From: Pseudomonas sp. TH15
GTDB taxonomy: Bacteria > Pseudomonadota > Gammaproteobacteria > Pseudomonadales > Pseudomonadaceae
Assembly (NCBI RefSeq): GCF_016651105.1
Contig: NZ_JAEKEL010000001.1
Coordinates: forward strand, 5,136,001-5,200,000
Direction of reading: 5' to 3'
Length of the DNA stretch: 64,000 nucleotides
Under the pieces are notes generated by a model that was not told the origin of the DNA, did not search any database, and saw only the letters and a list, made by a program, of their open reading frames with translations. Positions 1 to 64,000 of this stretch are shown piece after piece. Made by a program: the position numbers and the translations under genes. Position 1 is the first letter of the stretch; each line of letters begins with the position of its first letter.

Positions 1-33
1 TGCGCGTCTCTCTCATTCAGCAAGGAACGCCAC

Positions 34-1305
34 ATGACGCAGAACGATCCGGGTAACGATTACCCCCTCAGCGAAGTCCCGATGCACGCCCGCAAAGGCT
101 TCGCCTCCACGGCGATGGTGTTGCTGGGTTTCACCTTTTTCACCGCGACCATGTTTGCCGGCGGCAAGCTCGGCGTGGCGTTCAGTTTCGGCGAGATGAT
201 GGCGGTGATTGTCGTCGGCAATCTGTTGCTGGGGATCTACGCCGCCGGCCTCGGCTACATCGCCTTCAAGAGCGGCCTCAACTCGGCACTGATGGGGCGT
301 TTCTGCTTCGGCGAAGTCGGCAGCAAGCTCAGCGACCTGATTCTCGGGTTCACCCAGATCGGCTGGTACGCCTGGGGTACGGCCACTGCCGCGGTGGTGC
401 TGGGCAAATATTTCGAACTGGACCAAGGCACGGTGCTCGGGCTGATGGTGCTGTTCGGCTTGCTGTTCTGCGCCACGGCCTATGTCGGTTATCGCGGGCT
501 GGAGATTCTGTCGTATATCGCGGTGCCGGCGATGATGTTGCTGCTGATGCTTTCAATGTGGGTCGCCACGCTGAAGGTCGGTGGGCTAGACGGTTTACTC
601 GCCGTGGTGCCGACCGAAACGCTGGACTGGTCGACGGCCATTACGCTGGTGTTCGGCACCTTTGTCAGTGGCGCCACCCAAGCGACGAACTGGACGCGGT
701 TCTCGCGCTCAGCCCGGGTCGCGGTGCTGGCAAGCCTGATCGGTTTCTTCGTTGGCAACGGCTTGATGGTGCTGATCGGCGCCTACGGGGCGATCGTCTA
801 TCAGCAACCGGACGTGGTCGAAGTGCTGTTGCTGCAAGGTTTCGCCATGGCGGCGATGGCGATGTTGCTGCTCAATATCTGGAGCACCCAGGACAACACC
901 ATCTACAACTTCGCCGTCGCCGGGTGCAATTTGCTGCGCACCGGTCGGCGCAAAACCGTAACCCTGGCCGGCGCGGTGATCGGCACGCTGCTCGCGCTGC
1001 TGGGCATGTACGACATGCTGGTGCCTTACCTGATTCTGCTGGGCACCGTGATTCCACCGATTGGCGGGGTGATCATGGCGGACTTTTTCTTCCGTTATCG
1101 CGGCCAGTATCCACGGCTGGCCGACGCCCGGCTGCCGGCGTTCAACTGGCCCGGACTGAGCGCTTATGCGGTCGGGACGGTGGCCGCGTTCAGCTCGCCG
1201 TGGGTCGCACCGCTGGTAGGCATTGCCGCTGGCGCGCTAACGTATGTGATATTGACCGGCGTGCTGGGCGCTCGCAGCGCAGCCGCGCCACTACAAGACC
1301 TATAA
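34..1305 (+). CDS. codB: Cytosine permease (NCS1 family)
   Basis: Inner-membrane nucleobase:cation symporter that brings cytosine into the cell for CodA. The 423-residue product has the length and about 12 hydrophobic segments of the NCS1 family. The soluble N-terminal tail (PLSEVPMHARKGF) and the early segment ending in MFAGGKLGVAF match CodB-type permeases. An AAGGAA ribosome site lies 8 bases before the ATG. The stop is 15 bases before codA, so the two are co-transcribed. Only 33 bases precede the start, so the promoter and any regulator lie outside the window. Assignment to cytosine rather than another base rests on the codA partner. Confidence 0.92.
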   Translation: MTQNDPGNDYPLSEVPMHARKGFASTAMVLLGFTFFTATMFAGGKLGVAFSFGEMMAVIVVGNLLLGIYAAGLGYIAFKSGLNSALMGRFCFGEVGSKLSDLILGFTQIGWYAWGTATAAVVLGKYFELDQGTVLGLMVLFGLLFCATAYVGYRGLEILSYIAVPAMMLLLMLSMWVATLKVGGLDGLLAVVPTETLDWSTAITLVFGTFVSGATQATNWTRFSRSARVAVLASLIGFFVGNGLMVLIGAYGAIVYQQPDVVEVLLLQGFAMAAMAMLLLNIWSTQDNTIYNFAVAGCNLLRTGRRKTVTLAGAVIGTLLALLGMYDMLVPYLILLGTVIPPIGGVIMADFFFRYRGQYPRLADARLPAFNWPGLSAYAVGTVAAFSSPWVAPLVGIAAGALTYVILTGVLGARSAAAPLQDL

Positions 1306-1320
1306 AAAAGGATTTGCCTG

Positions 1321-2556
1321 ATGCACATCATCAACGCTCGCTTGCGCAACCAGGAAGGTTTGCACGAATTGCACCTGGAGAACGGGCTGATTCACAACAT
1401 CGCCCGCCAGACCGAAGCCCCGACCCTGGGGCCCGGCGACCTCGACGCCGGTGGCAACCTGGTGGTGCCGCCCTTCGTCGAGCCACACATTCACCTCGAC
1501 GCGACCCTAACCGCCGGCGAGCCGCGCTGGAACATGAGCGGCACGCTGTTCGAAGGCATCGAGTGCTGGGGCGAGCGCAAAGCCACCATCACCCTGGAAG
1601 ACACCAAGACCCGCGCCAAGAAAACCATCCAGACCCTGGCCGCCCACGGCATCCAGCATGTGCGCACCCACGTCGATGTCACCGACCCGACCTTGACCGC
1701 GCTCAAGGCGATGCTCGAAGTGCGTGAGGAAAGCCGTCACCTGATCGACCTGCAAATCGTTGCGTTCCCCCAGGAAGGCATCGAGTCGTACCGCAACGGC
1801 CGGGAGCTGATGGAAGAAGCCATCCGCATGGGCGCCGATGTGGTCGGCGGCATTCCGCATTTCGAGTACACCCGGGACCAGGGCGTCAGTTCGGTGAAGT
1901 TTCTGATGGACCTGGCCGAGCGCACCGGTTGCCTGGTGGACGTGCATTGCGATGAAACCGACGACCCGCACTCACGCTTCCTCGAAGTGCTGGCCGAAGA
2001 AGCCCGCAGTCGCGACATGGGTTCGCGGGTTACCGCCAGCCACACCACGGCGATGGGCTCTTACGACAACGCTTACTGCGCCAAGCTGTTCCGCTTGCTC
2101 GGCCACTCGGGGATCAGTTTCGTGTCGTGCCCCACTGAAAGCATTCACCTGCAAGGACGCTTCGACAACTTCCCGAAACGCCGTGGTGTGACCCGAGTGA
2201 ATGAGTTGCTCGAAGCGGGGATGAACGTGTGTTTCGGTCAGGATTCGATCGTTGACCCGTGGTATCCGCTGGGCAATGGCAACATCCTGCGGGTGCTCGA
2301 AGCGGGACTGCACATTTGCCATATGCTCGGTTATCGCAATCTGCAAAGTGCGCTGGACCTGGTGACTGATAACAGTGCCAAGGCCATGGCCCTGGGCGAT
2401 CGTTATGGACTGGAGGCTGGGCGGCCGGCGAATTTGTTGATTCTGTCGGCGGACAGTGATTACGAGGTTATTCGTAGCCAGGGCTTGCCGCTGTATTCGA
2501 TTCGCGGGGGTGAGGTGTTGATGAAGCGGCAGATGCCGGTGGTGCAGTTCGTTTGA
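1321..2556 (+). CDS. codA: Cytosine deaminase
   Basis: Cytoplasmic metal-dependent amidohydrolase converting cytosine to uracil and ammonia for pyrimidine salvage. The 411-residue protein shows the family landmarks: HIHLD metal ligands at residues 56-60, HCDETDD and SHTTAMGSYDNAY in the middle, and FGQDSIVDPWYPLGNGN carrying the catalytic aspartate. AAAAAGGA lies just upstream of the ATG. It directly follows codB and forms the usual two-gene salvage operon. There is no frameshift or missing ligand. A 183-base gap with no further gene follows. Confidence 0.95.
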   Translation: MHIINARLRNQEGLHELHLENGLIHNIARQTEAPTLGPGDLDAGGNLVVPPFVEPHIHLDATLTAGEPRWNMSGTLFEGIECWGERKATITLEDTKTRAKKTIQTLAAHGIQHVRTHVDVTDPTLTALKAMLEVREESRHLIDLQIVAFPQEGIESYRNGRELMEEAIRMGADVVGGIPHFEYTRDQGVSSVKFLMDLAERTGCLVDVHCDETDDPHSRFLEVLAEEARSRDMGSRVTASHTTAMGSYDNAYCAKLFRLLGHSGISFVSCPTESIHLQGRFDNFPKRRGVTRVNELLEAGMNVCFGQDSIVDPWYPLGNGNILRVLEAGLHICHMLGYRNLQSALDLVTDNSAKAMALGDRYGLEAGRPANLLILSADSDYEVIRSQGLPLYSIRGGEVLMKRQMPVVQFV

Positions 2557-2658
2557 AGCAAGCAAGTCGCCGTCGCGTAACGTCGACTGAATCAACAGCA
2601 TTCAAGCGTATTACGGGTATGGTTGGCGCGAATCTTATCGCCAAATAGTCGAGCAACC

Positions 2659-2674
2659 CTGTCAGATCTGACAG
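2659..2674. promoter_or_regulatory. Perfect 16-bp palindrome upstream of the amylase
   Basis: CTGTCAGATCTGACAG is a perfect inverted repeat 66 bases before the amylase ATG, inside the 183-base gap after codA. A second repeat, GGATC-GATA-GATCC (2713-2726), sits just before the ribosome site. Either could be an operator for a local regulator. The binding protein is unknown. Confidence 0.45.
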
Positions 2675-2739
2675 GCGACATGCTGCGCGTACAGATACAC
2701 AGTGTCCTCTTGGGATCGATAGATCCGGAGAGGACGACC

Positions 2740-4314
2740 ATGAACGTGATTTCATTGCTCAAGCAGCTTTTCCTTTGCCTGACCTTCACCGTGACGTTTT
2801 GCGCAAACGCTGCCGTGCGCAATGGCAGCGGCGAAGAGATCATGTTGCAAGGGTTCCACTGGAACTCCAGTCGCAATCCAATACTGTGGGATTCGGTACT
2901 TCTGCAAAAGGCTGAAACGATCGGCAGCGACGGGTTCACGCTCATCTGGTTGCCACCGGCCTGGACCGACACCTCCAGTTGGAGCAGCGCGCAGAGCAGC
3001 GGCGGTGGTGAAGGCTACTTCTGGAGCAGCTTCGACAAAAACAACCGTTATGGCAGCGATCAGCAACTGAAACAGGCGGCAACAGCACTCAACGCCGCCG
3101 GGGTCAAAGTCGTGTACGACGTGGTCCCTAACCACATGAATGATGGCAAGGCGAGCGCTTCGCTTTTCCCGAGAGGGAGCGAGGAATGGCGCCATGACTG
3201 CCTTCAATGTGATGAGGGCGATGCGTTCATGGACGGTGCGGCAGATCTGAATACCGCGAATCCCACTGTATTCAATGCGTTCAAACAGGAATTTATCAAT
3301 CTGCGCGATAACTATGGCGCCCATGGGCTGCGCTTTGACTTCGTTCGGGGTTACGCGCCAGAGACGGTAGACCGTTGGATGAACGCGTTTGGCAACCAGC
3401 AATTTTGCGTCGGGGAAAACTGGAAAGGCCCCGCCGAATATCCTCAGGGTGATTGGCGACACAGCGCCAGTTGGCAGGACGTTCTCAAGGACTGGTCTGA
3501 TCGCTCGCATTGCGCAGTGTTCGATTTTGCCCTGAAGGAACGCATGCAAAATGGATCACTCGCCGAATGGCGCGAAGGCTTGAACGGCAATCCGAATCCT
3601 GCCTGGCGCGAGATCGCGGTAACGTTCGTCGACAATCATGACACCGGCTATTCGCCCGGCATCAACGGTGGCCAACATCATTGGGCTCTACCCGATGCGC
3701 AAGTCAATCTGGCTTACGCGTTTATCCTCAGCAGTCCAGGAACACCGACGGTGTACTGGCCGCACATGTACGATTGGCAGCGCGATCAGCTCATCCGCCA
3801 ATTGATCAAACTGCGCAAGAGTGCCGGCATCAGGGCGGACTCCCCGATCCTCTTCAATCGTCAATATTCGGGGCTGGTGGCTACGACCTCAGGCACGCGT
3901 GGATCATTGGTGATCGCGCTCAAATCCGACCTGCAAAAATTGCCCGAGGGCATGGGCGCCCCGGTGCTGAACTGGGACAACGGAGACATCCGGATCTGGA
4001 GCACGCCTGCGCAGTCGGCGGCGGCGGCGGCGGTCAAGGTCAGCATCCGTTGCGACAACGCCAAACCGCAAGCGGGCGAAGGGGTCTATGCCGTCGGCTC
4101 GTCATTGGAGTTTGGCGCGTGGGACCCGCAGCACGGGATTGCGCTGAACTCCGTCGGCAACGGCTGGAGCACGAGCATCGAAGTCCCCGCACGGCAGCAG
4201 CTCGAATGGAAGTGCATAGTACGCGGACAGAACGCTTCGCCGATCTACTGGCAATCGGGACCGAACAACACATTCACCAGCGGAGTGGCGAGTGACACAG
4301 TCGGGCGGTTTTGA
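2740..4314 (+). CDS. Secreted maltotetraose-forming alpha-amylase with CBM20
   Basis: Extracellular GH13 amylase that probably releases maltotetraose from starch (glucan 1,4-alpha-maltotetraohydrolase type). The ATG at 2740 was chosen because GGAGAGG precedes it and it begins a signal peptide (residues 1-24, ending CANAA). The reading frame itself is open from 2623. The GH13 catalytic residues are visible: Asp200 in GLRFDFVRGY, Glu226 in CVGENWKGP and Asp301 in VDNHDTGYSPG. Long stretches (SGGGEGYFW, VVYDVVPNHMN, NGGQHHWAL) resemble remembered G4-amylases of P. stutzeri and P. saccharophila. The C-terminal ~95 residues (VKVSIRCDN, YAVGSSLEFGAWDP) form a CBM20 starch-binding domain. It is a single gene, convergent with the next one at 10 bases distance. 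Confidence 0.93.
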   Translation: MNVISLLKQLFLCLTFTVTFCANAAVRNGSGEEIMLQGFHWNSSRNPILWDSVLLQKAETIGSDGFTLIWLPPAWTDTSSWSSAQSSGGGEGYFWSSFDKNNRYGSDQQLKQAATALNAAGVKVVYDVVPNHMNDGKASASLFPRGSEEWRHDCLQCDEGDAFMDGAADLNTANPTVFNAFKQEFINLRDNYGAHGLRFDFVRGYAPETVDRWMNAFGNQQFCVGENWKGPAEYPQGDWRHSASWQDVLKDWSDRSHCAVFDFALKERMQNGSLAEWREGLNGNPNPAWREIAVTFVDNHDTGYSPGINGGQHHWALPDAQVNLAYAFILSSPGTPTVYWPHMYDWQRDQLIRQLIKLRKSAGIRADSPILFNRQYSGLVATTSGTRGSLVIALKSDLQKLPEGMGAPVLNWDNGDIRIWSTPAQSAAAAAVKVSIRCDNAKPQAGEGVYAVGSSLEFGAWDPQHGIALNSVGNGWSTSIEVPARQQLEWKCIVRGQNASPIYWQSGPNNTFTSGVASDTVGRF

Positions 4315-4324
4315 TCGAGATTTA

Positions 4325-5314
4325 TCAGCGGTTCGTTATCCGTCGCGCCGTACCGAACAGTTGCACGCCATTCAACTCGCCCGCTTGCGCCAATAGAAGG
4401 ACAGGCGCAGTGCCGCCGGGCATCACCACGTGAACTTTTCCGCCAGTGATCCAGCCAACACGCCAGGCCGCGCACGCCACGGCACTGGCACTGGTGCCGG
4501 AAGATGCCGTCGGCCCTTCGCCGCGCTCGAACACTCGGGCGTGAATGCGATCGACAGACTCCAGCGCCGCCCACTGCAGATTGACCCCGGCCGGGCACGG
4601 CTGACCGGCCCCGCTCGGAGTGGCATAAGCGATACGGGTCAGGTTTTGCGCCAATGGCGATTCGCGCATTTGCTGATTGCTCGGGAGCGCGGCGACGTCC
4701 GTCAGCAGGGTCACGCAGTGTGGGTTACCGATGCGTACGAATTGGCTGTGCGTCCAGTGACGATCGAGTTGCGCCAAGGGCTGGACATGGCTCACGTCCC
4801 GACCGTTGAACTGAAGGCTTTCAACAGCCCGCGCGCCCACCGAATCCGGTCCGAATAGCGGTTGACCCAGGTCAAGCCAGAAACCTTGAATACCGTCGAC
4901 TTCAGCCGGTTTCACCGAAGTTTCCACCATTGCGCCCTTGTCGTGATGCACGCGCAGCAATGCGCCCGCCTCCGGCATCAATTCCTGCTCGGTCAGCGCC
5001 TGAGAAAATATCGTCAGACCGTTGCCACTGCGTTCCGCGAGCGTACCGTCGGTGTTGACGATCAGCACATCGAACGGCGGCGAGGTCTGGAACGGGCCGA
5101 TCAGCAGGCCGTCGCTGCGGTGGGATTTGCTGTTGGGTGGCCGCTCGCCTGCGGGCCAGTCACAGCACAGTTTGATTGCCGCGTGGCTCCACGTCGGGCG
5201 CGACGATGCGCATGCGCACGCGCTGGCAGGTAAATCAACGCCCGCTTCGCGCAGTGCCTCCGGCGAAACCACACCATAAATATTGCCCCGCGCATCATAA
5301 AACTGCGTCATCAC
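4325..5314 (-). CDS. DapF-fold epimerase/racemase homologue lacking both catalytic cysteines
   Basis: 329-residue protein with the two-lobed diaminopimelate epimerase pattern: VNTDGTLAERSGNG (residues 87-99), RIGNPHCV (194-201) and ERGEGPTASSGTSASA (263-278). In true DapF the two active-site cysteines lie in CGNG and ACGTGA. Here both are serine (Ser96 and Ser272) while the surrounding loops are kept. It is therefore unlikely to be the housekeeping DapF. It may be a racemase-like or isomerase-like paralogue of another chemistry, or inactive. It is transcribed alone, divergent from the MFS gene and convergent with the amylase. The substrate cannot be read from context. Confidence 0.75.
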   Translation of the reverse strand: MMTQFYDARGNIYGVVSPEALREAGVDLPASACACASSRPTWSHAAIKLCCDWPAGERPPNSKSHRSDGLLIGPFQTSPPFDVLIVNTDGTLAERSGNGLTIFSQALTEQELMPEAGALLRVHHDKGAMVETSVKPAEVDGIQGFWLDLGQPLFGPDSVGARAVESLQFNGRDVSHVQPLAQLDRHWTHSQFVRIGNPHCVTLLTDVAALPSNQQMRESPLAQNLTRIAYATPSGAGQPCPAGVNLQWAALESVDRIHARVFERGEGPTASSGTSASAVACAAWRVGWITGGKVHVVMPGGTAPVLLLAQAGELNGVQLFGTARRITNR

Positions 5315-5362
5315 TTTTAATCCCTGCTAACGAAGAATTCCACTGTAAACCGCAATCCCCTC

Positions 5363-5449
5363 TAGGAGCTGCGGCACGCTGCGATCTTTTGATTCGGATC
5401 TTGATAAAAAACACAGATCAAAAGATCGCAGCGTGCCGCAGCGCCTACA
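5363..5449. repeat. REP doublet (TAGGAGCTGC... family)
   Basis: Two inverted copies of a TAGGAGCTGCGGCACGCTGCGATCTTTTGA-like element meet around a short AT-rich spacer, forming a long hairpin in the divergent space between the DapF-like gene and the MFS gene. Related elements lie at 10357, 38509 and 51021. Confidence 0.85.
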
Positions 5450-5564
5450 GGGATACGGGGAAGAAGGTAGGATGTCGGCTGCACGTTCTCGAATAAACGG
5501 TCATCGAACCTCGACGCCGTATCACTGTCCCTTGGGTACGCGACGTTTTTTGCCAAGGATCGAT

Positions 5565-6716
5565 ATGACCAACCTCAACGCCCAATTCTCATTTGTTCCC
5601 GGACGCCTGGAACAGATGTCCACCCGTGTCGCTTTTTTCATCGCCGGTCTCGGCATCGCTGCGTGGGCGCCGCTGGTGCCTTACGCCAAGGCTCGTGCCG
5701 GGATGGATGAAGGGACGCTCGGTTTGCTGCTGTTGTGCCTGGGGGTAGGGTCGATCCTGGCGATGCCGATAGCGGGGATGCTGGCCACGCGTTTCGGCTG
5801 CCGCCGCGTGGTAAGCGCCGGGGTGTTGCTGATCTGCGCGGCGCTGCCGCTGTTGGCGACGGTGTCGTCGATTCCGGCGTTGATTGCCACGCTGTTCATG
5901 TTTGGCGCGGGGTTGGGCACGGTGGACTCGACGGTGAACCTGCAAGCGGTGATCGTCGAGCGGGCCAGCGGCAAGAACATGATGTCGGGTTTCCATGGCC
6001 TGTTCAGCCTGGGTGGGATTGTCGGGGCGGCGGGCGTCAGCGCCCTGCTTGGCCTCGGGATTTCGCCATTGGGCGCGACGCTGGTGGTGATCGCGGTGCT
6101 GATCGCGGCGTTGCTTAAAGCCGCGCCGCATCTGCTGCCTTACGGCAGTGAAAGCTCCGGCCCGGCGTTTGCAGTGCCTCATGGCATCGTGCTGTTTATC
6201 GGCATGATGTGCTTCATCGTGTTCCTCACCGAAGGCGCGGTGCTCGACTGGAGCGCGGTCTTCCTGACCTCCGAGCGCGCAATCGACACGGCGTACGCCG
6301 GGCTGGGTTATGCGGCGTTTGCACTGACCATGACCGCCGGGCGGTTGACAGGGGATGCGATTGTCCGGCGTTTGGGCGCGACAAAAGTGATTGTGTTTGG
6401 TGGGCTGACGGCTGCGGTGGGCCTGTCGCTGGCGACATTCGCACCGACCTGGGAGGCGGCGCTGGTGGGTTATGCGCTGGTCGGCGCGGGTTGTTCGAAC
6501 ATTGTGCCGGTGCTGTACACCGCAGTGGGCAAACAGACCGTCATGCCGCAAAGCATTGCTGTGCCAGCCATCACCACCCTCGGTTATGCAGGGATACTCG
6601 CCGGCCCGGCAGTGATCGGGTTCGTCGCCCATGGCAGCAGTTTGAGCTTTGCCTTTGGGTTGATGGCTGTATTGCTGGTGGCGGTGGCCATTGGCGGAAA
6701 AGTGCTGAAGGTCTGA
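5565..6716 (+). CDS. MFS transporter
   Basis: Inner-membrane major facilitator, 383 residues with about 12 hydrophobic segments. The ATG at 5565 was preferred to the upstream in-frame codons at 5433. It has AAGGA 5 bases before it and gives a normal MFS N-terminus, whereas the upstream extension would be translated from REP DNA. The segment SGFHGLFSLGGIVGAAG is typical of the YbjJ-like subgroup, whose substrates are poorly known. No linked enzyme indicates its cargo. It is transcribed away from the DapF-like gene and ends at a REP hairpin. Confidence 0.85.
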   Translation: MTNLNAQFSFVPGRLEQMSTRVAFFIAGLGIAAWAPLVPYAKARAGMDEGTLGLLLLCLGVGSILAMPIAGMLATRFGCRRVVSAGVLLICAALPLLATVSSIPALIATLFMFGAGLGTVDSTVNLQAVIVERASGKNMMSGFHGLFSLGGIVGAAGVSALLGLGISPLGATLVVIAVLIAALLKAAPHLLPYGSESSGPAFAVPHGIVLFIGMMCFIVFLTEGAVLDWSAVFLTSERAIDTAYAGLGYAAFALTMTAGRLTGDAIVRRLGATKVIVFGGLTAAVGLSLATFAPTWEAALVGYALVGAGCSNIVPVLYTAVGKQTVMPQSIAVPAITTLGYAGILAGPAVIGFVAHGSSLSFAFGLMAVLLVAVAIGGKVLKV

Positions 6717-6722
6717 AAAGCA

Positions 6723-6784
6723 TCGCGAGCAGGCTCGCTCCCACAGGATCTCAGTGATCCATGTGGGAGCGAGCCTGCTCCCGA
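6723..6784. repeat. REP doublet between convergent genes
   Basis: TCGCGAGCAGGCTCGCTCCCACA and its inverted copy are separated by 16 bases, just after the MFS stop and before the fecA stop. The strong hairpin may serve as a bidirectional terminator. Confidence 0.85.
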
Positions 6785-6802
6785 AGAAGCTGATGCGGTC
6801 TA

Positions 6803-9235
6803 TCAGAAACCGACGCTGGCCTGCACAAAGAACGTGCGCGGCGCACCCACGTACATCCCCGAATTGTTATCGCTGGAACGCGTGAAGTACTGCTTGTCGA
6901 AGACATTCTTCACCCCCGCGCCCAGCTTCAGGTTCGACACCTGTGGCCCGAAGTCATAACCGCCACGTACGTTCCAGGTCACGTAACCCGGAATGTCGCC
7001 GTACTGCCCATCCGCCGTGCCTTCGGTGATGTAGTTGCCGTTGAAACTGCCATCGGCGTTTACCCCGGTGCCCGGCGAGCGCTGCTTGGACTGGGCGAAA
7101 CCGTCGATGTTGTAGGTCCAGCGATTCACGTCGTAACGCAAGCCAACCGTGGCCACCTGACGTGAATAGAATGGCAAATCACGGCCCTTGAAGCCCGGAA
7201 TCTCGCCTTCGTAAGTGGCACGGGTGTAGGTGAAACCGGCGTTGGCAGTCAGGCCGTCGAGCCGTGGGTCGAGCGCGGACAGGTCGTAATGCACCGACGC
7301 TTCAAGGCCTTGGTGCTTGGTCGCGCCAAGGTTGGTCCAGCCCACGTCGTTGCTGATGTATTGCAGTTCGTCATCGAAGTCGATGTAGAACAGCGTCACT
7401 TCCCCGCCCCACACGTCATCGTTGTAGCGCGTGCCGAGCTCGTAAGTCTTGGCCTTCTCCGGGTTCAGGCCGTTGGCCGTGCTGTCACCCGAACCGCCCT
7501 GGCCGAGCTGGAAATATTGCAGGCTGCCGAACGACGTCTCGTAGTTGGCAAACAGCTTCCAGGCGTCGGACAGGTGATACATCACGCTCAGCGCTGGCAG
7601 CGGTTCGTTGCTTTCGATGCTGCGGTTTTTCTCCGGAACGCGTTTGCCAGCGGTGTCGAGGACGGCGCGGTCGTGCCAGTCAGTGCTGATGTGTTCGAAG
7701 CGAACGCCCGGGGTCACGGTCCAGTTGCCGACGTCGATTTTGTTATCGATGTACACCGAGTTGGCTTCAGTGCCGCCGGTACGGTCCTGGAACACATGGC
7801 CGTCGGACGTCGGGGTGATCACCGGTTGGTTGTTCACCAGCGCCACGCGGCTCGACTGCTCGTGCATCGCTTCCTTGAGGTAGCGATAACCGACGCTGAC
7901 TTCCTGAGTGGTCGGGCCTACATCAAACACATGCGACACCCGCGGCTCGATGCCCAAGGTGTAGTAGGACCGCGGATAAGAGCTGAGGGTTTGCTGATCA
8001 CGAGCGGCGATGTTGCTGCCACGAAAGCTGTCGGTGTAGTAGGTCAGCACTTCAGCCTGAGTACGGTCGTCGATCTGCCGCGCCCACTTGAACGAGACAT
8101 CCTTGCGCCGCCCGGTGAAGTTGTCGTAGTCGCGCACGGACTGGAACGGGCTGGCGTCGTACTGCTTCTGCGTCAGGCCGCCGGGCATGTCGGCGCTGGC
8201 GTCGTAGTAGTGGAAATTCAGGCTGAAATCGTCAACATCGGTCGGCGCCCAGTGGGTCTTGAGGATCACGTCGTCGATGTCGTTGCCGTTGTTGCTTTCG
8301 CGGTAACCGTTGCCGTTCACCCCGGTGTACAACAGCGCGACGCCCATGCCGTTGTCCGCTGTACCACCGACAAACGCGGTGTCAACGTGCTTCCAGCCAC
8401 CGTGCTCGGAGGTTTCGAGGGTGGTGCCGATTTCACCGGTGGCTTTCTCCGGGATCGCGCGGGTGACAAAGTTGATTACGCCGCCGACGTTCTGCGGCCC
8501 GTAACGTACGGAACCAGCGCCGCGCACTACGTCGATGCTGTCGAGGTTGCCGGCGGAAATCGGTGCCATCGACAGTTGCGGCTGGCCATACGGGGCGAAC
8601 GCGGCCGGTACGCCATCGATCAACACCGTGGAGCGCGGCGACAAGCGCGAGGTCAGGCCACGCACGCCGACGTTCAGGGCGATATCGCTGCCGCCGGTGC
8701 CGTTGGCATCTTGCACTTGCACACCCGGCACGCGACGCAGCACGTCGCCGACATTCATGGCACCCTGCTCGACCATCGCTTCGCGGCGGATCACGGTCCG
8801 GGCGCCAGGGTGGTTCTGCACCACGGCGGCATCGGCGTCACCGAGCCAGTCGCCAACCACTTTGATGTCGGTCACGCCCAGTTCCAGCGGTCCGTTGGTG
8901 GCGGCAGTTGGCGCTGGTGTCAGGCTCACCGAGCCTTCATCAATCTGATATTCCAGACCGCTGCCTTGCAGCAATTGGCGCAGGGCCTGTTCCGGGGACA
9001 GGTTGCCGTCCACCGCCGGGGCCTGTTTGCCGGCGACCAGTGCCGGGCTGAAAAAAACCTGCAACGACGTTTGCTGGCCCAACTGGCTCAAGGCCTGACC
9101 CAGCGACTGCGCCTGAATATGGATGGCGTCGGCGGCGAACGCCTGAGGCAGCGCGGCACTGACGGCCAACGCGAGGGCGAGTCGCAGCCAAGTGGATTTT
9201 TTGTTGTTAGCGGTGGTTTTCTTCACGTCGAACAA
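6803..9235 (-). CDS. fecA: TonB-dependent ferric citrate-type receptor with N-terminal signalling domain
   Basis: Outer-membrane receptor of 810 residues. It has a signal peptide (about 1-34, ending PQAFAA), then an STN signalling domain (about 40-105, IHIQAQSLGQALSQLGQQ), then plug and 22-strand barrel ending in GAPRTFFVQASVGF. Many segments follow E. coli FecA as remembered: VVGDWLGDA, ARTVIRREAM, STVLIDGVPAAFAPYGQPQLS, VRYGPQNVGGVINFVTRAIPE, DMPGGLTQKQYDA. The likely ligand is ferric citrate or a related chelate, but this is inferred. It lies downstream of fecR and fecI in one direction, so ligand binding should be relayed through FecR to FecI. Confidence 0.9.
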   Translation of the reverse strand: MFDVKKTTANNKKSTWLRLALALAVSAALPQAFAADAIHIQAQSLGQALSQLGQQTSLQVFFSPALVAGKQAPAVDGNLSPEQALRQLLQGSGLEYQIDEGSVSLTPAPTAATNGPLELGVTDIKVVGDWLGDADAAVVQNHPGARTVIRREAMVEQGAMNVGDVLRRVPGVQVQDANGTGGSDIALNVGVRGLTSRLSPRSTVLIDGVPAAFAPYGQPQLSMAPISAGNLDSIDVVRGAGSVRYGPQNVGGVINFVTRAIPEKATGEIGTTLETSEHGGWKHVDTAFVGGTADNGMGVALLYTGVNGNGYRESNNGNDIDDVILKTHWAPTDVDDFSLNFHYYDASADMPGGLTQKQYDASPFQSVRDYDNFTGRRKDVSFKWARQIDDRTQAEVLTYYTDSFRGSNIAARDQQTLSSYPRSYYTLGIEPRVSHVFDVGPTTQEVSVGYRYLKEAMHEQSSRVALVNNQPVITPTSDGHVFQDRTGGTEANSVYIDNKIDVGNWTVTPGVRFEHISTDWHDRAVLDTAGKRVPEKNRSIESNEPLPALSVMYHLSDAWKLFANYETSFGSLQYFQLGQGGSGDSTANGLNPEKAKTYELGTRYNDDVWGGEVTLFYIDFDDELQYISNDVGWTNLGATKHQGLEASVHYDLSALDPRLDGLTANAGFTYTRATYEGEIPGFKGRDLPFYSRQVATVGLRYDVNRWTYNIDGFAQSKQRSPGTGVNADGSFNGNYITEGTADGQYGDIPGYVTWNVRGGYDFGPQVSNLKLGAGVKNVFDKQYFTRSSDNNSGMYVGAPRTFFVQASVGF

Positions 9236-9323
9236 TGTCCTGTGGATCGCAAGAGTATGCGTCTGTTAATGCAAACCAGTTGCAGTTGGACAAGAAGACG
9301 AAGAACTCGAAAAAAACCTGAAT

Positions 9324-10304
9324 CTATCGCGAAATTATTTCCTGACTGCCGTCAGACAACGTGCGCACCGCCACCGGCAAGATGCTCGGCAAGGCCTTGA
9401 GCAACGCGTCGGTGTTGTCGGATTTGAACACGCTGGTCAGGCGCAGATTGCCCACTTTGTCGTTGCCAACCGTCAGCGGCTTCTCGCGATAGCGGGACAC
9501 TTCGGCAGCGACTTCAGCCAGGCTGGCGTTGTTGAACACCAGTTTGCCGCTGCGCCAGGCCGTCAGTTCGTGCGGGTTGACCGCGTAGGCTGCCGCGACT
9601 TGGCCATGAGCATCGATATGGGTGCCGAGGCCGGCAGTCAGACTGATGAATTCATTGTCCGGCGCATCATGCCCCTGCACCTTGACCGTGCCCTGCTCCA
9701 CCGCGACCCTGGTTTGCGTCAGGTCCCGGCGCACATCGAACCGGGTGCCGGTGACCGTGACCTGGCCATTGCCGGTCTCGACCACAAACGGTCGACGGGT
9801 GTCGTGCTCAACGCTGAACATCGCCTCGCCTTCCTTCAGCTCGATGCCGCGACGATCCTTTTCAAACCGCACCTGCACCCGGCAGCGGCTGTTCAGGTCG
9901 ATGATCGAACCGTCCGGCAACGCTACATGCTGACGCTCGCCCAGGGCCGTGGAAAATTCAGCGGTATAGGTCGCCGGGTGATTCAAGCCACTGAACAAGC
10001 CCAAGCCGAGCGCCACCGTCAACACGCTGGCGGCCACCGCGTAACGCACAAAGGGTCGACGCTGACGACTCGGCGGGGTTTCGCACAAGGCTTGCAGGCG
10101 TTTGGCGGGCAACAGATCGGCCGCCGTCCACAGGCCCTGAAGCAATTGAAACTCATCGACATGCTGAGGGTGTTCAGCCAGCCAGGCCTCAAAGCGTCGA
10201 TGTTCCAAGGCGTCCACGGCAGGCTCCTGCAAACGCACAAACCACCGTGCCGCCTCGTCGCGAACCGCTGTTTGCCCGCACGCACAATCACGAGTATCCA
10301 TCAT
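9324..10304 (-). CDS. fecR: FecR-family transmembrane anti-sigma factor
   Basis: 326-residue inner-membrane regulator. The N-terminal cytoplasmic FecR_N region (about 15-60, RDEAARWFVRLQE and ALEHRRFEAWLAEHP) would bind the sigma factor. One membrane helix (YAVAASVLTVALGLGLF, about 92-108) follows, then a periplasmic FecR domain and a C-terminal STN-like part. AGGAA precedes the first of two adjacent ATGs. It lies between fecI and fecA on the same strand, with 88 bases to fecA and 99 to fecI. Confidence 0.9.
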   Translation of the reverse strand: MMDTRDCACGQTAVRDEAARWFVRLQEPAVDALEHRRFEAWLAEHPQHVDEFQLLQGLWTAADLLPAKRLQALCETPPSRQRRPFVRYAVAASVLTVALGLGLFSGLNHPATYTAEFSTALGERQHVALPDGSIIDLNSRCRVQVRFEKDRRGIELKEGEAMFSVEHDTRRPFVVETGNGQVTVTGTRFDVRRDLTQTRVAVEQGTVKVQGHDAPDNEFISLTAGLGTHIDAHGQVAAAYAVNPHELTAWRSGKLVFNNASLAEVAAEVSRYREKPLTVGNDKVGNLRLTSVFKSDNTDALLKALPSILPVAVRTLSDGSQEIISR

Positions 10305-10356
10305 GGAAATTCCTGTTTGGCCGGGGTTGGAAATAGGACGTCACGACACGTCTCCC

Positions 10357-10386
10357 TGTAGGAGCTGCCGAAGGCTGCGATCTTTC
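10357..10386. repeat. Single REP element
   Basis: A CTGTAGGAGCTGCCGAAGGCTGCGATCTTT copy lies in the gap between fecI and fecR. It could form a small hairpin and tune the fecI/fecR expression ratio. Same family as 38509 and 51021. Confidence 0.8.
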
Positions 10387-10401
10387 CCGGGGCACCGCGA
10401 A

Positions 10402-10902
10402 TCATGACTGCGCCCCATCCAGGCGATCGCGCAGATGCCGCAGGGTGCGGATCATATACTTTTCCACCATGTTCTTGGACAGCCCCAACCGCTCGGCGAT
10501 TTCCGCCTGGGTCAGGCCTTCGATCTTCTGCCAGACAAACACCTTGCGGCAGTTGATCGGCAACTCCGTCAGGGCCTGTTCGATGGAATCCGCCAACTGG
10601 ATCGCATGCATGAAATGCTCCGGGTCGCCGGACGACGACACACTGTGATCAACCGCCTCGGATTCCATGGCGCCCCGCCGATCCTCACGCCGATAGCCAT
10701 CCACCGCAATGTTGCGCGCGGTCTGGTGCAAATACGCCCGAGGCTGCTCCACCGCCGCCGAATCGGACTCAAGCACCCGCACGAAGGTGTCATGGGCCAG
10801 ATCCTCGGCCTGCTGACGATTTCTCAGGCGACGGGTCCAGGTGCCGATCAACTCTTCGTAATGCTCGAAAAAGCCGTGGGTACGAGGCAGCTTGGGGGTC
10901 AT
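10402..10902 (-). CDS. fecI: ECF sigma factor, FecI type
   Basis: 166-residue extracytoplasmic-function sigma factor predicted to direct transcription of fecA. Region 2 (RNRQQAEDLAHDTFVRVLE, then QPRAYLHQTARNIAVDGYRRE) and region 4 (LTELPINCRKVFVWQKIEGLTQAEIAERLGLSKNMVEKYMIRTL) are complete. The ATG at 10902 gives MTPKLPRTHGFFEHYEEL, a standard FecI-type start. The frame is open a further 30 codons upstream but that stretch reads as leader DNA. No strong ribosome site is visible. It heads the fecI-fecR-fecA unit. Confidence 0.92.
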   Translation of the reverse strand: MTPKLPRTHGFFEHYEELIGTWTRRLRNRQQAEDLAHDTFVRVLESDSAAVEQPRAYLHQTARNIAVDGYRREDRRGAMESEAVDHSVSSSGDPEHFMHAIQLADSIEQALTELPINCRKVFVWQKIEGLTQAEIAERLGLSKNMVEKYMIRTLRHLRDRLDGAQS

Positions 10903-10929
10903 TGCAGTGTGCTGTGGGGAGGAGGCGCG

Positions 10930-10948
10930 AATAGTAATGCTTCCTATT
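10930..10948 (-). promoter_or_regulatory. Possible Fur box upstream of fecI
   Basis: AATAGTAATGCTTCCTATT has AATAG/CTATT inverted arms and matches 10 of 19 positions of GATAATGATAATCATTATC. It lies 28 bases before the fecI start, where iron repression would be expected. The match is moderate. Confidence 0.35.
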
Positions 10949-10998
10949 AACTCGAAGCAATGTATTCCTCGTCCGAACATTCCGATAGCCACTCAAGC

Positions 10999-11376
10999 TC
11001 ATCGATTTTTTGAAATCACACCACTCATGTATTGATTTAAATCGCGCAGATCATTAATCCTCCAAGCGTACGGCGATAGCTTTACACCATTCTCTTGCAA
11101 AGTTCTTGGAATCAAGTCTCCATTTGGACGAAGTATTATTGACGAAACAATAACGCCCGGATAATCATTTAATCGTTTTTTGAAAGCGGATGTTGTAAGA
11201 TCAGGTGTTGGAGGATTGCTTTTATTAGCCAATGGTCCTGTTCCTTTGAGATCTACTCCGTGGCACATGGTGCATCGCTGCAAATAGAGATTTTTCCCAT
11301 TAACATTATCCGCGAAGGACACGGATGGTTGGGCGATCAACAAAGTCGCGAGTACCGCGACGAATGCCGTTTTCAT
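10999..11376 (-). CDS. Small c-type cytochrome
   Basis: 125-residue exported monohaem cytochrome: signal peptide (1-22, ending VSFA) then the CTMCH haem-binding motif. The ATG at 11376 is preceded by GGGAGG. The C-terminal part (GDLIPRTLQENGVKLSPYAWRINDLRDLNQYM) lines up with the usual MP-containing helix region, but the axial methionine position appears to hold Ile, so the sixth ligand is uncertain. Its base composition is clearly more AT-rich than its neighbours, suggesting recent acquisition. It is read in the same direction as fecI with a 96-base gap. Its electron partner is unknown. Confidence 0.75.
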   Translation of the reverse strand: MKTAFVAVLATLLIAQPSVSFADNVNGKNLYLQRCTMCHGVDLKGTGPLANKSNPPTPDLTTSAFKKRLNDYPGVIVSSIILRPNGDLIPRTLQENGVKLSPYAWRINDLRDLNQYMSGVISKNR

Positions 11377-11443
11377 TGTTTGCCTCCCTGGCGTCTTTAA
11401 GGTCGCGCATGATGCGCGAGATTTATCGCCTGGCGCAAAACAA

Positions 11444-11533
11444 TGTGGGAGCGAGCCTGCTCGCGAAGGCGGTACATCAGTCACTTAATGCATTGACTGA
11501 CAGGACGCTTTCGCGAGCAGGCTCGCTCCCACA
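11444..11533. repeat. REP doublet
   Basis: TGTGGGAGCGAGCCTGCTCGCGAAGG and an inverted copy TTCGCGAGCAGGCTCGCTCCCACA flank about 45 bases, between the adhesin stop and the cytochrome start. The rest of the 206-base gap shows only the cytochrome ribosome site. Confidence 0.85.
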
Positions 11534-11582
11534 GGTTTTTTGGTGGAGGCGGGTTCAAGTGCATCCATCACTGGCCATTGGA

Positions 11583-14500
11583 TCAGCCTTTCTCGTCGAT
11601 CCCGGCTTGCAGGGTCTGGGTGTCCAGATGCCCGCTCAGGGTGACCGGGCCGACTTTCAGGTTGCCGTTTTCCAGGGAAACCTTCGGTGCGTTTTCCTCG
11701 GTTTTGTGTGGCAGATCGAGACCTGCGTTGATGCCGTAGTCGCGGTTGCTCAGGTCCGTGGTGCTGACTTTCGAGCCGCCCAGATCCACCCGGGCTTCGG
11801 TCGAGGCAATCCGTGCGCCGGTCAGTTGCGTGGCGCCGCCAACCTTCAGATCCACACCTTGTGTGCCGCTGATACCCGAGGCCTGGCCGACGCTGTCCTT
11901 GTGCGCATAACCGCCGTCGGCTTTCAGGGTCGGTTTGTAGTCAGTGCCGCCGAGTTTGGCATTGTCGGCGACTTTATCCTTCTCGGCTGGTTTTGCTTTT
12001 GTCGCGGTCAGGCCCAAGTCAACGTCGACCTTAGCGCTGGTCTGGCTGTCCTGACGGCTTTCCACGGTCAGATCACCGCCCACCTTGCCGCTGACGGTCC
12101 CGGCATCGATCCGCGCACCGGCCAGATGCACATCCCCGGAAGAATTGACGATGACGCTGTCAGCCTTGATCTGACTGTTCTGCTGCGTCGTGCCTTTCAG
12201 GTGATCAACCCCAACCTTGGCCCCGGCATTGAAGCCGTGGTCACTGCTGGCAACGTTCTTTTCATCCACAACAACCGGTGTGCTGTTGCTCAGGTTGCCG
12301 CCCGCATTCAGCGCGACATTCCAGTTAGTGCGGTTCTGCGTGGACTGGGCCGATTCCTGATTGATCCCACCCTGCTGCGCATCAAGGCTGACGCTCGGGG
12401 CGCTGACCTGGGTGCCTTGCAGGTGGATAGCCTCACCGCTGAGAGCGATGTTGCCCTGACTGTTGAGCTGGCCACCGGTCAAGGTTTGGGTGTTTTCGTT
12501 GACCCGACCGATGTTGAAATTGCCGCTCAAATTGCCGCCCTGATCAGCGCTTTTCTCAGTACTGGTTTTACTACCACCCACCTTCAGACCACCGCCAAGG
12601 TTGCTGCCCGAGGCGCTGTGCGTGTCGGTCGCCGCTTGCAGATCGAGTTTGCCGTCAGCCTTCAAGTCGATGCCGCCTGCCGTATCAACCTTCGTCCCTT
12701 GGAGGATTTGATCGCCACCACTGCTCAACACCACTGGGCCTTTGCCCTGAATACTCGCGACCTGAGCCTGGCTGTCTTGCGTCTGTTTGCCGGTGTGATC
12801 GAGCTGGAAGCCGGCGCCCAGATCAACATTGGTGCCGTTAGTGCCTGGCGCCGTGCCGACGTTCAGCGAGCCATTGCCGCGCAGACTGGAGGTGTCACTG
12901 CTCTGACGGTCGTTGGCCTGATTCAGCGCCAGCTCACCGCCGGTCTTGATCGAAACCCCGCCCTGCCCGCCATCGAAATGGCTGCCTTCAAACTGACCCT
13001 TTTCGCGCAGGTTGATGTTCACCCCGTCGCTGCCGGCATAGTTGCCAGCCACCGCGGTGGAGCTGTCTTTGCGCGTCTGGCTGCTGCCGCCCGCACCGCT
13101 GCCGGCAACGTTCACGTCTTCACCGGTTTTGGTGTAGACCCGCACGTCAGCCTTGGCGTCCAGCGCCTGATCGGTGCGGCTGTGGGTGTTGCTCGCGGCG
13201 CTCGCCACCAACGCGTCGGCGCTGATGTTCACCTTGCCCGAACTCGCCTGGTATTGGGTACCCTGGTCCTGCAAGGTACCGGCGACCTTGACGTCCACGG
13301 TGCCGCCCTTGAACTGGCTGACCACGGCGTTGCCGGTTTGCTCGGTATGGCTGGCATCCTGGTGACCGATAGCCACGTCGATGCCGACATTCGGCTGACC
13401 GAGATTGGCCAACGCGTCCTTGTCCGGCACCTTGCCGTTCAACACGTCCTTGACTGCCCCGGCGATGGGTCGGGCGATGTCTTTGTATTCGACGTTGGCG
13501 CCAATATCCGCCGACCAGTTGCTCTCGTGATGAGTGCTGCTGTCGGTGTTGCTTGCAGCGCGATTGTCGACCTCGTCCGCCGCGACATCCAGACCTTTGC
13601 CGGCATCAAGATGCGCGCCTTCGGTGGTGAGCTTTCCGGTATTGATGTTCAGGTTGCCGCTGCTTTGGACGCTGGTGGTTTGCGCCGTGGTTTTGCTGGC
13701 GGTGTCTTGCGAGGTGTTGTGGGCGAAATCGACACCACTTCCGGCGCGGTCGAGGCCGCCGGTGTAGTAGAAACCGCCGCTGGTGCTGGTTTTATCGGTC
13801 GAAGTGCTGTGGCTATCCTGCTCGGCCAGCAGCGAGACGTTTTTGCCGGTCAGGGTCGCGTCACCGTTGGTGGCTTTGACCTCGGCGCCCTTGAGCATCA
13901 GGTCGCCGCCCGCCGCCAGTTGCACGTTGCCGCCGCTGAGGCTGGAGCCCTGCTGCTTGACGTCGTTGCTGGTCACGGTTTGTTGCTTGTCTTCGTAATG
14001 CACACCGGCGCGGTACTGGCCGGCGTCCGGGGCGTTTTCCTTGGCGTAGGCGTCGAAGCCACGGGTCTCGGTGGTTTTGCTGCTGTCGCTGGTGTTTTGC
14101 GCAGAATGTACTTTCACATCCCCCGCCGCATCAACGCTCAGGGTGCCATCGGCCTTGACCGTCGCGCCGGCCACTTCAATGTCCTTGGCGCTCTTGAGCT
14201 TGAGGTTGCTGTCGGAGGTCAGCTCGCTGCGCACCGTGGTGCTGTCCTTGGCGTTCTGCCGGGTTTCGTCCTTGGTGATGCCGAAGAACTTGCTGTCCTT
14301 GTCGTGGCTGTTGGCGTGGGAGGTGTCCTGCACGCCATCGATGATCAGCGAACCCTTGTCGCTGACAACACTGGCCTCAGTGCCGCCGCGCACCTGGCTA
14401 CCGCTGATGCGCACGTCGTCAGCCTTGACGATCAGTTTGCCGGTAGCGTTGACCTTGCTGCCCTGGTTTTGGGTTTTGCCTTGATCGGCGTCGCCGGTCT

Positions 14501-16082
14501 TGCCGAAGAAACCGCCACCGACCAAATCGCCCGAGTAGCTGTTGTCGCTCTTGCGCTGGGTGCGGCTGGCGCTGGTGATTTCGACCTGTTTGCCGGCGAG
14601 GTTGATGTCGCCCTTGCTAGACAATTGCGCACCTTCGGAACGCAGCAATGCCGCCGTGGCCAGGGCGATATTTCCGCCCTTCAACTGACTGGTGATGCTG
14701 CGTTGTTCTTCGCTGCTGGTGTCCCAGTTGGCTTTCCACAGGTGTTTGCGGTGGTTGCCCTGGTCGGTTTGGGTGTGGCTTTCGGTGGCGGCGGTCAGGC
14801 GCAGGTCGCCGCCGCTTTGGAGGTTCAAATTGTTTGCCGCATCGACTTTGGCCGCCTTGAGTTCGGTGTCGCCACCGGAGGAAAGCTGCGCGTCACGGCT
14901 GGCAAGAATCTGGCTGCCGTGCTGGCGCGAGTCGCTGTCGGTCTGGGTCCGGTCGTAGGTTTCCCAGGTGATGCCGATGGTGCTGTTGTTCCAGTTTTCG
15001 CGAGTCTGCTGGAGCTTGCGGCTTTCGACGGTGGTCAGGGTCAGGTTGCGTTTGGCGTCGAGTTTGACGTCGCGGCCACTCACGTCGGCAGCGGCCAGGG
15101 TCAAGTCTTTGCCGCTGTGCAGGCCGACATCACCCTGGTTGCTGCGCACGCCGGCACGGGTGACGTCGAGGCTGTCGGCAACGGCTTGACCGCTGATGCT
15201 CAGGTCGCCAGCGGAACGAATCTGCACGCTATCGCGGCCCGCCACTTGCACCGGGCCAACCCGCACGCCTGCACCTTCAGCGGTACTGACGATGTTGATG
15301 CGCCCGGCCTGCATCGCGCCGAACAGGCTGGCGTCGATGCGTTGGTCCTGGGTGTTGCCGGTCGGGTCCACCGCTTTCACCTGGCCACTAGCGTAATCCA
15401 CCTGATTGCGGCCGACCGTGAGGTTCAGTTGATCCCGCGCACTGAGGCTGCCCTGGCTATCGATACGCGGTGCGATCAGGTTGATCGAGCCTTCGCGGTT
15501 TTGCAGGCCCGCGCCTTGAATCTGCAAGCTGCCCTTGGCGTCACGGGTGCTCAGGGCTTGCAGCTTGCCGTCGTTCAATTCGGGGCGACCGACCACTAGG
15601 TTGGCGTTCGGCGTGTTGATGAAACTGCCGCCGTTCACCGAGATACCGTTGGGGTTGGCCAACACGTAATCGGCGGATTTTCCGAAGATTTCCTGGGCGC
15701 CGTTGAGGGCCGAGGCGTTGCGGCTGATCACTTCGTTGAGGATCACGCTCGCGGCGTGGCCCTGGAACTGCGGGTTGGCCGCCAGTTGCCCGGCGAGCTG
15801 GGATTGCCCGGCCTGCAAGGCGTTGTTCAGCACCAAGCCCTGGCGGTCGACGTTGTAGTCCAGAAACTGGTTATGCGACAGGCCGGAACCATTGGGCGCA
15901 ACGATGTTGACGATGGGCACGCCGCCCTGGGTTTGCAGTTGCGCGGTGCCACCGGGGCCCGGCGCGACCACCACACCACCCGCGAAGGCGCTGGGAAAAT
16001 GGGCAATCAGGAACAGGCTGGCAATCGCCCAGCGCAGTTTGCCCCGTGGGGAAAGATGGAACGCAAATGTCTGTGCAGGCAT
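11583..16082 (-). CDS. Two-partner secretion exoprotein, filamentous haemagglutinin family (TpsA)
   Basis: 1499-residue secreted beta-helical adhesin. The signal region (1-34, ending PSAFA) is followed by the TPS secretion domain (about 36-280) with NPNGI at 143-147. The rest is haemagglutinin repeats with many DxxxxxG-type turns and polar S/T/D/G-rich strands. The C-terminus ends in repeat-like sequence (LSGHLDTQTLQAGIDEKG), and no CdiA-type VENN motif or toxin domain was seen. A GAGAGG ribosome site overlaps the stop of the preceding 28-codon ORF, 5 bases before ATG. The partner transporter TpsB is immediately upstream. Role inferred: attachment or biofilm. Confidence 0.88.
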   Translation of the reverse strand: MPAQTFAFHLSPRGKLRWAIASLFLIAHFPSAFAGGVVVAPGPGGTAQLQTQGGVPIVNIVAPNGSGLSHNQFLDYNVDRQGLVLNNALQAGQSQLAGQLAANPQFQGHAASVILNEVISRNASALNGAQEIFGKSADYVLANPNGISVNGGSFINTPNANLVVGRPELNDGKLQALSTRDAKGSLQIQGAGLQNREGSINLIAPRIDSQGSLSARDQLNLTVGRNQVDYASGQVKAVDPTGNTQDQRIDASLFGAMQAGRINIVSTAEGAGVRVGPVQVAGRDSVQIRSAGDLSISGQAVADSLDVTRAGVRSNQGDVGLHSGKDLTLAAADVSGRDVKLDAKRNLTLTTVESRKLQQTRENWNNSTIGITWETYDRTQTDSDSRQHGSQILASRDAQLSSGGDTELKAAKVDAANNLNLQSGGDLRLTAATESHTQTDQGNHRKHLWKANWDTSSEEQRSITSQLKGGNIALATAALLRSEGAQLSSKGDINLAGKQVEITSASRTQRKSDNSYSGDLVGGGFFGKTGDADQGKTQNQGSKVNATGKLIVKADDVRISGSQVRGGTEASVVSDKGSLIIDGVQDTSHANSHDKDSKFFGITKDETRQNAKDSTTVRSELTSDSNLKLKSAKDIEVAGATVKADGTLSVDAAGDVKVHSAQNTSDSSKTTETRGFDAYAKENAPDAGQYRAGVHYEDKQQTVTSNDVKQQGSSLSGGNVQLAAGGDLMLKGAEVKATNGDATLTGKNVSLLAEQDSHSTSTDKTSTSGGFYYTGGLDRAGSGVDFAHNTSQDTASKTTAQTTSVQSSGNLNINTGKLTTEGAHLDAGKGLDVAADEVDNRAASNTDSSTHHESNWSADIGANVEYKDIARPIAGAVKDVLNGKVPDKDALANLGQPNVGIDVAIGHQDASHTEQTGNAVVSQFKGGTVDVKVAGTLQDQGTQYQASSGKVNISADALVASAASNTHSRTDQALDAKADVRVYTKTGEDVNVAGSGAGGSSQTRKDSSTAVAGNYAGSDGVNINLREKGQFEGSHFDGGQGGVSIKTGGELALNQANDRQSSDTSSLRGNGSLNVGTAPGTNGTNVDLGAGFQLDHTGKQTQDSQAQVASIQGKGPVVLSSGGDQILQGTKVDTAGGIDLKADGKLDLQAATDTHSASGSNLGGGLKVGGSKTSTEKSADQGGNLSGNFNIGRVNENTQTLTGGQLNSQGNIALSGEAIHLQGTQVSAPSVSLDAQQGGINQESAQSTQNRTNWNVALNAGGNLSNSTPVVVDEKNVASSDHGFNAGAKVGVDHLKGTTQQNSQIKADSVIVNSSGDVHLAGARIDAGTVSGKVGGDLTVESRQDSQTSAKVDVDLGLTATKAKPAEKDKVADNAKLGGTDYKPTLKADGGYAHKDSVGQASGISGTQGVDLKVGGATQLTGARIASTEARVDLGGSKVSTTDLSNRDYGINAGLDLPHKTEENAPKVSLENGNLKVGPVTLSGHLDTQTLQAGIDEKG

Positions 16083-16091
16083 AAAAACCTC

Positions 16092-16178
16092 TCAATTAAA
16101 GTGCGGCATCACGTTGCGCGCCGAGTTGTTGGCCGTGGCTGTGGCGCTCAGGTCCGACGGCTGTTGTTGGGTGTTCAT
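16092..16178 (-). CDS. 28-codon ORF bridging tpsB and tpsA
   Basis: A short frame encodes MNTQQQPSDLSATATANNSA followed by RNVMPHFN. Its ATG overlaps the tpsB stop as ATGA, and its TGA is followed at once by the GAGG ribosome site of tpsA (10-base gap). This fits translational coupling between transporter and exoprotein. The peptide has no signal sequence or known motif. It could be a coupling ORF without a functional product. Confidence 0.45.
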   Translation of the reverse strand: MNTQQQPSDLSATATANNSARNVMPHFN

Positions 16179-17902
16179 AGCGTTAGCCCCACGCGCATCA
16201 GCCAGGTTTCTGGCTCCTGATGAAAACCGCTGGGGGTGTTGAGGCTGCGTTGGTAATCGATGTCCACTTGCAGGTTTTTCCAGCTCAGGTTGACCCCGGC
16301 GCTGGCCCCGCTCAGACGTTGGCCCTGGGCGCCGTGGTCGGCCTTGATCCAGCCGTTGTCCAGACCCAGGCGCGGGGTGACTTGCATTGGCAAATTGCTT
16401 TTTAAAGGCAGGCGCAGGGTGTTGCGCCAGATCGCTCCGCTGGCGCCGGAGGCACTGTTGACCCGGTAACCGCGCACGGCGGAATCGTCGGTGCCCAGCA
16501 GCTGTTCGACGGCCGGCAGCGGATCGGGGCTGTATTGCACGTTGAACTGGCTCTGCCATTGCCAGGCCTGCTGGCCAAATTGACCGTTGCGCCACTGGCT
16601 GAGGCCGGCGCGGTATTTGCGGAACTGCGCTTTCGGCTGGTTGCTGACCTGGCGATTGGCATCGTCATCGGCGCCGAGCCAGCGCAGGCCCTGGGCATAA
16701 TTGATGTCCAGGTTCCAGACCGCGCTGTTGAGCCAGAACAGGTTCAGCCCGGCTTCGGCCACGGTCAGCGTCGGGCTCTGGATACCGAGGCGAACGTTCT
16801 CCAGGTAGCTGTCGACGTCCTTGTGCGCCAGTTGCAGATTGGCGCTGAGCTGATGACTTTGATCGCGCCACAGCACGCGGTCGGCACGCAAGCTGAGCTG
16901 GTCGGTGATACCGGTACTGTGAAACGTCACGCTGGGGAGTTTGAACGGCGCACGGTATTCGGCATGACTGGCGAAGACGCTGTAGGTCCAGTAGCCGTAA
17001 GGAATCGCGTAATAAAGGCTGGCGTTGCGGCTGTAGCGATCGCCGTGATTGAGGGTGTCGCTGGCGCTGAGATTGAGTGAGTCGTTGAGCTCCAGCGGGC
17101 TGTCGAGACTCAGGCTCAGGGTGTCGCGATCCCGTCCGGTGCTAGCGCTGCCGAGGTTGTCCGCGCCCAGGCCCAACGCCCAACGCGACTGACCGCTGGT
17201 GCGCGAACGCAGAATGATCCGCGAGGCGCCGGGCTCGGTGCCGGGGGAGATGTCAGCGGTCAAGTCCACCGAACGCAGACGGTTCAACTGGTCCAGGCCT
17301 TGTTCGAGATCGCGCAGGTTCAGCGGCTTGCCAAGCATCCCGGGAAACGCACCGCCGAGGGACACCGGCAGGCTCTGGTCGGCCAGTTCGATGGACTCGA
17401 CATAACCTTCATCGACCACGATATCCAGCGACTGCCCCGCCGCTGGTGCGCTGCTGAGGTACGGCCGACTGGCGATGTAACCGGCGTCCACGTACAGCGC
17501 GGTGATGGTCGCCAGCAGATGGTTGATCTGGCCGACGCCCATGCACGCCGACAGCTGCGGCTTGATTCGCTCGTTGAGTTTTTGGCTGTTGATCAGAGTA
17601 ACGCCGCCGATGCGCGTACCGCTCAGCGGCCAGCAGCGTTCATCCGGGGTGACTTGGGCGGGCAACGCGGGCGTGACCGGCGGCGCACCGAAACTGCCGC
17701 GTTCCAGTTGCCGACGACGTTCTTCCAGTTGCAGTTGTTGCAGGTCGCGCTGTTGCTGTTGCTGCTGGCGCAGTAGTTCCTGGCCTGGAGCGGAAGGGTC
17801 AGCGGCCTGAAGGGATGAAACACTCAGGCTCAACAACAAAACCAACAACAGCGTGCGAGGTGTGGGACTGCGACGAGGAACAGCGCGAAGCGAATACGGC
17901 AC
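16175..17902 (-). CDS. Two-partner secretion outer-membrane transporter (TpsB, ShlB/FhaC family)
   Basis: 575-residue Omp85-superfamily transporter for the adjacent TpsA. It has a signal peptide (about 1-33, ending VSSLQA), a Gln/Leu-rich helical stretch (about 42-70, RQQQQQQRDLQQLQLEERR), POTRA domains (about 75-225) and a 16-strand barrel ending LMRVGLTL. Length and order match ShlB/FhaC. Its stop overlaps the start of the 28-codon ORF, and tpsA follows, so all three are one operon. The 239-base AT-rich region upstream, shared with the divergent efflux genes, holds the promoter. Confidence 0.92.
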   Translation of the reverse strand: MPYSLRAVPRRSPTPRTLLLVLLLSLSVSSLQAADPSAPGQELLRQQQQQQRDLQQLQLEERRRQLERGSFGAPPVTPALPAQVTPDERCWPLSGTRIGGVTLINSQKLNERIKPQLSACMGVGQINHLLATITALYVDAGYIASRPYLSSAPAAGQSLDIVVDEGYVESIELADQSLPVSLGGAFPGMLGKPLNLRDLEQGLDQLNRLRSVDLTADISPGTEPGASRIILRSRTSGQSRWALGLGADNLGSASTGRDRDTLSLSLDSPLELNDSLNLSASDTLNHGDRYSRNASLYYAIPYGYWTYSVFASHAEYRAPFKLPSVTFHSTGITDQLSLRADRVLWRDQSHQLSANLQLAHKDVDSYLENVRLGIQSPTLTVAEAGLNLFWLNSAVWNLDINYAQGLRWLGADDDANRQVSNQPKAQFRKYRAGLSQWRNGQFGQQAWQWQSQFNVQYSPDPLPAVEQLLGTDDSAVRGYRVNSASGASGAIWRNTLRLPLKSNLPMQVTPRLGLDNGWIKADHGAQGQRLSGASAGVNLSWKNLQVDIDYQRSLNTPSGFHQEPETWLMRVGLTL

Positions 17903-18141
17903 TCAACATCCTTGCGATCATCAAATGGCTCAATGCCATCCCATCAATTTTCGTGATAGTCAGATCGTTCCAACTCAAATGCAAGACGCGTCCTACAACG
18001 CTTACATTTCTTAAACAATTGGTCAGCTTTCATTTTCTCAATCACCCATCTGACGACCGGCAGTAAAAATCAATTGTCAGAATATATTACCTGCGTCATA
18101 TTACATCCGTAATAAACAGCCGTTTCCCACAGGTATTTCCC

Positions 18142-19263
18142 ATGACCAGCATGCCCAACGTTGAACCCGACCTGGCTGTCCCGGTAGCCGCCCGCAAGCC
18201 GCCCGTGCTCAAACGTCTGCTTCTGCTGGCTGTGGCCATCGCGGCGTTAGTGGGAATTGGTCTGTACGGCGCCCATTGGTGGACCGCCGGGCGTTTCCTC
18301 GAAGAAACCGACGATGCCTACATTGGCGGCGACGTCACGGTGATCGGGCCGAAAGTCGCGGGTTATATCGAAGAAGTGCTGGTGACCGACAACCAGAAGG
18401 TCAAGGCCGGCGATGTGCTGGTTCGGCTTGATTCGCGCGACTACCGCGCCAACCTGGCCAAGGCTGAAGGCGCGGTCGCCGCAGAAGAAGCCTTGCTCGC
18501 CAACCTCGACGCCACCGAACAACTGCAACACGCGGTGATCGGCCAGGCCCGCGCCGGGATCGATGCCGCTGGTGCCGAAACCTCCCGCTCACGGGATGAC
18601 GATGCGCGCTACAAAAAACTGGTCGGCAGCAACGCTGTCTCGGTGGAAAGCGCCCAACGCGCCAACGCCACCTTCAAGACTGCGCAGGCAATCAGTGCCC
18701 GGGCTCAGGCCGAACTGCTGGCCACCCAACGTCAACTCGATGTGATCGAAACCCAGAAACAACAAGCCCGCGCGGCGTTGATGCAAGCCAAAGCCGAGCG
18801 TGACCTGGCGCAATTGAACGTCGGCTACACCGAACTGAAAGCCCCAGTGGACGGTGTGGTCGGCAATCGTCGGGCGCGGGTTGGCGCTTATGCGCAGGCC
18901 GGTTCGCAACTGCTGTCGGTGGTGCCATCCAGCGGGTTGTGGGTCGATGCCAATTTCAAGGAAGACCAACTGGCGCGGATGACGTCGGGCCAGCGTGTCG
19001 TCATCCGCGCTGATGTGCTTTCGGGTCAGGTGTTCCATGGTCATCTGGACAGCCTTGCCCCGGCCAGCGGCGCGCAGTTCAGCGTGTTGCCGCCGGAGAA
19101 CGCCACCGGCAACTTCACCAAAATCGTCCAGCGGGTGCCGGTGCGGATCGTCCTCGACCCGGCCGACGGCGTGCTCGATCATTTGCGCCCCGGCCTGTCG
19201 GTGACCGCTGAAGTCGACACCCGCGCCGAGGAGAAAACCCCAGCCGTGGCCAGCGCGCCATGA
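18142..19263 (+). CDS. HlyD/EmrA-family membrane fusion protein
   Basis: 373-residue periplasmic adaptor of a drug efflux pump. A short cytoplasmic N-terminus and one membrane helix (about 25-46) lead to a biotinyl-lipoyl half motif (TDDAYIGGDVTVIGPKVAGYI), a long alpha-helical hairpin rich in Ala/Gln (about 105-220) and the return lipoyl segment LNVGYTELKAPVDGVVGNR. The stop overlaps the start of the next gene as ATGA. The AT-rich region upstream is shared with the divergent tpsB gene. The substrate cannot be deduced. Confidence 0.9.
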   Translation: MTSMPNVEPDLAVPVAARKPPVLKRLLLLAVAIAALVGIGLYGAHWWTAGRFLEETDDAYIGGDVTVIGPKVAGYIEEVLVTDNQKVKAGDVLVRLDSRDYRANLAKAEGAVAAEEALLANLDATEQLQHAVIGQARAGIDAAGAETSRSRDDDARYKKLVGSNAVSVESAQRANATFKTAQAISARAQAELLATQRQLDVIETQKQQARAALMQAKAERDLAQLNVGYTELKAPVDGVVGNRRARVGAYAQAGSQLLSVVPSSGLWVDANFKEDQLARMTSGQRVVIRADVLSGQVFHGHLDSLAPASGAQFSVLPPENATGNFTKIVQRVPVRIVLDPADGVLDHLRPGLSVTAEVDTRAEEKTPAVASAP

Positions 19264-20852
19264 GCCGCGCCCTCGCCGCTCCGGCGCAACCATTCAATGC
19301 CGCGGACATGGCGACGGCGACCAAGGTCTTCGCCTTCGCCAGCATGTGCATCGGCATGTTCATTGCGCTGCTGGATATCCAGATCGTCTCCGCCTCCTTG
19401 CGCGACATCGGCGGCGGACTCTCGGCCGGCACCGACGAAACCGCGTGGGTGCAAACCAGTTACCTGATTGCTGAAATCATCGTGATCCCGTTGTCCGGCT
19501 GGTTGTCCCGGGTGTTCTCGACCCGTTGGTTGTTTTGCGCCTCGGCGGTTGGTTTCACCCTGGCCAGCCTGCTCTGCGGCGCGGCCTGGAATATCCAGAG
19601 CATGATCGCCTTTCGTGCCCTGCAAGGTTTTCTCGGCGGTTCGATGATTCCGCTGGTGTTCACCACGGCGTTCTTTTTCTTCACCGGCAAACAACGGGTG
19701 ATCGCTGCCGCGACCATTGGCGCGGTAGCCTCGCTTGCACCGACGCTGGGCCCGGTTATCGGTGGCTGGATCACCGACATTTCATCCTGGCACTGGCTGT
19801 TCTACATCAACCTGGTGCCGGGGATTTTCGTCGCCGTGGCGGTGCCGATGCTGGTGAAGATCGATCAGCCAGAGTTATCGCTGCTCAAGGGTGCCGACTA
19901 CCTCAGCATGGTGTTTATGGCGCTGTTTCTCGGCTGCCTGGAATACACCCTCGAAGAAGGCCCGCGCTGGAATTGGTTCAGCGACAGCACGATTCTGATC
20001 ACTGCATGGATCAGCGGACTGTCAGGTCTGGCGTTTATTGGCCGGACATTGTCCGTGGCCAATCCGATCGTTGATTTGCGCGCCTTGAAGGACCGCAACT
20101 TTGCCCTCGGCTGCTTCTTTTCCTTCGTCACCGGGATTGGCCTGTTCGCCACCATTTACCTGACGCCGCTGTTTCTCGGCCGGGTCCGTGGCTACAGCGC
20201 GCTGGACATTGGCCTGGCGATTTTTTCCACCGGGGTGTTCCAGATCATGGCGATTCCGCTGTACGCCTTTCTGGCCAACCGCGTCGACCTGCGCTGGATC
20301 ATGATGACCGGCCTTGGGCTGTTCGCGTTGTCGATGTGGGATTTCAGCCCGATCACCCATGACTGGGGCGCGAGAGAATTGATGCTGCCGCAAGCCTTGC
20401 GCGGGATTGCCCAGCAACTGGCAGTGCCACCGGCAGTGACCCTGACCTTGGGTGGCCTGGCCCCGTCGCGACTCAAACATGCTTCCGGGTTGTTCAACCT
20501 GATGCGCAACCTGGGCGGCGCCATCGGTATCGCCGCTTGCGCGACCATCCTCAACGACCGTACCAACCTGCATTTCACACGTTTGGCTGAACACTTGAAC
20601 AGCACCAACGAAGCACTCAACCAGTGGCTGTCCCAGGTAGGCAACAACTTCGCCGCCCTCGGCCAAAGCGGTGACGCGGGTGTCACCGCCAGCCTGCACC
20701 AACTGTGGCTGCTGACTTACCGCGAAGCGCAGACGCAAACCTATGGCGACGCGTTTTTGATGATCATGGTCTGCTTCATTATCGCCACGGCGATGGTGCC
20801 CTTGATGCGCAAGGTAAAACCACCGGCCGCGCCGTCAGCAGACGCTCATTGA
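19260..20852 (+). CDS. DHA2-family MFS multidrug exporter (EmrB-like)
   Basis: 530-residue inner-membrane antiporter with about 14 hydrophobic segments, the DHA2/EmrB size. It includes early LLDIQIVSASLRDIGGGLSAG and motif-C-like GPVIGGWITD. Translation is coupled to the membrane fusion protein (ATGA overlap), giving a two-gene EmrAB-type pump that would need an outer-membrane TolC-like channel encoded elsewhere. It is convergent with the AhpD-like gene, whose stop lies immediately downstream. Confidence 0.92.
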   Translation: MSRALAAPAQPFNAADMATATKVFAFASMCIGMFIALLDIQIVSASLRDIGGGLSAGTDETAWVQTSYLIAEIIVIPLSGWLSRVFSTRWLFCASAVGFTLASLLCGAAWNIQSMIAFRALQGFLGGSMIPLVFTTAFFFFTGKQRVIAAATIGAVASLAPTLGPVIGGWITDISSWHWLFYINLVPGIFVAVAVPMLVKIDQPELSLLKGADYLSMVFMALFLGCLEYTLEEGPRWNWFSDSTILITAWISGLSGLAFIGRTLSVANPIVDLRALKDRNFALGCFFSFVTGIGLFATIYLTPLFLGRVRGYSALDIGLAIFSTGVFQIMAIPLYAFLANRVDLRWIMMTGLGLFALSMWDFSPITHDWGARELMLPQALRGIAQQLAVPPAVTLTLGGLAPSRLKHASGLFNLMRNLGGAIGIAACATILNDRTNLHFTRLAEHLNSTNEALNQWLSQVGNNFAALGQSGDAGVTASLHQLWLLTYREAQTQTYGDAFLMIMVCFIIATAMVPLMRKVKPPAAPSADAH

Positions 20853-21293
20853 TCAGGCTTGAGGCATTTTGCGGAAACCAATCGCCAGGCGATTCCAGGC
20901 GTTGATGGTGGTGATCGCCACAGTCAGATCGACCATTTCCTTGGGGCTGAACTCGGAGACCGCCAGTTCATAGTCTTCGTCCGAGGCGTGGGTCTGGCTC
21001 ACCAGGGTCAGGGACTCGGTCCAGGCCAGCGCCGCACGTTCACGCGGGGTGAAGAACGGCGTTTCGCGCCAGGCCGACAAAGTGTACAGACGACGCTCGT
21101 CTTCACCGCCCTTGCGGGCATCGGCGCTGTGCATATCGAGGCAGAAGGCGCAGCCGTTGATTTGCGAGGTTCGCAGCTTGACCAGTTCGATCAGGTTCTT
21201 TTCCAGCGGCAGTTTCGAGACGGCGGTTTCCAGGGCGATCATAGCCTTGAGGGCGTCTGGGGAAGCAGTGTAGAAATCGATGCGAGGTTTCAT
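20853..21293 (-). CDS. AhpD-like/carboxymuconolactone decarboxylase-family peroxidase
   Basis: 146-residue cytoplasmic protein of the AhpD fold. The redox motif is CAFCLDMHSADARKGG, that is CxxC with the conserved histidine three residues later, as in peroxidase-related alkylhydroperoxidase proteins. Probable role: thiol-dependent peroxide detoxification. It is a single gene, convergent with the efflux operon. The start has GGAAAC upstream. No linked regulator was seen. Confidence 0.85.
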   Translation of the reverse strand: MKPRIDFYTASPDALKAMIALETAVSKLPLEKNLIELVKLRTSQINGCAFCLDMHSADARKGGEDERRLYTLSAWRETPFFTPRERAALAWTESLTLVSQTHASDEDYELAVSEFSPKEMVDLTVAITTINAWNRLAIGFRKMPQA

Positions 21294-21479
21294 GGTGGGT
21301 TTCCGGGGCGAGTGAATGTGTGACTACGTTAGTCCTCACCTCGGGTTCATCAAATAGCCAATATTGCCGAAGATCAGGAGGCCACTCGCGAACACCCGCG
21401 ACCGCTCGTCAGCCGACCGGCACCAAGGGTTCTGCGCGTCAGACCAATATCAGGTGTATCCCCTTTCTGGAGACGTACC

Positions 21480-21779
21480 ATGATGACGCGCAAACTCACC
21501 TCGATATTGCTCGCCGGCCTGCTGGCTACGGCATCGGCCGCCAGCTTCGCCGCCAATGACGGCGCTGATGCGACCGGCACCAAATCCGGCGCAACCAGCG
21601 GCTCGACCATGCCGCCGGACAACACCCCCGGTGCACCATCGGGTGGTAACAGTTCCGACGGCGCCGGTTCCGGCACTGGCACCAATGGCGGCGCCAGCGG
21701 CTCAGGTTCGGGGGCGGGTGGCGGCACCGGTTCGGCCGGCGGTGGCACTGGCGGTGCAGGCGGTGGCACGGGTGGCTGA
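21480..21779 (+). CDS. Small secreted Gly/Ser-rich protein
   Basis: 99 residues: a clear signal peptide (about 1-25, SILLAGLLATASAASFAAN) followed by a low-complexity tail of Gly, Ser, Thr and Ala, ending in repeated GGGTGGAGGGTGG. The ribosome site GGAGA lies 6 bases before ATG. No domain recognised. Such tails are found in small exported Pseudomonas proteins of unknown role. Its reading frame and signal peptide look real, but the function is not known. Confidence 0.6.
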   Translation: MMTRKLTSILLAGLLATASAASFAANDGADATGTKSGATSGSTMPPDNTPGAPSGGNSSDGAGSGTGTNGGASGSGSGAGGGTGSAGGGTGGAGGGTGG

Positions 21780-21810
21780 ACGAACAAGAGTCATCCGTGG
21801 TAATGCCTTC

Positions 21811-21902
21811 CTGTAGGAGTGAGTTTGCTCGCGATTGCGCAGTGTCAGTCACTGATGTGTTGAATGGGCTGACGCCATCGCGAGTAGGCTCGCCCCTACA
21901 GG
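21811..21902. repeat. REP doublet
   Basis: CTGTAGGAGTGAGTTTGCTCGCGA and an inverted, slightly diverged copy ending CGAGTAGGCTCGCCCCTACA lie between the Gly-rich gene and the diguanylate cyclase stop. Confidence 0.8.
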
Positions 21903-21920
21903 GGTTTTGTTGAGTTTTGA

Positions 21921-23492
21921 TCAGCGATCGGAGCGCAGCAGCTCGGCGATGCCACCGTCCATCGACAACACCGCGGCGCGGTTACGCCCGGCATTTTTCG
22001 CTTGATACAACGCCGCATCGGCCCGCTGGATAAACACTTCCAGACTGTCATTGCCGCTCGGAATAAACGAATAGCAACCCAGGCTGACCGTCACGTAACC
22101 GGTGGGTGAGCCGCTGTGGGTGATGTTCTTGTCCATGACGCTGCGGCGGATCTGCTCGGCAATCGCCATCGCACCGTGAATGTCGGTGTCGGGCAGCAAC
22201 GCCGCGAACTCTTCGCCACCGTAGCGCACCGCCAGATCAGCCTTGCGATGGCAGCAACTCTTGAGCGCTCGCGCCACTTCGGCCAGGCAGTGATCTCCGG
22301 CCACGTGGCCGTAGGTATCGTTGTAACGCTTGAAGAAATCGATATCGAGCATCACCAGGCTCAGCGGGCTTCCCTGTCGGGCGCCACGGCCGAATTCGAT
22401 CTCCAGCGCCCGTTCGAACAGACGCCGGTTTGCCAGGCCGGTCAGGCTGTCATGGGTCGCGATCAGTTCCAGCGCTTCCTGGGCCTTGCGCAGGTCAGCT
22501 TCGATCCGCCCCCCGTCGCGCACTTGATGAATGAACACCCAGCCGAACAGCCCCACGCCCAATACCACCAAGGCCACAATGACGCTGGATTGAAACGCGG
22601 TGGCGTACCACTCCTTGAGAATCGCGTCCCTGGAGGATGCCGCCGACACCACCAGCGGATAACTCTCCAACTGTCGGTAGCCATACAAGCGAACCGTGTC
22701 GTCGACCACCGAACTGATCATCGCGTTGCCAGAGGTGGCGACGGGCAGATGCTTCTGGAAAATCGCCCCTTGGGCCAACGAGGTGCCGATTTGCGCTTCA
22801 ACAAACGGTCGGCGCGCCAGTAACGTGCCGTCCGTGAGCGCCAAAAACATTGCCCCGTGGTCATCAATGCTGAAGCTTTTGAAGAACTGATCGAAGTACG
22901 ACATCTTGATGCCGGCCAGCAACACGCCCTCGAAGTTGCCGTCCTTGTCGTTGATGCGCTTGGTCACCGGAATGATCCACTCGCCGTTCTCGCGACTGCG
23001 AATCGCCGGCCCGATGTGCGCCAGGGACGAGACGTTTTGCTGGTGGTATTTGAAGTATTCGCGATCCATTACACCGGAGCCCCGGGGCAAATCCTGAAAC
23101 GAGGTCACGACCCACTGACCTTGTTTGTCGAACAGGAAAATCCCGTGCAACTGGTGCAGCGCCTGCACCCGTCGGGCGAAGGTTTTCTGCAAGCGCGGCT
23201 TTTGTTCACCATCGAAACCATCTGCCTGAATCCAGTCCACAAGACTGGTCAGCACCAGATCGGCCTTGGTAAACGTGTCTTCAGCCTGCTGCGCCATCGC
23301 CCGGGTGAGGTTAGATGATGCGATTTGCGCCAGGGCCAGGTCATGACGGCGTGACTGCTCCAGTTGCAAGTACAGCAAGCCGCACAGGCATAGGCACACC
23401 GCCGCAATAAACAGCGCCGCAGCCTTGAGCAGAGGCAGGCGTTTCAGGGAGCCTCCGGGAGCCTGGTGCGGATCGTGAATGGGGATTGGCAA
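21921..23492 (-). CDS. Membrane diguanylate cyclase with periplasmic Cache-type sensor
   Basis: 523-residue inner-membrane enzyme that makes cyclic-di-GMP from two GTP. Membrane helices lie at about 21-43 and 291-312. Between them is a periplasmic sensor with dCache features (DREYFKYHQQN, IGPAIRSRENGEWIIPVTKRI, GVLLAGIKMSYFDQFF). The C-terminal GGDEF domain starts near THDSLTGLANRR and carries an active RYGGEEF signature. An RKAD inhibitory I-site lies five residues upstream, so product inhibition is expected. It stands alone. The signal sensed is unknown. Confidence 0.92.
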   Translation of the reverse strand: MPIPIHDPHQAPGGSLKRLPLLKAAALFIAAVCLCLCGLLYLQLEQSRRHDLALAQIASSNLTRAMAQQAEDTFTKADLVLTSLVDWIQADGFDGEQKPRLQKTFARRVQALHQLHGIFLFDKQGQWVVTSFQDLPRGSGVMDREYFKYHQQNVSSLAHIGPAIRSRENGEWIIPVTKRINDKDGNFEGVLLAGIKMSYFDQFFKSFSIDDHGAMFLALTDGTLLARRPFVEAQIGTSLAQGAIFQKHLPVATSGNAMISSVVDDTVRLYGYRQLESYPLVVSAASSRDAILKEWYATAFQSSVIVALVVLGVGLFGWVFIHQVRDGGRIEADLRKAQEALELIATHDSLTGLANRRLFERALEIEFGRGARQGSPLSLVMLDIDFFKRYNDTYGHVAGDHCLAEVARALKSCCHRKADLAVRYGGEEFAALLPDTDIHGAMAIAEQIRRSVMDKNITHSGSPTGYVTVSLGCYSFIPSGNDSLEVFIQRADAALYQAKNAGRNRAAVLSMDGGIAELLRSDR

Positions 23493-23866
23493 AAGCGTGT
23501 CCTGAGCAGGTACGACAAGGGCAAAGGCCCGAAACCCTTAGTTTTTGTGAGCGTAGTTCACCGAGATGCGCCGGGCAAACGCCAGCGGCCCGCCAAGTTG
23601 TATCGGCGCGCGGCGAATTTGGATGATTGTTTGAAGAAAATATTTTCGAACGCCGTATAAACAGTCATAAACCGCACGAGCGCAGACGCGAAGTCTGCCG
23701 AACTCGAGACTTAGCAAGATCTGCAAAGATGCAAGCAACGCTAGCGTAATCAGGTCAGGCCGCCGAAAACCCTGTGGCGAGGGAGCAAGCGCCCCTGCCA
23801 CAGGTTCAGTCTTCAGTCTTCAGTCTTTTCAGCCTTTAGTGCTCAGCCGATTGGCTGTGGGCCATG
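23493..23866. other. Intergenic stretch, no gene seen
   Basis: 374 bases between the diguanylate cyclase start and the RNase T2 stop. It contains a single REP-like element at about 23773-23805 (CTGTGGCGAGGGAGCAAGCG...) and a short direct repeat (CAGTCTT three times, about 23808-23827). No supported coding frame. Confidence 0.6.
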
Positions 23867-24532
23867 TCAGCGCGAAGGCGGCACACGGATGTCGCCCGCC
23901 CGGCACTGGGTTTTCACGCCTTTGCCGCACGCGCCGAACTGCAGATCCTTGCCCATGCACACGCGCACTTCCGACAGTTCCGGGCCGCTGCATATCACTG
24001 CAATGCCGTTGGCCGGAATTCCCGGATTGGCCTTACGGAACAGGTCTGCAATCTCCTGCGCCTCGAAGTAGTACGAGGTGCTGAACGGTTGCAGTTCATC
24101 AGGGATTTTCACCGCCGCGACGGCTTTATCCGCTTCGTCCAGATAGCCCATCGCGCCGAGGCCGCTGCACGTGCCGTGCTTGGACCATTCGTGATCGAGC
24201 AGTTTTTTGGTCGGGAACAACGTCAGGCCTTTTGCGGTTTCCGCTGCCGACAGCGTAGTCAGCGGCGGGCAGGATTCCGGCCAGCCACCACCGGCGTATT
24301 GCGGCCACAGGCCATGCAGGACAAAGCCATAGCCCTTGCTGGAACACTGCACATCGTCCTTGTGGGTCAGACAAAATGTCGGCGACCACGACAGCGTCAG
24401 CAAGTAGTAATCGAATACCCCCGCCACCGCTTCCGCTTGCACTTTGCTCGACTGCGATTGCCGCGCCGAACTCAAACCGATGCTACCGACCGTCAGCGCA
24501 ATCACTGCCAAAATTGTAAACAGCTTTTTCAT
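23867..24532 (-). CDS. Ribonuclease T2 family (RNase I-like)
   Basis: 221-residue exported endoribonuclease. The signal peptide (about 1-25) is followed by both conserved catalytic segments of the T2 family: CAS1 FVLHGLWPQYAGGGWPESC and CAS2 LLDHEWSKHGTCSG, each with its histidine, plus paired cysteines for disulfides. Such enzymes degrade RNA in the periplasm or outside the cell to 3'-phosphate products through 2',3'-cyclic intermediates. It is a single gene with a divergent neighbour 165 bases upstream. Confidence 0.92.
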   Translation of the reverse strand: MKKLFTILAVIALTVGSIGLSSARQSQSSKVQAEAVAGVFDYYLLTLSWSPTFCLTHKDDVQCSSKGYGFVLHGLWPQYAGGGWPESCPPLTTLSAAETAKGLTLFPTKKLLDHEWSKHGTCSGLGAMGYLDEADKAVAAVKIPDELQPFSTSYYFEAQEIADLFRKANPGIPANGIAVICSGPELSEVRVCMGKDLQFGACGKGVKTQCRAGDIRVPPSR

Positions 24533-24697
24533 CTACCCGCTCCTTGGGACGCCTGCGTCCGTGGTTTTCGATCCTGACCAGTCTTGGTCAGAGGTGATTT
24601 GGACATGCTTGTGTTGCAAGTGCATGACGCAAGGCAAGGCCCTACGCCGTTGAAAGGTCTACGATTAATAAGCAGACATCAAATACAGGGATCCGAA

Positions 24698-25168
24698 ATG
24701 AGTAAAGCAGACGAACTCGCCGCGAAGCTCAAGCAAACCCAACCTGCCCATGCGGACGCGGCGCTGGAGATCGATTGCTGGCCGGCGCAAGTGTATGCCC
24801 TTTACCACCGCATCGAAGGGTGGCTGCTACCGGTCACCGAAGTTGGCCTGAAAATCCGGCGTAATCCGACCCACGTTTGCGAAACATCGCCGGATGGCGA
24901 AGCGCATGATTACGCCATCGACCAATTGGTCATCGAGGCGAATAACCAAAGCCTGACATTTGATCCCATCGCACGGTTTACCGAGGATGGCGCCGGACGG
25001 GTGCAAATCACCCTGCCGGACCGCAACACTTACCTGTTGCGAACTGTCGATGAACACCAAGAAAGCCACTGGTGGCTGCAGACCGTTGAAACCGGGCAAC
25101 AACTGGATGCCATCGCGTTGACCGAAAATAACTTGCTGCAGGCGGTGCAGGAAGGTCTCGGTTTGTAG
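24698..25168 (+). CDS. Conserved hypothetical protein
   Basis: 156-residue soluble protein with no signal peptide or membrane segment. The ATG at 24698 (MSKADELAAKLKQTQPAHAD) was taken because CAGGGA lies upstream. The open frame begins further upstream but that part is translated spacer. The sequence is acidic and of ordinary composition, with a Trp-containing stretch (LEIDCWPAQVYALYHRIEGWLLP). No family recognised. It is convergent with the LysR gene, 6 bases away. Confidence 0.7.
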   Translation: MSKADELAAKLKQTQPAHADAALEIDCWPAQVYALYHRIEGWLLPVTEVGLKIRRNPTHVCETSPDGEAHDYAIDQLVIEANNQSLTFDPIARFTEDGAGRVQITLPDRNTYLLRTVDEHQESHWWLQTVETGQQLDAIALTENNLLQAVQEGLGL

Positions 25169-25174
25169 GTGCGA

Positions 25175-26029
25175 TTACTGGCGCCGTGCCGAGCAAAAAT
25201 CGACGATTGCCCGTGATACCGCGTCGATCATCTGCGGGTCGGCGTGGCCCGCGCAAAATAGACGAAACTGTGCATCCGGCAACACCGGCAAGCCATGCTC
25301 TTCACCCAGCGCAACCAAACCCTGACCCAGTTGACTTGCCGCCATCGGTGCCAAGGCAAACCCCGACAAGGCTGCCGCGCGCAACCCGGCCGTGCTGGAA
25401 CAGAGCATGGCGGTACGCTGCGTGAGGCCGGCCTGAGCCAAACGGGTCAACGCTGCTTCACGGTAAGGACACGGCTCGGGGAACAATGCCAGCGGTATGG
25501 GGTTGGGCAGTTGCGTGACCGGTTGTGCCGCCCACGCCCACACCAGCGGTTCCTGCCAGAGCAGCAGCCCCGACTCACCGGTGTCACACAGCGAGCCCAG
25601 CACCATCTCCAGATCACCCTGTTTCATCAGGTTCAATAACGTTGCGGGGATGTTTACCTGCACATCGATTTCCATGCCCGGATGTTGCGCTGCGCACTCC
25701 TGCAACACCCGCAACAGCCGTGCCTCGACAAAATCCTCGGAAATGCCAATCCGCACCCGCCCCTGAAACGGCGTACGTGTGAGCTGCGCCCAGGCGTCGC
25801 GGTTCAGCGCGAGAATCGTCCGCGCATACGCCATCAGGCGCTCACCATCCGGCGTCAGTCGTTGTGATCGCGTCGTGCGTTTGAGCAGCGGCTTGCCGAC
25901 CTGCTCTTCCAGACGCCGCAAATGCCCGCTGACCGCCGATTGCGTCAGATGGAGTTTCTCGGCGGCACGACTGAAACCGTCCTCGTCGACGACGGTGACA
26001 AAAGTCTTGAGTAATTGCGCGTCAAACAT
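25175..26029 (-). CDS. LysR-family transcriptional regulator
   Basis: 284-residue LTTR. The N-terminal winged helix-turn-helix (FDAQLLKTFVTVVDEDGFSRAAEKLHLTQSAVSGHLRRLEEQ) is followed by an effector-binding domain starting at about 90 (RVRIGISEDFVE). The ATG at 26029 gives the standard N-terminus. A TTG start at 26047 is also possible. It is divergent from azoR with a 101-base shared region containing a palindrome, which suggests it controls azoR and itself. The inducer is unknown. Confidence 0.9.
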   Translation of the reverse strand: MFDAQLLKTFVTVVDEDGFSRAAEKLHLTQSAVSGHLRRLEEQVGKPLLKRTTRSQRLTPDGERLMAYARTILALNRDAWAQLTRTPFQGRVRIGISEDFVEARLLRVLQECAAQHPGMEIDVQVNIPATLLNLMKQGDLEMVLGSLCDTGESGLLLWQEPLVWAWAAQPVTQLPNPIPLALFPEPCPYREAALTRLAQAGLTQRTAMLCSSTAGLRAAALSGFALAPMAASQLGQGLVALGEEHGLPVLPDAQFRLFCAGHADPQMIDAVSRAIVDFCSARRQ

Positions 26030-26076
26030 AGTGAGATACGTGATCAATGGCGGGTTTATTTACGATTTATAGTTAG

Positions 26077-26086
26077 TAGCGCGCTA
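26077..26086. promoter_or_regulatory. Palindrome in the LysR/azoR divergent region
   Basis: TAGCGCGCTA, a perfect 10-bp palindrome in AT-rich DNA, lies 44 bases before the azoR GTG and 47 bases before the LysR ATG. Its position suits a LysR-type operator, but the classic T-N11-A arrangement was not shown. Confidence 0.35.
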
Positions 26087-26130
26087 TGTTGCAATGCCTC
26101 GCACTTTCTCCCCGTCTGCCGAGGCTCAAC

Positions 26131-26772
26131 GTGACCACCCTTCTGCACATCGAATGCTCACCGCGCAAACAACGCTCTGCCTCGCGGGAGGTCGCTCGGA
26201 GTTTTATCGAGCGCCATCAACAACACCACCCGCAGACACGCGTCGAAACCCTGGATCTATGGAGCCTGCACCTGCCGGAATTCGGTGAAGAGGCGATGAA
26301 CGCCAAGTATGCCGGCCTCAGCGGCGTTGCCCGGACAGCGACCCAACAATCGGCCTGGGAGGAACTCGAAGCGCTCGCCGCTCACCTGCACCGCGCCGAT
26401 ATGCTGGTGTTGTCGGTGCCGCTGTGGAATTACAGCATTCCGTACAAACTCAAGCACTTCATCGATCTGGTGTCGCAGAAAGACATCCTCTTCAGCTTCG
26501 ACCCCGAGCGTGGCCCGCAAGGTTTGCTGCAAGGCAAGACTGCCGTGGTCACCTACGCCCGTGGCCTGGATTTTTCCGCGCAATCGACCACACCCGCCGA
26601 GCGTTTCGACTTTCAGAAACCCTATGTGGAGGCGTGGCTGGAATTTATCGGGATCCGTGATGTGCACGCGGTGATTGTCGAGAAGACCATTCTTGGCGCA
26701 GAGATGGACCGCGACGCGCGGCTTGGCGCCGTACAACAGGCGCGGGAACTGGCCGATCGCCTCGCTGGATAA
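26131..26772 (+). CDS. azoR: FMN-dependent NADH-azoreductase
   Basis: 213-residue flavodoxin-like quinone/azo reductase. It uses NADH and FMN to reduce quinones or azo compounds by two electrons. The motifs fit AzoR: phosphate-binding HIECSPRKQRSASREV at the N-terminus, then VPLWNYSIPYKLKHFIDLVS around the flavin. The GTG at 26131 was chosen (GAGG 6 bases upstream). An ATG at 26086 in the same frame lacks a ribosome site. It is divergent from a LysR regulator, the common arrangement for electrophile-inducible azoreductases. Confidence 0.9.
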   Translation: MTTLLHIECSPRKQRSASREVARSFIERHQQHHPQTRVETLDLWSLHLPEFGEEAMNAKYAGLSGVARTATQQSAWEELEALAAHLHRADMLVLSVPLWNYSIPYKLKHFIDLVSQKDILFSFDPERGPQGLLQGKTAVVTYARGLDFSAQSTTPAERFDFQKPYVEAWLEFIGIRDVHAVIVEKTILGAEMDRDARLGAVQQARELADRLAG

Positions 26773-26909
26773 AGCGGCTGCGCAACCCGCCAGCGACGAG
26801 ACACCGTGTGCAGCGCGACTCGTCCCTGGCGTTCGGTGACGGCCCTGATGACACCTGCGCAAACCATTCACTACACTGGGCCACCTTCCTTTTCAGAAGC
26901 CCGAGCGCA

Positions 26910-27695
26910 ATGACAATTCTAAAAAGCACGACGATTCTTTGCACCGCGCTGGCATTCGCCACCGCCGTTCATGCCGAGGAAAACACTTCGCATCTGGACA
27001 GCGTCATGCAGCAAGGTCTGCTGACGGTCTGCACCACCGGCGACTACAAGCCCTACACCTACAAAAATGAAAACGGCGAGTACGAAGGCATCGACATCGC
27101 GATGGCTCGCTCCCTGGCCGACAGCCTCGGGGCCAAGGTTAATTGGGTACAGACCACCTGGAAAACCCTGATGCCCGACCTGCTCGCGGGCAAATGCGAC
27201 ATCGCGATGGGCGGGATTTCGGTGACGCTGGAACGGCAGAAAAAGGCCTATTTCAGTAGCACTCTGGATGTCGATGGCAAGGTTCCATTGGTGCGCTGTG
27301 AAGATCAGGCGCGTTACCAGACCATCGAGCAAATCAACCAGCCGTCGGTGCGGTTGATCGAGCCGGCGGGCGGCACCAATGAGGCGTTCGTGCATGCCTT
27401 CCTGCCCAAGGCGCAGCTGATGCTTCACGACAATGTGACGCTGTTCCAGGCGCTGCTGGACAAGAAGGCTGACGTGATGATCACTGATGCTTCAGAGGCG
27501 CTCTATCAGCAGAAACTCAAACCCGGGCTATGCGCGGTCAACCCAGGCCACTACTTCCAGTACGGCGAAAAAGCCTATTTGCTGCCACGCGATGACATTA
27601 CCTGGAAGCAATACGTCGATCAGTGGCTGCACCTGACCAAGGTTACCGGAAACTATCAGAAAGTTGTCGGTGAATGGCTGGCAGTGCCGCAGTAA
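26910..27695 (+). CDS. Periplasmic solute-binding-fold protein, PheC (cyclohexadienyl dehydratase)-like
   Basis: 261-residue exported protein with a signal peptide (about 1-22, ending VHAEE) and the SBP_bac_3 fold. It follows P. aeruginosa PheC closely as remembered: TTGDYKPYTYKNENGEYEGIDIAMARSLADSLGAK, CDIAMGGISVTLERQKKAYFSS, PAGGTNEAFV, MITDASEA, CAVNPGHYFQYGEKAYLLPRDD. PheC dehydrates arogenate or prephenate in the periplasm. The similarity makes an enzyme more likely than an ABC-transport binding protein, and no permease or ATPase gene is adjacent. The exact substrate is uncertain. Single gene. Confidence 0.8.
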   Translation: MTILKSTTILCTALAFATAVHAEENTSHLDSVMQQGLLTVCTTGDYKPYTYKNENGEYEGIDIAMARSLADSLGAKVNWVQTTWKTLMPDLLAGKCDIAMGGISVTLERQKKAYFSSTLDVDGKVPLVRCEDQARYQTIEQINQPSVRLIEPAGGTNEAFVHAFLPKAQLMLHDNVTLFQALLDKKADVMITDASEALYQQKLKPGLCAVNPGHYFQYGEKAYLLPRDDITWKQYVDQWLHLTKVTGNYQKVVGEWLAVPQ

Positions 27696-27853
27696 GGGTT
27701 TTCAGCGCTGCATCGGCCTCGCTGTCGGGTGCGGCGGTCATGACGATGAGTCTGCGGGTCGACGTTGGTGCGCCTCTGCTCCAGAGGCGTGTAGTGGTCG
27801 AGAAAATGGTCGGGGTCTTCAACCTGATATTAACCTTAGGCCCGCCACTAAAA

Positions 27854-27957
27854 CTGTGGCGAGGGAGCTTGCTCCCGCTGGGCTGCGCAGCGGCCCCGCT
27901 CTTTAAAAAGAAGGGGACTGCTGCGCAGTCCAACGGGAGCAAGCTCCCTCGCCACGG
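27854..27957. repeat. REP doublet (GTGGCGAGGGAGCTTGCTCCC family)
   Basis: CTGTGGCGAGGGAGCTTGCTCCCG and its inverted copy CGGGAGCAAGCTCCCTCGCCACGG enclose a second inner inverted segment (CTGGGCTGCGCAG/CTGCGCAGTCC). Located between the PheC-like gene and the lipoprotein gene. The same family occurs at 63150. Confidence 0.85.
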
Positions 27958-27972
27958 GTTATTCGTCACTGG

Positions 27973-28188
27973 TCAATCGTCATGCAACATCCCGGAGCTG
28001 TACTGGTTGAGGCTATTGCCAATACTGTTCCCGCCAAACTTCAGCGTCGTCGCATTACTGCGCCCGTCCGGCGACTGACAATTAGCCGAAAAACAACTCG
28101 TCGTGGTCAATCCACCGGCGCCCGAACAAGCGCTCAACACCGATACAGCTGCAGCAATCAACAGCACTTTGACGACATTGGCGCTCAT
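27973..28188 (-). CDS. Small putative lipoprotein
   Basis: 71 residues. The N-terminal hydrophobic segment ends in the lipobox LSAC (VLLIAAAVSVLSAC), so the mature protein would be lipid-anchored, about 50 residues long and Ser/Asn/Gly-rich. The ATG at 28188 has GGGGAG 8 bases upstream. A GTG two codons earlier is too close to that site. No domain recognised. Two mature cysteines (CFSANC) are visible. Role unknown. Confidence 0.65.
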   Translation of the reverse strand: MSANVVKVLLIAAAVSVLSACSGAGGLTTTSCFSANCQSPDGRSNATTLKFGGNSIGNSLNQYSSGMLHDD

Positions 28189-28343
28189 GGGCACGGCTCC
28201 CCTCGGGTCCCCTCGGGATGAAAAAGCAAGACAACACGACCTTATGCCACCATCCTAGTACCACGCCCAAAACGGCAACATGAAACTTCACCGACCGACA
28301 GCGCGGGTTCAGCTTGAGAAAAACCGCGAGACCAGGACAGCCC

Positions 28344-28895
28344 ATGCAATTCCTTCCCCTGACCGACGCCAGCCCCGACATCCAGGCTCATGTGCGCACC
28401 CTGCGCAATCAGCCGGACGTGCGCAAATACATGTACACCTCTCACGAAATCAGTGAACAGGAACATGCCGATTGGCTGACGTCCCTGCACGGCAATCCGC
28501 GCCAGCAAGTGTTCGTGGTGATCAAGGATGAGCAAGCGGTTGGGGTTGTTTCGCTGAATGCGATCAACGTTTTGCAGAAAACCGCTGATTGGGCGTTTTA
28601 TCTGGACGTTGGCTTACAGGGCAAAGGCCTGGGCAGTGCGGTCGAGTTCTGGATGCTCGATTACGCGTTTGATGTCGCCGGGTTGGAGAAGCTCAATTGC
28701 GAAGTGCTGTCGATGAATTCGGCAGTGGTGAAAATGCATCAGAAGTTCGGGTTTGAGGTCGAGGGTTTCCGGCGGCAGAACGTGGTGAAGGATGGCGTGC
28801 GGATTGATGTGGTTTTGTTGGGCATCGCCAAGCCTGAATGGCAGAGCAGACGCCCGGCGCTAGCCGCTGTTATCGAACGAATCACAGCGGGCTGA
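28344..28895 (+). CDS. GNAT acetyltransferase, PseH-like
   Basis: 183-residue N-acetyltransferase. The ATG at 28344 has AGGA 7 bases upstream. Features match the PseH/RimJ branch: RNQPDVRKYMYTSHEISEQEHADWL near the N-terminus, acetyl-CoA loop GLQGKGLGSAVEF, and KLNCEVLSMNSAVVKMHQKFGFEVEG. PseH acetylates an amino sugar nucleotide in pseudaminic acid synthesis. Here no other pse gene is visible, so the acceptor is uncertain. Convergent with the EAL gene 6 bases downstream. Confidence 0.8.
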   Translation: MQFLPLTDASPDIQAHVRTLRNQPDVRKYMYTSHEISEQEHADWLTSLHGNPRQQVFVVIKDEQAVGVVSLNAINVLQKTADWAFYLDVGLQGKGLGSAVEFWMLDYAFDVAGLEKLNCEVLSMNSAVVKMHQKFGFEVEGFRRQNVVKDGVRIDVVLLGIAKPEWQSRRPALAAVIERITAG

Positions 28896-28901
28896 AGGAG
28901 A

Positions 28902-29681
28902 TCAGCCCTTCAGCCACGCCCCCGAAGGAATCTGAGCCAATGCCTTGAACGCAGGCTTGGCAAACCAGAAACCCTGCATCAGATAAATCCCGCAATCGGC
29001 GAGAAAGTCTCTTTCCTCCGCCTCTTCGATGCCCTCGGCGATCACCTCCACGCCCAGTTCTCGGCACATGGTCACAACGTTTCGCACGATCACCTGGCGA
29101 ACACGATCACGGTGAATATCGCGAATCAGTGCCAAATCCAGTTTGATCAGATCCGGCTGAAAATCCGCCAACAGATTCAGGCCGGAATAGCCCGCGCCAA
29201 AATCGTCGATCGCGGTCTTGAAACCAAACTCCCGGTACTCACGCAATATCGTCATCAAATGCTTATTGCTTTCAACGTGCTCGCCCTCAACCGCCTCGAA
29301 AATCAGCCGATCCAGCGGAAAACCGTGAACGCGCGCCGCTTCCAGCGTGCTGCGAATGCACAGCTGCGGACGGTAAACGGCGTTCGGCAAAAAGTTGATC
29401 GACAGATACTCGGCCATCCCTAACTCGGCAGCCGAGGAAATAGCCCGCACCCGACACAGTTGATCGAATCGATAACGGTTTTGATCGTCTATGCGCTCAA
29501 GGACAGACAACGCCCCTTCACCATTCACACCACGAACCAGGGCTTCATGGGCAAAGATCGATTGGTCGCGCAGGTCGACAATGGGCTGAAAAGCGAAAGC
29601 GAATTCCATATCCGGTTCGCCGGTATCTTTACAGCCCTGGCAGCCTCGGGGAGCGCCAGATGGTTTTGCAAAGTCGGTCAT
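28902..29681 (-). CDS. Stand-alone EAL-domain protein (probable cyclic-di-GMP phosphodiesterase)
   Basis: 259-residue protein made almost entirely of one EAL domain, with no membrane segment. Signature EALVRG (for EALLR), INFLP, DDFGAGYSGLNLL, PDLIKLD and AEGIEEAEE are present, so the metal and catalytic residues appear kept and hydrolysis of cyclic-di-GMP to pGpG is plausible. The N-terminal 25 residues contain CQGCKDTGEPD, possibly a small metal-binding tail. It follows the chemoreceptor gene on the same strand after 133 bases. Confidence 0.88.
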   Translation of the reverse strand: MTDFAKPSGAPRGCQGCKDTGEPDMEFAFAFQPIVDLRDQSIFAHEALVRGVNGEGALSVLERIDDQNRYRFDQLCRVRAISSAAELGMAEYLSINFLPNAVYRPQLCIRSTLEAARVHGFPLDRLIFEAVEGEHVESNKHLMTILREYREFGFKTAIDDFGAGYSGLNLLADFQPDLIKLDLALIRDIHRDRVRQVIVRNVVTMCRELGVEVIAEGIEEAEERDFLADCGIYLMQGFWFAKPAFKALAQIPSGAWLKG

Positions 29682-29814
29682 GACACCCCCTGAAAACGAG
29701 TTACAACCTTCCCTGGTCGTAAATTATTGAACCGAGTTACCGGCAAACGCCACTTGAATGGTAATCCTCGGCGCTTGGAACTTTGAATTCAGCGCAGGCT
29801 CATCGTTCACTTGA

Positions 29815-31749
29815 TCAGGTGCGAAAATGCGCGGTCATTCGTTGCAGGTCCTGCCCCAGCGACGCCAGTTCGATCGTCGCTGTCGCACTTTCTTCGCTGG
29901 CGACAGCCGACTGGTCGGCCACATCACGCACACTGACGATGCTGCGATTGATTTCGTCAGCCACGGCACTTTGCTGTTCGGCGGCGGCGGAGATCTGCAG
30001 GCTCATTTCCTGGATCGTCCCGATGGACTGATTGATCTCGGTAATTGCCAGCTCGGCCTTCTGCGCCAGCACCACCGTATCGAGCGTTCGCTCGCGGCTG
30101 GAGACCATCAGCGTAGCGGCCGCTTGCGTGCGTTGTTGCAGAGTGATGATTAGCGCTTCGATTTCCTTGGTCGAGTCCTGTGTGCGCTGAGCCAGCGAAC
30201 GCACTTCATCTGCGACCACGGCGAACCCGCGCCCCTGCTCGCCCGCCCGCGCCGCTTCGATAGCGGCGTTCAACGCGAGCAAATTGGTCTGCTCGGCGAC
30301 GGCTTTGATCACGTCGATCACTTTGCCGATCTGTTCACTGTCCTGAGACAGCACGTTCATCGCAGTGCCCAACTCTTCAATGGCCACAGACAATTCACTG
30401 ATCTGCACAGTCGCCTGCTTCACCACTGCACTGCCGTGACGAGCCTGTTGATCGGCCAAGGTCGCGGCAGCAGACGCATCGGTGGTGTTGCGGGCCACTT
30501 CCTGCACGGTCGAGGCCATTTCGTGCATCGCCGTGGCAACTTGATCCACTTCACTTTTTTGCTGACGCACACCCGCGCTGGTCTGCTCGCTCATGGCCGA
30601 GAGTTTTTCCGCAGAAGTGGAAATATGCGTCACGCCATTGCCGATACCCTGCACCAGCATGTTCAGGTTTTGCGCCATGTCCTGCATCGCATTTTGCATA
30701 TCGCCCAACTCATCTTTACGGTTTGATTTGGCCTTTACCGTCAGATCGCCTTTGGCAATACGCCGGGCCAGATCAACCGTCAGCGCCAGCGGCGCAGTGA
30801 TCTGGCGCGAAATGACCACCGAAGCAAACAGCCCGACCACCAGCGCCAACACGGTCAACAGCGCAATCTGGATAAAGGCTGAGTGCTGATCTTCACGCGC
30901 CAGGCGCTGCTGGGTGTCCATCAGGCCGTTCACGATGCTGTCCATCGCCTTGCTTTCCTGATCGACCTGCTGGCGCATGCTTTGCTTCTGCTCAAACAGC
31001 CCGGTCACTTCTACCAATACTTCGCGATAACGACGCATACCGGCGTGCGCTTCTTCCAACTGACTCGACAGGGTCGCCGGCAGGCTGGCACGCGCTTGGG
31101 TGATATCGCTCAGGAACGTATCGATGGTCTCCAGCAGCACTTTTTTGTTCACCTCGTCGGGCACCGCAATGTAACGACGCAACATCAGGCGAAACGTGGT
31201 CATGCCGTAGCGCAAGTCGGCCACGCTGCGCAGTTCCCGAACGCGTTCGCTATCGGCAGACACCAAGGCACTGCTCGTGGTGCCTTCAAGCATGCCGGCA
31301 AAAGTCTGCGCGTACTTGTCCGACAGCGCACCCAGCGGTTTCAGGGCATCCGTCGTCGACTTATCGGCATCGATCAGCCGCTTTACCTTCTGATCATAGG
31401 CAACAATCGTGGATTGCAACGCCTTCAAGGCTTGCTGGTTTTCAGTGCGCGTCAATGTTTCGAGTGCCTTGCTCACAAGGCCCTGCAAGACATTCAGCTG
31501 AACGCGATAAGCGTCGGCGAAAGCTGCATCGGCGGCCGCTTCGTACTGTTTCTCGGACAGACGCATATTTTGCGTAGCGTCATTCAGCGTGCCGATCAGG
31601 CGCGTCGTGCTCAAGCGATCCACCAGCACGTTGTTGCTGTTATAGCCAATGAAGGCAACCGCCAGAACAGCCAGCAAAAGAATGCCGAAACCGGTTCCCA
31701 GCTTGCGGGAAACTTTCATGTCACCCAGGAAATTCGATGCAACTGCCAT
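29815..31749 (-). CDS. Methyl-accepting chemotaxis protein with a large helical sensor
   Basis: 644-residue transmembrane chemoreceptor. The ATG at 31749 ([18 protein letters not shown]) has GAGG 6 bases upstream. The longer open frame to 31842 lacks one. Helix 1 lies at about 19-37 and helix 2 at about 295-317. The periplasmic region between them is about 255 residues and helical, the size of an HBM-type (McpS-like) ligand domain. A HAMP domain follows, then the signalling hairpin with [32 protein letters not shown]. No cognate ligand is evident. Confidence 0.9.
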
Positions 31750-32205
31750 ATTCAGCCTCAAACGCCCTGACGCTAAACGCCAGGCACAAAAAATAGATCT
31801 CCGGCAACCACAGTCACCGTCCAGACATTCAGGGGTCGTCATCCAAGGCGTGCTACGGGACGCTCCAGCTGTCCCGGAAATGCAAAATGCGCCTGCTGGT
31901 TGTCACGTCCGTAAGAGCCCGGCGCGAACATCGACAGACAACGCCAACACATCGCAGAAAGAAGGTCTGGATGCAGGGTTTATCGATTCAGCAGAGGTGT
32001 CTGGGAGGGATGCTATTAACTTTGCGAAAACTTGTACAACTTTTTATTTTTGTACAATCGTTGAACTTTTGGAGCTGCGTGATGACGCATTGCCATCACG
32101 ATTTGTGGCACATCGCTACTGGCGCAAAAAGACGCTGAAAATGCCGATTCAAAACCCCGCCCCTCTGCGACAACGGTGTGCCGCACGCCGCAGAGGGACA
32201 CGGAT
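31750..32205. other. Intergenic region between chemoreceptor and DUF6124 remnant
   Basis: 456 bases without a supported gene. It contains a LitR-type operator (separate entry), an 18-codon plus-strand frame at 32082-32138 (MTHCHHDLWHIATGAKRR) preceded by GGAG, and an inverted repeat CCCTCTGCG...CGCAGAGGG (32162-32197) that may terminate the DUF6124 transcript. The small frame is unproven. Confidence 0.4.
32033..32056. promoter_or_regulatory. LitR/PplR-type operator candidate, TGTACA-N12-TGTACA
   Basis: Two copies of TGTACA (32033-32038 and 32051-32056) are separated by exactly 12 bases in AT-rich DNA. Each is part of the palindrome TTGTACAA. This equals the site recalled for class II LitR photosensory regulators of Pseudomonas putida, T(G/A)TACA-N12-TGTA(C/T)A. 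It lies about 285 bases upstream of the minus-strand chemoreceptor start and 26 bases before a tiny plus-strand frame, so its target is unclear. A plausible plus-strand -35/-10 pair (TTGCGA-N17-TATTTT) overlaps it. Confidence 0.55.
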
Positions 32206-32567
32206 TTACGGCTTGATTTCGACGTTATCCAACGCCCGATTCACCGCCAACTCGGCCAACATCACCACCTGCGCAATGCCTAGCGCGGTTTTCCGGCGCG
32301 TGTTGTCCAGCGTCGCGGCAAAATTGTTGAGCATCTCCGAGGCAGAACCCAGGGTTTCGCTGGCATTGGCCAACAGGGATTCCGAGTCGTACTTCGGATT
32401 AGCGAAGTACATGCGTTCAGGCTCGTCGGTGTCGGCAATGTTCTGGCTGGCGGGAAGGAGATAGTGATCGAGCGCGCGGTCGGCGGCTTCCTTGAGCTTT
32501 TGGGGTCGAGGGCCGGGTCGTGGGGGATTGAATCGGTTGCTGGTGGGTTGGGTGTAATTTTGAACAT
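32206..32567 (-). pseudogene. DUF6124 (formerly DUF3077) family gene with a -1 frameshift
   Basis: The first 25 codons from the ATG at 32567 read MFKITPNPPATDSIPHDPALDPK, the standard N-terminus of this Pseudomonas family. The frame is then lost at an AAAA run (32498-32501 on the plus strand as TTTT). One more A restores KLKEAADRALDHYLLPASQN and continues through MYFANPKYDSESLLANASETLGSASEML to LAVNRALDNVEIKP. The gene is otherwise whole, about 120 residues. Function of the family is unknown. Whether the frameshift is real or a sequence error cannot be told here. A structured leader lies upstream. Confidence 0.8.
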
Positions 32568-32579
32568 AGATGAAACTCC

Positions 32580-32815
32580 AGGTAAGACATAAGGAGCTAT
32601 CAGCCTCGCTACCAAACGAAGGGTGGGGGCCATACGCAGGTTGGTAGACCGGTTACCTGGAGCAAAAGCCCGGCGCATCCGAGGACGCCCTACGCATGAC
32701 CACCATAAAAACAGCCCCCAAGAAAGGCGCTGTGCTGGGATGACGCAATGCATCAATGCTGCGGGTCTACCAAACCCGATCACTGTTTTTCAGTGACCCA
32801 GGAACAATAGAACCC
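32580..32815 (-). promoter_or_regulatory. Candidate structured RNA leader upstream of the DUF6124 gene
   Basis: Read on the minus strand, about 235 bases before the DUF6124 ATG fold into several hairpins: TCACTG-AAAAA-CAGTGA, CGGGT-TTGGTAG-ACCCG and CCTTCG-TTTGGTAG-CGAGG. The two TTTGGTAG motifs sit in hairpin loops or can pair with a downstream GGTCTACCAACC. The 12-base complement GGTT(T)GGTAGACC/GGTCTACCAACC spans 110 bases. No coding frame is convincing. The arrangement suggests a cis-acting RNA or a regulatory small RNA. No name is assigned. Confidence 0.45.
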
Positions 32816-33047
32816 GCGAGCTAGAGGCACAAGCCGGCGGATTCTGTCTTAGGTGTAGGGCGTGGCGCAAGGTGTTGTAGGCCTAAGCGCCCTCAACATA
32901 GACCACATTAAACGCCAGCGATTTGGTCGTTTAAATGAAAAGGATACCCGACGTTGAAAAATATATTATAGATACAAGCGCCAAAAGATTTACACAAGAC
33001 CAATAAAAAGGTAGATGTGCCTACAACAACGGAAGAATTGTTGCTAG

Positions 33048-33743
33048 TTAGTGTGGATTGCTAGTTTTGTAGCGATGCTTTTGGGAAAGCGCAAATTCGT
33101 GTTGGTACTTTTCATGTTTTTCATAAAGTGAAAATAAATCATCAGCCAGAGCCCTCTCTACCTTTCTACCTCCAGTTGCGTGCTCTAGCGCACGCCAACA
33201 AAGAAAAAGCAGAGTAGTTTGCTGAACGGCAAGCCGAGCGAAGTGAGCTCGTTCCATCAAACACCTTTCTTCTGGCTCCCGGGTGACTCTATCGTACATG
33301 AAATCCATAGCGGTTTGATCCGCATGAATTAGATGGCTACTAATACCATAACTGTGTAACAACGAATCATAACGGGTCAGATCAAGTGTTGGTTCCTTTA
33401 CCTTTTCGAGAACTCTAACCATCTGTGAAAATGACCATTTCTGATTCAGTATTTGTCGCTTTGTTTTTGGCCATCTAGAGCGAAGTTCTGCCTCCCTATC
33501 TGCATCCAATGCCGCTCCATTGAATAACATCGCCGAATTAGCATTAATAGAATTTCTACCAGCAGCCCTAGCTTTTTCGGCGCGCTGGATATCCTCAATT
33601 TCCTTTAAAAACACCGTACACTCAATAATTCTTTCACCTCGCTCTGGCTGTGAAGCAATACTAACAAACAAGAAGCGTGTGGCACACTCGAGAGCCGATC
33701 GCATCACAATATCGCTATCCCAAAGCTTATTTTGTTGAAGCAA
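33048..33743 (-). pseudogene. DUF5677-like hypothetical gene, 5' end broken
   Basis: The 231-codon frame, mainly helical and low-GC, contains DIVMRSALECATRFLF and LARLAVQQTTLLFLCWRALEHATG-like segments resembling DUF5677-type proteins (moderate recognition). It has only a TTG to start. Directly upstream in the same frame, past an in-frame TAA at 33774-33776, the sequence continues as coherent protein (QRLLHDSILVYSKVRDVFAH, then SIENCREIDAEYARFTGAQMH) for about 50 codons but without a start codon. The simplest reading is a nonsense-mutated and 5'-truncated gene. It follows the DUF262 gene and its terminator on the same strand. Confidence 0.55.
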
Positions 33744-33992
33744 TATATTTACGGCTTGGCATCTAGATGCGTATTAGTGCATTTGAGCTCCAGTAAATCT
33801 CGCGTATTCTGCGTCGATCTCCCGGCAGTTTTCAATAGAATGTGCGAATACATCTCTAACTTTTGAGTAGACCAAAATGGAGTCGTGAAGAAGACGCTGG
33901 ATATGCAGATACCTTTTATTGTGGAGAATAGAGAATCACGAAAAATGGAGATACACAGAACAATAGGAGAATTTATCTTTTCAAGCTCTAGT

Positions 33993-34027
33993 TCAAAAAA
34001 TAAAAAAGGCCCGCATATTGGGCCTTT
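33993..34027 (-). terminator. Intrinsic terminator after the DUF262-AlbA_2 gene
   Basis: On the minus strand AAAGGCCC-AATATGC-GGGCCTTT is followed by TTTATTTTTT. The perfect 8-bp stem with a T-rich tail begins 14 bases after the stop at 34042. Confidence 0.85.
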
Positions 34028-34041
34028 CGAACAAACAAACG

Positions 34042-35817
34042 CTAGAAACGCTTGGCTATTGTTGCAACTTGCATTGCATCCTCCGCCTTTTTAGTTTCGT
34101 CACCATCCCGCCAATAAACCTCCCCACCAAAATAAGAAATATCCTGCTGAGGTTTTATGGTAATTACAATTACGCCAAGCCCAAAGTACGAATTATAGTC
34201 CATACTCGATAAAACAGACATTTTTAGGGAATCAGAAAGCTTTGAATCAGCAATTGAACGTTTCCAACGCGAATAATATTCCTCAACGCTGATTTCGAGC
34301 TGTTTGGCTTCTCGGGCGATCCCTACCACGAAACGATGCCCTACTTTAGCAGGAACAATGCTATCCAAACGCGCGACCTTGTCCGCATCAGCCTTCTTGT
34401 CAGTGACACCAAGAATTAGTTTCCCCATTTGCTTTGGGCCGTTATTTGCGATAGCACAGATTGTTTTTAAAACTTTGGCAATAAGATTCTTGTCAACCTT
34501 CCGTTCTGTACCGAGCGAGAGCATCCCTTGTTTCAATTCATAATTTGGAAGCTCAATTTCCGAGCGTTTGATGAGAGCGTCAATATCAGCAGTAGCATGA
34601 TCTCCATAAATCGGCTCAAACTCGCCAGCATCCACAAAGAAATTATCAATTAACATTTTAATAGTATTAACGTTAATTCTTCGCTCTTGAGGCGACGTAG
34701 ATTTTTTACTAGTTTCAACTCGCTCGTTCAAATTGGTGATGATCTTCCTTATTCCGGCGTAGTCAGAAATCCTCTTTTTCTCTTTAAAAACCAACTCATG
34801 AAAAGCAATCATAATTACGGCAAAAAACGAAGGAAACGCGTTAGTCGTCTTCGTTTTAAATACAATATTTCTCAATTTGTTAGCCGGGGCGACGTGACAC
34901 ACTTTCAATATTTCGTCTGTGCAATGCTTGAATTCTTTCGCAAAACGCTCTGCCCCATAAACCTCCATCGCATTCATTATTTGATTGCTTTCAGCAGTCT
35001 CAAAATTATATATTTTATCTAGAGCATCTTTGGATCTCTCGATCAAATCCGGCCCTACTATGCAAGCAGCAATGTCGGCGATACATTGTTCATCCATGCT
35101 ATCTCGAAGATCTGTCGACTTCAAAATCCCTTGATTCACCCAAAATACTTCATCAGCCTGAATTTCGTAACCATGCTTGGTTTTCGGCAAGTCAATACTA
35201 ATAGCCGGCATTGCACGTAACACTAACGTATCAGAAGACTCATCTCCTCTTAAGGTACATGCAATCAAACGCACCATGTTCGAAAAATCGTTTTGCACCC
35301 CTGCTTGTCGCCGCTCTTGATCACTTAGTCGGTGTCCATAAGTGTTGATGCGATCAAAAACATCATTAATTTCTGCATCTGTAGCTTGACGCATCACCGA
35401 TAAGGCCAAGGGGTAATCGAGTAGGGTGCTGACCTGTTTCTGCGTAATATATTCATCAGCGGTTTCGGCAACAAAATCACCATCTACTGAATATGCAAGA
35501 GCGGTAGGAAAGAAATTCAGATCAAAAAGCTCTCCCTCAAGCGTGGGGAATGAGGTCTCAATAAACGAAACGATGGCGTGCAGGCGCTGCAATCCGTCAA
35601 TAATCTCGTAAGTTCCTGCTTCCTCTTCCCGCTCTGCTATCAAAATTGCTGGGATTGGATATTTTTTCAGGATGGATTCTACAAGCTTCTGTTTTTCCTC
35701 TAGCGTCCATACTAACTTTCGTTGATAGCGTCTATTCACGTACAACTTATCTTCTCGATACCATGTATAAACAGATTGGATCGGAGTCTGTTGCGAAGCT
35801 AATTCTGCCATTGCCAT
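34042..35817 (-). CDS. DUF262-AlbA_2 (Schlafen-type) fusion protein, candidate defence gene
   Basis: 591-residue soluble protein. The N-terminal half is a DUF262/ParB-Srx-like domain as in GmrS and related restriction proteins: YVNRRYQRKLVWTLEEKQKLVESIL (about 26-50), then YEIIDGLQRLHAIVSFIE around 70-86, and FDRINTYGHRLSDQERRQAG. A helical middle follows. The C-terminus (about 422-560) is an AlbA_2/Schlafen-type nucleic-acid domain: ELPNYELKQG, ICAIANNGPKQMGKLILGV and YFGGEVYWRDGDET. AAGG lies 6 bases before ATG. GC is far below the flanks, indicating transfer. DUF262 proteins often act in phage or modified-DNA defence. That role is inferred here and no partner methylase or HNH gene is seen. 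Confidence 0.75.
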   Translation of the reverse strand: MAMAELASQQTPIQSVYTWYREDKLYVNRRYQRKLVWTLEEKQKLVESILKKYPIPAILIAEREEEAGTYEIIDGLQRLHAIVSFIETSFPTLEGELFDLNFFPTALAYSVDGDFVAETADEYITQKQVSTLLDYPLALSVMRQATDAEINDVFDRINTYGHRLSDQERRQAGVQNDFSNMVRLIACTLRGDESSDTLVLRAMPAISIDLPKTKHGYEIQADEVFWVNQGILKSTDLRDSMDEQCIADIAACIVGPDLIERSKDALDKIYNFETAESNQIMNAMEVYGAERFAKEFKHCTDEILKVCHVAPANKLRNIVFKTKTTNAFPSFFAVIMIAFHELVFKEKKRISDYAGIRKIITNLNERVETSKKSTSPQERRINVNTIKMLIDNFFVDAGEFEPIYGDHATADIDALIKRSEIELPNYELKQGMLSLGTERKVDKNLIAKVLKTICAIANNGPKQMGKLILGVTDKKADADKVARLDSIVPAKVGHRFVVGIAREAKQLEISVEEYYSRWKRSIADSKLSDSLKMSVLSSMDYNSYFGLGVIVITIKPQQDISYFGGEVYWRDGDETKKAEDAMQVATIAKRF

Positions 35818-36151
35818 CCCATGCCTTTTTTTATCTGAACAAAGGTAATATCAATATCGATGCCGAGCATAGTGAAAAAAACAATCTTCGCCAAGCAAAA
35901 ACGATATTCGTCAAGCCCGTGAATGCTGAACCGCTTGCACACTAAATTTTGCAAAACCTATAGCATTATTGCTCTCACTTCGGACCGTACTTTTTCGCAA
36001 TGACGGCGCAATAGAACAGGAAGCTAATTTACATCCCCCCATTCATCCATTCGTGGTCATCAGAAGTCCTCCTATCTCGACTCACTCAAGCCTCTCCCCA
36101 CCGATCCTGATAAACTCCCCCACCTTCGCCCCTCTGATCCAGATTCCCCCA
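35818..36151. other. Low-GC gap between the DUF262 gene and dusA
   Basis: 334 bases with no supported gene. The first half is AT-rich like the accessory patch. Composition turns C-rich (CCTCTCCCCACCGATCC...) about 100 bases before dusA, marking a likely edge of transferred DNA. Presumed promoters of the DUF262 gene and dusA lie here. No att-like direct repeat was found by eye. Confidence 0.5.
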
Positions 36152-37138
36152 ATGCCTCTACAACCCGCCCCACTCTCCCGCCGCTTCAGCGTCGCACCGA
36201 TGATGGATTGGACCGATAGACATTGCCGCTTCTTCCTACGCCTACTATCCAAACAAGCTCTTCTCTACACCGAGATGGTCACCACCGGCGCGCTGCTCAA
36301 CGGCGATCACGACCGTTTCCTACGCCACAACGAAGCCGAACACCCGTTAGCCCTGCAACTCGGCGGCAGCGTCCCCCTCGACCTGGCCGCTTGCGCACGC
36401 ATGGCTCAGGACCACGGCTACGACGAGGTAAACCTGAATGTCGGCTGCCCGAGTGATCGGGTGCAGAACAACATGATTGGCGCGGTGTTGATGGGGCATC
36501 CGCAGTTGGTGGCCGATTGTGTGAAGGCGATGCGCGATGCCGTGTCGATTCCGGTGACGGTGAAGCATCGGATCGGGATTAATGGGCGGGACAGTTACGA
36601 GCAGTTGTGTGATTTCGTCGGCACGGTTCGGGATGCCGGGTGCACGAGTTTTACGGTGCATGCGCGGATTGCGATTCTGGAGGGGTTATCGCCGAAGGAG
36701 AATCGGGACATTCCGCCGCTGCGCTATGACGTGGCGGCGCAGTTGAAGAAGGATTTCCCGGAGTTGGAGATTATTCTCAACGGCGGGATCAAGACGCTGG
36801 AGGCCTGTCACGAGCATTTGCAGACGTTTGACGGCGTGATGCTGGGCCGTGAGGCGTATCACAATCCTTATGTGATGGCTGAGGTGGATCAGCAGTTGTT
36901 CGGCAGTACGGCGCCAGTGATCACCCGGGCCGAGGCACTGGCGCAGCTGCGACCTTATATAGCCGCGCACATCGATGCAGGCGGTTCGATGCACCATATC
37001 ACTCGGCATGTGCTCGGGCTGGGCACCGGTTTTCCGGGGGCGCGCAAGTTTCGGCAGTTGTTGTCGGTGGATATTCACAAGGCTAAAGAGCCTTTGGCAT
37101 TGCTGGATCAGGCGGCGGAGTTGCTTGAGGGGCGTTGA
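36152..37138 (+). CDS. dusA: tRNA-dihydrouridine(20/20a) synthase
   Basis: 328-residue FMN enzyme that reduces uridine 20/20a in the tRNA D-loop with NADPH. The ATG at 36152 gives the DusA start MPLQPAPLSRRFSVAPMMDWTDRH. The frame is open 61 codons further upstream. DusA marks are clear: flavin segment APMMDWTDRHCR, LQLGGSVP, NLNVGCPSDRVQNN with the catalytic cysteine, VKHRIGI, FTVHAR, ILNGGI and GVMLGREAYHNP. dusA is a documented integration target for a family of phage and island integrases, and here low-GC DNA abuts its 5' side. Confidence 0.95.
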   Translation: MPLQPAPLSRRFSVAPMMDWTDRHCRFFLRLLSKQALLYTEMVTTGALLNGDHDRFLRHNEAEHPLALQLGGSVPLDLAACARMAQDHGYDEVNLNVGCPSDRVQNNMIGAVLMGHPQLVADCVKAMRDAVSIPVTVKHRIGINGRDSYEQLCDFVGTVRDAGCTSFTVHARIAILEGLSPKENRDIPPLRYDVAAQLKKDFPELEIILNGGIKTLEACHEHLQTFDGVMLGREAYHNPYVMAEVDQQLFGSTAPVITRAEALAQLRPYIAAHIDAGGSMHHITRHVLGLGTGFPGARKFRQLLSVDIHKAKEPLALLDQAAELLEGR

Positions 37139-37213
37139 TTGAAGGTTTGAATAGGCGGGCAATGCATGAGCGTTGCCCGTAGTTTTGTTTTGCTGACAGG
37201 ATGTCTTTTGGGT

Positions 37214-37585
37214 ATGCCCGCGTTTAACTTCTCCGGTTTCAAGCGTTACGCCTTTCTCGCCTTGTTTAGCCTTACCTCCAATGCTTATGCGCATTGCGAT
37301 GGCTTTTGCATGGGCCAAACCGAGACGCCGTGGCAAGTTACGCAGTTTTCCGGCTTTTCGATCATGGTGCTGTTGCTGACGCCCTTCTCGGCGACCAATA
37401 ACACCACCGAAAGCTTTAAACGCGTTTACTCCGCTGAAGAGCTGGAGGACGCGCGTCTCTACCTTGCCAGTGACGGCATGCTGCAGGCCGCGTACTTCAC
37501 GTCAGCGTTACAGCGTTTTCGCCAGGAGTCGCCCGACAGCGAGTTAAACGACCTCGCCGTCGCCGCGTTGATCAGCAGTCAGTAA
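37214..37585 (+). CDS. Exported DUF2388-like protein
   Basis: 123 residues from the ATG at 37214 (MPAFNFSGFKRYAFLALFSL), which gives a clean signal peptide cleaved after SNAYA. An upstream ATG at 37166 adds 16 residues. The C-terminal ~50 residues (EELEDARLYLASDGMLQAAYFTSALQRFRQESPDSELNDLAVAALI) follow the DUF2388 pattern of a DA-x-x-(V/L)ASDG core and regularly spaced Ala/Leu. Two mature cysteines. Function of the family is unknown. Convergent with uppP, whose stop is adjacent. Confidence 0.6.
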   Translation: MPAFNFSGFKRYAFLALFSLTSNAYAHCDGFCMGQTETPWQVTQFSGFSIMVLLLTPFSATNNTTESFKRVYSAEELEDARLYLASDGMLQAAYFTSALQRFRQESPDSELNDLAVAALISSQ

Positions 37586-38419
37586 TCAGCTTGCCGCTGC
37601 TGCCGTCCAGTTGACCCAACCGAACGCCCACGTTGCCAGAATCAGCAAGCCGAACGCGATCCGATACCAGGCGAACGCGGCGTAGCTGTGGTTGGCAATA
37701 AACTTCAGCAACCCGCGCACGGCGATCATGGCGAAGATGAATGCGGTGACGAAGCCGAGGGCGAAGACCGGCAGGTCGCTGTGCTGGAACAGGTCACGGT
37801 ATTTGTAGCCGGAATACACGGCGGCGCCGACCATGGTCGGCATGGCGAGGAAGAACGAGAACTCAGTGGCGGCTTTGCGCGACAGGCCGAAGAGCAGGCC
37901 GCCGATGATGGTCGAACCGGAGCGCGAGGTACCGGGAATCATCGCCAGGCATTGTACGAAACCGACCTTCAGTGCGTGGGACCAGCGCATGTCGTCGACG
38001 TGTTCGACGCTGATCACATGATTGCGCTGTTCGGCCCACAGCATGATGATGCCGCCGACCACCAAGGCCACGGCGACGGTGATCGGGTTAAACAGGTATT
38101 CGTGGATGGCGTCCGCGAATAACACGCCCAACACCACGGCGGGCAGAAAGGCGATCAGCAAGTTCAGGGTGAAGCGTTGCGCATTACGCTCGGTGGGCAG
38201 GCCTTTGACGATGTCGATGATCTTTGGTCGAAACTCCCAGACGACGGCAAGGATGGCACCCAGTTGAATAATGATGTTGAAGGCCATGGCGCGTTCACCG
38301 CCAAAGTCGAGCAAGTCGGCGACGATGATCTGGTGACCGGTACTTGAGATGGGCAGGAACTCGGTCAGGCCTTCTACTGCACCTAATATCAACACCTGAA
38401 AAAGAGTCCAGAAATCCAT
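37586..38419 (-). CDS. uppP: Undecaprenyl-diphosphatase
   Basis: 277-residue integral membrane phosphatase (BacA family). It recycles undecaprenyl pyrophosphate to the monophosphate carrier used for peptidoglycan and for polysaccharides such as the one encoded downstream. The family motifs [19 protein letters not shown] near the N-terminus and [33 protein letters not shown] in the middle are complete. About eight membrane segments. Confidence 0.96.
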
Positions 38420-38508
38420 TAATCCTCCGTCAGAGCGCTCTTGGCGAGCGACCGGGCTATAACACTCAGGGGTTGAGTATCAGAAGTTAAACAATTGGTT
38501 TATTTGAA

Positions 38509-38591
38509 GATCAAAAGATCGCAGGCTGCGCCAGCTCCTGCACGAGAACGCATTCCCCTGTAGGAGCTGCCGAAGGCTGCGATCTTTTGAC
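38509..38591. repeat. REP doublet
   Basis: AGATCAAAAGATCGCAGGCTGCGCCAGCTCCTGCA and its inverted partner TGTAGGAGCTGCCGAAGGCTGCGATCTTTTGA lie in the 570-base gap after uppP. Beyond it the gap is AT-rich and holds a CRP/Vfr-like site. Confidence 0.85.
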
Positions 38592-38709
38592 TTTGAAAGA
38601 ATAGGGCTTATGAATTGCCACACTCAAGCCATGTTAGTAATCGTCGGCTGACGATCTAAACGAAGAATATTTAGGCCTTGCGCAGAAAAAACTTGCCCCG
38701 CCAACAAAC

Positions 38710-38725
38710 TGTGATCAATATCACA
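38710..38725. promoter_or_regulatory. CRP/Vfr binding site candidate
   Basis: TGTGATCAATATCACA is a perfect TGTGA-N6-TCACA palindrome, the CRP/Vfr consensus, about 265 bases before the first winged-helix regulator start. It is also partly like an ANR box (GTGAT-N4-ATCAC against TTGAT-N4-ATCAA), so Vfr is favoured but ANR is not excluded. The remaining 570-base gap shows no gene. Confidence 0.65.
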
Positions 38726-38989
38726 CTATTCAGAGATGGCCAGACAGTGGCAAAAGGACATAAACAAAGCCATCGCAATAGACTCAAAATAGTGGCACCA
38801 TTGCATATAGCCACCATCTAGTGACTAGTTCACCACCCCGAGAAAATCAACTAAAAGCTTGAAAAGCTTATTTATTGTTAGAAAACTCGGGAGACACGTC
38901 TAAAATCCGCGTAAATGTTACCAATTGTCAGTCACAGATGAGAACCGGTGCTTTAACATCCCGACGTCAGCACTAATTCGAGTCAATGC

Positions 38990-39730
38990 ATGATGCTCTC
39001 AGGGAACTTAGCGACTAGAAGCCCGCGCCCGACAAACGACGAACCCGGTGTTCTCACTTTGGGTCGTACCCGTGGCGTGGCTGAACATTTTAGAGCGCTG
39101 GTCGCCAAGCACGTGCGAACTGATATGGCACTTGAGGCCGATGCGTACGCTAGTTCATATCAGCACAATGAACACTCTGGTTCGTATCGCGCCATCTTCC
39201 TCGTCATCGACAGCCCACAGGCCCTCGAAGACAATCTCGCGCTGGTGGAGAACCTGCGCAGCGATAACTTGAAACCGATCATTTGCGCGGTCATTACCGG
39301 GCGAGGCGCCTTCAACAAGATCAAATACTATCTTGCCGGGGCGGATGTCTGTATCAAGCTCAATACCCTTTCCGATGATGGCGCCGACTTGCTGGGCGAG
39401 TTCTTCAACAGTGAAGAATGGCAACGCGAGATCAACCTGACGCTTGATCCGACACGCATCTGCTTGATGGATGCCAGCCGGAAACTCGACATCTCATTTG
39501 CCGAGATGAAGATCCTGGAAGCGTTTGCGCAAACCGGTAATCACATTCTCAGCCATGATGAAATCGCAGGCATCATGGGGCTCAATACCAATTTCTACGA
39601 CCCTCGAGCGCTGGAAAAATCGATCAGTCGCTTGCGTGGAAAAATCAAGGACATGTATGGTACAAACGCGATTCAGAGTATCCGCGGTTATGGCTATCGC
39701 CTGCTGCGGGGTCTGATATCGACTGCCTGA
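38990..39730 (+). CDS. Winged-helix transcriptional regulator with degenerate receiver-like N-terminus
   Basis: 246-residue DNA-binding protein. The C-terminal ~90 residues form an OmpR/PhoB-type winged helix (LDISFAEMKILEAFAQTGNHILSHDEIAGIMG, ALEKSISRLRGKIKDMYG, IQSIRGYGYRLL). The N-terminal ~140 residues have an alpha/beta pattern (YRAIFLVIDSPQALEDNLALVENLR, KPIICAVITGRG, YLAGADVCIKL) like a receiver domain. The usual acidic pocket and phosphoacceptor Asp are not evident, so phosphorylation is doubtful. It lies at the head of the exopolysaccharide locus and is a likely regulator of it. Confidence 0.78.
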   Translation: MMLSGNLATRSPRPTNDEPGVLTLGRTRGVAEHFRALVAKHVRTDMALEADAYASSYQHNEHSGSYRAIFLVIDSPQALEDNLALVENLRSDNLKPIICAVITGRGAFNKIKYYLAGADVCIKLNTLSDDGADLLGEFFNSEEWQREINLTLDPTRICLMDASRKLDISFAEMKILEAFAQTGNHILSHDEIAGIMGLNTNFYDPRALEKSISRLRGKIKDMYGTNAIQSIRGYGYRLLRGLISTA

Positions 39731-40000
39731 CTCAAGGGCAGCCACCTTTTGCATACGTACGAAGGATCGTCTGATGCAACCATATAGCCCTAGTTGTACT
39801 TCAAGCCTACCTATAAAAAAGCAATTGAATGAGCGCGACACCATAACAATAAACTTAACAACATAGCAGCAGATCGAGTGGAACTTATCGAGGGCCATTT
39901 CGGGCCCAGACCCTGCCTGTCGATTACTTCCAAGGAAGCAATTGCTCGCCTGCCGATTTACCTTTTAGCCAATTTTTGGTACGCAGTTAAGGAGAGAGAC

Positions 40001-40657
40001 ATGGAAACTAGTACAACCCTCCCCAGAAAATATTTTGTCGTCGTGACTCACAGTACAACGTCCCAGCGCGAACTTGAGAACCTCTTGTCCAGCGAGCGCT
40101 TCAATTCATTTGGCACGTCTCAGGCGCAAATGTTTGTTGAAGGTGTTGCTTCGCCCTCCTCCACTCCGATGGTGATGGAGTTCACATATCCCAGCGTCAG
40201 TCGAAAGAACGTCGCCCGCAGTATTGAACATGATACCCAGCGAATATTGGCCACTCTTGAGTCCGAATGGCTGGCCGCACAATCGACCAATCCTTTCCAG
40301 AGCATTCCGGTCATAACCGGCGAAAGCCAGACACCAGTGGCCATCGAAGCTGATATGCCTGCCAGCGAAACCTGGCATCTCGATGATGATCAGGGCGCAC
40401 TGGTAAAAGACGATGTCGAGATCAGCCTTACGGGCCTGGAAACAGCGCTGGTCAGAAAAATGCTCAACCATGAAGAGCGTGTTGTCAGCCGCGACGATTT
40501 GATTCTGAGCATCGGTCGAGAGCCGGAACAATACCGTGGCCTGGAAATGTGCCTGAGTCGCCTGCAGGACAAATTCAAAAGCGCGAGTAACGGTGAGCGA
40601 TTGTTTCGCGCCGTCAGAAATCGCGGTTACTGCTTGATCCAGGAAATCGTCGCGTAA
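40001..40657 (+). CDS. Second winged-helix transcriptional regulator
   Basis: 218-residue protein. The ATG at 40001 is preceded by AAGGAGAG. The C-terminal ~85 residues (VEISLTGLETALVRKMLNHEERVVSRDDLILSIG, LEMCLSRLQDKFKS, LFRAVRNRGYCLI) form a PhoB-like winged helix. The N-terminal part (YFVVVTHSTTSQRELENLL...) has no recognisable receiver active site. It follows the first regulator after 270 bases on the same strand and precedes the priming glycosyltransferase. The two appear to be diverged relatives acting on the same locus (inference). Confidence 0.75.
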   Translation: METSTTLPRKYFVVVTHSTTSQRELENLLSSERFNSFGTSQAQMFVEGVASPSSTPMVMEFTYPSVSRKNVARSIEHDTQRILATLESEWLAAQSTNPFQSIPVITGESQTPVAIEADMPASETWHLDDDQGALVKDDVEISLTGLETALVRKMLNHEERVVSRDDLILSIGREPEQYRGLEMCLSRLQDKFKSASNGERLFRAVRNRGYCLIQEIVA

Positions 40658-40859
40658 TCTCACCCGACACCTGCGAACACAACAAACAGAAAAAAGTGCG
40701 ATTATAAAAACAACAAGAGCACTCTGTTTGGCTACACCTCCCTCATCAAGATTCCAACTCCCTGCTTCGACCCCTCCAACAGTAACAAATACAACATCAT
40801 TTATTCACCCTTTGCTCTGCGACCATTTCTAACACTCTAATATTTAATTATTAAAAAGT

Positions 40860-40872
40860 TGGCACTTTGCCA
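40860..40872. promoter_or_regulatory. TGGCA-N3-TGCCA palindrome upstream of the EPS priming gene
   Basis: TGGCACTTTGCCA is a perfect palindrome in the 392-base AT-rich gap between the second regulator and the priming glycosyltransferase, about 178 bases before the latter's start. TGGC-N5-GCC spacing resembles remembered AmrZ sites such as that at algD, but the assignment is tentative. No coding frame is present in this gap. Confidence 0.4.
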
Positions 40873-41049
40873 TCTTGTTAGAACTCGTCAGACACCATCC
40901 CCGCCAATAAATTAGTCTATTGACTGACGACAGTTCGACCTCTCGACGTTGTTACCTCAGGACACTTTCTACAACAAAAACAATAAGTCTTCCTAACAAC
41001 TCGGCTTTCAACTGTTGAAACCTGAATGGACGTCTTTTGGGGATATCGT

Positions 41050-42444
41050 ATGGATCTTTCTCTTAGTATCAATCGAAACACGGGCCTCAAGGGACTGACC
41101 TTTTGGGGCCAATGGGCGCTGGCACAGGGCTTTGTTGTAACTCTGTTGTTCATACTCGCTGAACAGCACACCGGAACCGTCGCGTTCTACTACAGAATGT
41201 GCGCAACACTGGCGGTACTGGCCTCGGTGCCGGCTTACACCTTTAGCGGTGTTTATCGAAAACGTGACAATTATCTGACTGGCCTGGGTCGCCTGTTCAT
41301 GGGTTGGGCGATGACCATGGCGGCACTGGCGTTCATTGCCTTTGTCTGCAAGGCCGATGAGTTGTTTTCGCGGCAAGTGATCCTGAGCTGGGCGGTGTAC
41401 GGTTTCCTCGGTCAGGCACTGTTGTATGCGCCGCTGCATGCGTTTTCGAAGTTCTATCAGCGCTCGCGTAAAAGCGAGCACAAGACCCTGATTGTCGGGA
41501 CAGGCGAACTGGCGCTGGGCTTGGCGAAGAAGCTCAGCCAACTGGAAAACCTGCCGTTGGTAGGGTTGGTCAGTAACGGCGATGTGCCTTCGCTGAACGC
41601 GGATGCACCACGCATTGTTGGCGATCAGGAAGCGTTGCTGGAGCTGATCGAGGCGCATGACATCCGCCGCTTGTACATCACCCTGCCGCTGTGCGAAGCG
41701 GCGAAGATCGAAGCGATGTACATCGATCTGCTGGGCGCCAATGTCGACGTGGTCTGGGTGCCGGATCTGAACGCGCTGACGCTGCTCAATCACTCGGTGA
41801 AAGTCGTGGATGGCCTGCCGGCGATCTACTTGAACGAAAGCCCACTGACCAGCCGCCCGACGGCTGCGCTGAGCAAAAGTCTGGTGGAAAAAACCGTGGC
41901 CCTGCTGGCGATCATTGCGTTGAGTCCGGTGCTGGCGATCATTGCGCTAGCGGTGAAAATCTCCTCTCCCGGCCCGGTCATCTTCAAACAGGAGCGCCAC
42001 GGCTGGAATGGCAAGATCATCAAGGTCTGGAAGTTTCGCTCCATGCGCCTGCACGATGATCACGAGGTCCAACAGGCCAGCCGTCAGGACACTCGCATTA
42101 CACCGATCGGGCGCTTTATACGGCGCACCTCCATCGATGAATTGCCGCAGTTCTTCAATGTTCTGCAAGGGCATATGGCGTTGGTCGGACCTCGTCCGCA
42201 TGCCGTCGCCCATAACGACTACTACACCGGCAAAATTCGCGCATACATGGCGCGCCATCGGATCAAACCGGGCATCACCGGGCTTGCGCAGATCAGTGGC
42301 TGCCGCGGCGAAACCGAGACCATCGACAAGATGCAAAAACGCGTGGAAATCGACCTCAACTACATCAACAACTGGTCGTTGTGGCTTGATATCAAGATTC
42401 TGATCAAGACGCCCTTCACGCTGTTTTCCAAGGATATTTACTGA
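41050..42444 (+). CDS. Undecaprenyl-phosphate sugar phosphotransferase (WcaJ/PslA-like priming glycosyltransferase)
   Basis: 464-residue membrane enzyme that starts exopolysaccharide repeat-unit synthesis by moving a hexose-1-phosphate, probably glucose, onto undecaprenyl phosphate. Four N-terminal membrane helices precede a CoA-binding-like Rossmann region (HKTLIVGTGELALGLAKKL). Another helix (VALLAIIALSPVLAIIALAVKI) leads to the bacterial sugar transferase domain (FKQERHGWNGKIIKVWKFRSM, TPIGRFIRRTSIDELPQFFNVLQGHMALVGPRPHA). The ATG at 41050 has GGGGA upstream. 41026 is an alternative. A terminator follows. Confidence 0.92.
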   Translation: MDLSLSINRNTGLKGLTFWGQWALAQGFVVTLLFILAEQHTGTVAFYYRMCATLAVLASVPAYTFSGVYRKRDNYLTGLGRLFMGWAMTMAALAFIAFVCKADELFSRQVILSWAVYGFLGQALLYAPLHAFSKFYQRSRKSEHKTLIVGTGELALGLAKKLSQLENLPLVGLVSNGDVPSLNADAPRIVGDQEALLELIEAHDIRRLYITLPLCEAAKIEAMYIDLLGANVDVVWVPDLNALTLLNHSVKVVDGLPAIYLNESPLTSRPTAALSKSLVEKTVALLAIIALSPVLAIIALAVKISSPGPVIFKQERHGWNGKIIKVWKFRSMRLHDDHEVQQASRQDTRITPIGRFIRRTSIDELPQFFNVLQGHMALVGPRPHAVAHNDYYTGKIRAYMARHRIKPGITGLAQISGCRGETETIDKMQKRVEIDLNYINNWSLWLDIKILIKTPFTLFSKDIY

Positions 42445-42465
42445 GATCGAAGTTGCACTGCGCAG

Positions 42466-42486
42466 GGGGACGAAAGTCCCCTTTTT
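42466..42486 (+). terminator. Intrinsic terminator after the priming glycosyltransferase
   Basis: GGGGAC-GAAA-GTCCCC followed by TTTTT: a 6-bp GC stem capped by a GNRA tetraloop, 22 bases after the stop codon. Confidence 0.9.
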
Positions 42487-42515
42487 GTGCCTGGGATTTG
42501 GGCTCGACGCACAAG

Positions 42516-43101
42516 CCTGTGGGAGCTGGCTTGCCAGCGATGGCGGTGGGTCAGGCGACATCAATGTTGAATGTGCCGGCCTCATCGCTGGCAAGCCAGC
42601 TCCCACAGGGATTTGGGCGTGGTGTGGATTCTGGTTCCTCCTCATAACGACTGCGGTGGGTCAGGCACCAGGGATGTCGACTGCTCGGACGCCTTCGCGA
42701 GCAGGCTCACTCCTACAGGGGATTTGGGGTTGGTTCGGGATTTGTGGCGTGACAAATAACCAATGTGGGAGCTGGCTTGCTTGCGATGGCGGAGTGTCAG
42801 CCGACATTGATGTGGGATGTGAAACCGCTTTCGCGAGCAAGCCCGCTCCCACAGGGATTTGGGCGTGGTGTGGATTCTGGTTCCTCCGCATAACGACTGC
42901 GGTGGGTCAGGCAACAGGGATGTCGACTGCTCGGACGCTATCGCGAGCAGGCTCACTCCTACAGGGGATTTGTGGTTGGCTGAGGATCTGTGACGTGACA
43001 GATGGCCAATGTGGGAGCGAGCCTGCTCGCGAAAGCGCTGGGTCAGGCAACGATGATGCTGACTGTGTCGACGCCTTCGCGAGCAGGCTCGCTCCCACAG
43101 G
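42516..43101. repeat. REP/REPIN array in a convergent intergenic region
   Basis: At least five REP units alternate in orientation between the priming glycosyltransferase and yjbH (GTGGGAGCTGGCTTGCC..., TTCGCGAGCAGGCTCACTCCTACAGG..., GTGGGAGCGAGCCTGCTCGCG...). No gene is present. Two consecutive 246-bp blocks (42609-42854 and 42855-43100) are tandem copies with some differences, including the non-REP text GTGTGGATTCTGGTTCCTCC and ATGTCGACTGCTCGGACGC. Confidence 0.88.
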
Positions 43102-43128
43102 TTACGGGTGTGCCTGAAGGATCGAGCG

Positions 43129-45207
43129 TTACTCGGTGATCTTCTCGAAGTTGCGGTAGAACATGTCGCCTTCGCGGCTGTCGGTCATGGAGTGCAGCTG
43201 GAAGCTGCGGTTGAGGCGTGCGCCACCGTCACGGGTCAGCGGTGCCCACACCAGGTTGGCGCGGCGCATGGTCGACATGCTCATCATTTCGTCGAACGGA
43301 ATCGACAGATACAGGCCCTTGTCGAAACTACCCTCGCCATACTCGGCACTGCCTGCGGTGGTGATCGTCGCCCAGGCGCCAAAGCGCACGCCATTGAAAA
43401 ACTCGCGCGAAATGTCGACCGTCCCGCCCCAATCCCCGGCCAGATAACGTCCCACGCTGACGGCCGCCAACGTATCGAACGGCAAATCCGTATACCCGGT
43501 GATATGCCCGGTCACCACCGAGTAATCGCGCAGCGCAAACCCTTGATCAAAATCACGCTGGCGCACCCAGTTGATATCCGCGCCCACCGACCAGCGTTCA
43601 CCGGTCGGCCGGAACAACACCTCGCCGCCCACACCGGCAAACATCGACTCCAGATAACCGCCATACACCATGCCATACAGGTCTTTATCCAACTGCTCGG
43701 CGTGGCTGACCTGGAACAGCGGCATGGTCGTATTGGACGTGGTCAGGTACTGACGCAAATCCGTGCGCACACGCGGCAAACCGCTCGGCGCGTCGTAGGT
43801 GAATTTGTCGAAGTTGTTGACCAGGTTGGCACTGAGCAACCCGTTCCACCAGGTGTTGCGATTGAAACGGTACTCGGCGTCGGCGTCGGCAGTGAATTGA
43901 TAGAGCAAACCATCCGGGCCACCGACGTTCTGCTTGAAACCCAGCCCCACGCCATAACTGAAGTGTTGCGGCGCTTCGGTGTAGAGGGTTTTCTCGTTGT
44001 GCGGCATCGCCGGGTTGATCTCGGTGGTGCGGTGCAGCGACTCCAGCGGTTCCTCGTTGTTGATCACTTCGCGGAAGGTCTGGCGCGGCACGCTGGTCTC
44101 TTCCAGCGGCAGGTCGTAGCGCTTGTTGACCACGGTGAACCAGTCGATATCGTCGTTGACGCTGTTGTCGAGGATCCGGCTCGCCCGGCCAACAGCCTTC
44201 GGCGCGTGGAAGTAACGCTGCTGCTCGCCATAGACGATCAGCTCGGAATCACGCTGAGCAATGCGCTCGACTTTGTAGCCGGCATTCTGCTGCAAGCGCT
44301 GCGATACGTTGGCCCAATCGACCTGCTCCATCGAGGTGGTCGGCATCTTTGCCGGCAGCGGCTCGGGTGTCGGATCGTAGGTCTTGGCCGGCGCCTTGCG
44401 GCTGACGAAATTGGTGTGGAACGTCACGCCGAACATCGCCGTGTTGCCCCGCTCCCACGCCGCACTGAGGTCGATCGAATCAGTCACCTTGAACATCGCA
44501 CCGAAGTTGATCGGCGAGTCCTGATTGATGATGTTGTCTTTGGGCTCGTGCTTGTAGTCGTTGCCTTCGTATTCGAGTTTCAGGCTGAGGCGATCCCAGG
44601 GCGTCTGGTAACTCACGCCGCCGAAGAATGATGGCTTGCCGCGAAAGTACGAACCCGAGTTGACGTCACCGGTGCCTTCAAGGGCTGGCCGGGTATCGAA
44701 GCGATCACTGACGTAGCCCAGCGGGTTGTCGATGTCGCCGCGATTACCGAGGTAACCCCAGGCAATCCCGGCACTGAAATCGAAGTTGTCGAAGCGCTTG
44801 TTGGCGACGAAAAATTCGCTGGAGAACAAACCCGTACCGCCGACGTCTCGCATGCCCAGGGCGAAGTCGGGCAACCAGTGGCTTTCCTCCCACAGCCGGA
44901 CTTTGACGTCGACCGCCTTATCCTTATAGCTTTGGCTGCCGCTCAACGCCTCGGTGCCGTACTTGCGGTTGGTGATCGCGGTGTAACGGAACGAGCCTTC
45001 CAGCCAATCGAACGGTTGCAGGGATAAGCTGTAACGCGAATAGGGGTCGGTACGACTGGCAGTGACGCTCAACTCGCCCGCCGGGGCCATCCGCGCTGTA
45101 GGGGTCTGCAATAAACCGACACCACCAAAATCACTCTGGGTGTAACGCGGTTCGCCATGAACCAATCCACAGGGAAGGAGCAAAACAGCAGCAAAACGTA
45201 TCTTCAA
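43129..45207 (-). CDS. yjbH: YjbH/GfcD-family outer-membrane exopolysaccharide assembly protein
   Basis: 692-residue protein with a signal peptide (about 1-18, ending GLVHG) and a predicted beta-rich body. GVGLLQTPTARMAPAGELSVTASRTDPYSRYSLSLQPFDWLEGSFRYTAI near the N-terminus is typical of the YjbH (DUF940, GfcD/WbfB) family. The C-terminal half has barrel-like strands and the segment GGEVLFRPTGERWSVGADINWVRQRDFDQ. The family is needed for group 4 capsule and related exopolysaccharides and is thought to form an outer-membrane pore or scaffold. Its ATG overlaps the yjbG stop. Last gene of the yjbE-wza-yjbFGH operon. Confidence 0.85.
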   Translation of the reverse strand: MKIRFAAVLLLPCGLVHGEPRYTQSDFGGVGLLQTPTARMAPAGELSVTASRTDPYSRYSLSLQPFDWLEGSFRYTAITNRKYGTEALSGSQSYKDKAVDVKVRLWEESHWLPDFALGMRDVGGTGLFSSEFFVANKRFDNFDFSAGIAWGYLGNRGDIDNPLGYVSDRFDTRPALEGTGDVNSGSYFRGKPSFFGGVSYQTPWDRLSLKLEYEGNDYKHEPKDNIINQDSPINFGAMFKVTDSIDLSAAWERGNTAMFGVTFHTNFVSRKAPAKTYDPTPEPLPAKMPTTSMEQVDWANVSQRLQQNAGYKVERIAQRDSELIVYGEQQRYFHAPKAVGRASRILDNSVNDDIDWFTVVNKRYDLPLEETSVPRQTFREVINNEEPLESLHRTTEINPAMPHNEKTLYTEAPQHFSYGVGLGFKQNVGGPDGLLYQFTADADAEYRFNRNTWWNGLLSANLVNNFDKFTYDAPSGLPRVRTDLRQYLTTSNTTMPLFQVSHAEQLDKDLYGMVYGGYLESMFAGVGGEVLFRPTGERWSVGADINWVRQRDFDQGFALRDYSVVTGHITGYTDLPFDTLAAVSVGRYLAGDWGGTVDISREFFNGVRFGAWATITTAGSAEYGEGSFDKGLYLSIPFDEMMSMSTMRRANLVWAPLTRDGGARLNRSFQLHSMTDSREGDMFYRNFEKITE

Positions 45208-45968
45208 GGGGCCACCTCAGCCAGCGGTTGCGTGGCGAGAAACTCGGCCAATTGTTGATTGAGCTCAGGGATAGGCGGATCAAGATCATCATTTTTTACC
45301 GGCACCAGAATCTTGCTGCCGGCCACGGCAAAGTGCCCGCTCTCGCGATTCCAGTGGGCAATGCCGACGCGCTGCGCAGCACCGTTGGGCTGGATCAGCC
45401 ACAGGTAATCGGCTTCGGCATCGGCCAGAATCGAACAGCCTTGCAGATACTCACGGGCCTCTTGCAGCGGTTGATACGGCAAGTGGCATGGCTCGGCGAC
45501 CGCGCCAAGAACCTGCACTTCATCCACCCGCGCTGGGTAGATCAGTCGATCGCCATCGTCGAGGCGGATGTTGCGCGCGAAACCCACCTCCAGCGCCACC
45601 GGATCGAGATCCGCGACCTGGCGCCCGGTGACCGGCATCTGCCGGACTTCTTCGGCGATCCGCTGCGCCAACGCTGCACGACTCGGTCTGTCGAACAACA
45701 TTGCCATGCGCTGCAACACGTCGAGATCAAACAGCACGCCGACCTTGAGCCGCGTCTGCTGCTCCACCAGCGACTGACGCAACAAGGCGCCCGCCAGCCA
45801 GTAGCCTTCGGCGTTCGGTACGGCCTCGTTGATCACATCGAGCAAGCGCCCACCCACCGGCAACTCGACCGGCCCGGGATTAGCAACATCGCCCGACACG
45901 ATGACGGCCGCCTGGCTGACACTCGCGACCAGCATCAGGCCCGCCGCCAATATGCTCAGGCGCATCAC
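45204..45968 (-). CDS. yjbG: YjbG/GfcC-family capsule biosynthesis periplasmic protein
   Basis: 254-residue exported protein with a signal peptide (about 1-20, ending SVSQA). VSGDVANPGPVELPVGGRLLDVINEAVPNAEGYWLAGALLRQSLVEQQTRLK resembles the GfcC family, whose SLBB-like fold is related to Wza export domains. Presumed to act with YjbH and Wza in periplasmic polysaccharide assembly. ATGA overlaps join it to yjbF upstream and yjbH downstream, showing tight translational coupling. Confidence 0.82.
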   Translation of the reverse strand: MMRLSILAAGLMLVASVSQAAVIVSGDVANPGPVELPVGGRLLDVINEAVPNAEGYWLAGALLRQSLVEQQTRLKVGVLFDLDVLQRMAMLFDRPSRAALAQRIAEEVRQMPVTGRQVADLDPVALEVGFARNIRLDDGDRLIYPARVDEVQVLGAVAEPCHLPYQPLQEAREYLQGCSILADAEADYLWLIQPNGAAQRVGIAHWNRESGHFAVAGSKILVPVKNDDLDPPIPELNQQLAEFLATQPLAEVAP

Positions 45969-46630
45969 GGCAAGTGCCTGCGATCAGGGGTCAGTTGCAC
46001 GACCTTGACGCGCAACTGCGACGTCAGTTGCTGCTCGCTCTGCAAAATGAAACCGTCACGCGGGTCGACCCAGTAACGATTGGTCGCGCTCAGGCCAATG
46101 GCCGGGGCATCAATCTGCTCATCGACACGCAGCACCGTGTACTCCTTGTCGAGAATCTGCAGGGTCTGTTCCGAACGGCGGGAAAAGCGGCTGTTAACGA
46201 TCACCCCGACTTCCTGACCCTTGTAGAGATCAATCCAGCGCCGCGTGGTGAAACCGTCCACGACGTGCTGCAGACCTTGTTTGAACGGCGAGTCATCGGA
46301 CAGCCGCGTACCATCGAGATCGCCTTCCAGGCCCAGGCCGATGCTGCGCACGGCGAGGCCATTACGCAGCAGCAGGACTTGTTTGCCGGAGGCGACCCAG
46401 AACTGCAGGTCTTCACGCTCACGCACCAGCGCCAGTACCCCGGAGCCGGACGGTGTGGTCAATTTGAGTTGCGGATAGTTGACCCCGGCGACTTCGGCCG
46501 GCGTTACCTCCACTTCATCCGGGCCAACGACCGCTGCCTTGAGGTTGTTCAACGAAGCACTCATCAGCGGGTTACAGCCACTCAACATCAGGGCCGCCAT
46601 CAGGCAGACGCCAACTTTCAACGTGTTCAC
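45965..46630 (-). CDS. yjbF: YjbF/GfcB-family outer-membrane lipoprotein
   Basis: 221-residue lipoprotein: N-terminal MNTLKVGVCLMAALMLSGC with lipobox LSGC. The body (YPQLKLTTPSGSGVLALVREREDLQFWVASGKQVLLLRNGLAVRSIGLGLEGD) is typical of the YjbF/GfcB family, including the conserved NGLAVRSIGLG segment. Known to be needed for group 4 capsule and yjb exopolysaccharide, mechanism unsettled. It lies 11 bases after wza and overlaps yjbG by ATGA. Confidence 0.85.
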   Translation of the reverse strand: MNTLKVGVCLMAALMLSGCNPLMSASLNNLKAAVVGPDEVEVTPAEVAGVNYPQLKLTTPSGSGVLALVREREDLQFWVASGKQVLLLRNGLAVRSIGLGLEGDLDGTRLSDDSPFKQGLQHVVDGFTTRRWIDLYKGQEVGVIVNSRFSRRSEQTLQILDKEYTVLRVDEQIDAPAIGLSATNRYWVDPRDGFILQSEQQLTSQLRVKVVQLTPDRRHLP

Positions 46631-46641
46631 AGTCGGCGACC

Positions 46642-47755
46642 TTATTTGCTGTTGTTACTGTATTCGCTCCAGTTCTTCGCAGCGGAAGCGCCCGTGCCGA
46701 CAATCGATGCCGAAGGCACCAATTGACTGATCAGACGGTTCCAGCGAGTCACGTTGGCAGGCCCGACATACACCACGTCCTGCGGGCGGACTTCGAAGTG
46801 CGAGGCCAGCGCCATGGCGGTCGGCGATTCGGCTTCCAGCTGATAGATCTTGGCCGGTTCGACATCGAGGTTTTCCACGCCACGAATGACGTACACCGCG
46901 TTGCCGTTGGAGGTGGTCTGGCTCAAGCCTCCGACCGAACCGAGGACATCGGTGAGGTTCATGGTCGCTGTCTTGAAACTCAGCGCGCGCGGTTGGTTGA
47001 CCTCGCCCATCACGTAGATGCGCTTGTTGTCGTTGTACGGCAGATAGAGCTGGTCGCCCCCTTGAGGTAGACGTTTTGCAACTCGGAATCCTGCTGATTG
47101 AGCGAATCGAGATTCAACGGATAGGTGCGTCCGCTACGCGTCAGCAACAGCCCGGACAAATCGGCGTTGTTGGTATCGATACCGGCCGAACCGAGCGCCT
47201 CGACCACACTCAGCGGGTTGGTGGAAATTGCTTGCGGGCCGGCCTTGGCCACGGCGCCGGTGACCACCACCTTCTGGCTGGCGAAACGCAGCACAGCGAC
47301 ATCCACTTGTGGCTCGGCGATGAACGCCGACAGTCGCTGCTCGATGTCCGAACGCAGTTGCTGGATCGTCCGGCCGGCGGCCTGGACTTCCTTGATGAAC
47401 GGGTAGTACAGCGTGCCGTCGGAACGCACCAGACGGCCGTTGGCATCGATCTGTTGTTGCGCGCCCGAGGGTGCGGTCAGCTCAGGGTGATCCCACACCG
47501 TGATGTACAGGACATCATTGTTGCCAATACGGTATTCGGCAGGTGTCACCAACAGCTCCGCCGGCAACGACTCACGCTTTTGCGTGGCGCGGTTCATGGC
47601 GATCAGCTTGGGCGTAATCGGGATCAGCTCGACCCGGCTGCTCTCACTGGCGCCCTGGCGGGTGATGCTGCCGGTGCTGAGGTATTGACCGGGGAAAACA
47701 TGCAACCTTGCAAAGCGAGACTTGCCAACATTAAAAGATAAACACTACGAGTCAT
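46642..47755 (-). pseudogene. wza: Wza-type polysaccharide export lipoprotein, broken by two -1 frameshifts
   Basis: Outer-membrane export channel protein of the Wza/GfcE family, about 370 residues if repaired. From the ATG at 47755 the frame reads MTRSVYLLMLASLALQGCMF, a lipoprotein signal with lipobox LQGC, then is lost near a TTTTCCCC stretch (plus-strand 47691-47698). The body PGQYLSTGSITRQGASESS... follows in another frame and contains the export domain (AEYRIGNNDVLYITVWDHPEL, VTGAVAKAGPQAIS). It is lost again at a five-G run (plus 47057-47061) after NVYLKG. Adding one G gives GGDQLYLPYNDNKRIYVMGEV and the rest to 46642. Both breaks are one-base losses. Sequence error is a strong alternative. 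Confidence 0.85.
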
Positions 47756-47785
47756 AATGGCACTACGCTATTCAAGGGCGAATCC

Positions 47786-47818
47786 AAAAACAAAGTCACC
47801 CGACTTGCGTCGGGCGAC
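47786..47818 (-). terminator. Hairpin with T-tract between yjbE and wza (terminator or attenuator)
   Basis: On the minus strand GTCGCCCGAC-GCAA-GTCGGGTGAC is followed by TTTGTTTTTGG. The 10-bp stem (one G-T wobble) lies after yjbE and 40 bases before the wza start. It would let yjbE be made in excess of the downstream genes. Confidence 0.75.
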
Positions 47819-47845
47819 CTTGTACTGCACTAACAAATGTTCCTG

Positions 47846-48082
47846 TTAGTTGTGCGTGCCGGTGGTGCCGGTGGTACCCGTCGTACCGGTGGTACCGCCG
47901 TTGGCACTGCCACCACTGTTAGACGCCGCTACAGCACTGGCAACCATTGCAGTACTGGCTGCAGGCGCTTGAGAAGCCGCTACATTGCCACCTACATTGG
48001 TTACCGCTGTCAGCGGTGCTTCAGCAGCGGCAGCCCAGTTGCTCAACATCGACAACAGGGCAATTGCCATCACTTTTTTCAT
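47846..48082 (-). CDS. yjbE: YjbE/GfcA-like small secreted protein
   Basis: 78 residues with a signal peptide (MKKVMAIALLSMLSNWAAA) and a short mature part rich in Ala, Val, Ser and Thr, ending in a run of GTTGTTGTTGT. Size, low complexity and Thr-rich tail match E. coli YjbE/GfcA, whose genes likewise head the yjbEFGH and gfcABCDE operons. A strong GGAG ribosome site precedes ATG. Function of the family is unknown. A hairpin separates it from wza. Confidence 0.72.
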   Translation of the reverse strand: MKKVMAIALLSMLSNWAAAAEAPLTAVTNVGGNVAASQAPAASTAMVASAVAASNSGGSANGGTTGTTGTTGTTGTHN

Positions 48083-48312
48083 ATCAACTCCTTTCTAACA
48101 TTCGATCTGTTAAAAACTGATCTGTGCTAGAGGTGGTAGCGTTCAAGTCCGCAAAAAGCGCGAACAAGATCCGTTGTTCTTTCACAGTCTTACGCAACTG
48201 ATAAAAGTCGAACGGCAGGTTTATATCTACGGACTTGCAAAAGGCATTGCCAGTGTAATTTCCCGACGTTATCTAACAACCTGACTGAAAATAACATTGG
48301 ACTAAATGGCCA

Positions 48313-49329
48313 TCATCGCAAGTAACCATTGGGATGATTTGATTGCCAGCGCCACGTGTCGGTGACCATGTCCTGCAAACTGCGCGTGGCTTTCCAGCCG
48401 AGCTCTTTGGCAGCCTTGGAGGCATCGGCCCAGCTCTCGGCGATATCACCGGAGCGGCGCGGCATCATCCGATACGGCACCGGTTGCCCACACGCCTGCT
48501 CGAACGCGTGCAGCACTTGCAACACGCTGTAGCCATCGCCGGTGCCAAGGTTCCAGGTGTGAATGCCGGTGCGTCCGGCGATCGACTGCAAGGCCTTCAA
48601 ATGCCCGTCGGCGAGATCGACGACGTGGATGTAATCGCGCACACCCGTGCCGTCGACTGTGGGGTAATCGTTGCCGAAGATCGACAGCTCTTGCAGGCTG
48701 CCGACCGCTACCTGGCTGATATAAGGCACCAGATTGTTGGGAATGCCGTTGGGGTCTTCGCCCATGTGACCGCTGTCGTGAGCACCGATCGGGTTGAAGT
48801 AGCGCAGCAAAGCGATGCTCCAGCGCGGCTCAGCCTGGCTCAAGTCACGCAACACGTTCTCGACGATCAGTTTCGACTGACCGTAAGGATTGGTCGGGAT
48901 ACCCGTGGGGAAATCCTCGCGAATCGGCATCTGCTCAGGCTCGCCATACACGGTCGCCGAGGAACTGAACACCAGGCGAAACACCCCCGCTGCCGCCATT
49001 GCCTGACACAGCGTGATGCTGCCGCTGACGTTGGTCTCGTAGTACTCAAGCGGCTTGCGCACGCTCTCGCCGACCGCCTTCAGACCGGCAAAATGCAGCA
49101 CTGCTTCAATGCTGTGCTCACGGAAAATCCGGTCAAGCAGTGCCCGGTCGCAGACATCGCCACGGATCATCCAGGCACTCTTGCCGCAGATTGTTTCAAC
49201 GGCGTGCAATGCGGCTTCGCTGCTGTTGCAAAGATTATCCAGCACGACAACTTCATAACCTGCTTGCAGCAGCGCGAGTGTGGTGTGCGAGCCGATATAA
49301 CCGGCGCCACCCGTAACCAGAATCTTCAT
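48313..49329 (-). CDS. galE: UDP-glucose 4-epimerase
   Basis: 338-residue cytoplasmic NAD-dependent epimerase interconverting UDP-glucose and UDP-galactose for the polysaccharide. The ATG at 49329 (MKILVTGGAGYIGSHTTLALL) gives the standard GalE start with the NAD loop GxxGxxG. The frame continues 41 codons upstream through a hydrophobic stretch that looks like spacer. The catalytic SSSATVYG and YGQSK (Tyr, Lys) are present. Adjacent to the yjb operon and divergent from galU. Confidence 0.94.
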   Translation of the reverse strand: MKILVTGGAGYIGSHTTLALLQAGYEVVVLDNLCNSSEAALHAVETICGKSAWMIRGDVCDRALLDRIFREHSIEAVLHFAGLKAVGESVRKPLEYYETNVSGSITLCQAMAAAGVFRLVFSSSATVYGEPEQMPIREDFPTGIPTNPYGQSKLIVENVLRDLSQAEPRWSIALLRYFNPIGAHDSGHMGEDPNGIPNNLVPYISQVAVGSLQELSIFGNDYPTVDGTGVRDYIHVVDLADGHLKALQSIAGRTGIHTWNLGTGDGYSVLQVLHAFEQACGQPVPYRMMPRRSGDIAESWADASKAAKELGWKATRSLQDMVTDTWRWQSNHPNGYLR

Positions 49330-49720
49330 AGCGAGGTCCGTCTTTGGATGAGTGACAAGTAGCGTGTCAAGCCTGACTTGCTGAAGATGTGTTGCACTCC
49401 ACACAAATAAGGCGACAACAATCGAAAACAAAACTAGTTCAATGACTGGCAATAAATATTTTTGCAGGTCACACTGTATTGCCCGCTACTTATTAGCACT
49501 CCCTGTGCACTCATCACTATCAACAGATACCGACTAAAAATAACTAATAACGCACTGACCGACATCTCATAACATTGTCGGGTTAAACCGCGATGGTTGA
49601 TTGCCATTAACAACCTGACTCAGGTATTAAAGCAATCGTTCAATATGCATTGAAACTTGCACGCACTTAATTAGTGCACGCAATCGTTGCCTGTGTTCCA
49701 TGACTGTCCAGGATACTTTC
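49330..49720. other. galE/galU divergent promoter region
   Basis: 391 bases of AT-rich DNA with no supported gene. It contains the palindrome GCACT-TAATT-AGTGC (49663-49677) 44 bases before galU and a looser GCACT...GTGCACT pair near 49497. A GTGCACTAAGTGC motif also precedes the glycosidase gene at about 60890. These could be sites for a common regulator (tentative). Confidence 0.4.
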
Positions 49721-50554
49721 ATGATTCGTAAATGTCTGTTCCCCGCTGCCGGCTATGGAACCCGTTTTTTACCCGCGACCAAGGCCATGCCCAAGGAAAT
49801 GCTGCCGATCGTCAACAAGCCGCTGATCCAGTACGCCGTCGAGGAAGCGCGCGATGCCGGCCTGCAACATATGGCCATCGTCACCGGTCGCGGCAAGCGA
49901 GCGCTGGAAGACCATTTCGATGTCAGCTTCGAGCTGGAACATCAAATTCGCGGCACCGATAAGGAGATGTTTCTGGCCGGTACTCGGGAGCTGATCGACA
50001 CCTGCAGTTTTTCCTATACCCGTCAGGTAGAGATGAAGGGCCTGGGGCACGCCATTCTCAGCGGTCGCCCGCTGATCGGTGATGAACCCTTCGCGGTGGT
50101 CCTGGCGGACGACCTGTGCCTGAACCTGGGTGGTGATGGCGTACTGGCGCAAATGCTCAAGCTCTACGAGCAGTACCGCTGTTCAATCGTGGCGATCCAG
50201 GAAGTCCCCCTCGAGCAGACTCAAAAGTACGGTGTGATTGCCGGCCAGTTGCTGAGTGAGGGCATTTATCGGGTCAGCAGCATGGTTGAGAAACCTCGTC
50301 CGGAGGACGCACCTTCCAATCTGGCAATCATCGGCCGATACATTCTGACTCCCGACATCTTTGACCTGATCGCCGACACCGAACCTGGCAAGGGCGGTGA
50401 AATCCAGATTACCGATGCGCTGATGAAACAGGCCAAGGACGGTTGTGTGCTGGCTTACAAATTCAAGGGCCGACGCTTCGATTGCGGAGGTGCCGAAGGG
50501 TATATCGAAGCGACCAATTTCTGCTTCGAAAACGTCTACCTCAAGGGCCGCTGA
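49721..50554 (+). CDS. galU: UTP-glucose-1-phosphate uridylyltransferase
   Basis: 277-residue cytoplasmic enzyme forming UDP-glucose from UTP and glucose-1-phosphate, the direct substrate for GalE and for the priming transferase. N-terminal nucleotide site IRKCLFPAAGYGTRFLPATKAMPKEMLPIVNKPLIQYAVEEA, metal-binding VVLADDLC and EKPRPEDAPSNLAIIGRYIL are complete. The ATG at 49721 has AGGA upstream. An ATG 7 codons earlier (49700) is possible. Followed after 47 bases by a phosphomannomutase-tail protein. Confidence 0.95.
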   Translation: MIRKCLFPAAGYGTRFLPATKAMPKEMLPIVNKPLIQYAVEEARDAGLQHMAIVTGRGKRALEDHFDVSFELEHQIRGTDKEMFLAGTRELIDTCSFSYTRQVEMKGLGHAILSGRPLIGDEPFAVVLADDLCLNLGGDGVLAQMLKLYEQYRCSIVAIQEVPLEQTQKYGVIAGQLLSEGIYRVSSMVEKPRPEDAPSNLAIIGRYILTPDIFDLIADTEPGKGGEIQITDALMKQAKDGCVLAYKFKGRRFDCGGAEGYIEATNFCFENVYLKGR

Positions 50555-50601
50555 AACGGCTCCAGAACCCGACGCCCACTTTTCACTTCAGGCAGGCAAC
50601 C

Positions 50602-51012
50602 ATGAACATTGCACAACATTCCGTAGAGATTGAACGCGAGGTGGGTAACCTTGGGGTGATGAGTTGGCTGTCACGCCATCAACCGTTGCCCAGCGCCAAC
50701 GAATCCTGGCTGGGCACGATTCTGCTGGTGGAGCGCATCGGCGTGTTTCCCGCGTCCGGCGATATTCGCCGCACGCTGCGCAACCCCTATCCCCTGCTCG
50801 CTCATTTGAAAAGTCTGTACGCCGAGCAGGCACTGGAAATGGACGACTGTGATGGTCTGAAAGTGATCTTCAGCGACTGGCGCTTTCGCGTGCGCATCTG
50901 CTGCAGCGACCCGGCGGTGATCATCAACGTGGAAACCCGTTGCGATACACGCTTGATGCCACAGAAGCTCAAGGAACTGCTCGATCAGATCGACACGTTC
51001 ACCGACGCCTGA
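50602..51012 (+). CDS. Stand-alone phosphomannomutase C-terminal-domain-like protein
   Basis: 136 residues. From about residue 48 the chain follows the last domain of E. coli ManB/CpsG as remembered: VFPASGDIRRTL against FPSSGEINSRL, YAEQALEMDDCDGLKVIFSDWRF against YAPHALEVDHTDGISMAFDQWRF, and NVETRCDTRLM against NVESRGDVPLM. The phosphate-binding SNTEP loop is replaced by CCSDP (100-104), and the three catalytic domains are absent, so it cannot be a mutase. N-terminal 47 residues are unique. Co-directional with galU; possible regulatory or binding role. Ends at a REP hairpin. Confidence 0.65.
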   Translation: MNIAQHSVEIEREVGNLGVMSWLSRHQPLPSANESWLGTILLVERIGVFPASGDIRRTLRNPYPLLAHLKSLYAEQALEMDDCDGLKVIFSDWRFRVRICCSDPAVIINVETRCDTRLMPQKLKELLDQIDTFTDA

Positions 51013-51020
51013 ACTGTCCC

Positions 51021-51106
51021 CTGTAGGAGCTGCCGAAGGCTGCGATCTTTTGATCTTGTTTTGACAGACAAGATCAAAAGATCGCAGCCTTCGGCAGCTC
51101 CTGCAG
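51021..51106. repeat. REP doublet between convergent genes
   Basis: CTGTAGGAGCTGCCGAAGGCTGCGATCTTTTGATC is followed by its near-perfect inverted copy ending CCTTCGGCAGCTCCTGCAG. The long hairpin fills the space between the mutase-tail gene and the SGNH gene. Confidence 0.88.
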
Positions 51107-51109
51107 TGG

Positions 51110-52231
51110 CTAATTATTGCAGCGCACGTTGGCGCCAGTGATCCAGGCGTAGAAGTAATCGGCAATCACCTTGCCGCCCGTGGCCGGCACGGGATGAATC
51201 TTGTCCGGGCCGATCATTGCCGCCGCGTAACGTTTGACGTTGGGGCCAAACGCGCATTGCAGGTTCGCGTACCCCAGACGCTGCTCACGCGCCCACGGCT
51301 CAAGCACCTGCGCATACGCCGACATCGGATAAGCGCTGGAGCGCGTGGTGTCCTGGCGCATGATCAGGTTGATGCTCGCCTGCGGTTGAATCTCGCGCAG
51401 CATGCCCACCAGCCCCTGAACGTTCTGTAGATACTGCGCTGGCTTGACGCCGAAGCCTTGGTCATTGCCACCGAGCATGATCAGGTAAACGTCCGCAGGG
51501 ATCTTCGATACAGCGGCTTTCCACTGAATCTGCCACTGCGGATCCTTGTGATAAAAGTCTGCGGAGGCGGCACCGGATGCCGCCAGTTTCGAAACGCGCA
51601 CGCCCTTCTGATCATTGCTCATCCACAGGCCGAACAACGTCGGTGCGCCCTTGACCACTTCCAGTCTGAAGGACCAGTCCTGCGCCGATGACAGTCCGGC
51701 CAGCGGCACTTCCTGAACGCCCGAACCGTCAAGCTTCAAGGGTTGCCAGTCTTGCGAGGTTGACCAGCGATAGCGGATCTCGCTGGATTCGCCGTTACCC
51801 AGGTAAAGCAGTTTTGCCTGGCTGACCGTCGTGTCGATCGCGGGCGTAGGACTGGCATCGACCTGCAACCATGCGCCCGACTTGCCCGTCACGGTGCGGC
51901 TGTCCGGGCTCGCCTGCCCCAGGCCTGAAACCTTCCAGCCGCCGCCAAAATACTTTTCACTGCTGCGGGTGTATTTGAAGTGGGTACCGCCCAGTGCCGC
52001 GCCATGGTTGAAACCGACGTAACCCGGCCCGGCAAAACCGACCTCCCCGGCCACGCGTTGCACCAGTTTGTTCAGATAGAAATCCTGTCCGGCGCTGTAG
52101 CTGTCGCCGATCACCGAGACGGACAAAACCTTACCGGCCTTGCCTTCACGCCACTGCGCAAAACGCTCACGGGCGTCGCCCACCTGAACCACCGACGCAG
52201 CAACGGGTTGCGCGTCATCTACTGCCAACAT
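51110..52231 (-). CDS. SGNH/GDSL-family hydrolase, probable polysaccharide deacylase or O-acyltransferase partner
   Basis: 373-residue protein with the three SGNH blocks: SVIGDSYSAGQDF near 43-55 (nucleophile Ser), LIMLGGNDQGFG (Gly/Asn) and IGPDKIHPV (Asp-His). Middle insertion of about 140 residues looks like a beta-sandwich carbohydrate-binding portion. ATG at 52231 has AAGGA upstream. The longer frame is spacer. No clear signal peptide is present, which is odd for an enzyme acting on exported polymer. It follows the acyltransferase gene after a REP, so a role in acetyl-group trimming or addition is inferred. Confidence 0.78.
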   Translation of the reverse strand: MLAVDDAQPVAASVVQVGDARERFAQWREGKAGKVLSVSVIGDSYSAGQDFYLNKLVQRVAGEVGFAGPGYVGFNHGAALGGTHFKYTRSSEKYFGGGWKVSGLGQASPDSRTVTGKSGAWLQVDASPTPAIDTTVSQAKLLYLGNGESSEIRYRWSTSQDWQPLKLDGSGVQEVPLAGLSSAQDWSFRLEVVKGAPTLFGLWMSNDQKGVRVSKLAASGAASADFYHKDPQWQIQWKAAVSKIPADVYLIMLGGNDQGFGVKPAQYLQNVQGLVGMLREIQPQASINLIMRQDTTRSSAYPMSAYAQVLEPWAREQRLGYANLQCAFGPNVKRYAAAMIGPDKIHPVPATGGKVIADYFYAWITGANVRCNN

Positions 52232-52260
52232 GCAAAATTCCTTAAATCTGAAATGGCCCC

Positions 52261-52335
52261 TTCGCGAGCAGGCTCGCTCCCACAGTGGATCTGTGCAGGG
52301 CACACCATCCCCGTGGGAGCGAGCCTGCTCTCGAA
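52261..52335. repeat. REP doublet inside the EPS operon
   Basis: TTCGCGAGCAGGCTCGCTCCCACA and inverted GTGGGAGCGAGCCTGCTCTCGAA lie between the acyltransferase and SGNH genes. It may lower expression of the last gene. Confidence 0.85.
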
Positions 52336-52339
52336 GCTT

Positions 52340-53386
52340 TTAGCTGTTTTGCGTCTGCACCACCGGAACGATAGGCGTCGCCGGTTTTCTGCTTGCCGCG
52401 CGCTCGCCGAGGAACAGCACCGAGGTGAAGTTGAAGCGACTGAAGATCATCGACAGCACCACCGGCCCCAGCAGGCCGAAGGTCAAGCCGCCCAACACCA
52501 GCAGGCTTTCATCCTTTATGCCTAAACGCCCCAGCACAAACCGCGAAGTCGCGGCGAACAGCACGTGGAACAGGAAAATCGCATAGGAATACCCACCGAG
52601 CCAGGTCAGCGCCTTCGAGCGCATATCACTCGACAGCAAAGCGATGCACGACACGCACCCCACGGTCAGGCCGATCAGGCTGCGACGATCAACAATCAAT
52701 TCACGATCAATCGCCGCCACATACAACAGCGTCAGTGAAATCAACACAAACACCAGCGGCCCGATCACTTTGAACCGCTGTTTCAAAACGTCGACGTTCT
52801 CCTGCCCAATCATCCCCGCGACAAAAAATGGCAGCAGATAGACGGCGCCATTAATCCCGAACGCGTCGAACTTGAAGGGCGGCAGCAGAAACAGTACCGC
52901 TGAAAAAACGAACAGCCCATACAAGCGTGTTGCCGAACGCAGCATCCCGCGCCATTCCAGCAGCCCGACGAACATGAAAATGATGAACACCGCCTGCAAG
53001 AACCAGAAGTGGTTGATCGGCACCCAAAACGACAACAATGCGTCGATCACGCCGACATCCTTGTTCACCCCGGGCCCCACCGCCTGCAACACCGAGAACG
53101 GCACACCGACGCAAAACAACGGCACAATCAAACGCCGCACCTTGCCGCTGAAAAACGCGGAAAAGTCATTGCCGCGAATTTTGTAGATGGAATAGATGTA
53201 CCCGGAAATAAAGGTGAACAGCGGCATGCGCACGTACACCATCGAATCGGCGATCACCCGGAACGGCGAGCCGATATCGATCTTCAAACCACCGCCCAAC
53301 GGCCCGATGACGTGATAGAGCACCAGCAGCAGGCACGCCAGGCCGCGCAGGGTTTCAATCTCCAGGGACTTTTTCTTGCTCGACAT
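52340..53386 (-). CDS. Acyltransferase family 3 membrane protein (O-acetylation)
   Basis: 348-residue inner-membrane protein with about ten hydrophobic segments. IETLRGLACLLLVLYHVIGP near the start carries the conserved LRG and H of the family, followed by MPLFTFISGYIYS. Such proteins transfer acetyl or succinyl groups across the membrane to polysaccharide hydroxyls. It lies 12 bases after the polymerase-like gene. Together with the SGNH gene it could decorate the polymer. Confidence 0.88.
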   Translation of the reverse strand: MSSKKKSLEIETLRGLACLLLVLYHVIGPLGGGLKIDIGSPFRVIADSMVYVRMPLFTFISGYIYSIYKIRGNDFSAFFSGKVRRLIVPLFCVGVPFSVLQAVGPGVNKDVGVIDALLSFWVPINHFWFLQAVFIIFMFVGLLEWRGMLRSATRLYGLFVFSAVLFLLPPFKFDAFGINGAVYLLPFFVAGMIGQENVDVLKQRFKVIGPLVFVLISLTLLYVAAIDRELIVDRRSLIGLTVGCVSCIALLSSDMRSKALTWLGGYSYAIFLFHVLFAATSRFVLGRLGIKDESLLVLGGLTFGLLGPVVLSMIFSRFNFTSVLFLGERAASRKPATPIVPVVQTQNS

Positions 53387-53398
53387 AAAGCACCTGCC

Positions 53399-54502
53399 TC
53401 AATTCAGAATTCTTGATTCAACCTGCACCGGTTTGTTCGCCCGCAGCATCAATCCCAAACCGACGAACAGCACCGGCACCACCATCGAGAAGTGTCGGGC
53501 GAACGAGCCGAAATCCGGCTCGAACAAGCCTTGCACCAGCAGAAACGCCAGCGGAATCGCGATCAATTCCTTGGGTTTGGTCTGGATCGGCGCGCCCTTG
53601 TAATCGGTCGAGGTGATGACTTTGAACAGCAGCAGCGCGGTCATGATCATCAACGCAACGAAGATCACCTGGCCCGGCCCGGACAACAGAATCAGCTCCA
53701 CCGGAAACGACAGGCGGAAGAAGATGATCATCGAGTCCAGCGCCTGCGAAACGAAGTCGCTGCCGCTGAGCCACGAGACAATCAACGATTTCGAGCCCTC
53801 TTCACCCGCCGTGCGCAGCTCGTTGTTGCTGGCGCGAATCGACGACACCGGAAAGCCCAGCGCGATCTGGATCGACATCGCCACGGCCAGGTAGAACAGG
53901 AACAGCATCAGGAAGAAGGTCGTGCGTGATACGTACTTCTTCATCACGCAGACGCCGACCCACGACAGTGAGAACAGAATCCAGTAGGGCCTGATCAATA
54001 CGCCGTAGATCACCGCCGAAAAGAAAAATCCGCCGCGATATTTGCGCGTCAACGAGCTGAGCAAAATGCTCAACACCGCGACCGACACAATGATTTCCTT
54101 GGTCAGGTTTTCCAGGAAGAACGAGCGAACGATGCCCCACAGACACAAGGTGCCGAAGATCGCCAACGGCATGCGCCGAAACACCACCACCGGAATCGCC
54201 GTGAGGAAAAAATTGCAGAACATGCCGTAGGCCCAGGCATTGGTCAGGTTGATCCCGGTGGGCCGCAGCAGGAACGCCGAACACTCGTAGGAGGAGCGAT
54301 CCGGCGAGAACGGGTTCCAGAAGTTGCAGTTGTCGGCACGCGCGTAGGACGACCACAAGGTCATCGCATCCGGCCCCGGATCACGGGGGATCAGCAGCGG
54401 CATGGCCACCGACAGAAACAGCCCGGTGAAGAGGATCAGGAACGAAATTGACGAGTCGAGTTTCTTGCCGCGAAACTCGATGCACGGCAGCTTCAGGCCC
54501 AT
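53399..54502 (-). CDS. Polysaccharide polymerase-like membrane protein (Wzy candidate)
   Basis: 367-residue integral membrane protein with about ten hydrophobic segments and a large periplasmic loop (about 55-95). The start at 54502 (MGLKLPCIEFRGKKLDSSIS) overlaps the flippase stop by 10 bases. The frame is open far upstream but in the flippase's shadow. Wzy proteins share little sequence. The call rests on topology and on position between Wzx and acyltransferase genes in an operon lacking another polymerase candidate. Confidence 0.65.
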   Translation of the reverse strand: MGLKLPCIEFRGKKLDSSISFLILFTGLFLSVAMPLLIPRDPGPDAMTLWSSYARADNCNFWNPFSPDRSSYECSAFLLRPTGINLTNAWAYGMFCNFFLTAIPVVVFRRMPLAIFGTLCLWGIVRSFFLENLTKEIIVSVAVLSILLSSLTRKYRGGFFFSAVIYGVLIRPYWILFSLSWVGVCVMKKYVSRTTFFLMLFLFYLAVAMSIQIALGFPVSSIRASNNELRTAGEEGSKSLIVSWLSGSDFVSQALDSMIIFFRLSFPVELILLSGPGQVIFVALMIMTALLLFKVITSTDYKGAPIQTKPKELIAIPLAFLLVQGLFEPDFGSFARHFSMVVPVLFVGLGLMLRANKPVQVESRILN

Positions 54503-55725
54503 GACAGAGCGGCCTTTTTCGCAGTGGTTACACGGGTCAACACGGCAATCACGCCGAGCTGCACGATGATCGCAAAGACGTTGCCCCACGCGGCGCCATA
54601 GATCGAATAGTGCTTGATCAACACATAGCTGACGGGCACCGAGACCAGCAAGCAAATCGCCGCACTGGCCAGCGATACACGACTGTTTTTCGAGGCAATC
54701 AAACCACCCCAGACGATGTCGCCAATCGCGCGCAAGGCAAAGGAGAAAATCAGTACGCCAAGGATCGCGTTGTCCGGGCGCGGAACGCTGGTGGCGACGT
54801 AATCGAGCACCACGTTGAAGAACAGATAAATCGCCACTGCCACCGCAGCCGACACCACCAGCGAGCGCATCACCCACTTGTTGATGAACAGTTGCTTGAC
54901 CGTGAACGCTTGTTGATCGGCCTGAAAACGCTTGGCCAGTACCGGAATGCCCACCACCGCCACCACCGCATACGACAAAGCTTGCAAGGTGTTGGCCGCC
55001 GACCACGCATACACGTATTTACCGAGGCTGGCGTAGGGTTCCAGGTCGATGATCAGGAAACGCTCGGCGTACTGACTCAGCGCAATCAGCCCGGTACCGA
55101 GATAGAACGGCAACCCGGCCTTCCACACGGTGGCCGTGGCCAAGGTGCCGGCGACGCGCCCCTTGTGCACATTCACCACGATCAAATAACCGGCGATGAT
55201 CACCATCACGTTCGCGGCGACCCACAACCACAAGACACTGGCGATACCCGACACCCAGCCGAGCATCATCCCGCCCACCGCCAACACCGCCCACAGGCCG
55301 GTCTTGATGAAAAACAGCAACGCACCGGCCGTGGCTTTCTGCGCGGAAAATACGAACGAGTTGATCTCGAACGACAGGTGTTCGGTGAGCAGCACCAGCG
55401 TTACACAGAGGATCAATGCAGCGGTCGCTTCAACTGTCTGGAACAGCGAATAAATCAGCACCGTCACCACCGACAGCACCAGCCCCACGGCCAGGTACAG
55501 CAGCAGGACTTTGTCGACGACCCGGCGCGAACTGCCGCCCACGCTGATCAAACGATTGATCTCGGAACTGAAGCCGACGCTGTAGAACTTCGAGGCGATC
55601 AGCGAAGCCGCGACCACTACGCCATAAAAGCCCAAGGCCTCATAACCGAGGTAATGAGTGATCGCCAACACCAGCAAAAACTTCGCGCCCAAGGCACCGC
55701 CGCGAAGCAACAGCCGAAATATCAT
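54493..55725 (-). CDS. Polysaccharide repeat-unit flippase (Wzx/MATE-like)
   Basis: 410-residue integral membrane protein with about 12 hydrophobic segments, length and pattern of the PST/Wzx family (FRLLLRGGALGAKFLLVLAITHYLGYEALGFYGVV at the start). It would move lipid-linked repeat units to the periplasmic face. Coupled by an ATGA overlap to the pyruvyltransferase gene upstream and by a 10-base overlap to the polymerase gene downstream. Confidence 0.85.
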   Translation of the reverse strand: MIFRLLLRGGALGAKFLLVLAITHYLGYEALGFYGVVVAASLIASKFYSVGFSSEINRLISVGGSSRRVVDKVLLLYLAVGLVLSVVTVLIYSLFQTVEATAALILCVTLVLLTEHLSFEINSFVFSAQKATAGALLFFIKTGLWAVLAVGGMMLGWVSGIASVLWLWVAANVMVIIAGYLIVVNVHKGRVAGTLATATVWKAGLPFYLGTGLIALSQYAERFLIIDLEPYASLGKYVYAWSAANTLQALSYAVVAVVGIPVLAKRFQADQQAFTVKQLFINKWVMRSLVVSAAVAVAIYLFFNVVLDYVATSVPRPDNAILGVLIFSFALRAIGDIVWGGLIASKNSRVSLASAAICLLVSVPVSYVLIKHYSIYGAAWGNVFAIIVQLGVIAVLTRVTTAKKAALSWA

Positions 55726-56834
55726 CGAACGACACCTTTGATGATGTCGTCCATGGCCACGGTTTTCGCTTCGATCTCACGGCAGGTATCGGTCAGGCGC
55801 TGGCCGAAATTCGACAGCGCATTCGGCGCGTAAACCGTGTTGATGATGGTGTCGACATTAATGTCTCCGCCGTTGATCACCCAGTCTTCTACGCCCATGT
55901 CCTGATAGGCGCCGAAGCCTTTGCGCTCATAGCTGATGTGGTACGCCGGCACGCCCGACAGCAGCGATTCGATAGCGCCGTGCAGCCGCACGGAGATCAC
56001 CAGGTCGGGCTGATATTTGGCAATCGTCGCCTTCAACGACAGCAAATCTTCAGTAATGCCCAGCTCGCGATAGAACGCGCCGTCATCGTTGCCGCGCACC
56101 GCGCTTTGTACGGCGCAGACCACTTTGCTTTTGTCCTTCAGGCGCTGCAGCAGCACCTTCAGGTTGGCGACGTAGGCGAGCTTCTTTTCCTTGCTCCACT
56201 CCGGCGGCTTGCGCAGCACCACGCACACCGTTGCTGGTGACGAGGCGCAGCGGGTGAACTTGGGTTGCTGAAGAATTTTGCTCGCCAGCGACTGCACCGC
56301 CAGATCCGGCGCGCGGTAGACGTTTTCACAGGCGTCGAAGATCGCCGAGGAGCGATTGTCGCGCACGAACACCGCATCAGCGTTGGCGTAGTGCTCGACG
56401 ATCTTGCTGCTCTCGCCATGGAACGGGCCGATGCTTTGCGGCAGATACACCGACGGCACTTTGCTGAGGATCGCGGTTTCCAATTGCTTGGCGTGGCCGA
56501 GTTTCAATTTGATGTGCTCGAAGGCGCTTTTCGAGCGCATGTAGCCGCCGCCGACGCCGACGATCAAATCGGTTTTCTTCAACAGATCGGCAAGGCCAGC
56601 GTAGGACTGGTTGAGAAACACCGCCTGCTTGACCCGGCCCAAACCCTTGGCCGCCATCACTGGCGCGTCAAAACGTGGATGCGGCAAGTAACTGAAAGAA
56701 TCTGGATCGGAGGCCACAACACTGATCGCGGTGTCCTCACCAAAATTGCGCTGCACCAAGGCAATCGCCAGATCGACGAGCAGGCCGTCACCGGAGTTGG
56801 ACGCACTGTAGCCATGCAAAATCGTTACGTTCAT
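55722..56834 (-). CDS. Polysaccharide pyruvyl transferase family protein
   Basis: 370-residue cytoplasmic protein of the CsaB/WcaK-type fold. N-terminal VTILHGYSASNSGDGLLVDLAIALV, then VGVGGGYMRSK, SVYLPQSIGPF, and ISVRLHGAIESLLSGVPAYHISYERKG toward the C-terminus are hallmark segments. It would add a pyruvate ketal from phosphoenolpyruvate to a sugar of the repeat unit, giving an acidic polymer. It lies between the glycosyltransferase and flippase genes. Confidence 0.88.
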   Translation of the reverse strand: MNVTILHGYSASNSGDGLLVDLAIALVQRNFGEDTAISVVASDPDSFSYLPHPRFDAPVMAAKGLGRVKQAVFLNQSYAGLADLLKKTDLIVGVGGGYMRSKSAFEHIKLKLGHAKQLETAILSKVPSVYLPQSIGPFHGESSKIVEHYANADAVFVRDNRSSAIFDACENVYRAPDLAVQSLASKILQQPKFTRCASSPATVCVVLRKPPEWSKEKKLAYVANLKVLLQRLKDKSKVVCAVQSAVRGNDDGAFYRELGITEDLLSLKATIAKYQPDLVISVRLHGAIESLLSGVPAYHISYERKGFGAYQDMGVEDWVINGGDINVDTIINTVYAPNALSNFGQRLTDTCREIEAKTVAMDDIIKGVVR

Positions 56835-56849
56835 AAGCTTGAGTTCTAC

Positions 56850-57932
56850 TTAATAAGTGGGGGCGCAATACAGGTCGTAGGTCTGGCGAATCATCAACGC
56901 GGCACTGAAACGTTCGCGGACGATGCTGCGACCCTCGTTGCCGAGGTCGAGCAAGCGCGGCTTCTGGATTTTCGCCAGCACATCGGCCAGCGCCTGGTGA
57001 TCGCCGGAGGGAAAGACATAGCCGGACACTTCGTTGGTGACCAACTCGGGCAGCGACGTGCAATTGCTCGCGATCACCGGCAAGCCCATGGCCATGCCTT
57101 CCAGCGGCACCATGGCAAACCCTTCCCAGCGACTCGGCACGATCAACGCATCGGCTTTTTGGTACAGCGCCTGCACTTCGCTCGGCGTGACCCACGGCAA
57201 ATATTCAACCGCGGCCATCGGTGGACACTCGACCGAATCTTCATTGACCGCGCTGCCCACCACCGTCAGTTTCAGGTCGTTGCGCTGCACCTTGGCGAAA
57301 GCCTTGAGCAACACGTCGAAGCCTTTCTGATAATCGAGACGGCCGACGAACAGCAGATGAATCGGCTCGGGGCTGCTGGCTTTCGGCGCGTCATCCTTGC
57401 GATGGATGCCGTTGTAAATCAGCTTCATGCGCTTGCGCTCGATGCCGAAACGCGCGGCTTTATCGAGCTCGTACTGGCTGACGCAAATGATCACGTCGGT
57501 GACTTTCTGCAGCACTCGCTCGATCCACGCATAGACTTTCTGCTTGATCGGCGAGCTTTCCATCAGGAATGAAAATGCATGCGGGCAGTAGACGATTTTC
57601 GGCTTGCGCCACGGGCGCAACAGCACGCACACGCAACGCCCGATCACCCCGGAAAAGGTGCTGTGCAGATGCACCACATCGGGTTTTTCCTTGAGCATCA
57701 CCTGGGTCAGACGCCAGGCGAAGCGCAGCAGCGACGGCACATTGCGCCCGGTGCGGGCGAAGGTGCGGATCTGCTGCGCTTCGATGCCGTGCAGCTCTTT
57801 TTCCTGATCCTGCGGGACCAGATACACCAGCTCGTAGTTCGCCGCGTCGCCCTCGGGGGACGCCGAAATCGTGCGAATAACGGTCGCTACGCCACCTTTG
57901 ATCGTCTCGGCCACGTGCAGTATTTTTTTCAC
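56850..57932 (-). CDS. Glycosyltransferase family 4
   Basis: 360-residue cytoplasmic GT-B glycosyltransferase. It starts KKILHVAETIKGGVATVIRTI and holds the nucleotide-sugar domain with LLFVGRLDYQKGFDVLLKAF, ALIVPSRWEGFAMVPLEGMAMGLPVIAS (EX7E-like motif) and VSGYVFPSGDHQAL. It is the only glycosyltransferase in the operon besides the priming enzyme, so the repeat unit may be short or further transferases are elsewhere. It is 40 bases after wzc. Confidence 0.92.
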   Translation of the reverse strand: MKKILHVAETIKGGVATVIRTISASPEGDAANYELVYLVPQDQEKELHGIEAQQIRTFARTGRNVPSLLRFAWRLTQVMLKEKPDVVHLHSTFSGVIGRCVCVLLRPWRKPKIVYCPHAFSFLMESSPIKQKVYAWIERVLQKVTDVIICVSQYELDKAARFGIERKRMKLIYNGIHRKDDAPKASSPEPIHLLFVGRLDYQKGFDVLLKAFAKVQRNDLKLTVVGSAVNEDSVECPPMAAVEYLPWVTPSEVQALYQKADALIVPSRWEGFAMVPLEGMAMGLPVIASNCTSLPELVTNEVSGYVFPSGDHQALADVLAKIQKPRLLDLGNEGRSIVRERFSAALMIRQTYDLYCAPTY

Positions 57933-57972
57933 AAATCACCCACTTCAAACAGGAAAAAACAGTCGCTGACAG

Positions 57973-60220
57973 TCAGGATTTGTCGGACGCGTATTCGTAG
58001 TTGTAATAGCCGTAGCCGCCATTGCCGTAATAGCTCGCGGCACGCTTCTCGACGCCGTTGAACACTGCGCCTTTCAACTCGATGCCGTTCTGCGCGAAGC
58101 GGCGGATGGTCAATTCGATCTCCTTGGCCGGGTTCACCCCGAAGCGCGTGACGATCAGGCTGATGCCGGCTTCACGGCCAACAATCGCTGCGTCGGTCAC
58201 GGCCAGCAGCGGCGGCGTATCGATGATCACCAGGTCGTACATTTCGCTGAGTTGCGCCAGCAGCTCGCGGAAGTTGGCGTGCATCAGCAACTCGGACGGG
58301 TTGGGCGGCACCTGACCACGGCTGATGAAGTGCAAATTGTCGACTTCGACGCGGTTGATTGCCTGTTCGATGCTGCAACGCTTGACCAGCAGATCGGACA
58401 AACCGTTGGTGATCGGCGTGTTGAGGGTTTTGTGCAGATGACCTTTGCGCATGTCGGCATCGATCAGCACCACGCGCTGACCACTTTGCGCCATCACCGC
58501 AGCGAGGTTGGAAGACACGAAGGTCTTGCCGACCTGCGGGCTCGGCCCGGAAATCATGATGCGGTTGTTGGTCGAATCAAGCCCGGCGAAATGCAGGCAC
58601 GTGCGCAGGCTGCGAATCGACTCGATGGACAAATCCGTCGGGTTGCGCAGCGCCAACAGATACGCCGGTTTATCGACGCCGTCGCGGGCGCGACCTTTTT
58701 GCTGTCCTCTTCCTGCTGCAACGCGCTGTAGGGGATCGACGCGTACACCGGCAAGCCCAGTTGCTCGATGGCTTCGGGGCCTTCGAGGCCGCGACTCAAG
58801 GATTTACGCAGCAGCACCAGCGCCACGCCGACGAAAGCGCCGAGCAGCGTTGCGATCAGCACGATCAAGGCTTTTTCGGTTTGACCGGGCTGGTCAGGTC
58901 GACGTCCGCAGTATCGATCAGGCGCACGTTGCCCACCGCACCGGCGCGGATGATGTCGAGTTCCTGGGACTTGTTCAGCAATTGCGTGTAGATCTGCGAG
59001 GCGACTTCAACGTCGCGGGTCAGGTTGAGCAATTCCTGTTGCGTGGCGGGCAGATCACCGACCTTGCCTTCCAGCGACTTCTGCTGCTGGACCAGTTCAC
59101 CGAGCTGGCTCATCAGTGCGCGGTAGGCCGGGTGCTGTTTGGTGAACTTGCGATCCATCTCCGCCTGCTGCATTTTCAGCTCGGAAATCCGCGTTTCCAG
59201 CGCTACGGACTGGCCGAGCACCGATTGCGTTTCCAACGAGATGTTCACGGTCTTGCCGTGGGTCTGATAGGCGTTGAGCGCATCGCTGGCCTTGGCCAGA
59301 TCACGCTTGACCTGCGGCAATTGGCTTTGCAGGAAGGCCAGGCTCTGTGCGGCTTCGGCTGAAGTGCGTCGTACGTTCTGATCAACGTACAGCGACGCGA
59401 TCTTGTTGAGAATCTTCACCGCTTCCGCAGCATCACTGCTGGCCAGGGCCAGACGAATGATCCCCGACTCCTTGCCCTGTTCGGAAATATCCAGCGCGTC
59501 CTGATACCCCTGAATGGTCACGATCCGTGGATTGCGCACCACTTCGAAACGGGTGCCGGGGTTAGCCAGTAACTGGGTGATTTGCCCTTCTACGCTGTCC
59601 TGCGCGAACGCTTCACCGACGACGCCGTCGACCAGCAGGTTGTCGTTGTCATCGAGCAACTGGAAGCGCTTCTGTTCACCCGCAATCAGGGTGAGTTTCT
59701 TGCCCAGCAGTTCTTTGGGCAGATTGAGCCGGGAAAATTCCAGACGCTCACCGCCCCAGGCGTAACTGCTCAGGCCGAAGCGCGGCGCGGCGACGCTGGT
59801 ATCGGTTTCGCCGCGGTAACGCCGGGCGAGAAAGCCACCGATGACCGGGAACGTGTTGGGCGTGACATCGATATCCAGGCGCAGGTCGTCAACGGTTTTA
59901 CCGATGACGGCGCGGGACTTGATGATGCCGATTTCGGTCACCGATGGCGATTGGCCGCCGAGCATGCTGTTGAGGTCGGAGAACCCGAGCATGTCGTTCT
60001 TTTTCGGTTCGACCTGCACCAGCGCGTTCGCCAGGTACACCGGCGTCGCCAGAACGGCATAGGCAACACCGGTGACCATAAAGGCCCCGGTCAATGCGCC
60101 GATCAACCACTTCTGATCGATCAGACTGCCAAATATACCGAGCAGATCAATACTGTCTTGATCGTTGTCACGGGTGCCGATTACGGACGGTAACTGCATA
60201 AGTCTGTTCTTACCATTCAT
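57973..60220 (-). pseudogene. wzc: Wzc-type chain-length determinant/tyrosine autokinase, broken by two -1 frameshifts
   Basis: About 750 residues if repaired. The N-terminal Wzz/GNVR part (60220-58865) has a first membrane helix and long coiled coil, and stops at SPVKPKKP. One more A in the AAAAA run (plus 58872-58876 as T) restores LIVLIATLLGAFVGVALVLL, the second helix. The frame is lost again at another AAAAA after QQEEDSKK (plus 58696-58700). One A restores GRARDGVDKPAYLLALRNPTDLS. The kinase follows: Walker A GPSPQVGKTF, A' VVLIDADMRKG, B LVIIDTPP, and a seven-tyrosine tail (SYYGNGGYGYYNYEY). It regulates polymer export with the phosphatase next to it. Breaks may be sequence errors. Confidence 0.85.
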
Positions 60221-60238
60221 TGATCTGAAGAATATTCA

Positions 60239-60727
60239 TCAACGCGCCAAGCGTTGCGCCCATGAGCTGACAGCATCTTCAATCAATGCATGGGCATGAA
60301 TAAAAGCGGCCTTGCCTTGACGATACGGATCTTGTATTTCGCGCTCGCTTTGCCACTTGCCGAGTAGAAACACTTTGCCCCTCGCGTGAGAGGCAATCTT
60401 CAATACTTGATTTACATGCTGTTTTTCCATGACCAGAATCAAGTCCGAGTCATTGATGATGTCCGAGGTCAGTTGCCGCGCCTGGAACGCTTCGGCGCAG
60501 TGTCCGTGGTTTTCGAGAACTTCGCGGGCCGAAGCCTCGACGCCCTCGCCGACTCTGGCCGACAGGCCCGCAGAGGACACCGTGATTGCCGAGGCACCCA
60601 GCGCATTACGCAACAACAGTTCTGCCGTCGGACTTCGGCATATATTGCCCACGCAAACAACAAGGATCTTTCTGAACAAGGTTTTACTTTCCTCTGTCAT
60701 GTCAAACGGCCAACATCCCGAGGGCAT
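60239..60727 (-). CDS. wzb: Low-molecular-weight protein tyrosine phosphatase (Wzb-like)
   Basis: 162-residue cytoplasmic phosphatase that would dephosphorylate the Wzc tyrosine tail. P-loop CVGNICRS at residues 25-32 (C-x5-R) and catalytic-acid DPYRQG near 133 are intact. The start could be 60727 (GAGGG upstream) or 60700 (MTEESKTLFRKIL). It is the first gene of the minus-strand EPS operon, 18 bases before wzc. Confidence 0.9.
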   Translation of the reverse strand: MPSGCWPFDMTEESKTLFRKILVVCVGNICRSPTAELLLRNALGASAITVSSAGLSARVGEGVEASAREVLENHGHCAEAFQARQLTSDIINDSDLILVMEKQHVNQVLKIASHARGKVFLLGKWQSEREIQDPYRQGKAAFIHAHALIEDAVSSWAQRLAR

Positions 60728-60971
60728 TTGAATGAACCCTCAAGATCTTCCTGCACTCAGAAATAGATTCGCCCTGTTAGTACCGGAGCATTAAGTACCA
60801 CAGCGTTTAAAAGCCCCCAACCACAATTAGCGGACTAAAAATAACTGTGATTTTCAGCTGTTTGATTTCCGACAAAAAATAACATTCGTGCACTAAGTGC
60901 CATCATCCCTATCGAAACTTGGGTAACGAGATATTTGTTCGTAGTTGTCACTTCTCTTCGGGAGAGCAGAC

Positions 60972-61928
60972 ATGAAATCAGTCCATCTCAAAAAACTCGG
61001 CGCGCTGGCGCTGATGGTGCTGGGTACAACGACTCAGGTGCACGCCAGCGAAACGTTTCCCAACCTTCCGGCCAAGAACATCGGCGTTCAGGTGAAGATT
61101 CAGAACTTCTCTGCCGCTGACGCCGCGCAAATCAAATCGGCAGGCTTCGGTTTTGTACGCTTCGGCGTGTGGAGTGACAGCCTGAGTGCCAAGGCTTATC
61201 AGAAACAGGTCAGCGATGCGTTTGCAGCGGCCCAGTCTGCGGGCCTGCCGGTCTTGCTGACGGTCCGTGCGATCAAACCGTTGCCCGCAACCTCAAGCGC
61301 CGAGCTGGCCACCGCCGGGGAAGGCTTCGCTAAAGCCGTGACAGGGCTGCAGCAGTCGTACAGCGAGCAACTGGTAGCGATCGAGCTATGGAATGAGCCC
61401 GACCTGGAAACGTACTGGCCGACGCGTAATTTCGACACGACGTTTGTGCCGTTCATGAGCGGCGTATGCAAGACGCTGCAGGAGCAACCGCAATCGACCC
61501 CGGTGATCGGTTACGGCTTCGCCCGTCCACCCAGCGCTGGTTCAGCGTCCACCGTGGCGCTGAGCCGCATCGTCAGCGAATACCCCAAATGCCTGAACGC
61601 CGTTTCCTATCACCCGTATGGCATGACGGCCACGCAGATCAGTAATGCGCAGAACTTCATTCAGCAAAACTTTCATCTGCCGGGGGTGATCAGTGAATGG
61701 GGTATCTCGGCGCTCGCGTCCAACGGCGGCGCTGAAGGGCAAGCGAGCAAGATCGACGCGTTTATCGGCGATGTTAAAAAACTCAAGATCCCGCTGACCT
61801 CCATCTATGAATGGAAAAACAGTGATACGGGCAGTAATGATCGCGAGAAGAACTTCGGCCTGCTGACCTCTGACGGCCAGCCGAAACCGGCACGCCTGTC
61901 GGTCGAAGCCCTGTTGAACGCCGAATAG
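60972..61928 (+). CDS. Secreted glycoside hydrolase, PslG-like (clan A TIM barrel)
   Basis: 318-residue exported enzyme with a signal peptide (about 1-26, ending QVHAS). The ATG at 60972 has GGGAGAG upstream. GFGFVRFGVWSD, IELWNEPDLETYWP (acid/base Glu) and SYHPYG with GVISEWGIS (nucleophile Glu) fit a GH39-like clan-A hydrolase as in PslG. Likely it trims or remodels the polymer made by the locus. Divergent from the phosphatase-wzc operon with a 244-base region between. Confidence 0.82.
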   Translation: MKSVHLKKLGALALMVLGTTTQVHASETFPNLPAKNIGVQVKIQNFSAADAAQIKSAGFGFVRFGVWSDSLSAKAYQKQVSDAFAAAQSAGLPVLLTVRAIKPLPATSSAELATAGEGFAKAVTGLQQSYSEQLVAIELWNEPDLETYWPTRNFDTTFVPFMSGVCKTLQEQPQSTPVIGYGFARPPSAGSASTVALSRIVSEYPKCLNAVSYHPYGMTATQISNAQNFIQQNFHLPGVISEWGISALASNGGAEGQASKIDAFIGDVKKLKIPLTSIYEWKNSDTGSNDREKNFGLLTSDGQPKPARLSVEALLNAE

Positions 61929-62130
61929 TCCCCGCGCAACCGGTCTGTACGCAGGTCGGTTGCGTTGAACCTGTGGTCTGATTTGGCATCGTATTTACCG
62001 ATACCGCGCCCCGCCATTCAAACACCCGTTTCGCGGATGTTGCCGCTGGGGCCATTGATACGCACACACGCCCTTGAGTGGCTGTCAGCGCTCGGGTAAT
62101 GTCATCAGACCCATAGGACAGAGCACGCCC

Positions 62131-63057
62131 ATGACTTCCAAGCTGGAACAACTCAAACAAATCACTACCGTCGTTGCCGACACCGGCGACTTCGAAGCAA
62201 TCGCTCGCGTAAAACCCGTGGACGCTACCACCAACCCTTCCCTGCTGCTCAAAGCGGCCGCCATTCCCGGTTATGCCGAGTTGCTGAACGCTTGCGTTCA
62301 CGACTGCAAGGGCGATGTGGGCCTGGCGAGCGACCGTTTTGGCGTTGCGGTAGGTCAAGAAATTCTGAAAGTGGTCCCTGGCCGCATTTCCACTGAAGTG
62401 GACGCGCGCCTTTCGTTCGACACTGACGCCGTATTGAAGCGCGCGCACCGTCTGATCGAGCTGTACGACAAAGCCGGCATCGGCCGCGACCGCGTACTGA
62501 TCAAGATCGCTTCCACCTGGGAAGGCATCCGTGCCGCCGAGATTCTGGAAAAGGAAGGCATTCAGACCAACCTGACCCTGCTGTTCTCCTTCGCTCAGGC
62601 TGCGGCGTGTGCTGATGCGGGTGTGTTCCTGATTTCGCCGTTCGTGGGTCGCATCTACGACTGGTACAAGAAGGCCAACGGCAACGACTACACCGGCGCG
62701 GATGATCCGGGTGTGCAGTCGGTGACGCGCATCTACAACTACTACAAGGCCAATGACTACAAAACCGTAGTGATGGGCGCGAGCTTCCGTAATCTGAATC
62801 AGATCGAGCAGTTGGCCGGTTGCGATCGCCTGACCATCAGCCCGGACCTGCTGGAGAAACTGGCAGCGGATAACGGCAAGCTGGAGCGCAAATTGGCGCC
62901 AGGGCATGCCGGGGAAGCGCGTTTGAACTTGAATGAAGCGCAGTTCCGTTGGTTGTCCAACGAAGACGCTATGGCGACCGAGAAACTGGCTGAGGGGATT
63001 CGTCAGTTTGCTCGGGATCAAGAGAAGCTTGAGGCGCTGCTGCAAGCCAAGCTGTGA
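62131..63057 (+). CDS. tal: Transaldolase
   Basis: 308-residue TalB-type pentose-phosphate enzyme moving a dihydroxyacetone unit between sedoheptulose-7-phosphate and glyceraldehyde-3-phosphate. Signature segments [46 protein letters not shown] (Schiff-base Lys) and [18 protein letters not shown] are complete. The ATG at 62131 gives [21 protein letters not shown]. In P. aeruginosa tal also precedes the STAS/PP2C pair, as here. A strong terminator follows. Confidence 0.97.
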
Positions 63058-63075
63058 TCTAGTTCGAGGCAATGC

Positions 63076-63110
63076 AAAAAGGGCGAACCCTCACAGGTTC
63101 GCCCTTTTTT
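63076..63110 (+). terminator. Intrinsic terminator of tal
   Basis: AAAAA-GGGCGAACC-CTCACA-GGTTCGCCC-TTTTTT: perfect 9-bp stem, A-tract before and T-tract after, 18 bases past the stop. It could work in both directions. Confidence 0.95.
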
Positions 63111-63149
63111 ATGCGCTGGTGTTTGTGCGGCGTTGAGGCAGATGAGGAC

Positions 63150-63285
63150 CTGTGGCGAGGGAGCTTGCTCCTGCTCGACTGCGCAGCATTCGTAATCCGG
63201 CTAACTGGGATTTGACTGACGTAACGAGGTGAATGGTTTTAAGGCCGCTTCGCAGCCCAGCGGGAGCAAGCTCCCTCGCCACAGG
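63150..63285. repeat. REP doublet
   Basis: CTGTGGCGAGGGAGCTTGCTCCTGC and inverted AGCGGGAGCAAGCTCCCTCGCCACAGG with about 85 bases between, in the convergent space between tal and the STAS gene. Confidence 0.85.
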
Positions 63286-63303
63286 CCAGCGGATGGCCGG
63301 GGA

Positions 63304-63786
63304 TCAATGACGCTCTAAAGCATTCACCAGATCATGGAACGCTTCACGATTGGAGTCGTTGAGGCCCATGAGGATCTTGTGTGCTTCAAGCACTTTGATC
63401 CGTACGATTTCTTCGGACTGATCCTGGTCTGGCAGGTCGGTCAAGCACTCAGGGCACGGGATAGGGCGGTCAACGATGTTGAACACCTGCTCGAAGCCCA
63501 TGGACTGCAGCAGACGGGTGATGTCTTCGTGGGTGGTGACGACGGTCGGCAGCAGGCCGACCTTCTGCCGCGACAGGATCGACAGTTTGGCCAACAGGCC
63601 CAACGTGGTGCTGTCGATGCTGCGGGTTTCGGTCAGGTCGATCACGATCGCGTTGAAGTTCAACGCCGTGAAGATCCGCTCAATAGTCGCATCCAACGCC
63701 GAACACAGGGTCAGGCGAACTTCACCGACGAACTTAAGGACGAAGGTGCCATCCTGCTCGGCGAACTGGATTCTACCGGTACTCAT
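63304..63786 (-). CDS. STAS-domain anti-sigma factor antagonist
   Basis: 160-residue cytoplasmic regulator. The STAS domain (about 10-105) contains LNFNAIVIDLTETRSIDSTTLGLLAKLSILSRQ, with the phosphorylatable Ser/Thr region SIDSTTLG. The C-terminal ~50 residues (ECLTDLPDQDQ...) are a tail also seen in Pseudomonas relatives. The start overlaps the stop of the preceding PP2C gene, so phosphatase and antagonist are co-produced, a partner-switching unit as in P. aeruginosa PA2797/PA2798. Confidence 0.88.
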   Translation of the reverse strand: MSTGRIQFAEQDGTFVLKFVGEVRLTLCSALDATIERIFTALNFNAIVIDLTETRSIDSTTLGLLAKLSILSRQKVGLLPTVVTTHEDITRLLQSMGFEQVFNIVDRPIPCPECLTDLPDQDQSEEIVRIKVLEAHKILMGLNDSNREAFHDLVNALERH

Positions 63787-64000
63787 TAAAGATTCCTGCT
63801 CAACACCAACAGGGCGATATCATCCGGCATCTCCCCTAGCGTGGCCAATCCAAAAACCTGCCGCAGCCCATCCAGGGTGCCGCCCGCAGCCTTGACCCGT
63901 TGGGGCAACGCCGCTTCTTTCTCTTTGAGTGTAGGTTCTGGCAAAAGGTCCAGGATGCCATCAGACATCAGCGTCAAGCTGAACGTCGGTGGCAACTCCA
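63786..64000 (-). CDS. PP2C/SpoIIE-type phosphatase response regulator, C-terminal end only
   Basis: The window edge cuts this gene. The visible ~70 residues hold the last PP2C motifs: TLMSDGILDLLPEP and GEMPDDIALLVLSRN. In homologues the missing N-terminus is a receiver domain, giving a signal-controlled phosphatase that dephosphorylates the STAS protein. Its stop touches the STAS start. Confidence 0.8.
   Translation of the reverse strand, partial: ELPPTFSLTLMSDGILDLLPEPTLKEKEAALPQRVKAAGGTLDGLRQVFGLATLGEMPDDIALLVLSRNL

Follow-up and report, generated by a model that had tools for sequence, protein, structure and literature searches.

What does a bacterial protein do that joins a DUF262 module to a Schlafen-type AlbA_2 domain? 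DUF262 sensors are best known for driving DNA nucleases, and a gene of the combined make-up lies in the window analyzed here, a stretch of 64,000 nucleotides from Pseudomonas sp. TH15. By analogy with relatives of its two halves, this gene probably encodes a single-gene anti-phage protein, in which the DUF262 NTPase would gate a Schlafen-type RNase that acts on tRNA or structured RNA and thereby aborts infection. The gene and its terminator are located as follows:

34042-35817, minus strand: DUF262-AlbA_2 gene, an open reading frame of 591 aa with an ATG start.
34001-34027, minus strand: intrinsic terminator of this gene, an 8-bp stem AAAGGCCC/GGGCCTTT followed by a T-run.

Pfam assigns residues 24-171 to GmrSD_N (DUF262; E 3.5e-21) and residues 438-578 to SLFN_AlbA_2 (E 5.7e-8), and both matches exceed the curated cut-offs. 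As GmrSD_N recurs in all 25 and SLFN_AlbA_2 in 22 of 25 diverse family members, the fusion is no assembly accident. The full-length protein is matched by phrog_26759 (E 9e-235), which carries the PHROG label "unknown function". The original prediction had described a two-domain, low-GC gene beside dusA with its own terminator, and this description holds in all its parts: Pfam and the predicted folds of both halves agree on the two domains, the gene has a GC content of 42% against 56% in its surroundings, dusA directly adjoins it on the opposite side, and the hairpin with its T-run lies after the gene, where a 60-nt stretch of the terminator region folds with -16.3 kcal/mol.

The N-terminal half comprises a module and two conserved motifs:

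34639-35802, minus strand: N-terminal sensor module (DUF262 core and helical part), BrxU/SspE-like, residues 6-393.
35707-35736, minus strand: motif N28-R-x-YQRKL-x-W37, part of the predicted NTP pocket, from 37 full-length homologues.
35584-35598, minus strand: motif D74-G-[LM]-Q-R78, equivalent of (I/V)DGQQR in GmrS, from the homologue alignment.

In the AlphaFold2 model of the whole protein (pLDDT 84.3, built on a 25-sequence alignment), residues 6-393 match residues 1-421 of BrxU (7p9k) with Z 8.2 over 279 aligned residues and an rmsd of 11.3, a high value that is taken as the effect of domain shifts. Residues 1-161 match SspE (7drr) with Z 8.0, and the next structural matches of the N-terminal part are ParB-CTP proteins, DndI (9jfl, Z 5.6) and sulfiredoxins; the protein also gives a weak match to parB_part. 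Across the 37 distinct full-length homologues that form the conservation set, the motif from N28 to W37 is invariant except at positions 30 and 36, and D74, G75, Q77 and R78 are conserved without exception. Pfam domain, BrxU fold match and conservation together give the combination of DUF262 and a DGxQR NTP pocket that characterizes GmrSD and BrxU, and the role of the (I/V)DGQQR motif in GmrS has been described (PMC10952713). Pfam yielded no match to DUF1524 in the protein at E<=10, no PD-(D/E)XK domain and no HEPN domain. The models of PADLOC-DB match only the DUF262 half, with NsnA as the best match and PD-T4-2_A (E 4e-18) and others besides; no paper behind the PADLOC name NsnA was traced in the searched literature. 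Given the resemblance of the N-terminal module to BrxU and SspE, the predicted architecture would be that of a GmrS-type module in which the HNH nuclease of GmrSD has been replaced by a Schlafen-type domain. A stand-alone DUF262 domain of 172 aa is carried by T-even-like phages (L083:2444-2962, Krischvirus MK327935); it is 39% identical to residues 15-90 of the window protein, retains DGKQR and could be a decoy or counter-defence protein.

The other half of the protein is the AlbA_2 domain:

34045-34605, minus strand: C-terminal AlbA_2/Schlafen domain, residues 405-591.

Modelled alone with AlphaFold2, these residues reached a pLDDT of 94.2 and a pTM of 0.90. In the structural comparison with VIA-align, the top 19 rows (Z 11.0-6.2) consisted exclusively of AlbA_2, SAMD9 and Schlafen entries, and the first unrelated fold appeared at Z 4.9. 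DIP2311 was the best match (Z 11.0, rmsd 3.2, 138 aligned residues), and Z values of 10.3, 9.6, 8.1 and 7.2 were obtained for human SAMD9, the tRNase domain of rabbit SAMD9, pig SLFN11 and SLFN13, respectively. Foldseek also placed DIP2311 first (E 8.6e-6) and SLFN13 next (E 0.02). The Pfam match and these 19 structural matches identify the AlbA_2 (SLFN-box) fold, the absence of which from a predicted structure had been named at the outset as an outcome that would speak against the prediction. In sequence searches of the PDB, neither the complete protein nor the complete profile recovered a useful AlbA_2 entry, phmmer run on the isolated C-terminal domain returned chance matches only, for example proteasome subunits, and the C-terminal profile found SLFN11 weakly (E 0.09). 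The Schlafen-type assignment hence rests on fold and conservation, with weak sequence similarity to solved SLFNs (E about 0.1). Pfam and the model place one AlbA_2 domain in each chain, and the two-lobed pseudo-dimer of the SLFNs was not found. In the SLFN N-domain, two lobes clamp the tRNA, a pseudo-dimer that is not a feature of SAMD9. Because a single AlbA_2 domain per chain stands against this two-lobe clamp, a dimer may be needed, and for the same reason we do not file the protein as a Schlafen proper. One viral contig encodes, 1.6 kb from its DUF262-AlbA_2 gene, a stand-alone AlbA_2 protein of 392 aa (L057:4505-5683, minus strand, E 1.2e-16).

Whether this domain could act as a nuclease depends on its predicted active site, which comprises the following residues:

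34552-34554, minus strand: E422, predicted catalytic, first Glu of the SLFN triad by alignment, E in 37 of 37 homologues.
34531-34539, minus strand: E427-L-K429, second predicted catalytic acid (E or D in 37 of 37) and invariant lysine (37 of 37).
34399-34401, minus strand: D473, candidate third acid (GV-x-D), D or E in 37 of 37.

The original prediction had seen no catalytic nuclease motif, a view that has to be corrected, as the AlbA_2 domain retains an acidic cluster of the Schlafen type. Within the C-terminal domain, all 37 homologues share E422, K429, G431, N458, G470, G499 and R570, and position 473 is E in five of them and D in the others. In a weak profile alignment (E 0.09), E422-x4-E427-x-K429 is in register with ESQSIEFK of pig SLFN11 (7fex), and the third acid lies one residue downstream of the catalytic Asp of the SLFNs (GV-x-D versus GVD). 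The first two Schlafen catalytic glutamates, E-x4-E, have counterparts in every homologue. In SLFN13, Glu205, Glu210 and Asp248 are catalytic and are required for tRNA cleavage (PMC5862951), SAMD9 and SAMD9L have an equivalent triad, and SAMD9L requires the same site to arrest translation (PMC11221667). For SAMD9, E196 and K198 were reported to be essential, and basic residues including K198 are required (PMC12027330). Because the AlbA_2 half bears the Schlafen-type acidic cluster, an RNase effector is its likely mode of action.

Judging from their sequences, the two halves appear to be retained as one functional unit. Comparison of the L045 copy with that of E. coli W gives a dN/dS of 0.02 for the N-terminal and 0.07 for the C-terminal half; more distant pairs, among them those that involve the window gene, show saturation or near-saturation of synonymous sites, with pN well below pS. 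Where it can be measured, purifying selection on both halves is strong, and their divergences run in parallel (666 pairs, r 0.95). Members of the family are rare and patchily distributed, occurring in 5 of the 399 genomes from the genus and in 2 of 369 genomes of the class sample, the own genome included. A single-sequence scan of the genome contigs found one relative only, the IMG/VR scan gave 35 loci, and no record with a full-length copy was present in the phage collection. The GC content of the gene is lower than that of the locus in every locus examined, and no conserved partner gene was found among the neighbours of the homologues.

The site of the gene itself is delimited by these features:

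about 36151-37138, plus strand: dusA, the neighbour of the DUF262-AlbA_2 gene.
32886-36087, no strand: strain-specific low-GC insert of about 3.2 kb, GC 40-45%, with conserved flanks.
36176-36211, no strand: 5' end of dusA, att core of the prophage in the close relative G011, duplicated at both prophage ends.

On either side of the insert the sequence matches G011, ending at 32885 and resuming at 36088, and G011 served as the empty-site reference; G229, a genome of the same species, helped little in this respect because its neighbourhood differs. At the 5' end of dusA, G011 holds a prophage of ~43 kb with the integrase next to dusA and a GC-poor gene at each end, a STAND-NTPase/TPR gene (L079:7758-10259) at one and an AAA_21/AAA_15 gene (L081:7885-9282) at the opposite one. 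Both gene types are common in defence systems, which raises the possibility that dusA serves as a defence hotspot in the genus. The dusA gene is a documented integration site, for which a dusA-integrase family has been described (PMC4482086). As no integrase gene adjoins the window copy, this copy probably represents either a remnant or a piece of recombined cargo. Directly downstream of the gene, a low-GC ORF of 231 aa without a family match is present (33048-33743, minus strand). It was considered as a partner gene and rejected, having no family match, an in-frame stop just upstream and no homologue beside other copies; because its frame runs on upstream past this stop, to about 33900, it looks like a decayed gene. 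At 38990-40657 (plus strand), two adjacent genes with a lower GC content than their surroundings resemble, by sequence only, winged-helix DNA-binding regulators.

Relatives of the gene are found on prophages, satellites and plasmids. The gpA-portal slot of P2 (gpA to gpQ) holds homologues in 11 viral contigs, and the same arrangement is seen in the P2-like prophage of E. coli W, whose copy lies at 970033-971814 of NC_017635.1. Of 5426 E. coli genomes, 17 have this version with at least 80% coverage. In two E. coli P4 satellites, the psu-int slot contains a related version with 72% DNA identity over the aligned part, which was detected in 9 genomes (at least 80% coverage). Both slots are anti-phage hotspots with validated systems (Rousset et al., PMC9122126). 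Plasmid copies were found in Azotobacter (between traD and traL), on a Citrobacter IncC plasmid, on a Polaromonas plasmid and on IncF plasmids, where they adjoin pemIK; parM lies near one inspected plasmid copy. The proposed search for the architecture and its neighbours across genomes thus found homologues that are not confined to housekeeping contexts. With no conserved partner, with relatives in the P2 and P4 hotspots and with a dusA-site prophage in G011, the earlier idea of a single-gene cargo gains ground, and the defence reading is supported by the same hotspots and by the defence-like genes of that prophage. The E. coli W prophage additionally carries, between integrase and CI repressor, a gene for a KAP-family P-loop NTPase (L074:6561-8012), which is likely another accessory gene.

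The IncF version was matched in 803 of 5426 E. coli genomes, and only 105 of these matches have a coverage of at least 80%; a whole IncF-type copy, mostly plasmid-borne and more distant than the E. coli W version, is therefore present in ~1 in 50 E. coli genomes, and the match is incomplete in ~700, mostly on IncF plasmids beside pemIK. In the two plasmids inspected (L076 and L077), the gene is broken by IS1 at nucleotides 1276-1284, inside YDFKQG, and the 9 bp AAACAGGGA on both sides of the break correspond to the expected IS1 target duplication. L076 retains a DUF262 stub of 436 codons without the putative RNase half, and L077 has the separated AlbA_2 piece. The break may be one event that was spread by plasmid descent, or it may reflect selection against an effector that is toxic. 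The plasmid stub, which has kept DUF262 and lost the RNase half, is a natural deletion for comparison.

Several known systems resemble the protein in part. With GmrSD and BrxU, type IV restriction systems of DUF262 and DUF1524, it shares the DUF262 module with the DGxQR pocket and the mobile defence context, whereas their DUF1524 HNH nuclease (DHxxP) is replaced here by the Schlafen-type AlbA_2 domain. The phosphorothioate-sensing proteins SspE and DndI have the DUF262 core in common with it, but the effector differs, and neither the immediate surroundings of the window gene nor the listed neighbours of its relatives include Ssp or Dnd modification genes. The tRNases SLFN11/13/14 and SAMD9/9L share the AlbA_2 fold (Z 7-10) and the E-x4-E-x-K pattern, and SAMD9 also the single AlbA_2 domain; unlike them, the window protein is bacterial and DUF262-fused, has its third acid shifted by one, and lacks the second SLFN lobe and the other SLFN/SAMD9 domains. 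PD-T4-2, a DUF262 protein with HEPN listed for the system, plausibly follows the same logic of a DUF262 sensor and an RNase effector (PMC10952713), but here a fused AlbA_2 domain forms the RNase-type part; the HEPN component is absent from the protein, there is no conserved partner, and the downstream ORF has no family match. A bacterial Schlafen RNase in phage defence has been reported by Taboada et al. (bioRxiv 10.1101/2025.07.24.666596), as far as the citation of this preprint in PMC12839542 tells. The DUF262-AlbA_2 architecture is absent from PADLOC-DB, and DUF262 together with AlbA_2 was not found in the searched literature, in which DUF262 and Schlafen co-occur in separate contexts only; the preprint of Taboada et al. 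may include the architecture.

From these likenesses we infer a role in defence, an RNase activity with RNA and tRNA in particular as its substrate, NTP gating and a trigger: the AlbA_2 fold and the acidic site suggest RNA cleavage, following the Schlafen/SAMD9 family, and DUF262 suggests NTP gating, following GmrSD, BrxU and SspE (PMC10952713). The N-terminal GmrS/BrxU/SspE-like module would bind and probably hydrolyse a nucleotide in response to a cue of infection, which might be phage DNA marked as non-self by its modification or otherwise. It would then free the C-terminal RNase (E422, E427 and D473, with K429 for RNA contact), which would cleave tRNA or other structured RNA, translation would halt and phage production would be aborted. 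As cargo, the gene would travel with P2-like prophages, P4-like satellites, dusA and prophage sites, and plasmids. In its most specific form, a one-protein immunity in which a GmrS-like NTPase senses infection and a Schlafen/SAMD9-type tRNase arrests translation, the proposal is quite possible and is put forward tentatively.

The strongest competing explanation is a type IV-like enzyme that acts on DNA: its DUF262 module would recognize modified phage DNA, and its AlbA_2 domain would cut or clamp this DNA and not RNA. AlbA_2 domains can bind DNA too, and many bacterial AlbA_2 proteins have no known activity. The AlbA_2 domain of human SAMD9 was solved bound to DNA (7ksp), the entry of SLFN5-N is titled "ssRNA cleaving and DNA binding", the N-terminal module matches the DNA-acting BrxU and SspE, and homologues are named "GmrSD restriction endonuclease domain-containing" at NCBI, all of which would fit such an enzyme. 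However, the protein has no DUF1524/HNH or PD-(D/E)XK domain, and its acidic cluster is of the RNase kind found in SLFN13 and SAMD9, so that we consider an action on DNA unlikely.

The many copies on conjugative plasmids, beside pemIK or between traD and traL, could also indicate that plasmids or other mobile elements are the target and not phages, or that the protein serves competition between elements. The analogy here is PFLU4242, a DUF262 and DUF1524 protein that makes megaplasmids costly and is harmful only when a plasmid is present (PMC8544851), and the IncF copies of E. coli, most of which are incomplete and which in both inspected cases have AlbA_2 split off by IS1, would agree with it. 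The IS1 break may, however, be a single event inherited with the plasmid, the effector of PFLU4242 differs, and the prophage and satellite copies occupy anti-phage hotspots; we regard this alternative as improbable. A regulator or partition protein, with a ParB-like N-terminus, nucleic-acid binding by AlbA_2 and no nuclease activity, would account for the ParB-CTP structures that match the N-terminal core, for the weak parB_part match and for parM near one inspected plasmid copy, but the residues of the predicted pocket and acidic site are conserved as in enzymes, neither the prophages nor this chromosome showed a par operon beside the gene, and the P2 and P4 hotspots harbour defence genes, which makes it a very remote prospect. 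We therefore think that a single-gene anti-phage protein with a Schlafen-type RNase is the preferred reading. As such genes are present in E. coli W and in ~1 in 50 E. coli genomes, it is readily testable. The effector of a well-known DNA-restriction family would here have been exchanged for an antiviral RNase fold common to humans. If this is true, databases that name such genes restriction endonucleases mis-state their function, and the family would mirror in bacteria the antiviral logic that SLFN11 and SAMD9 follow in humans.
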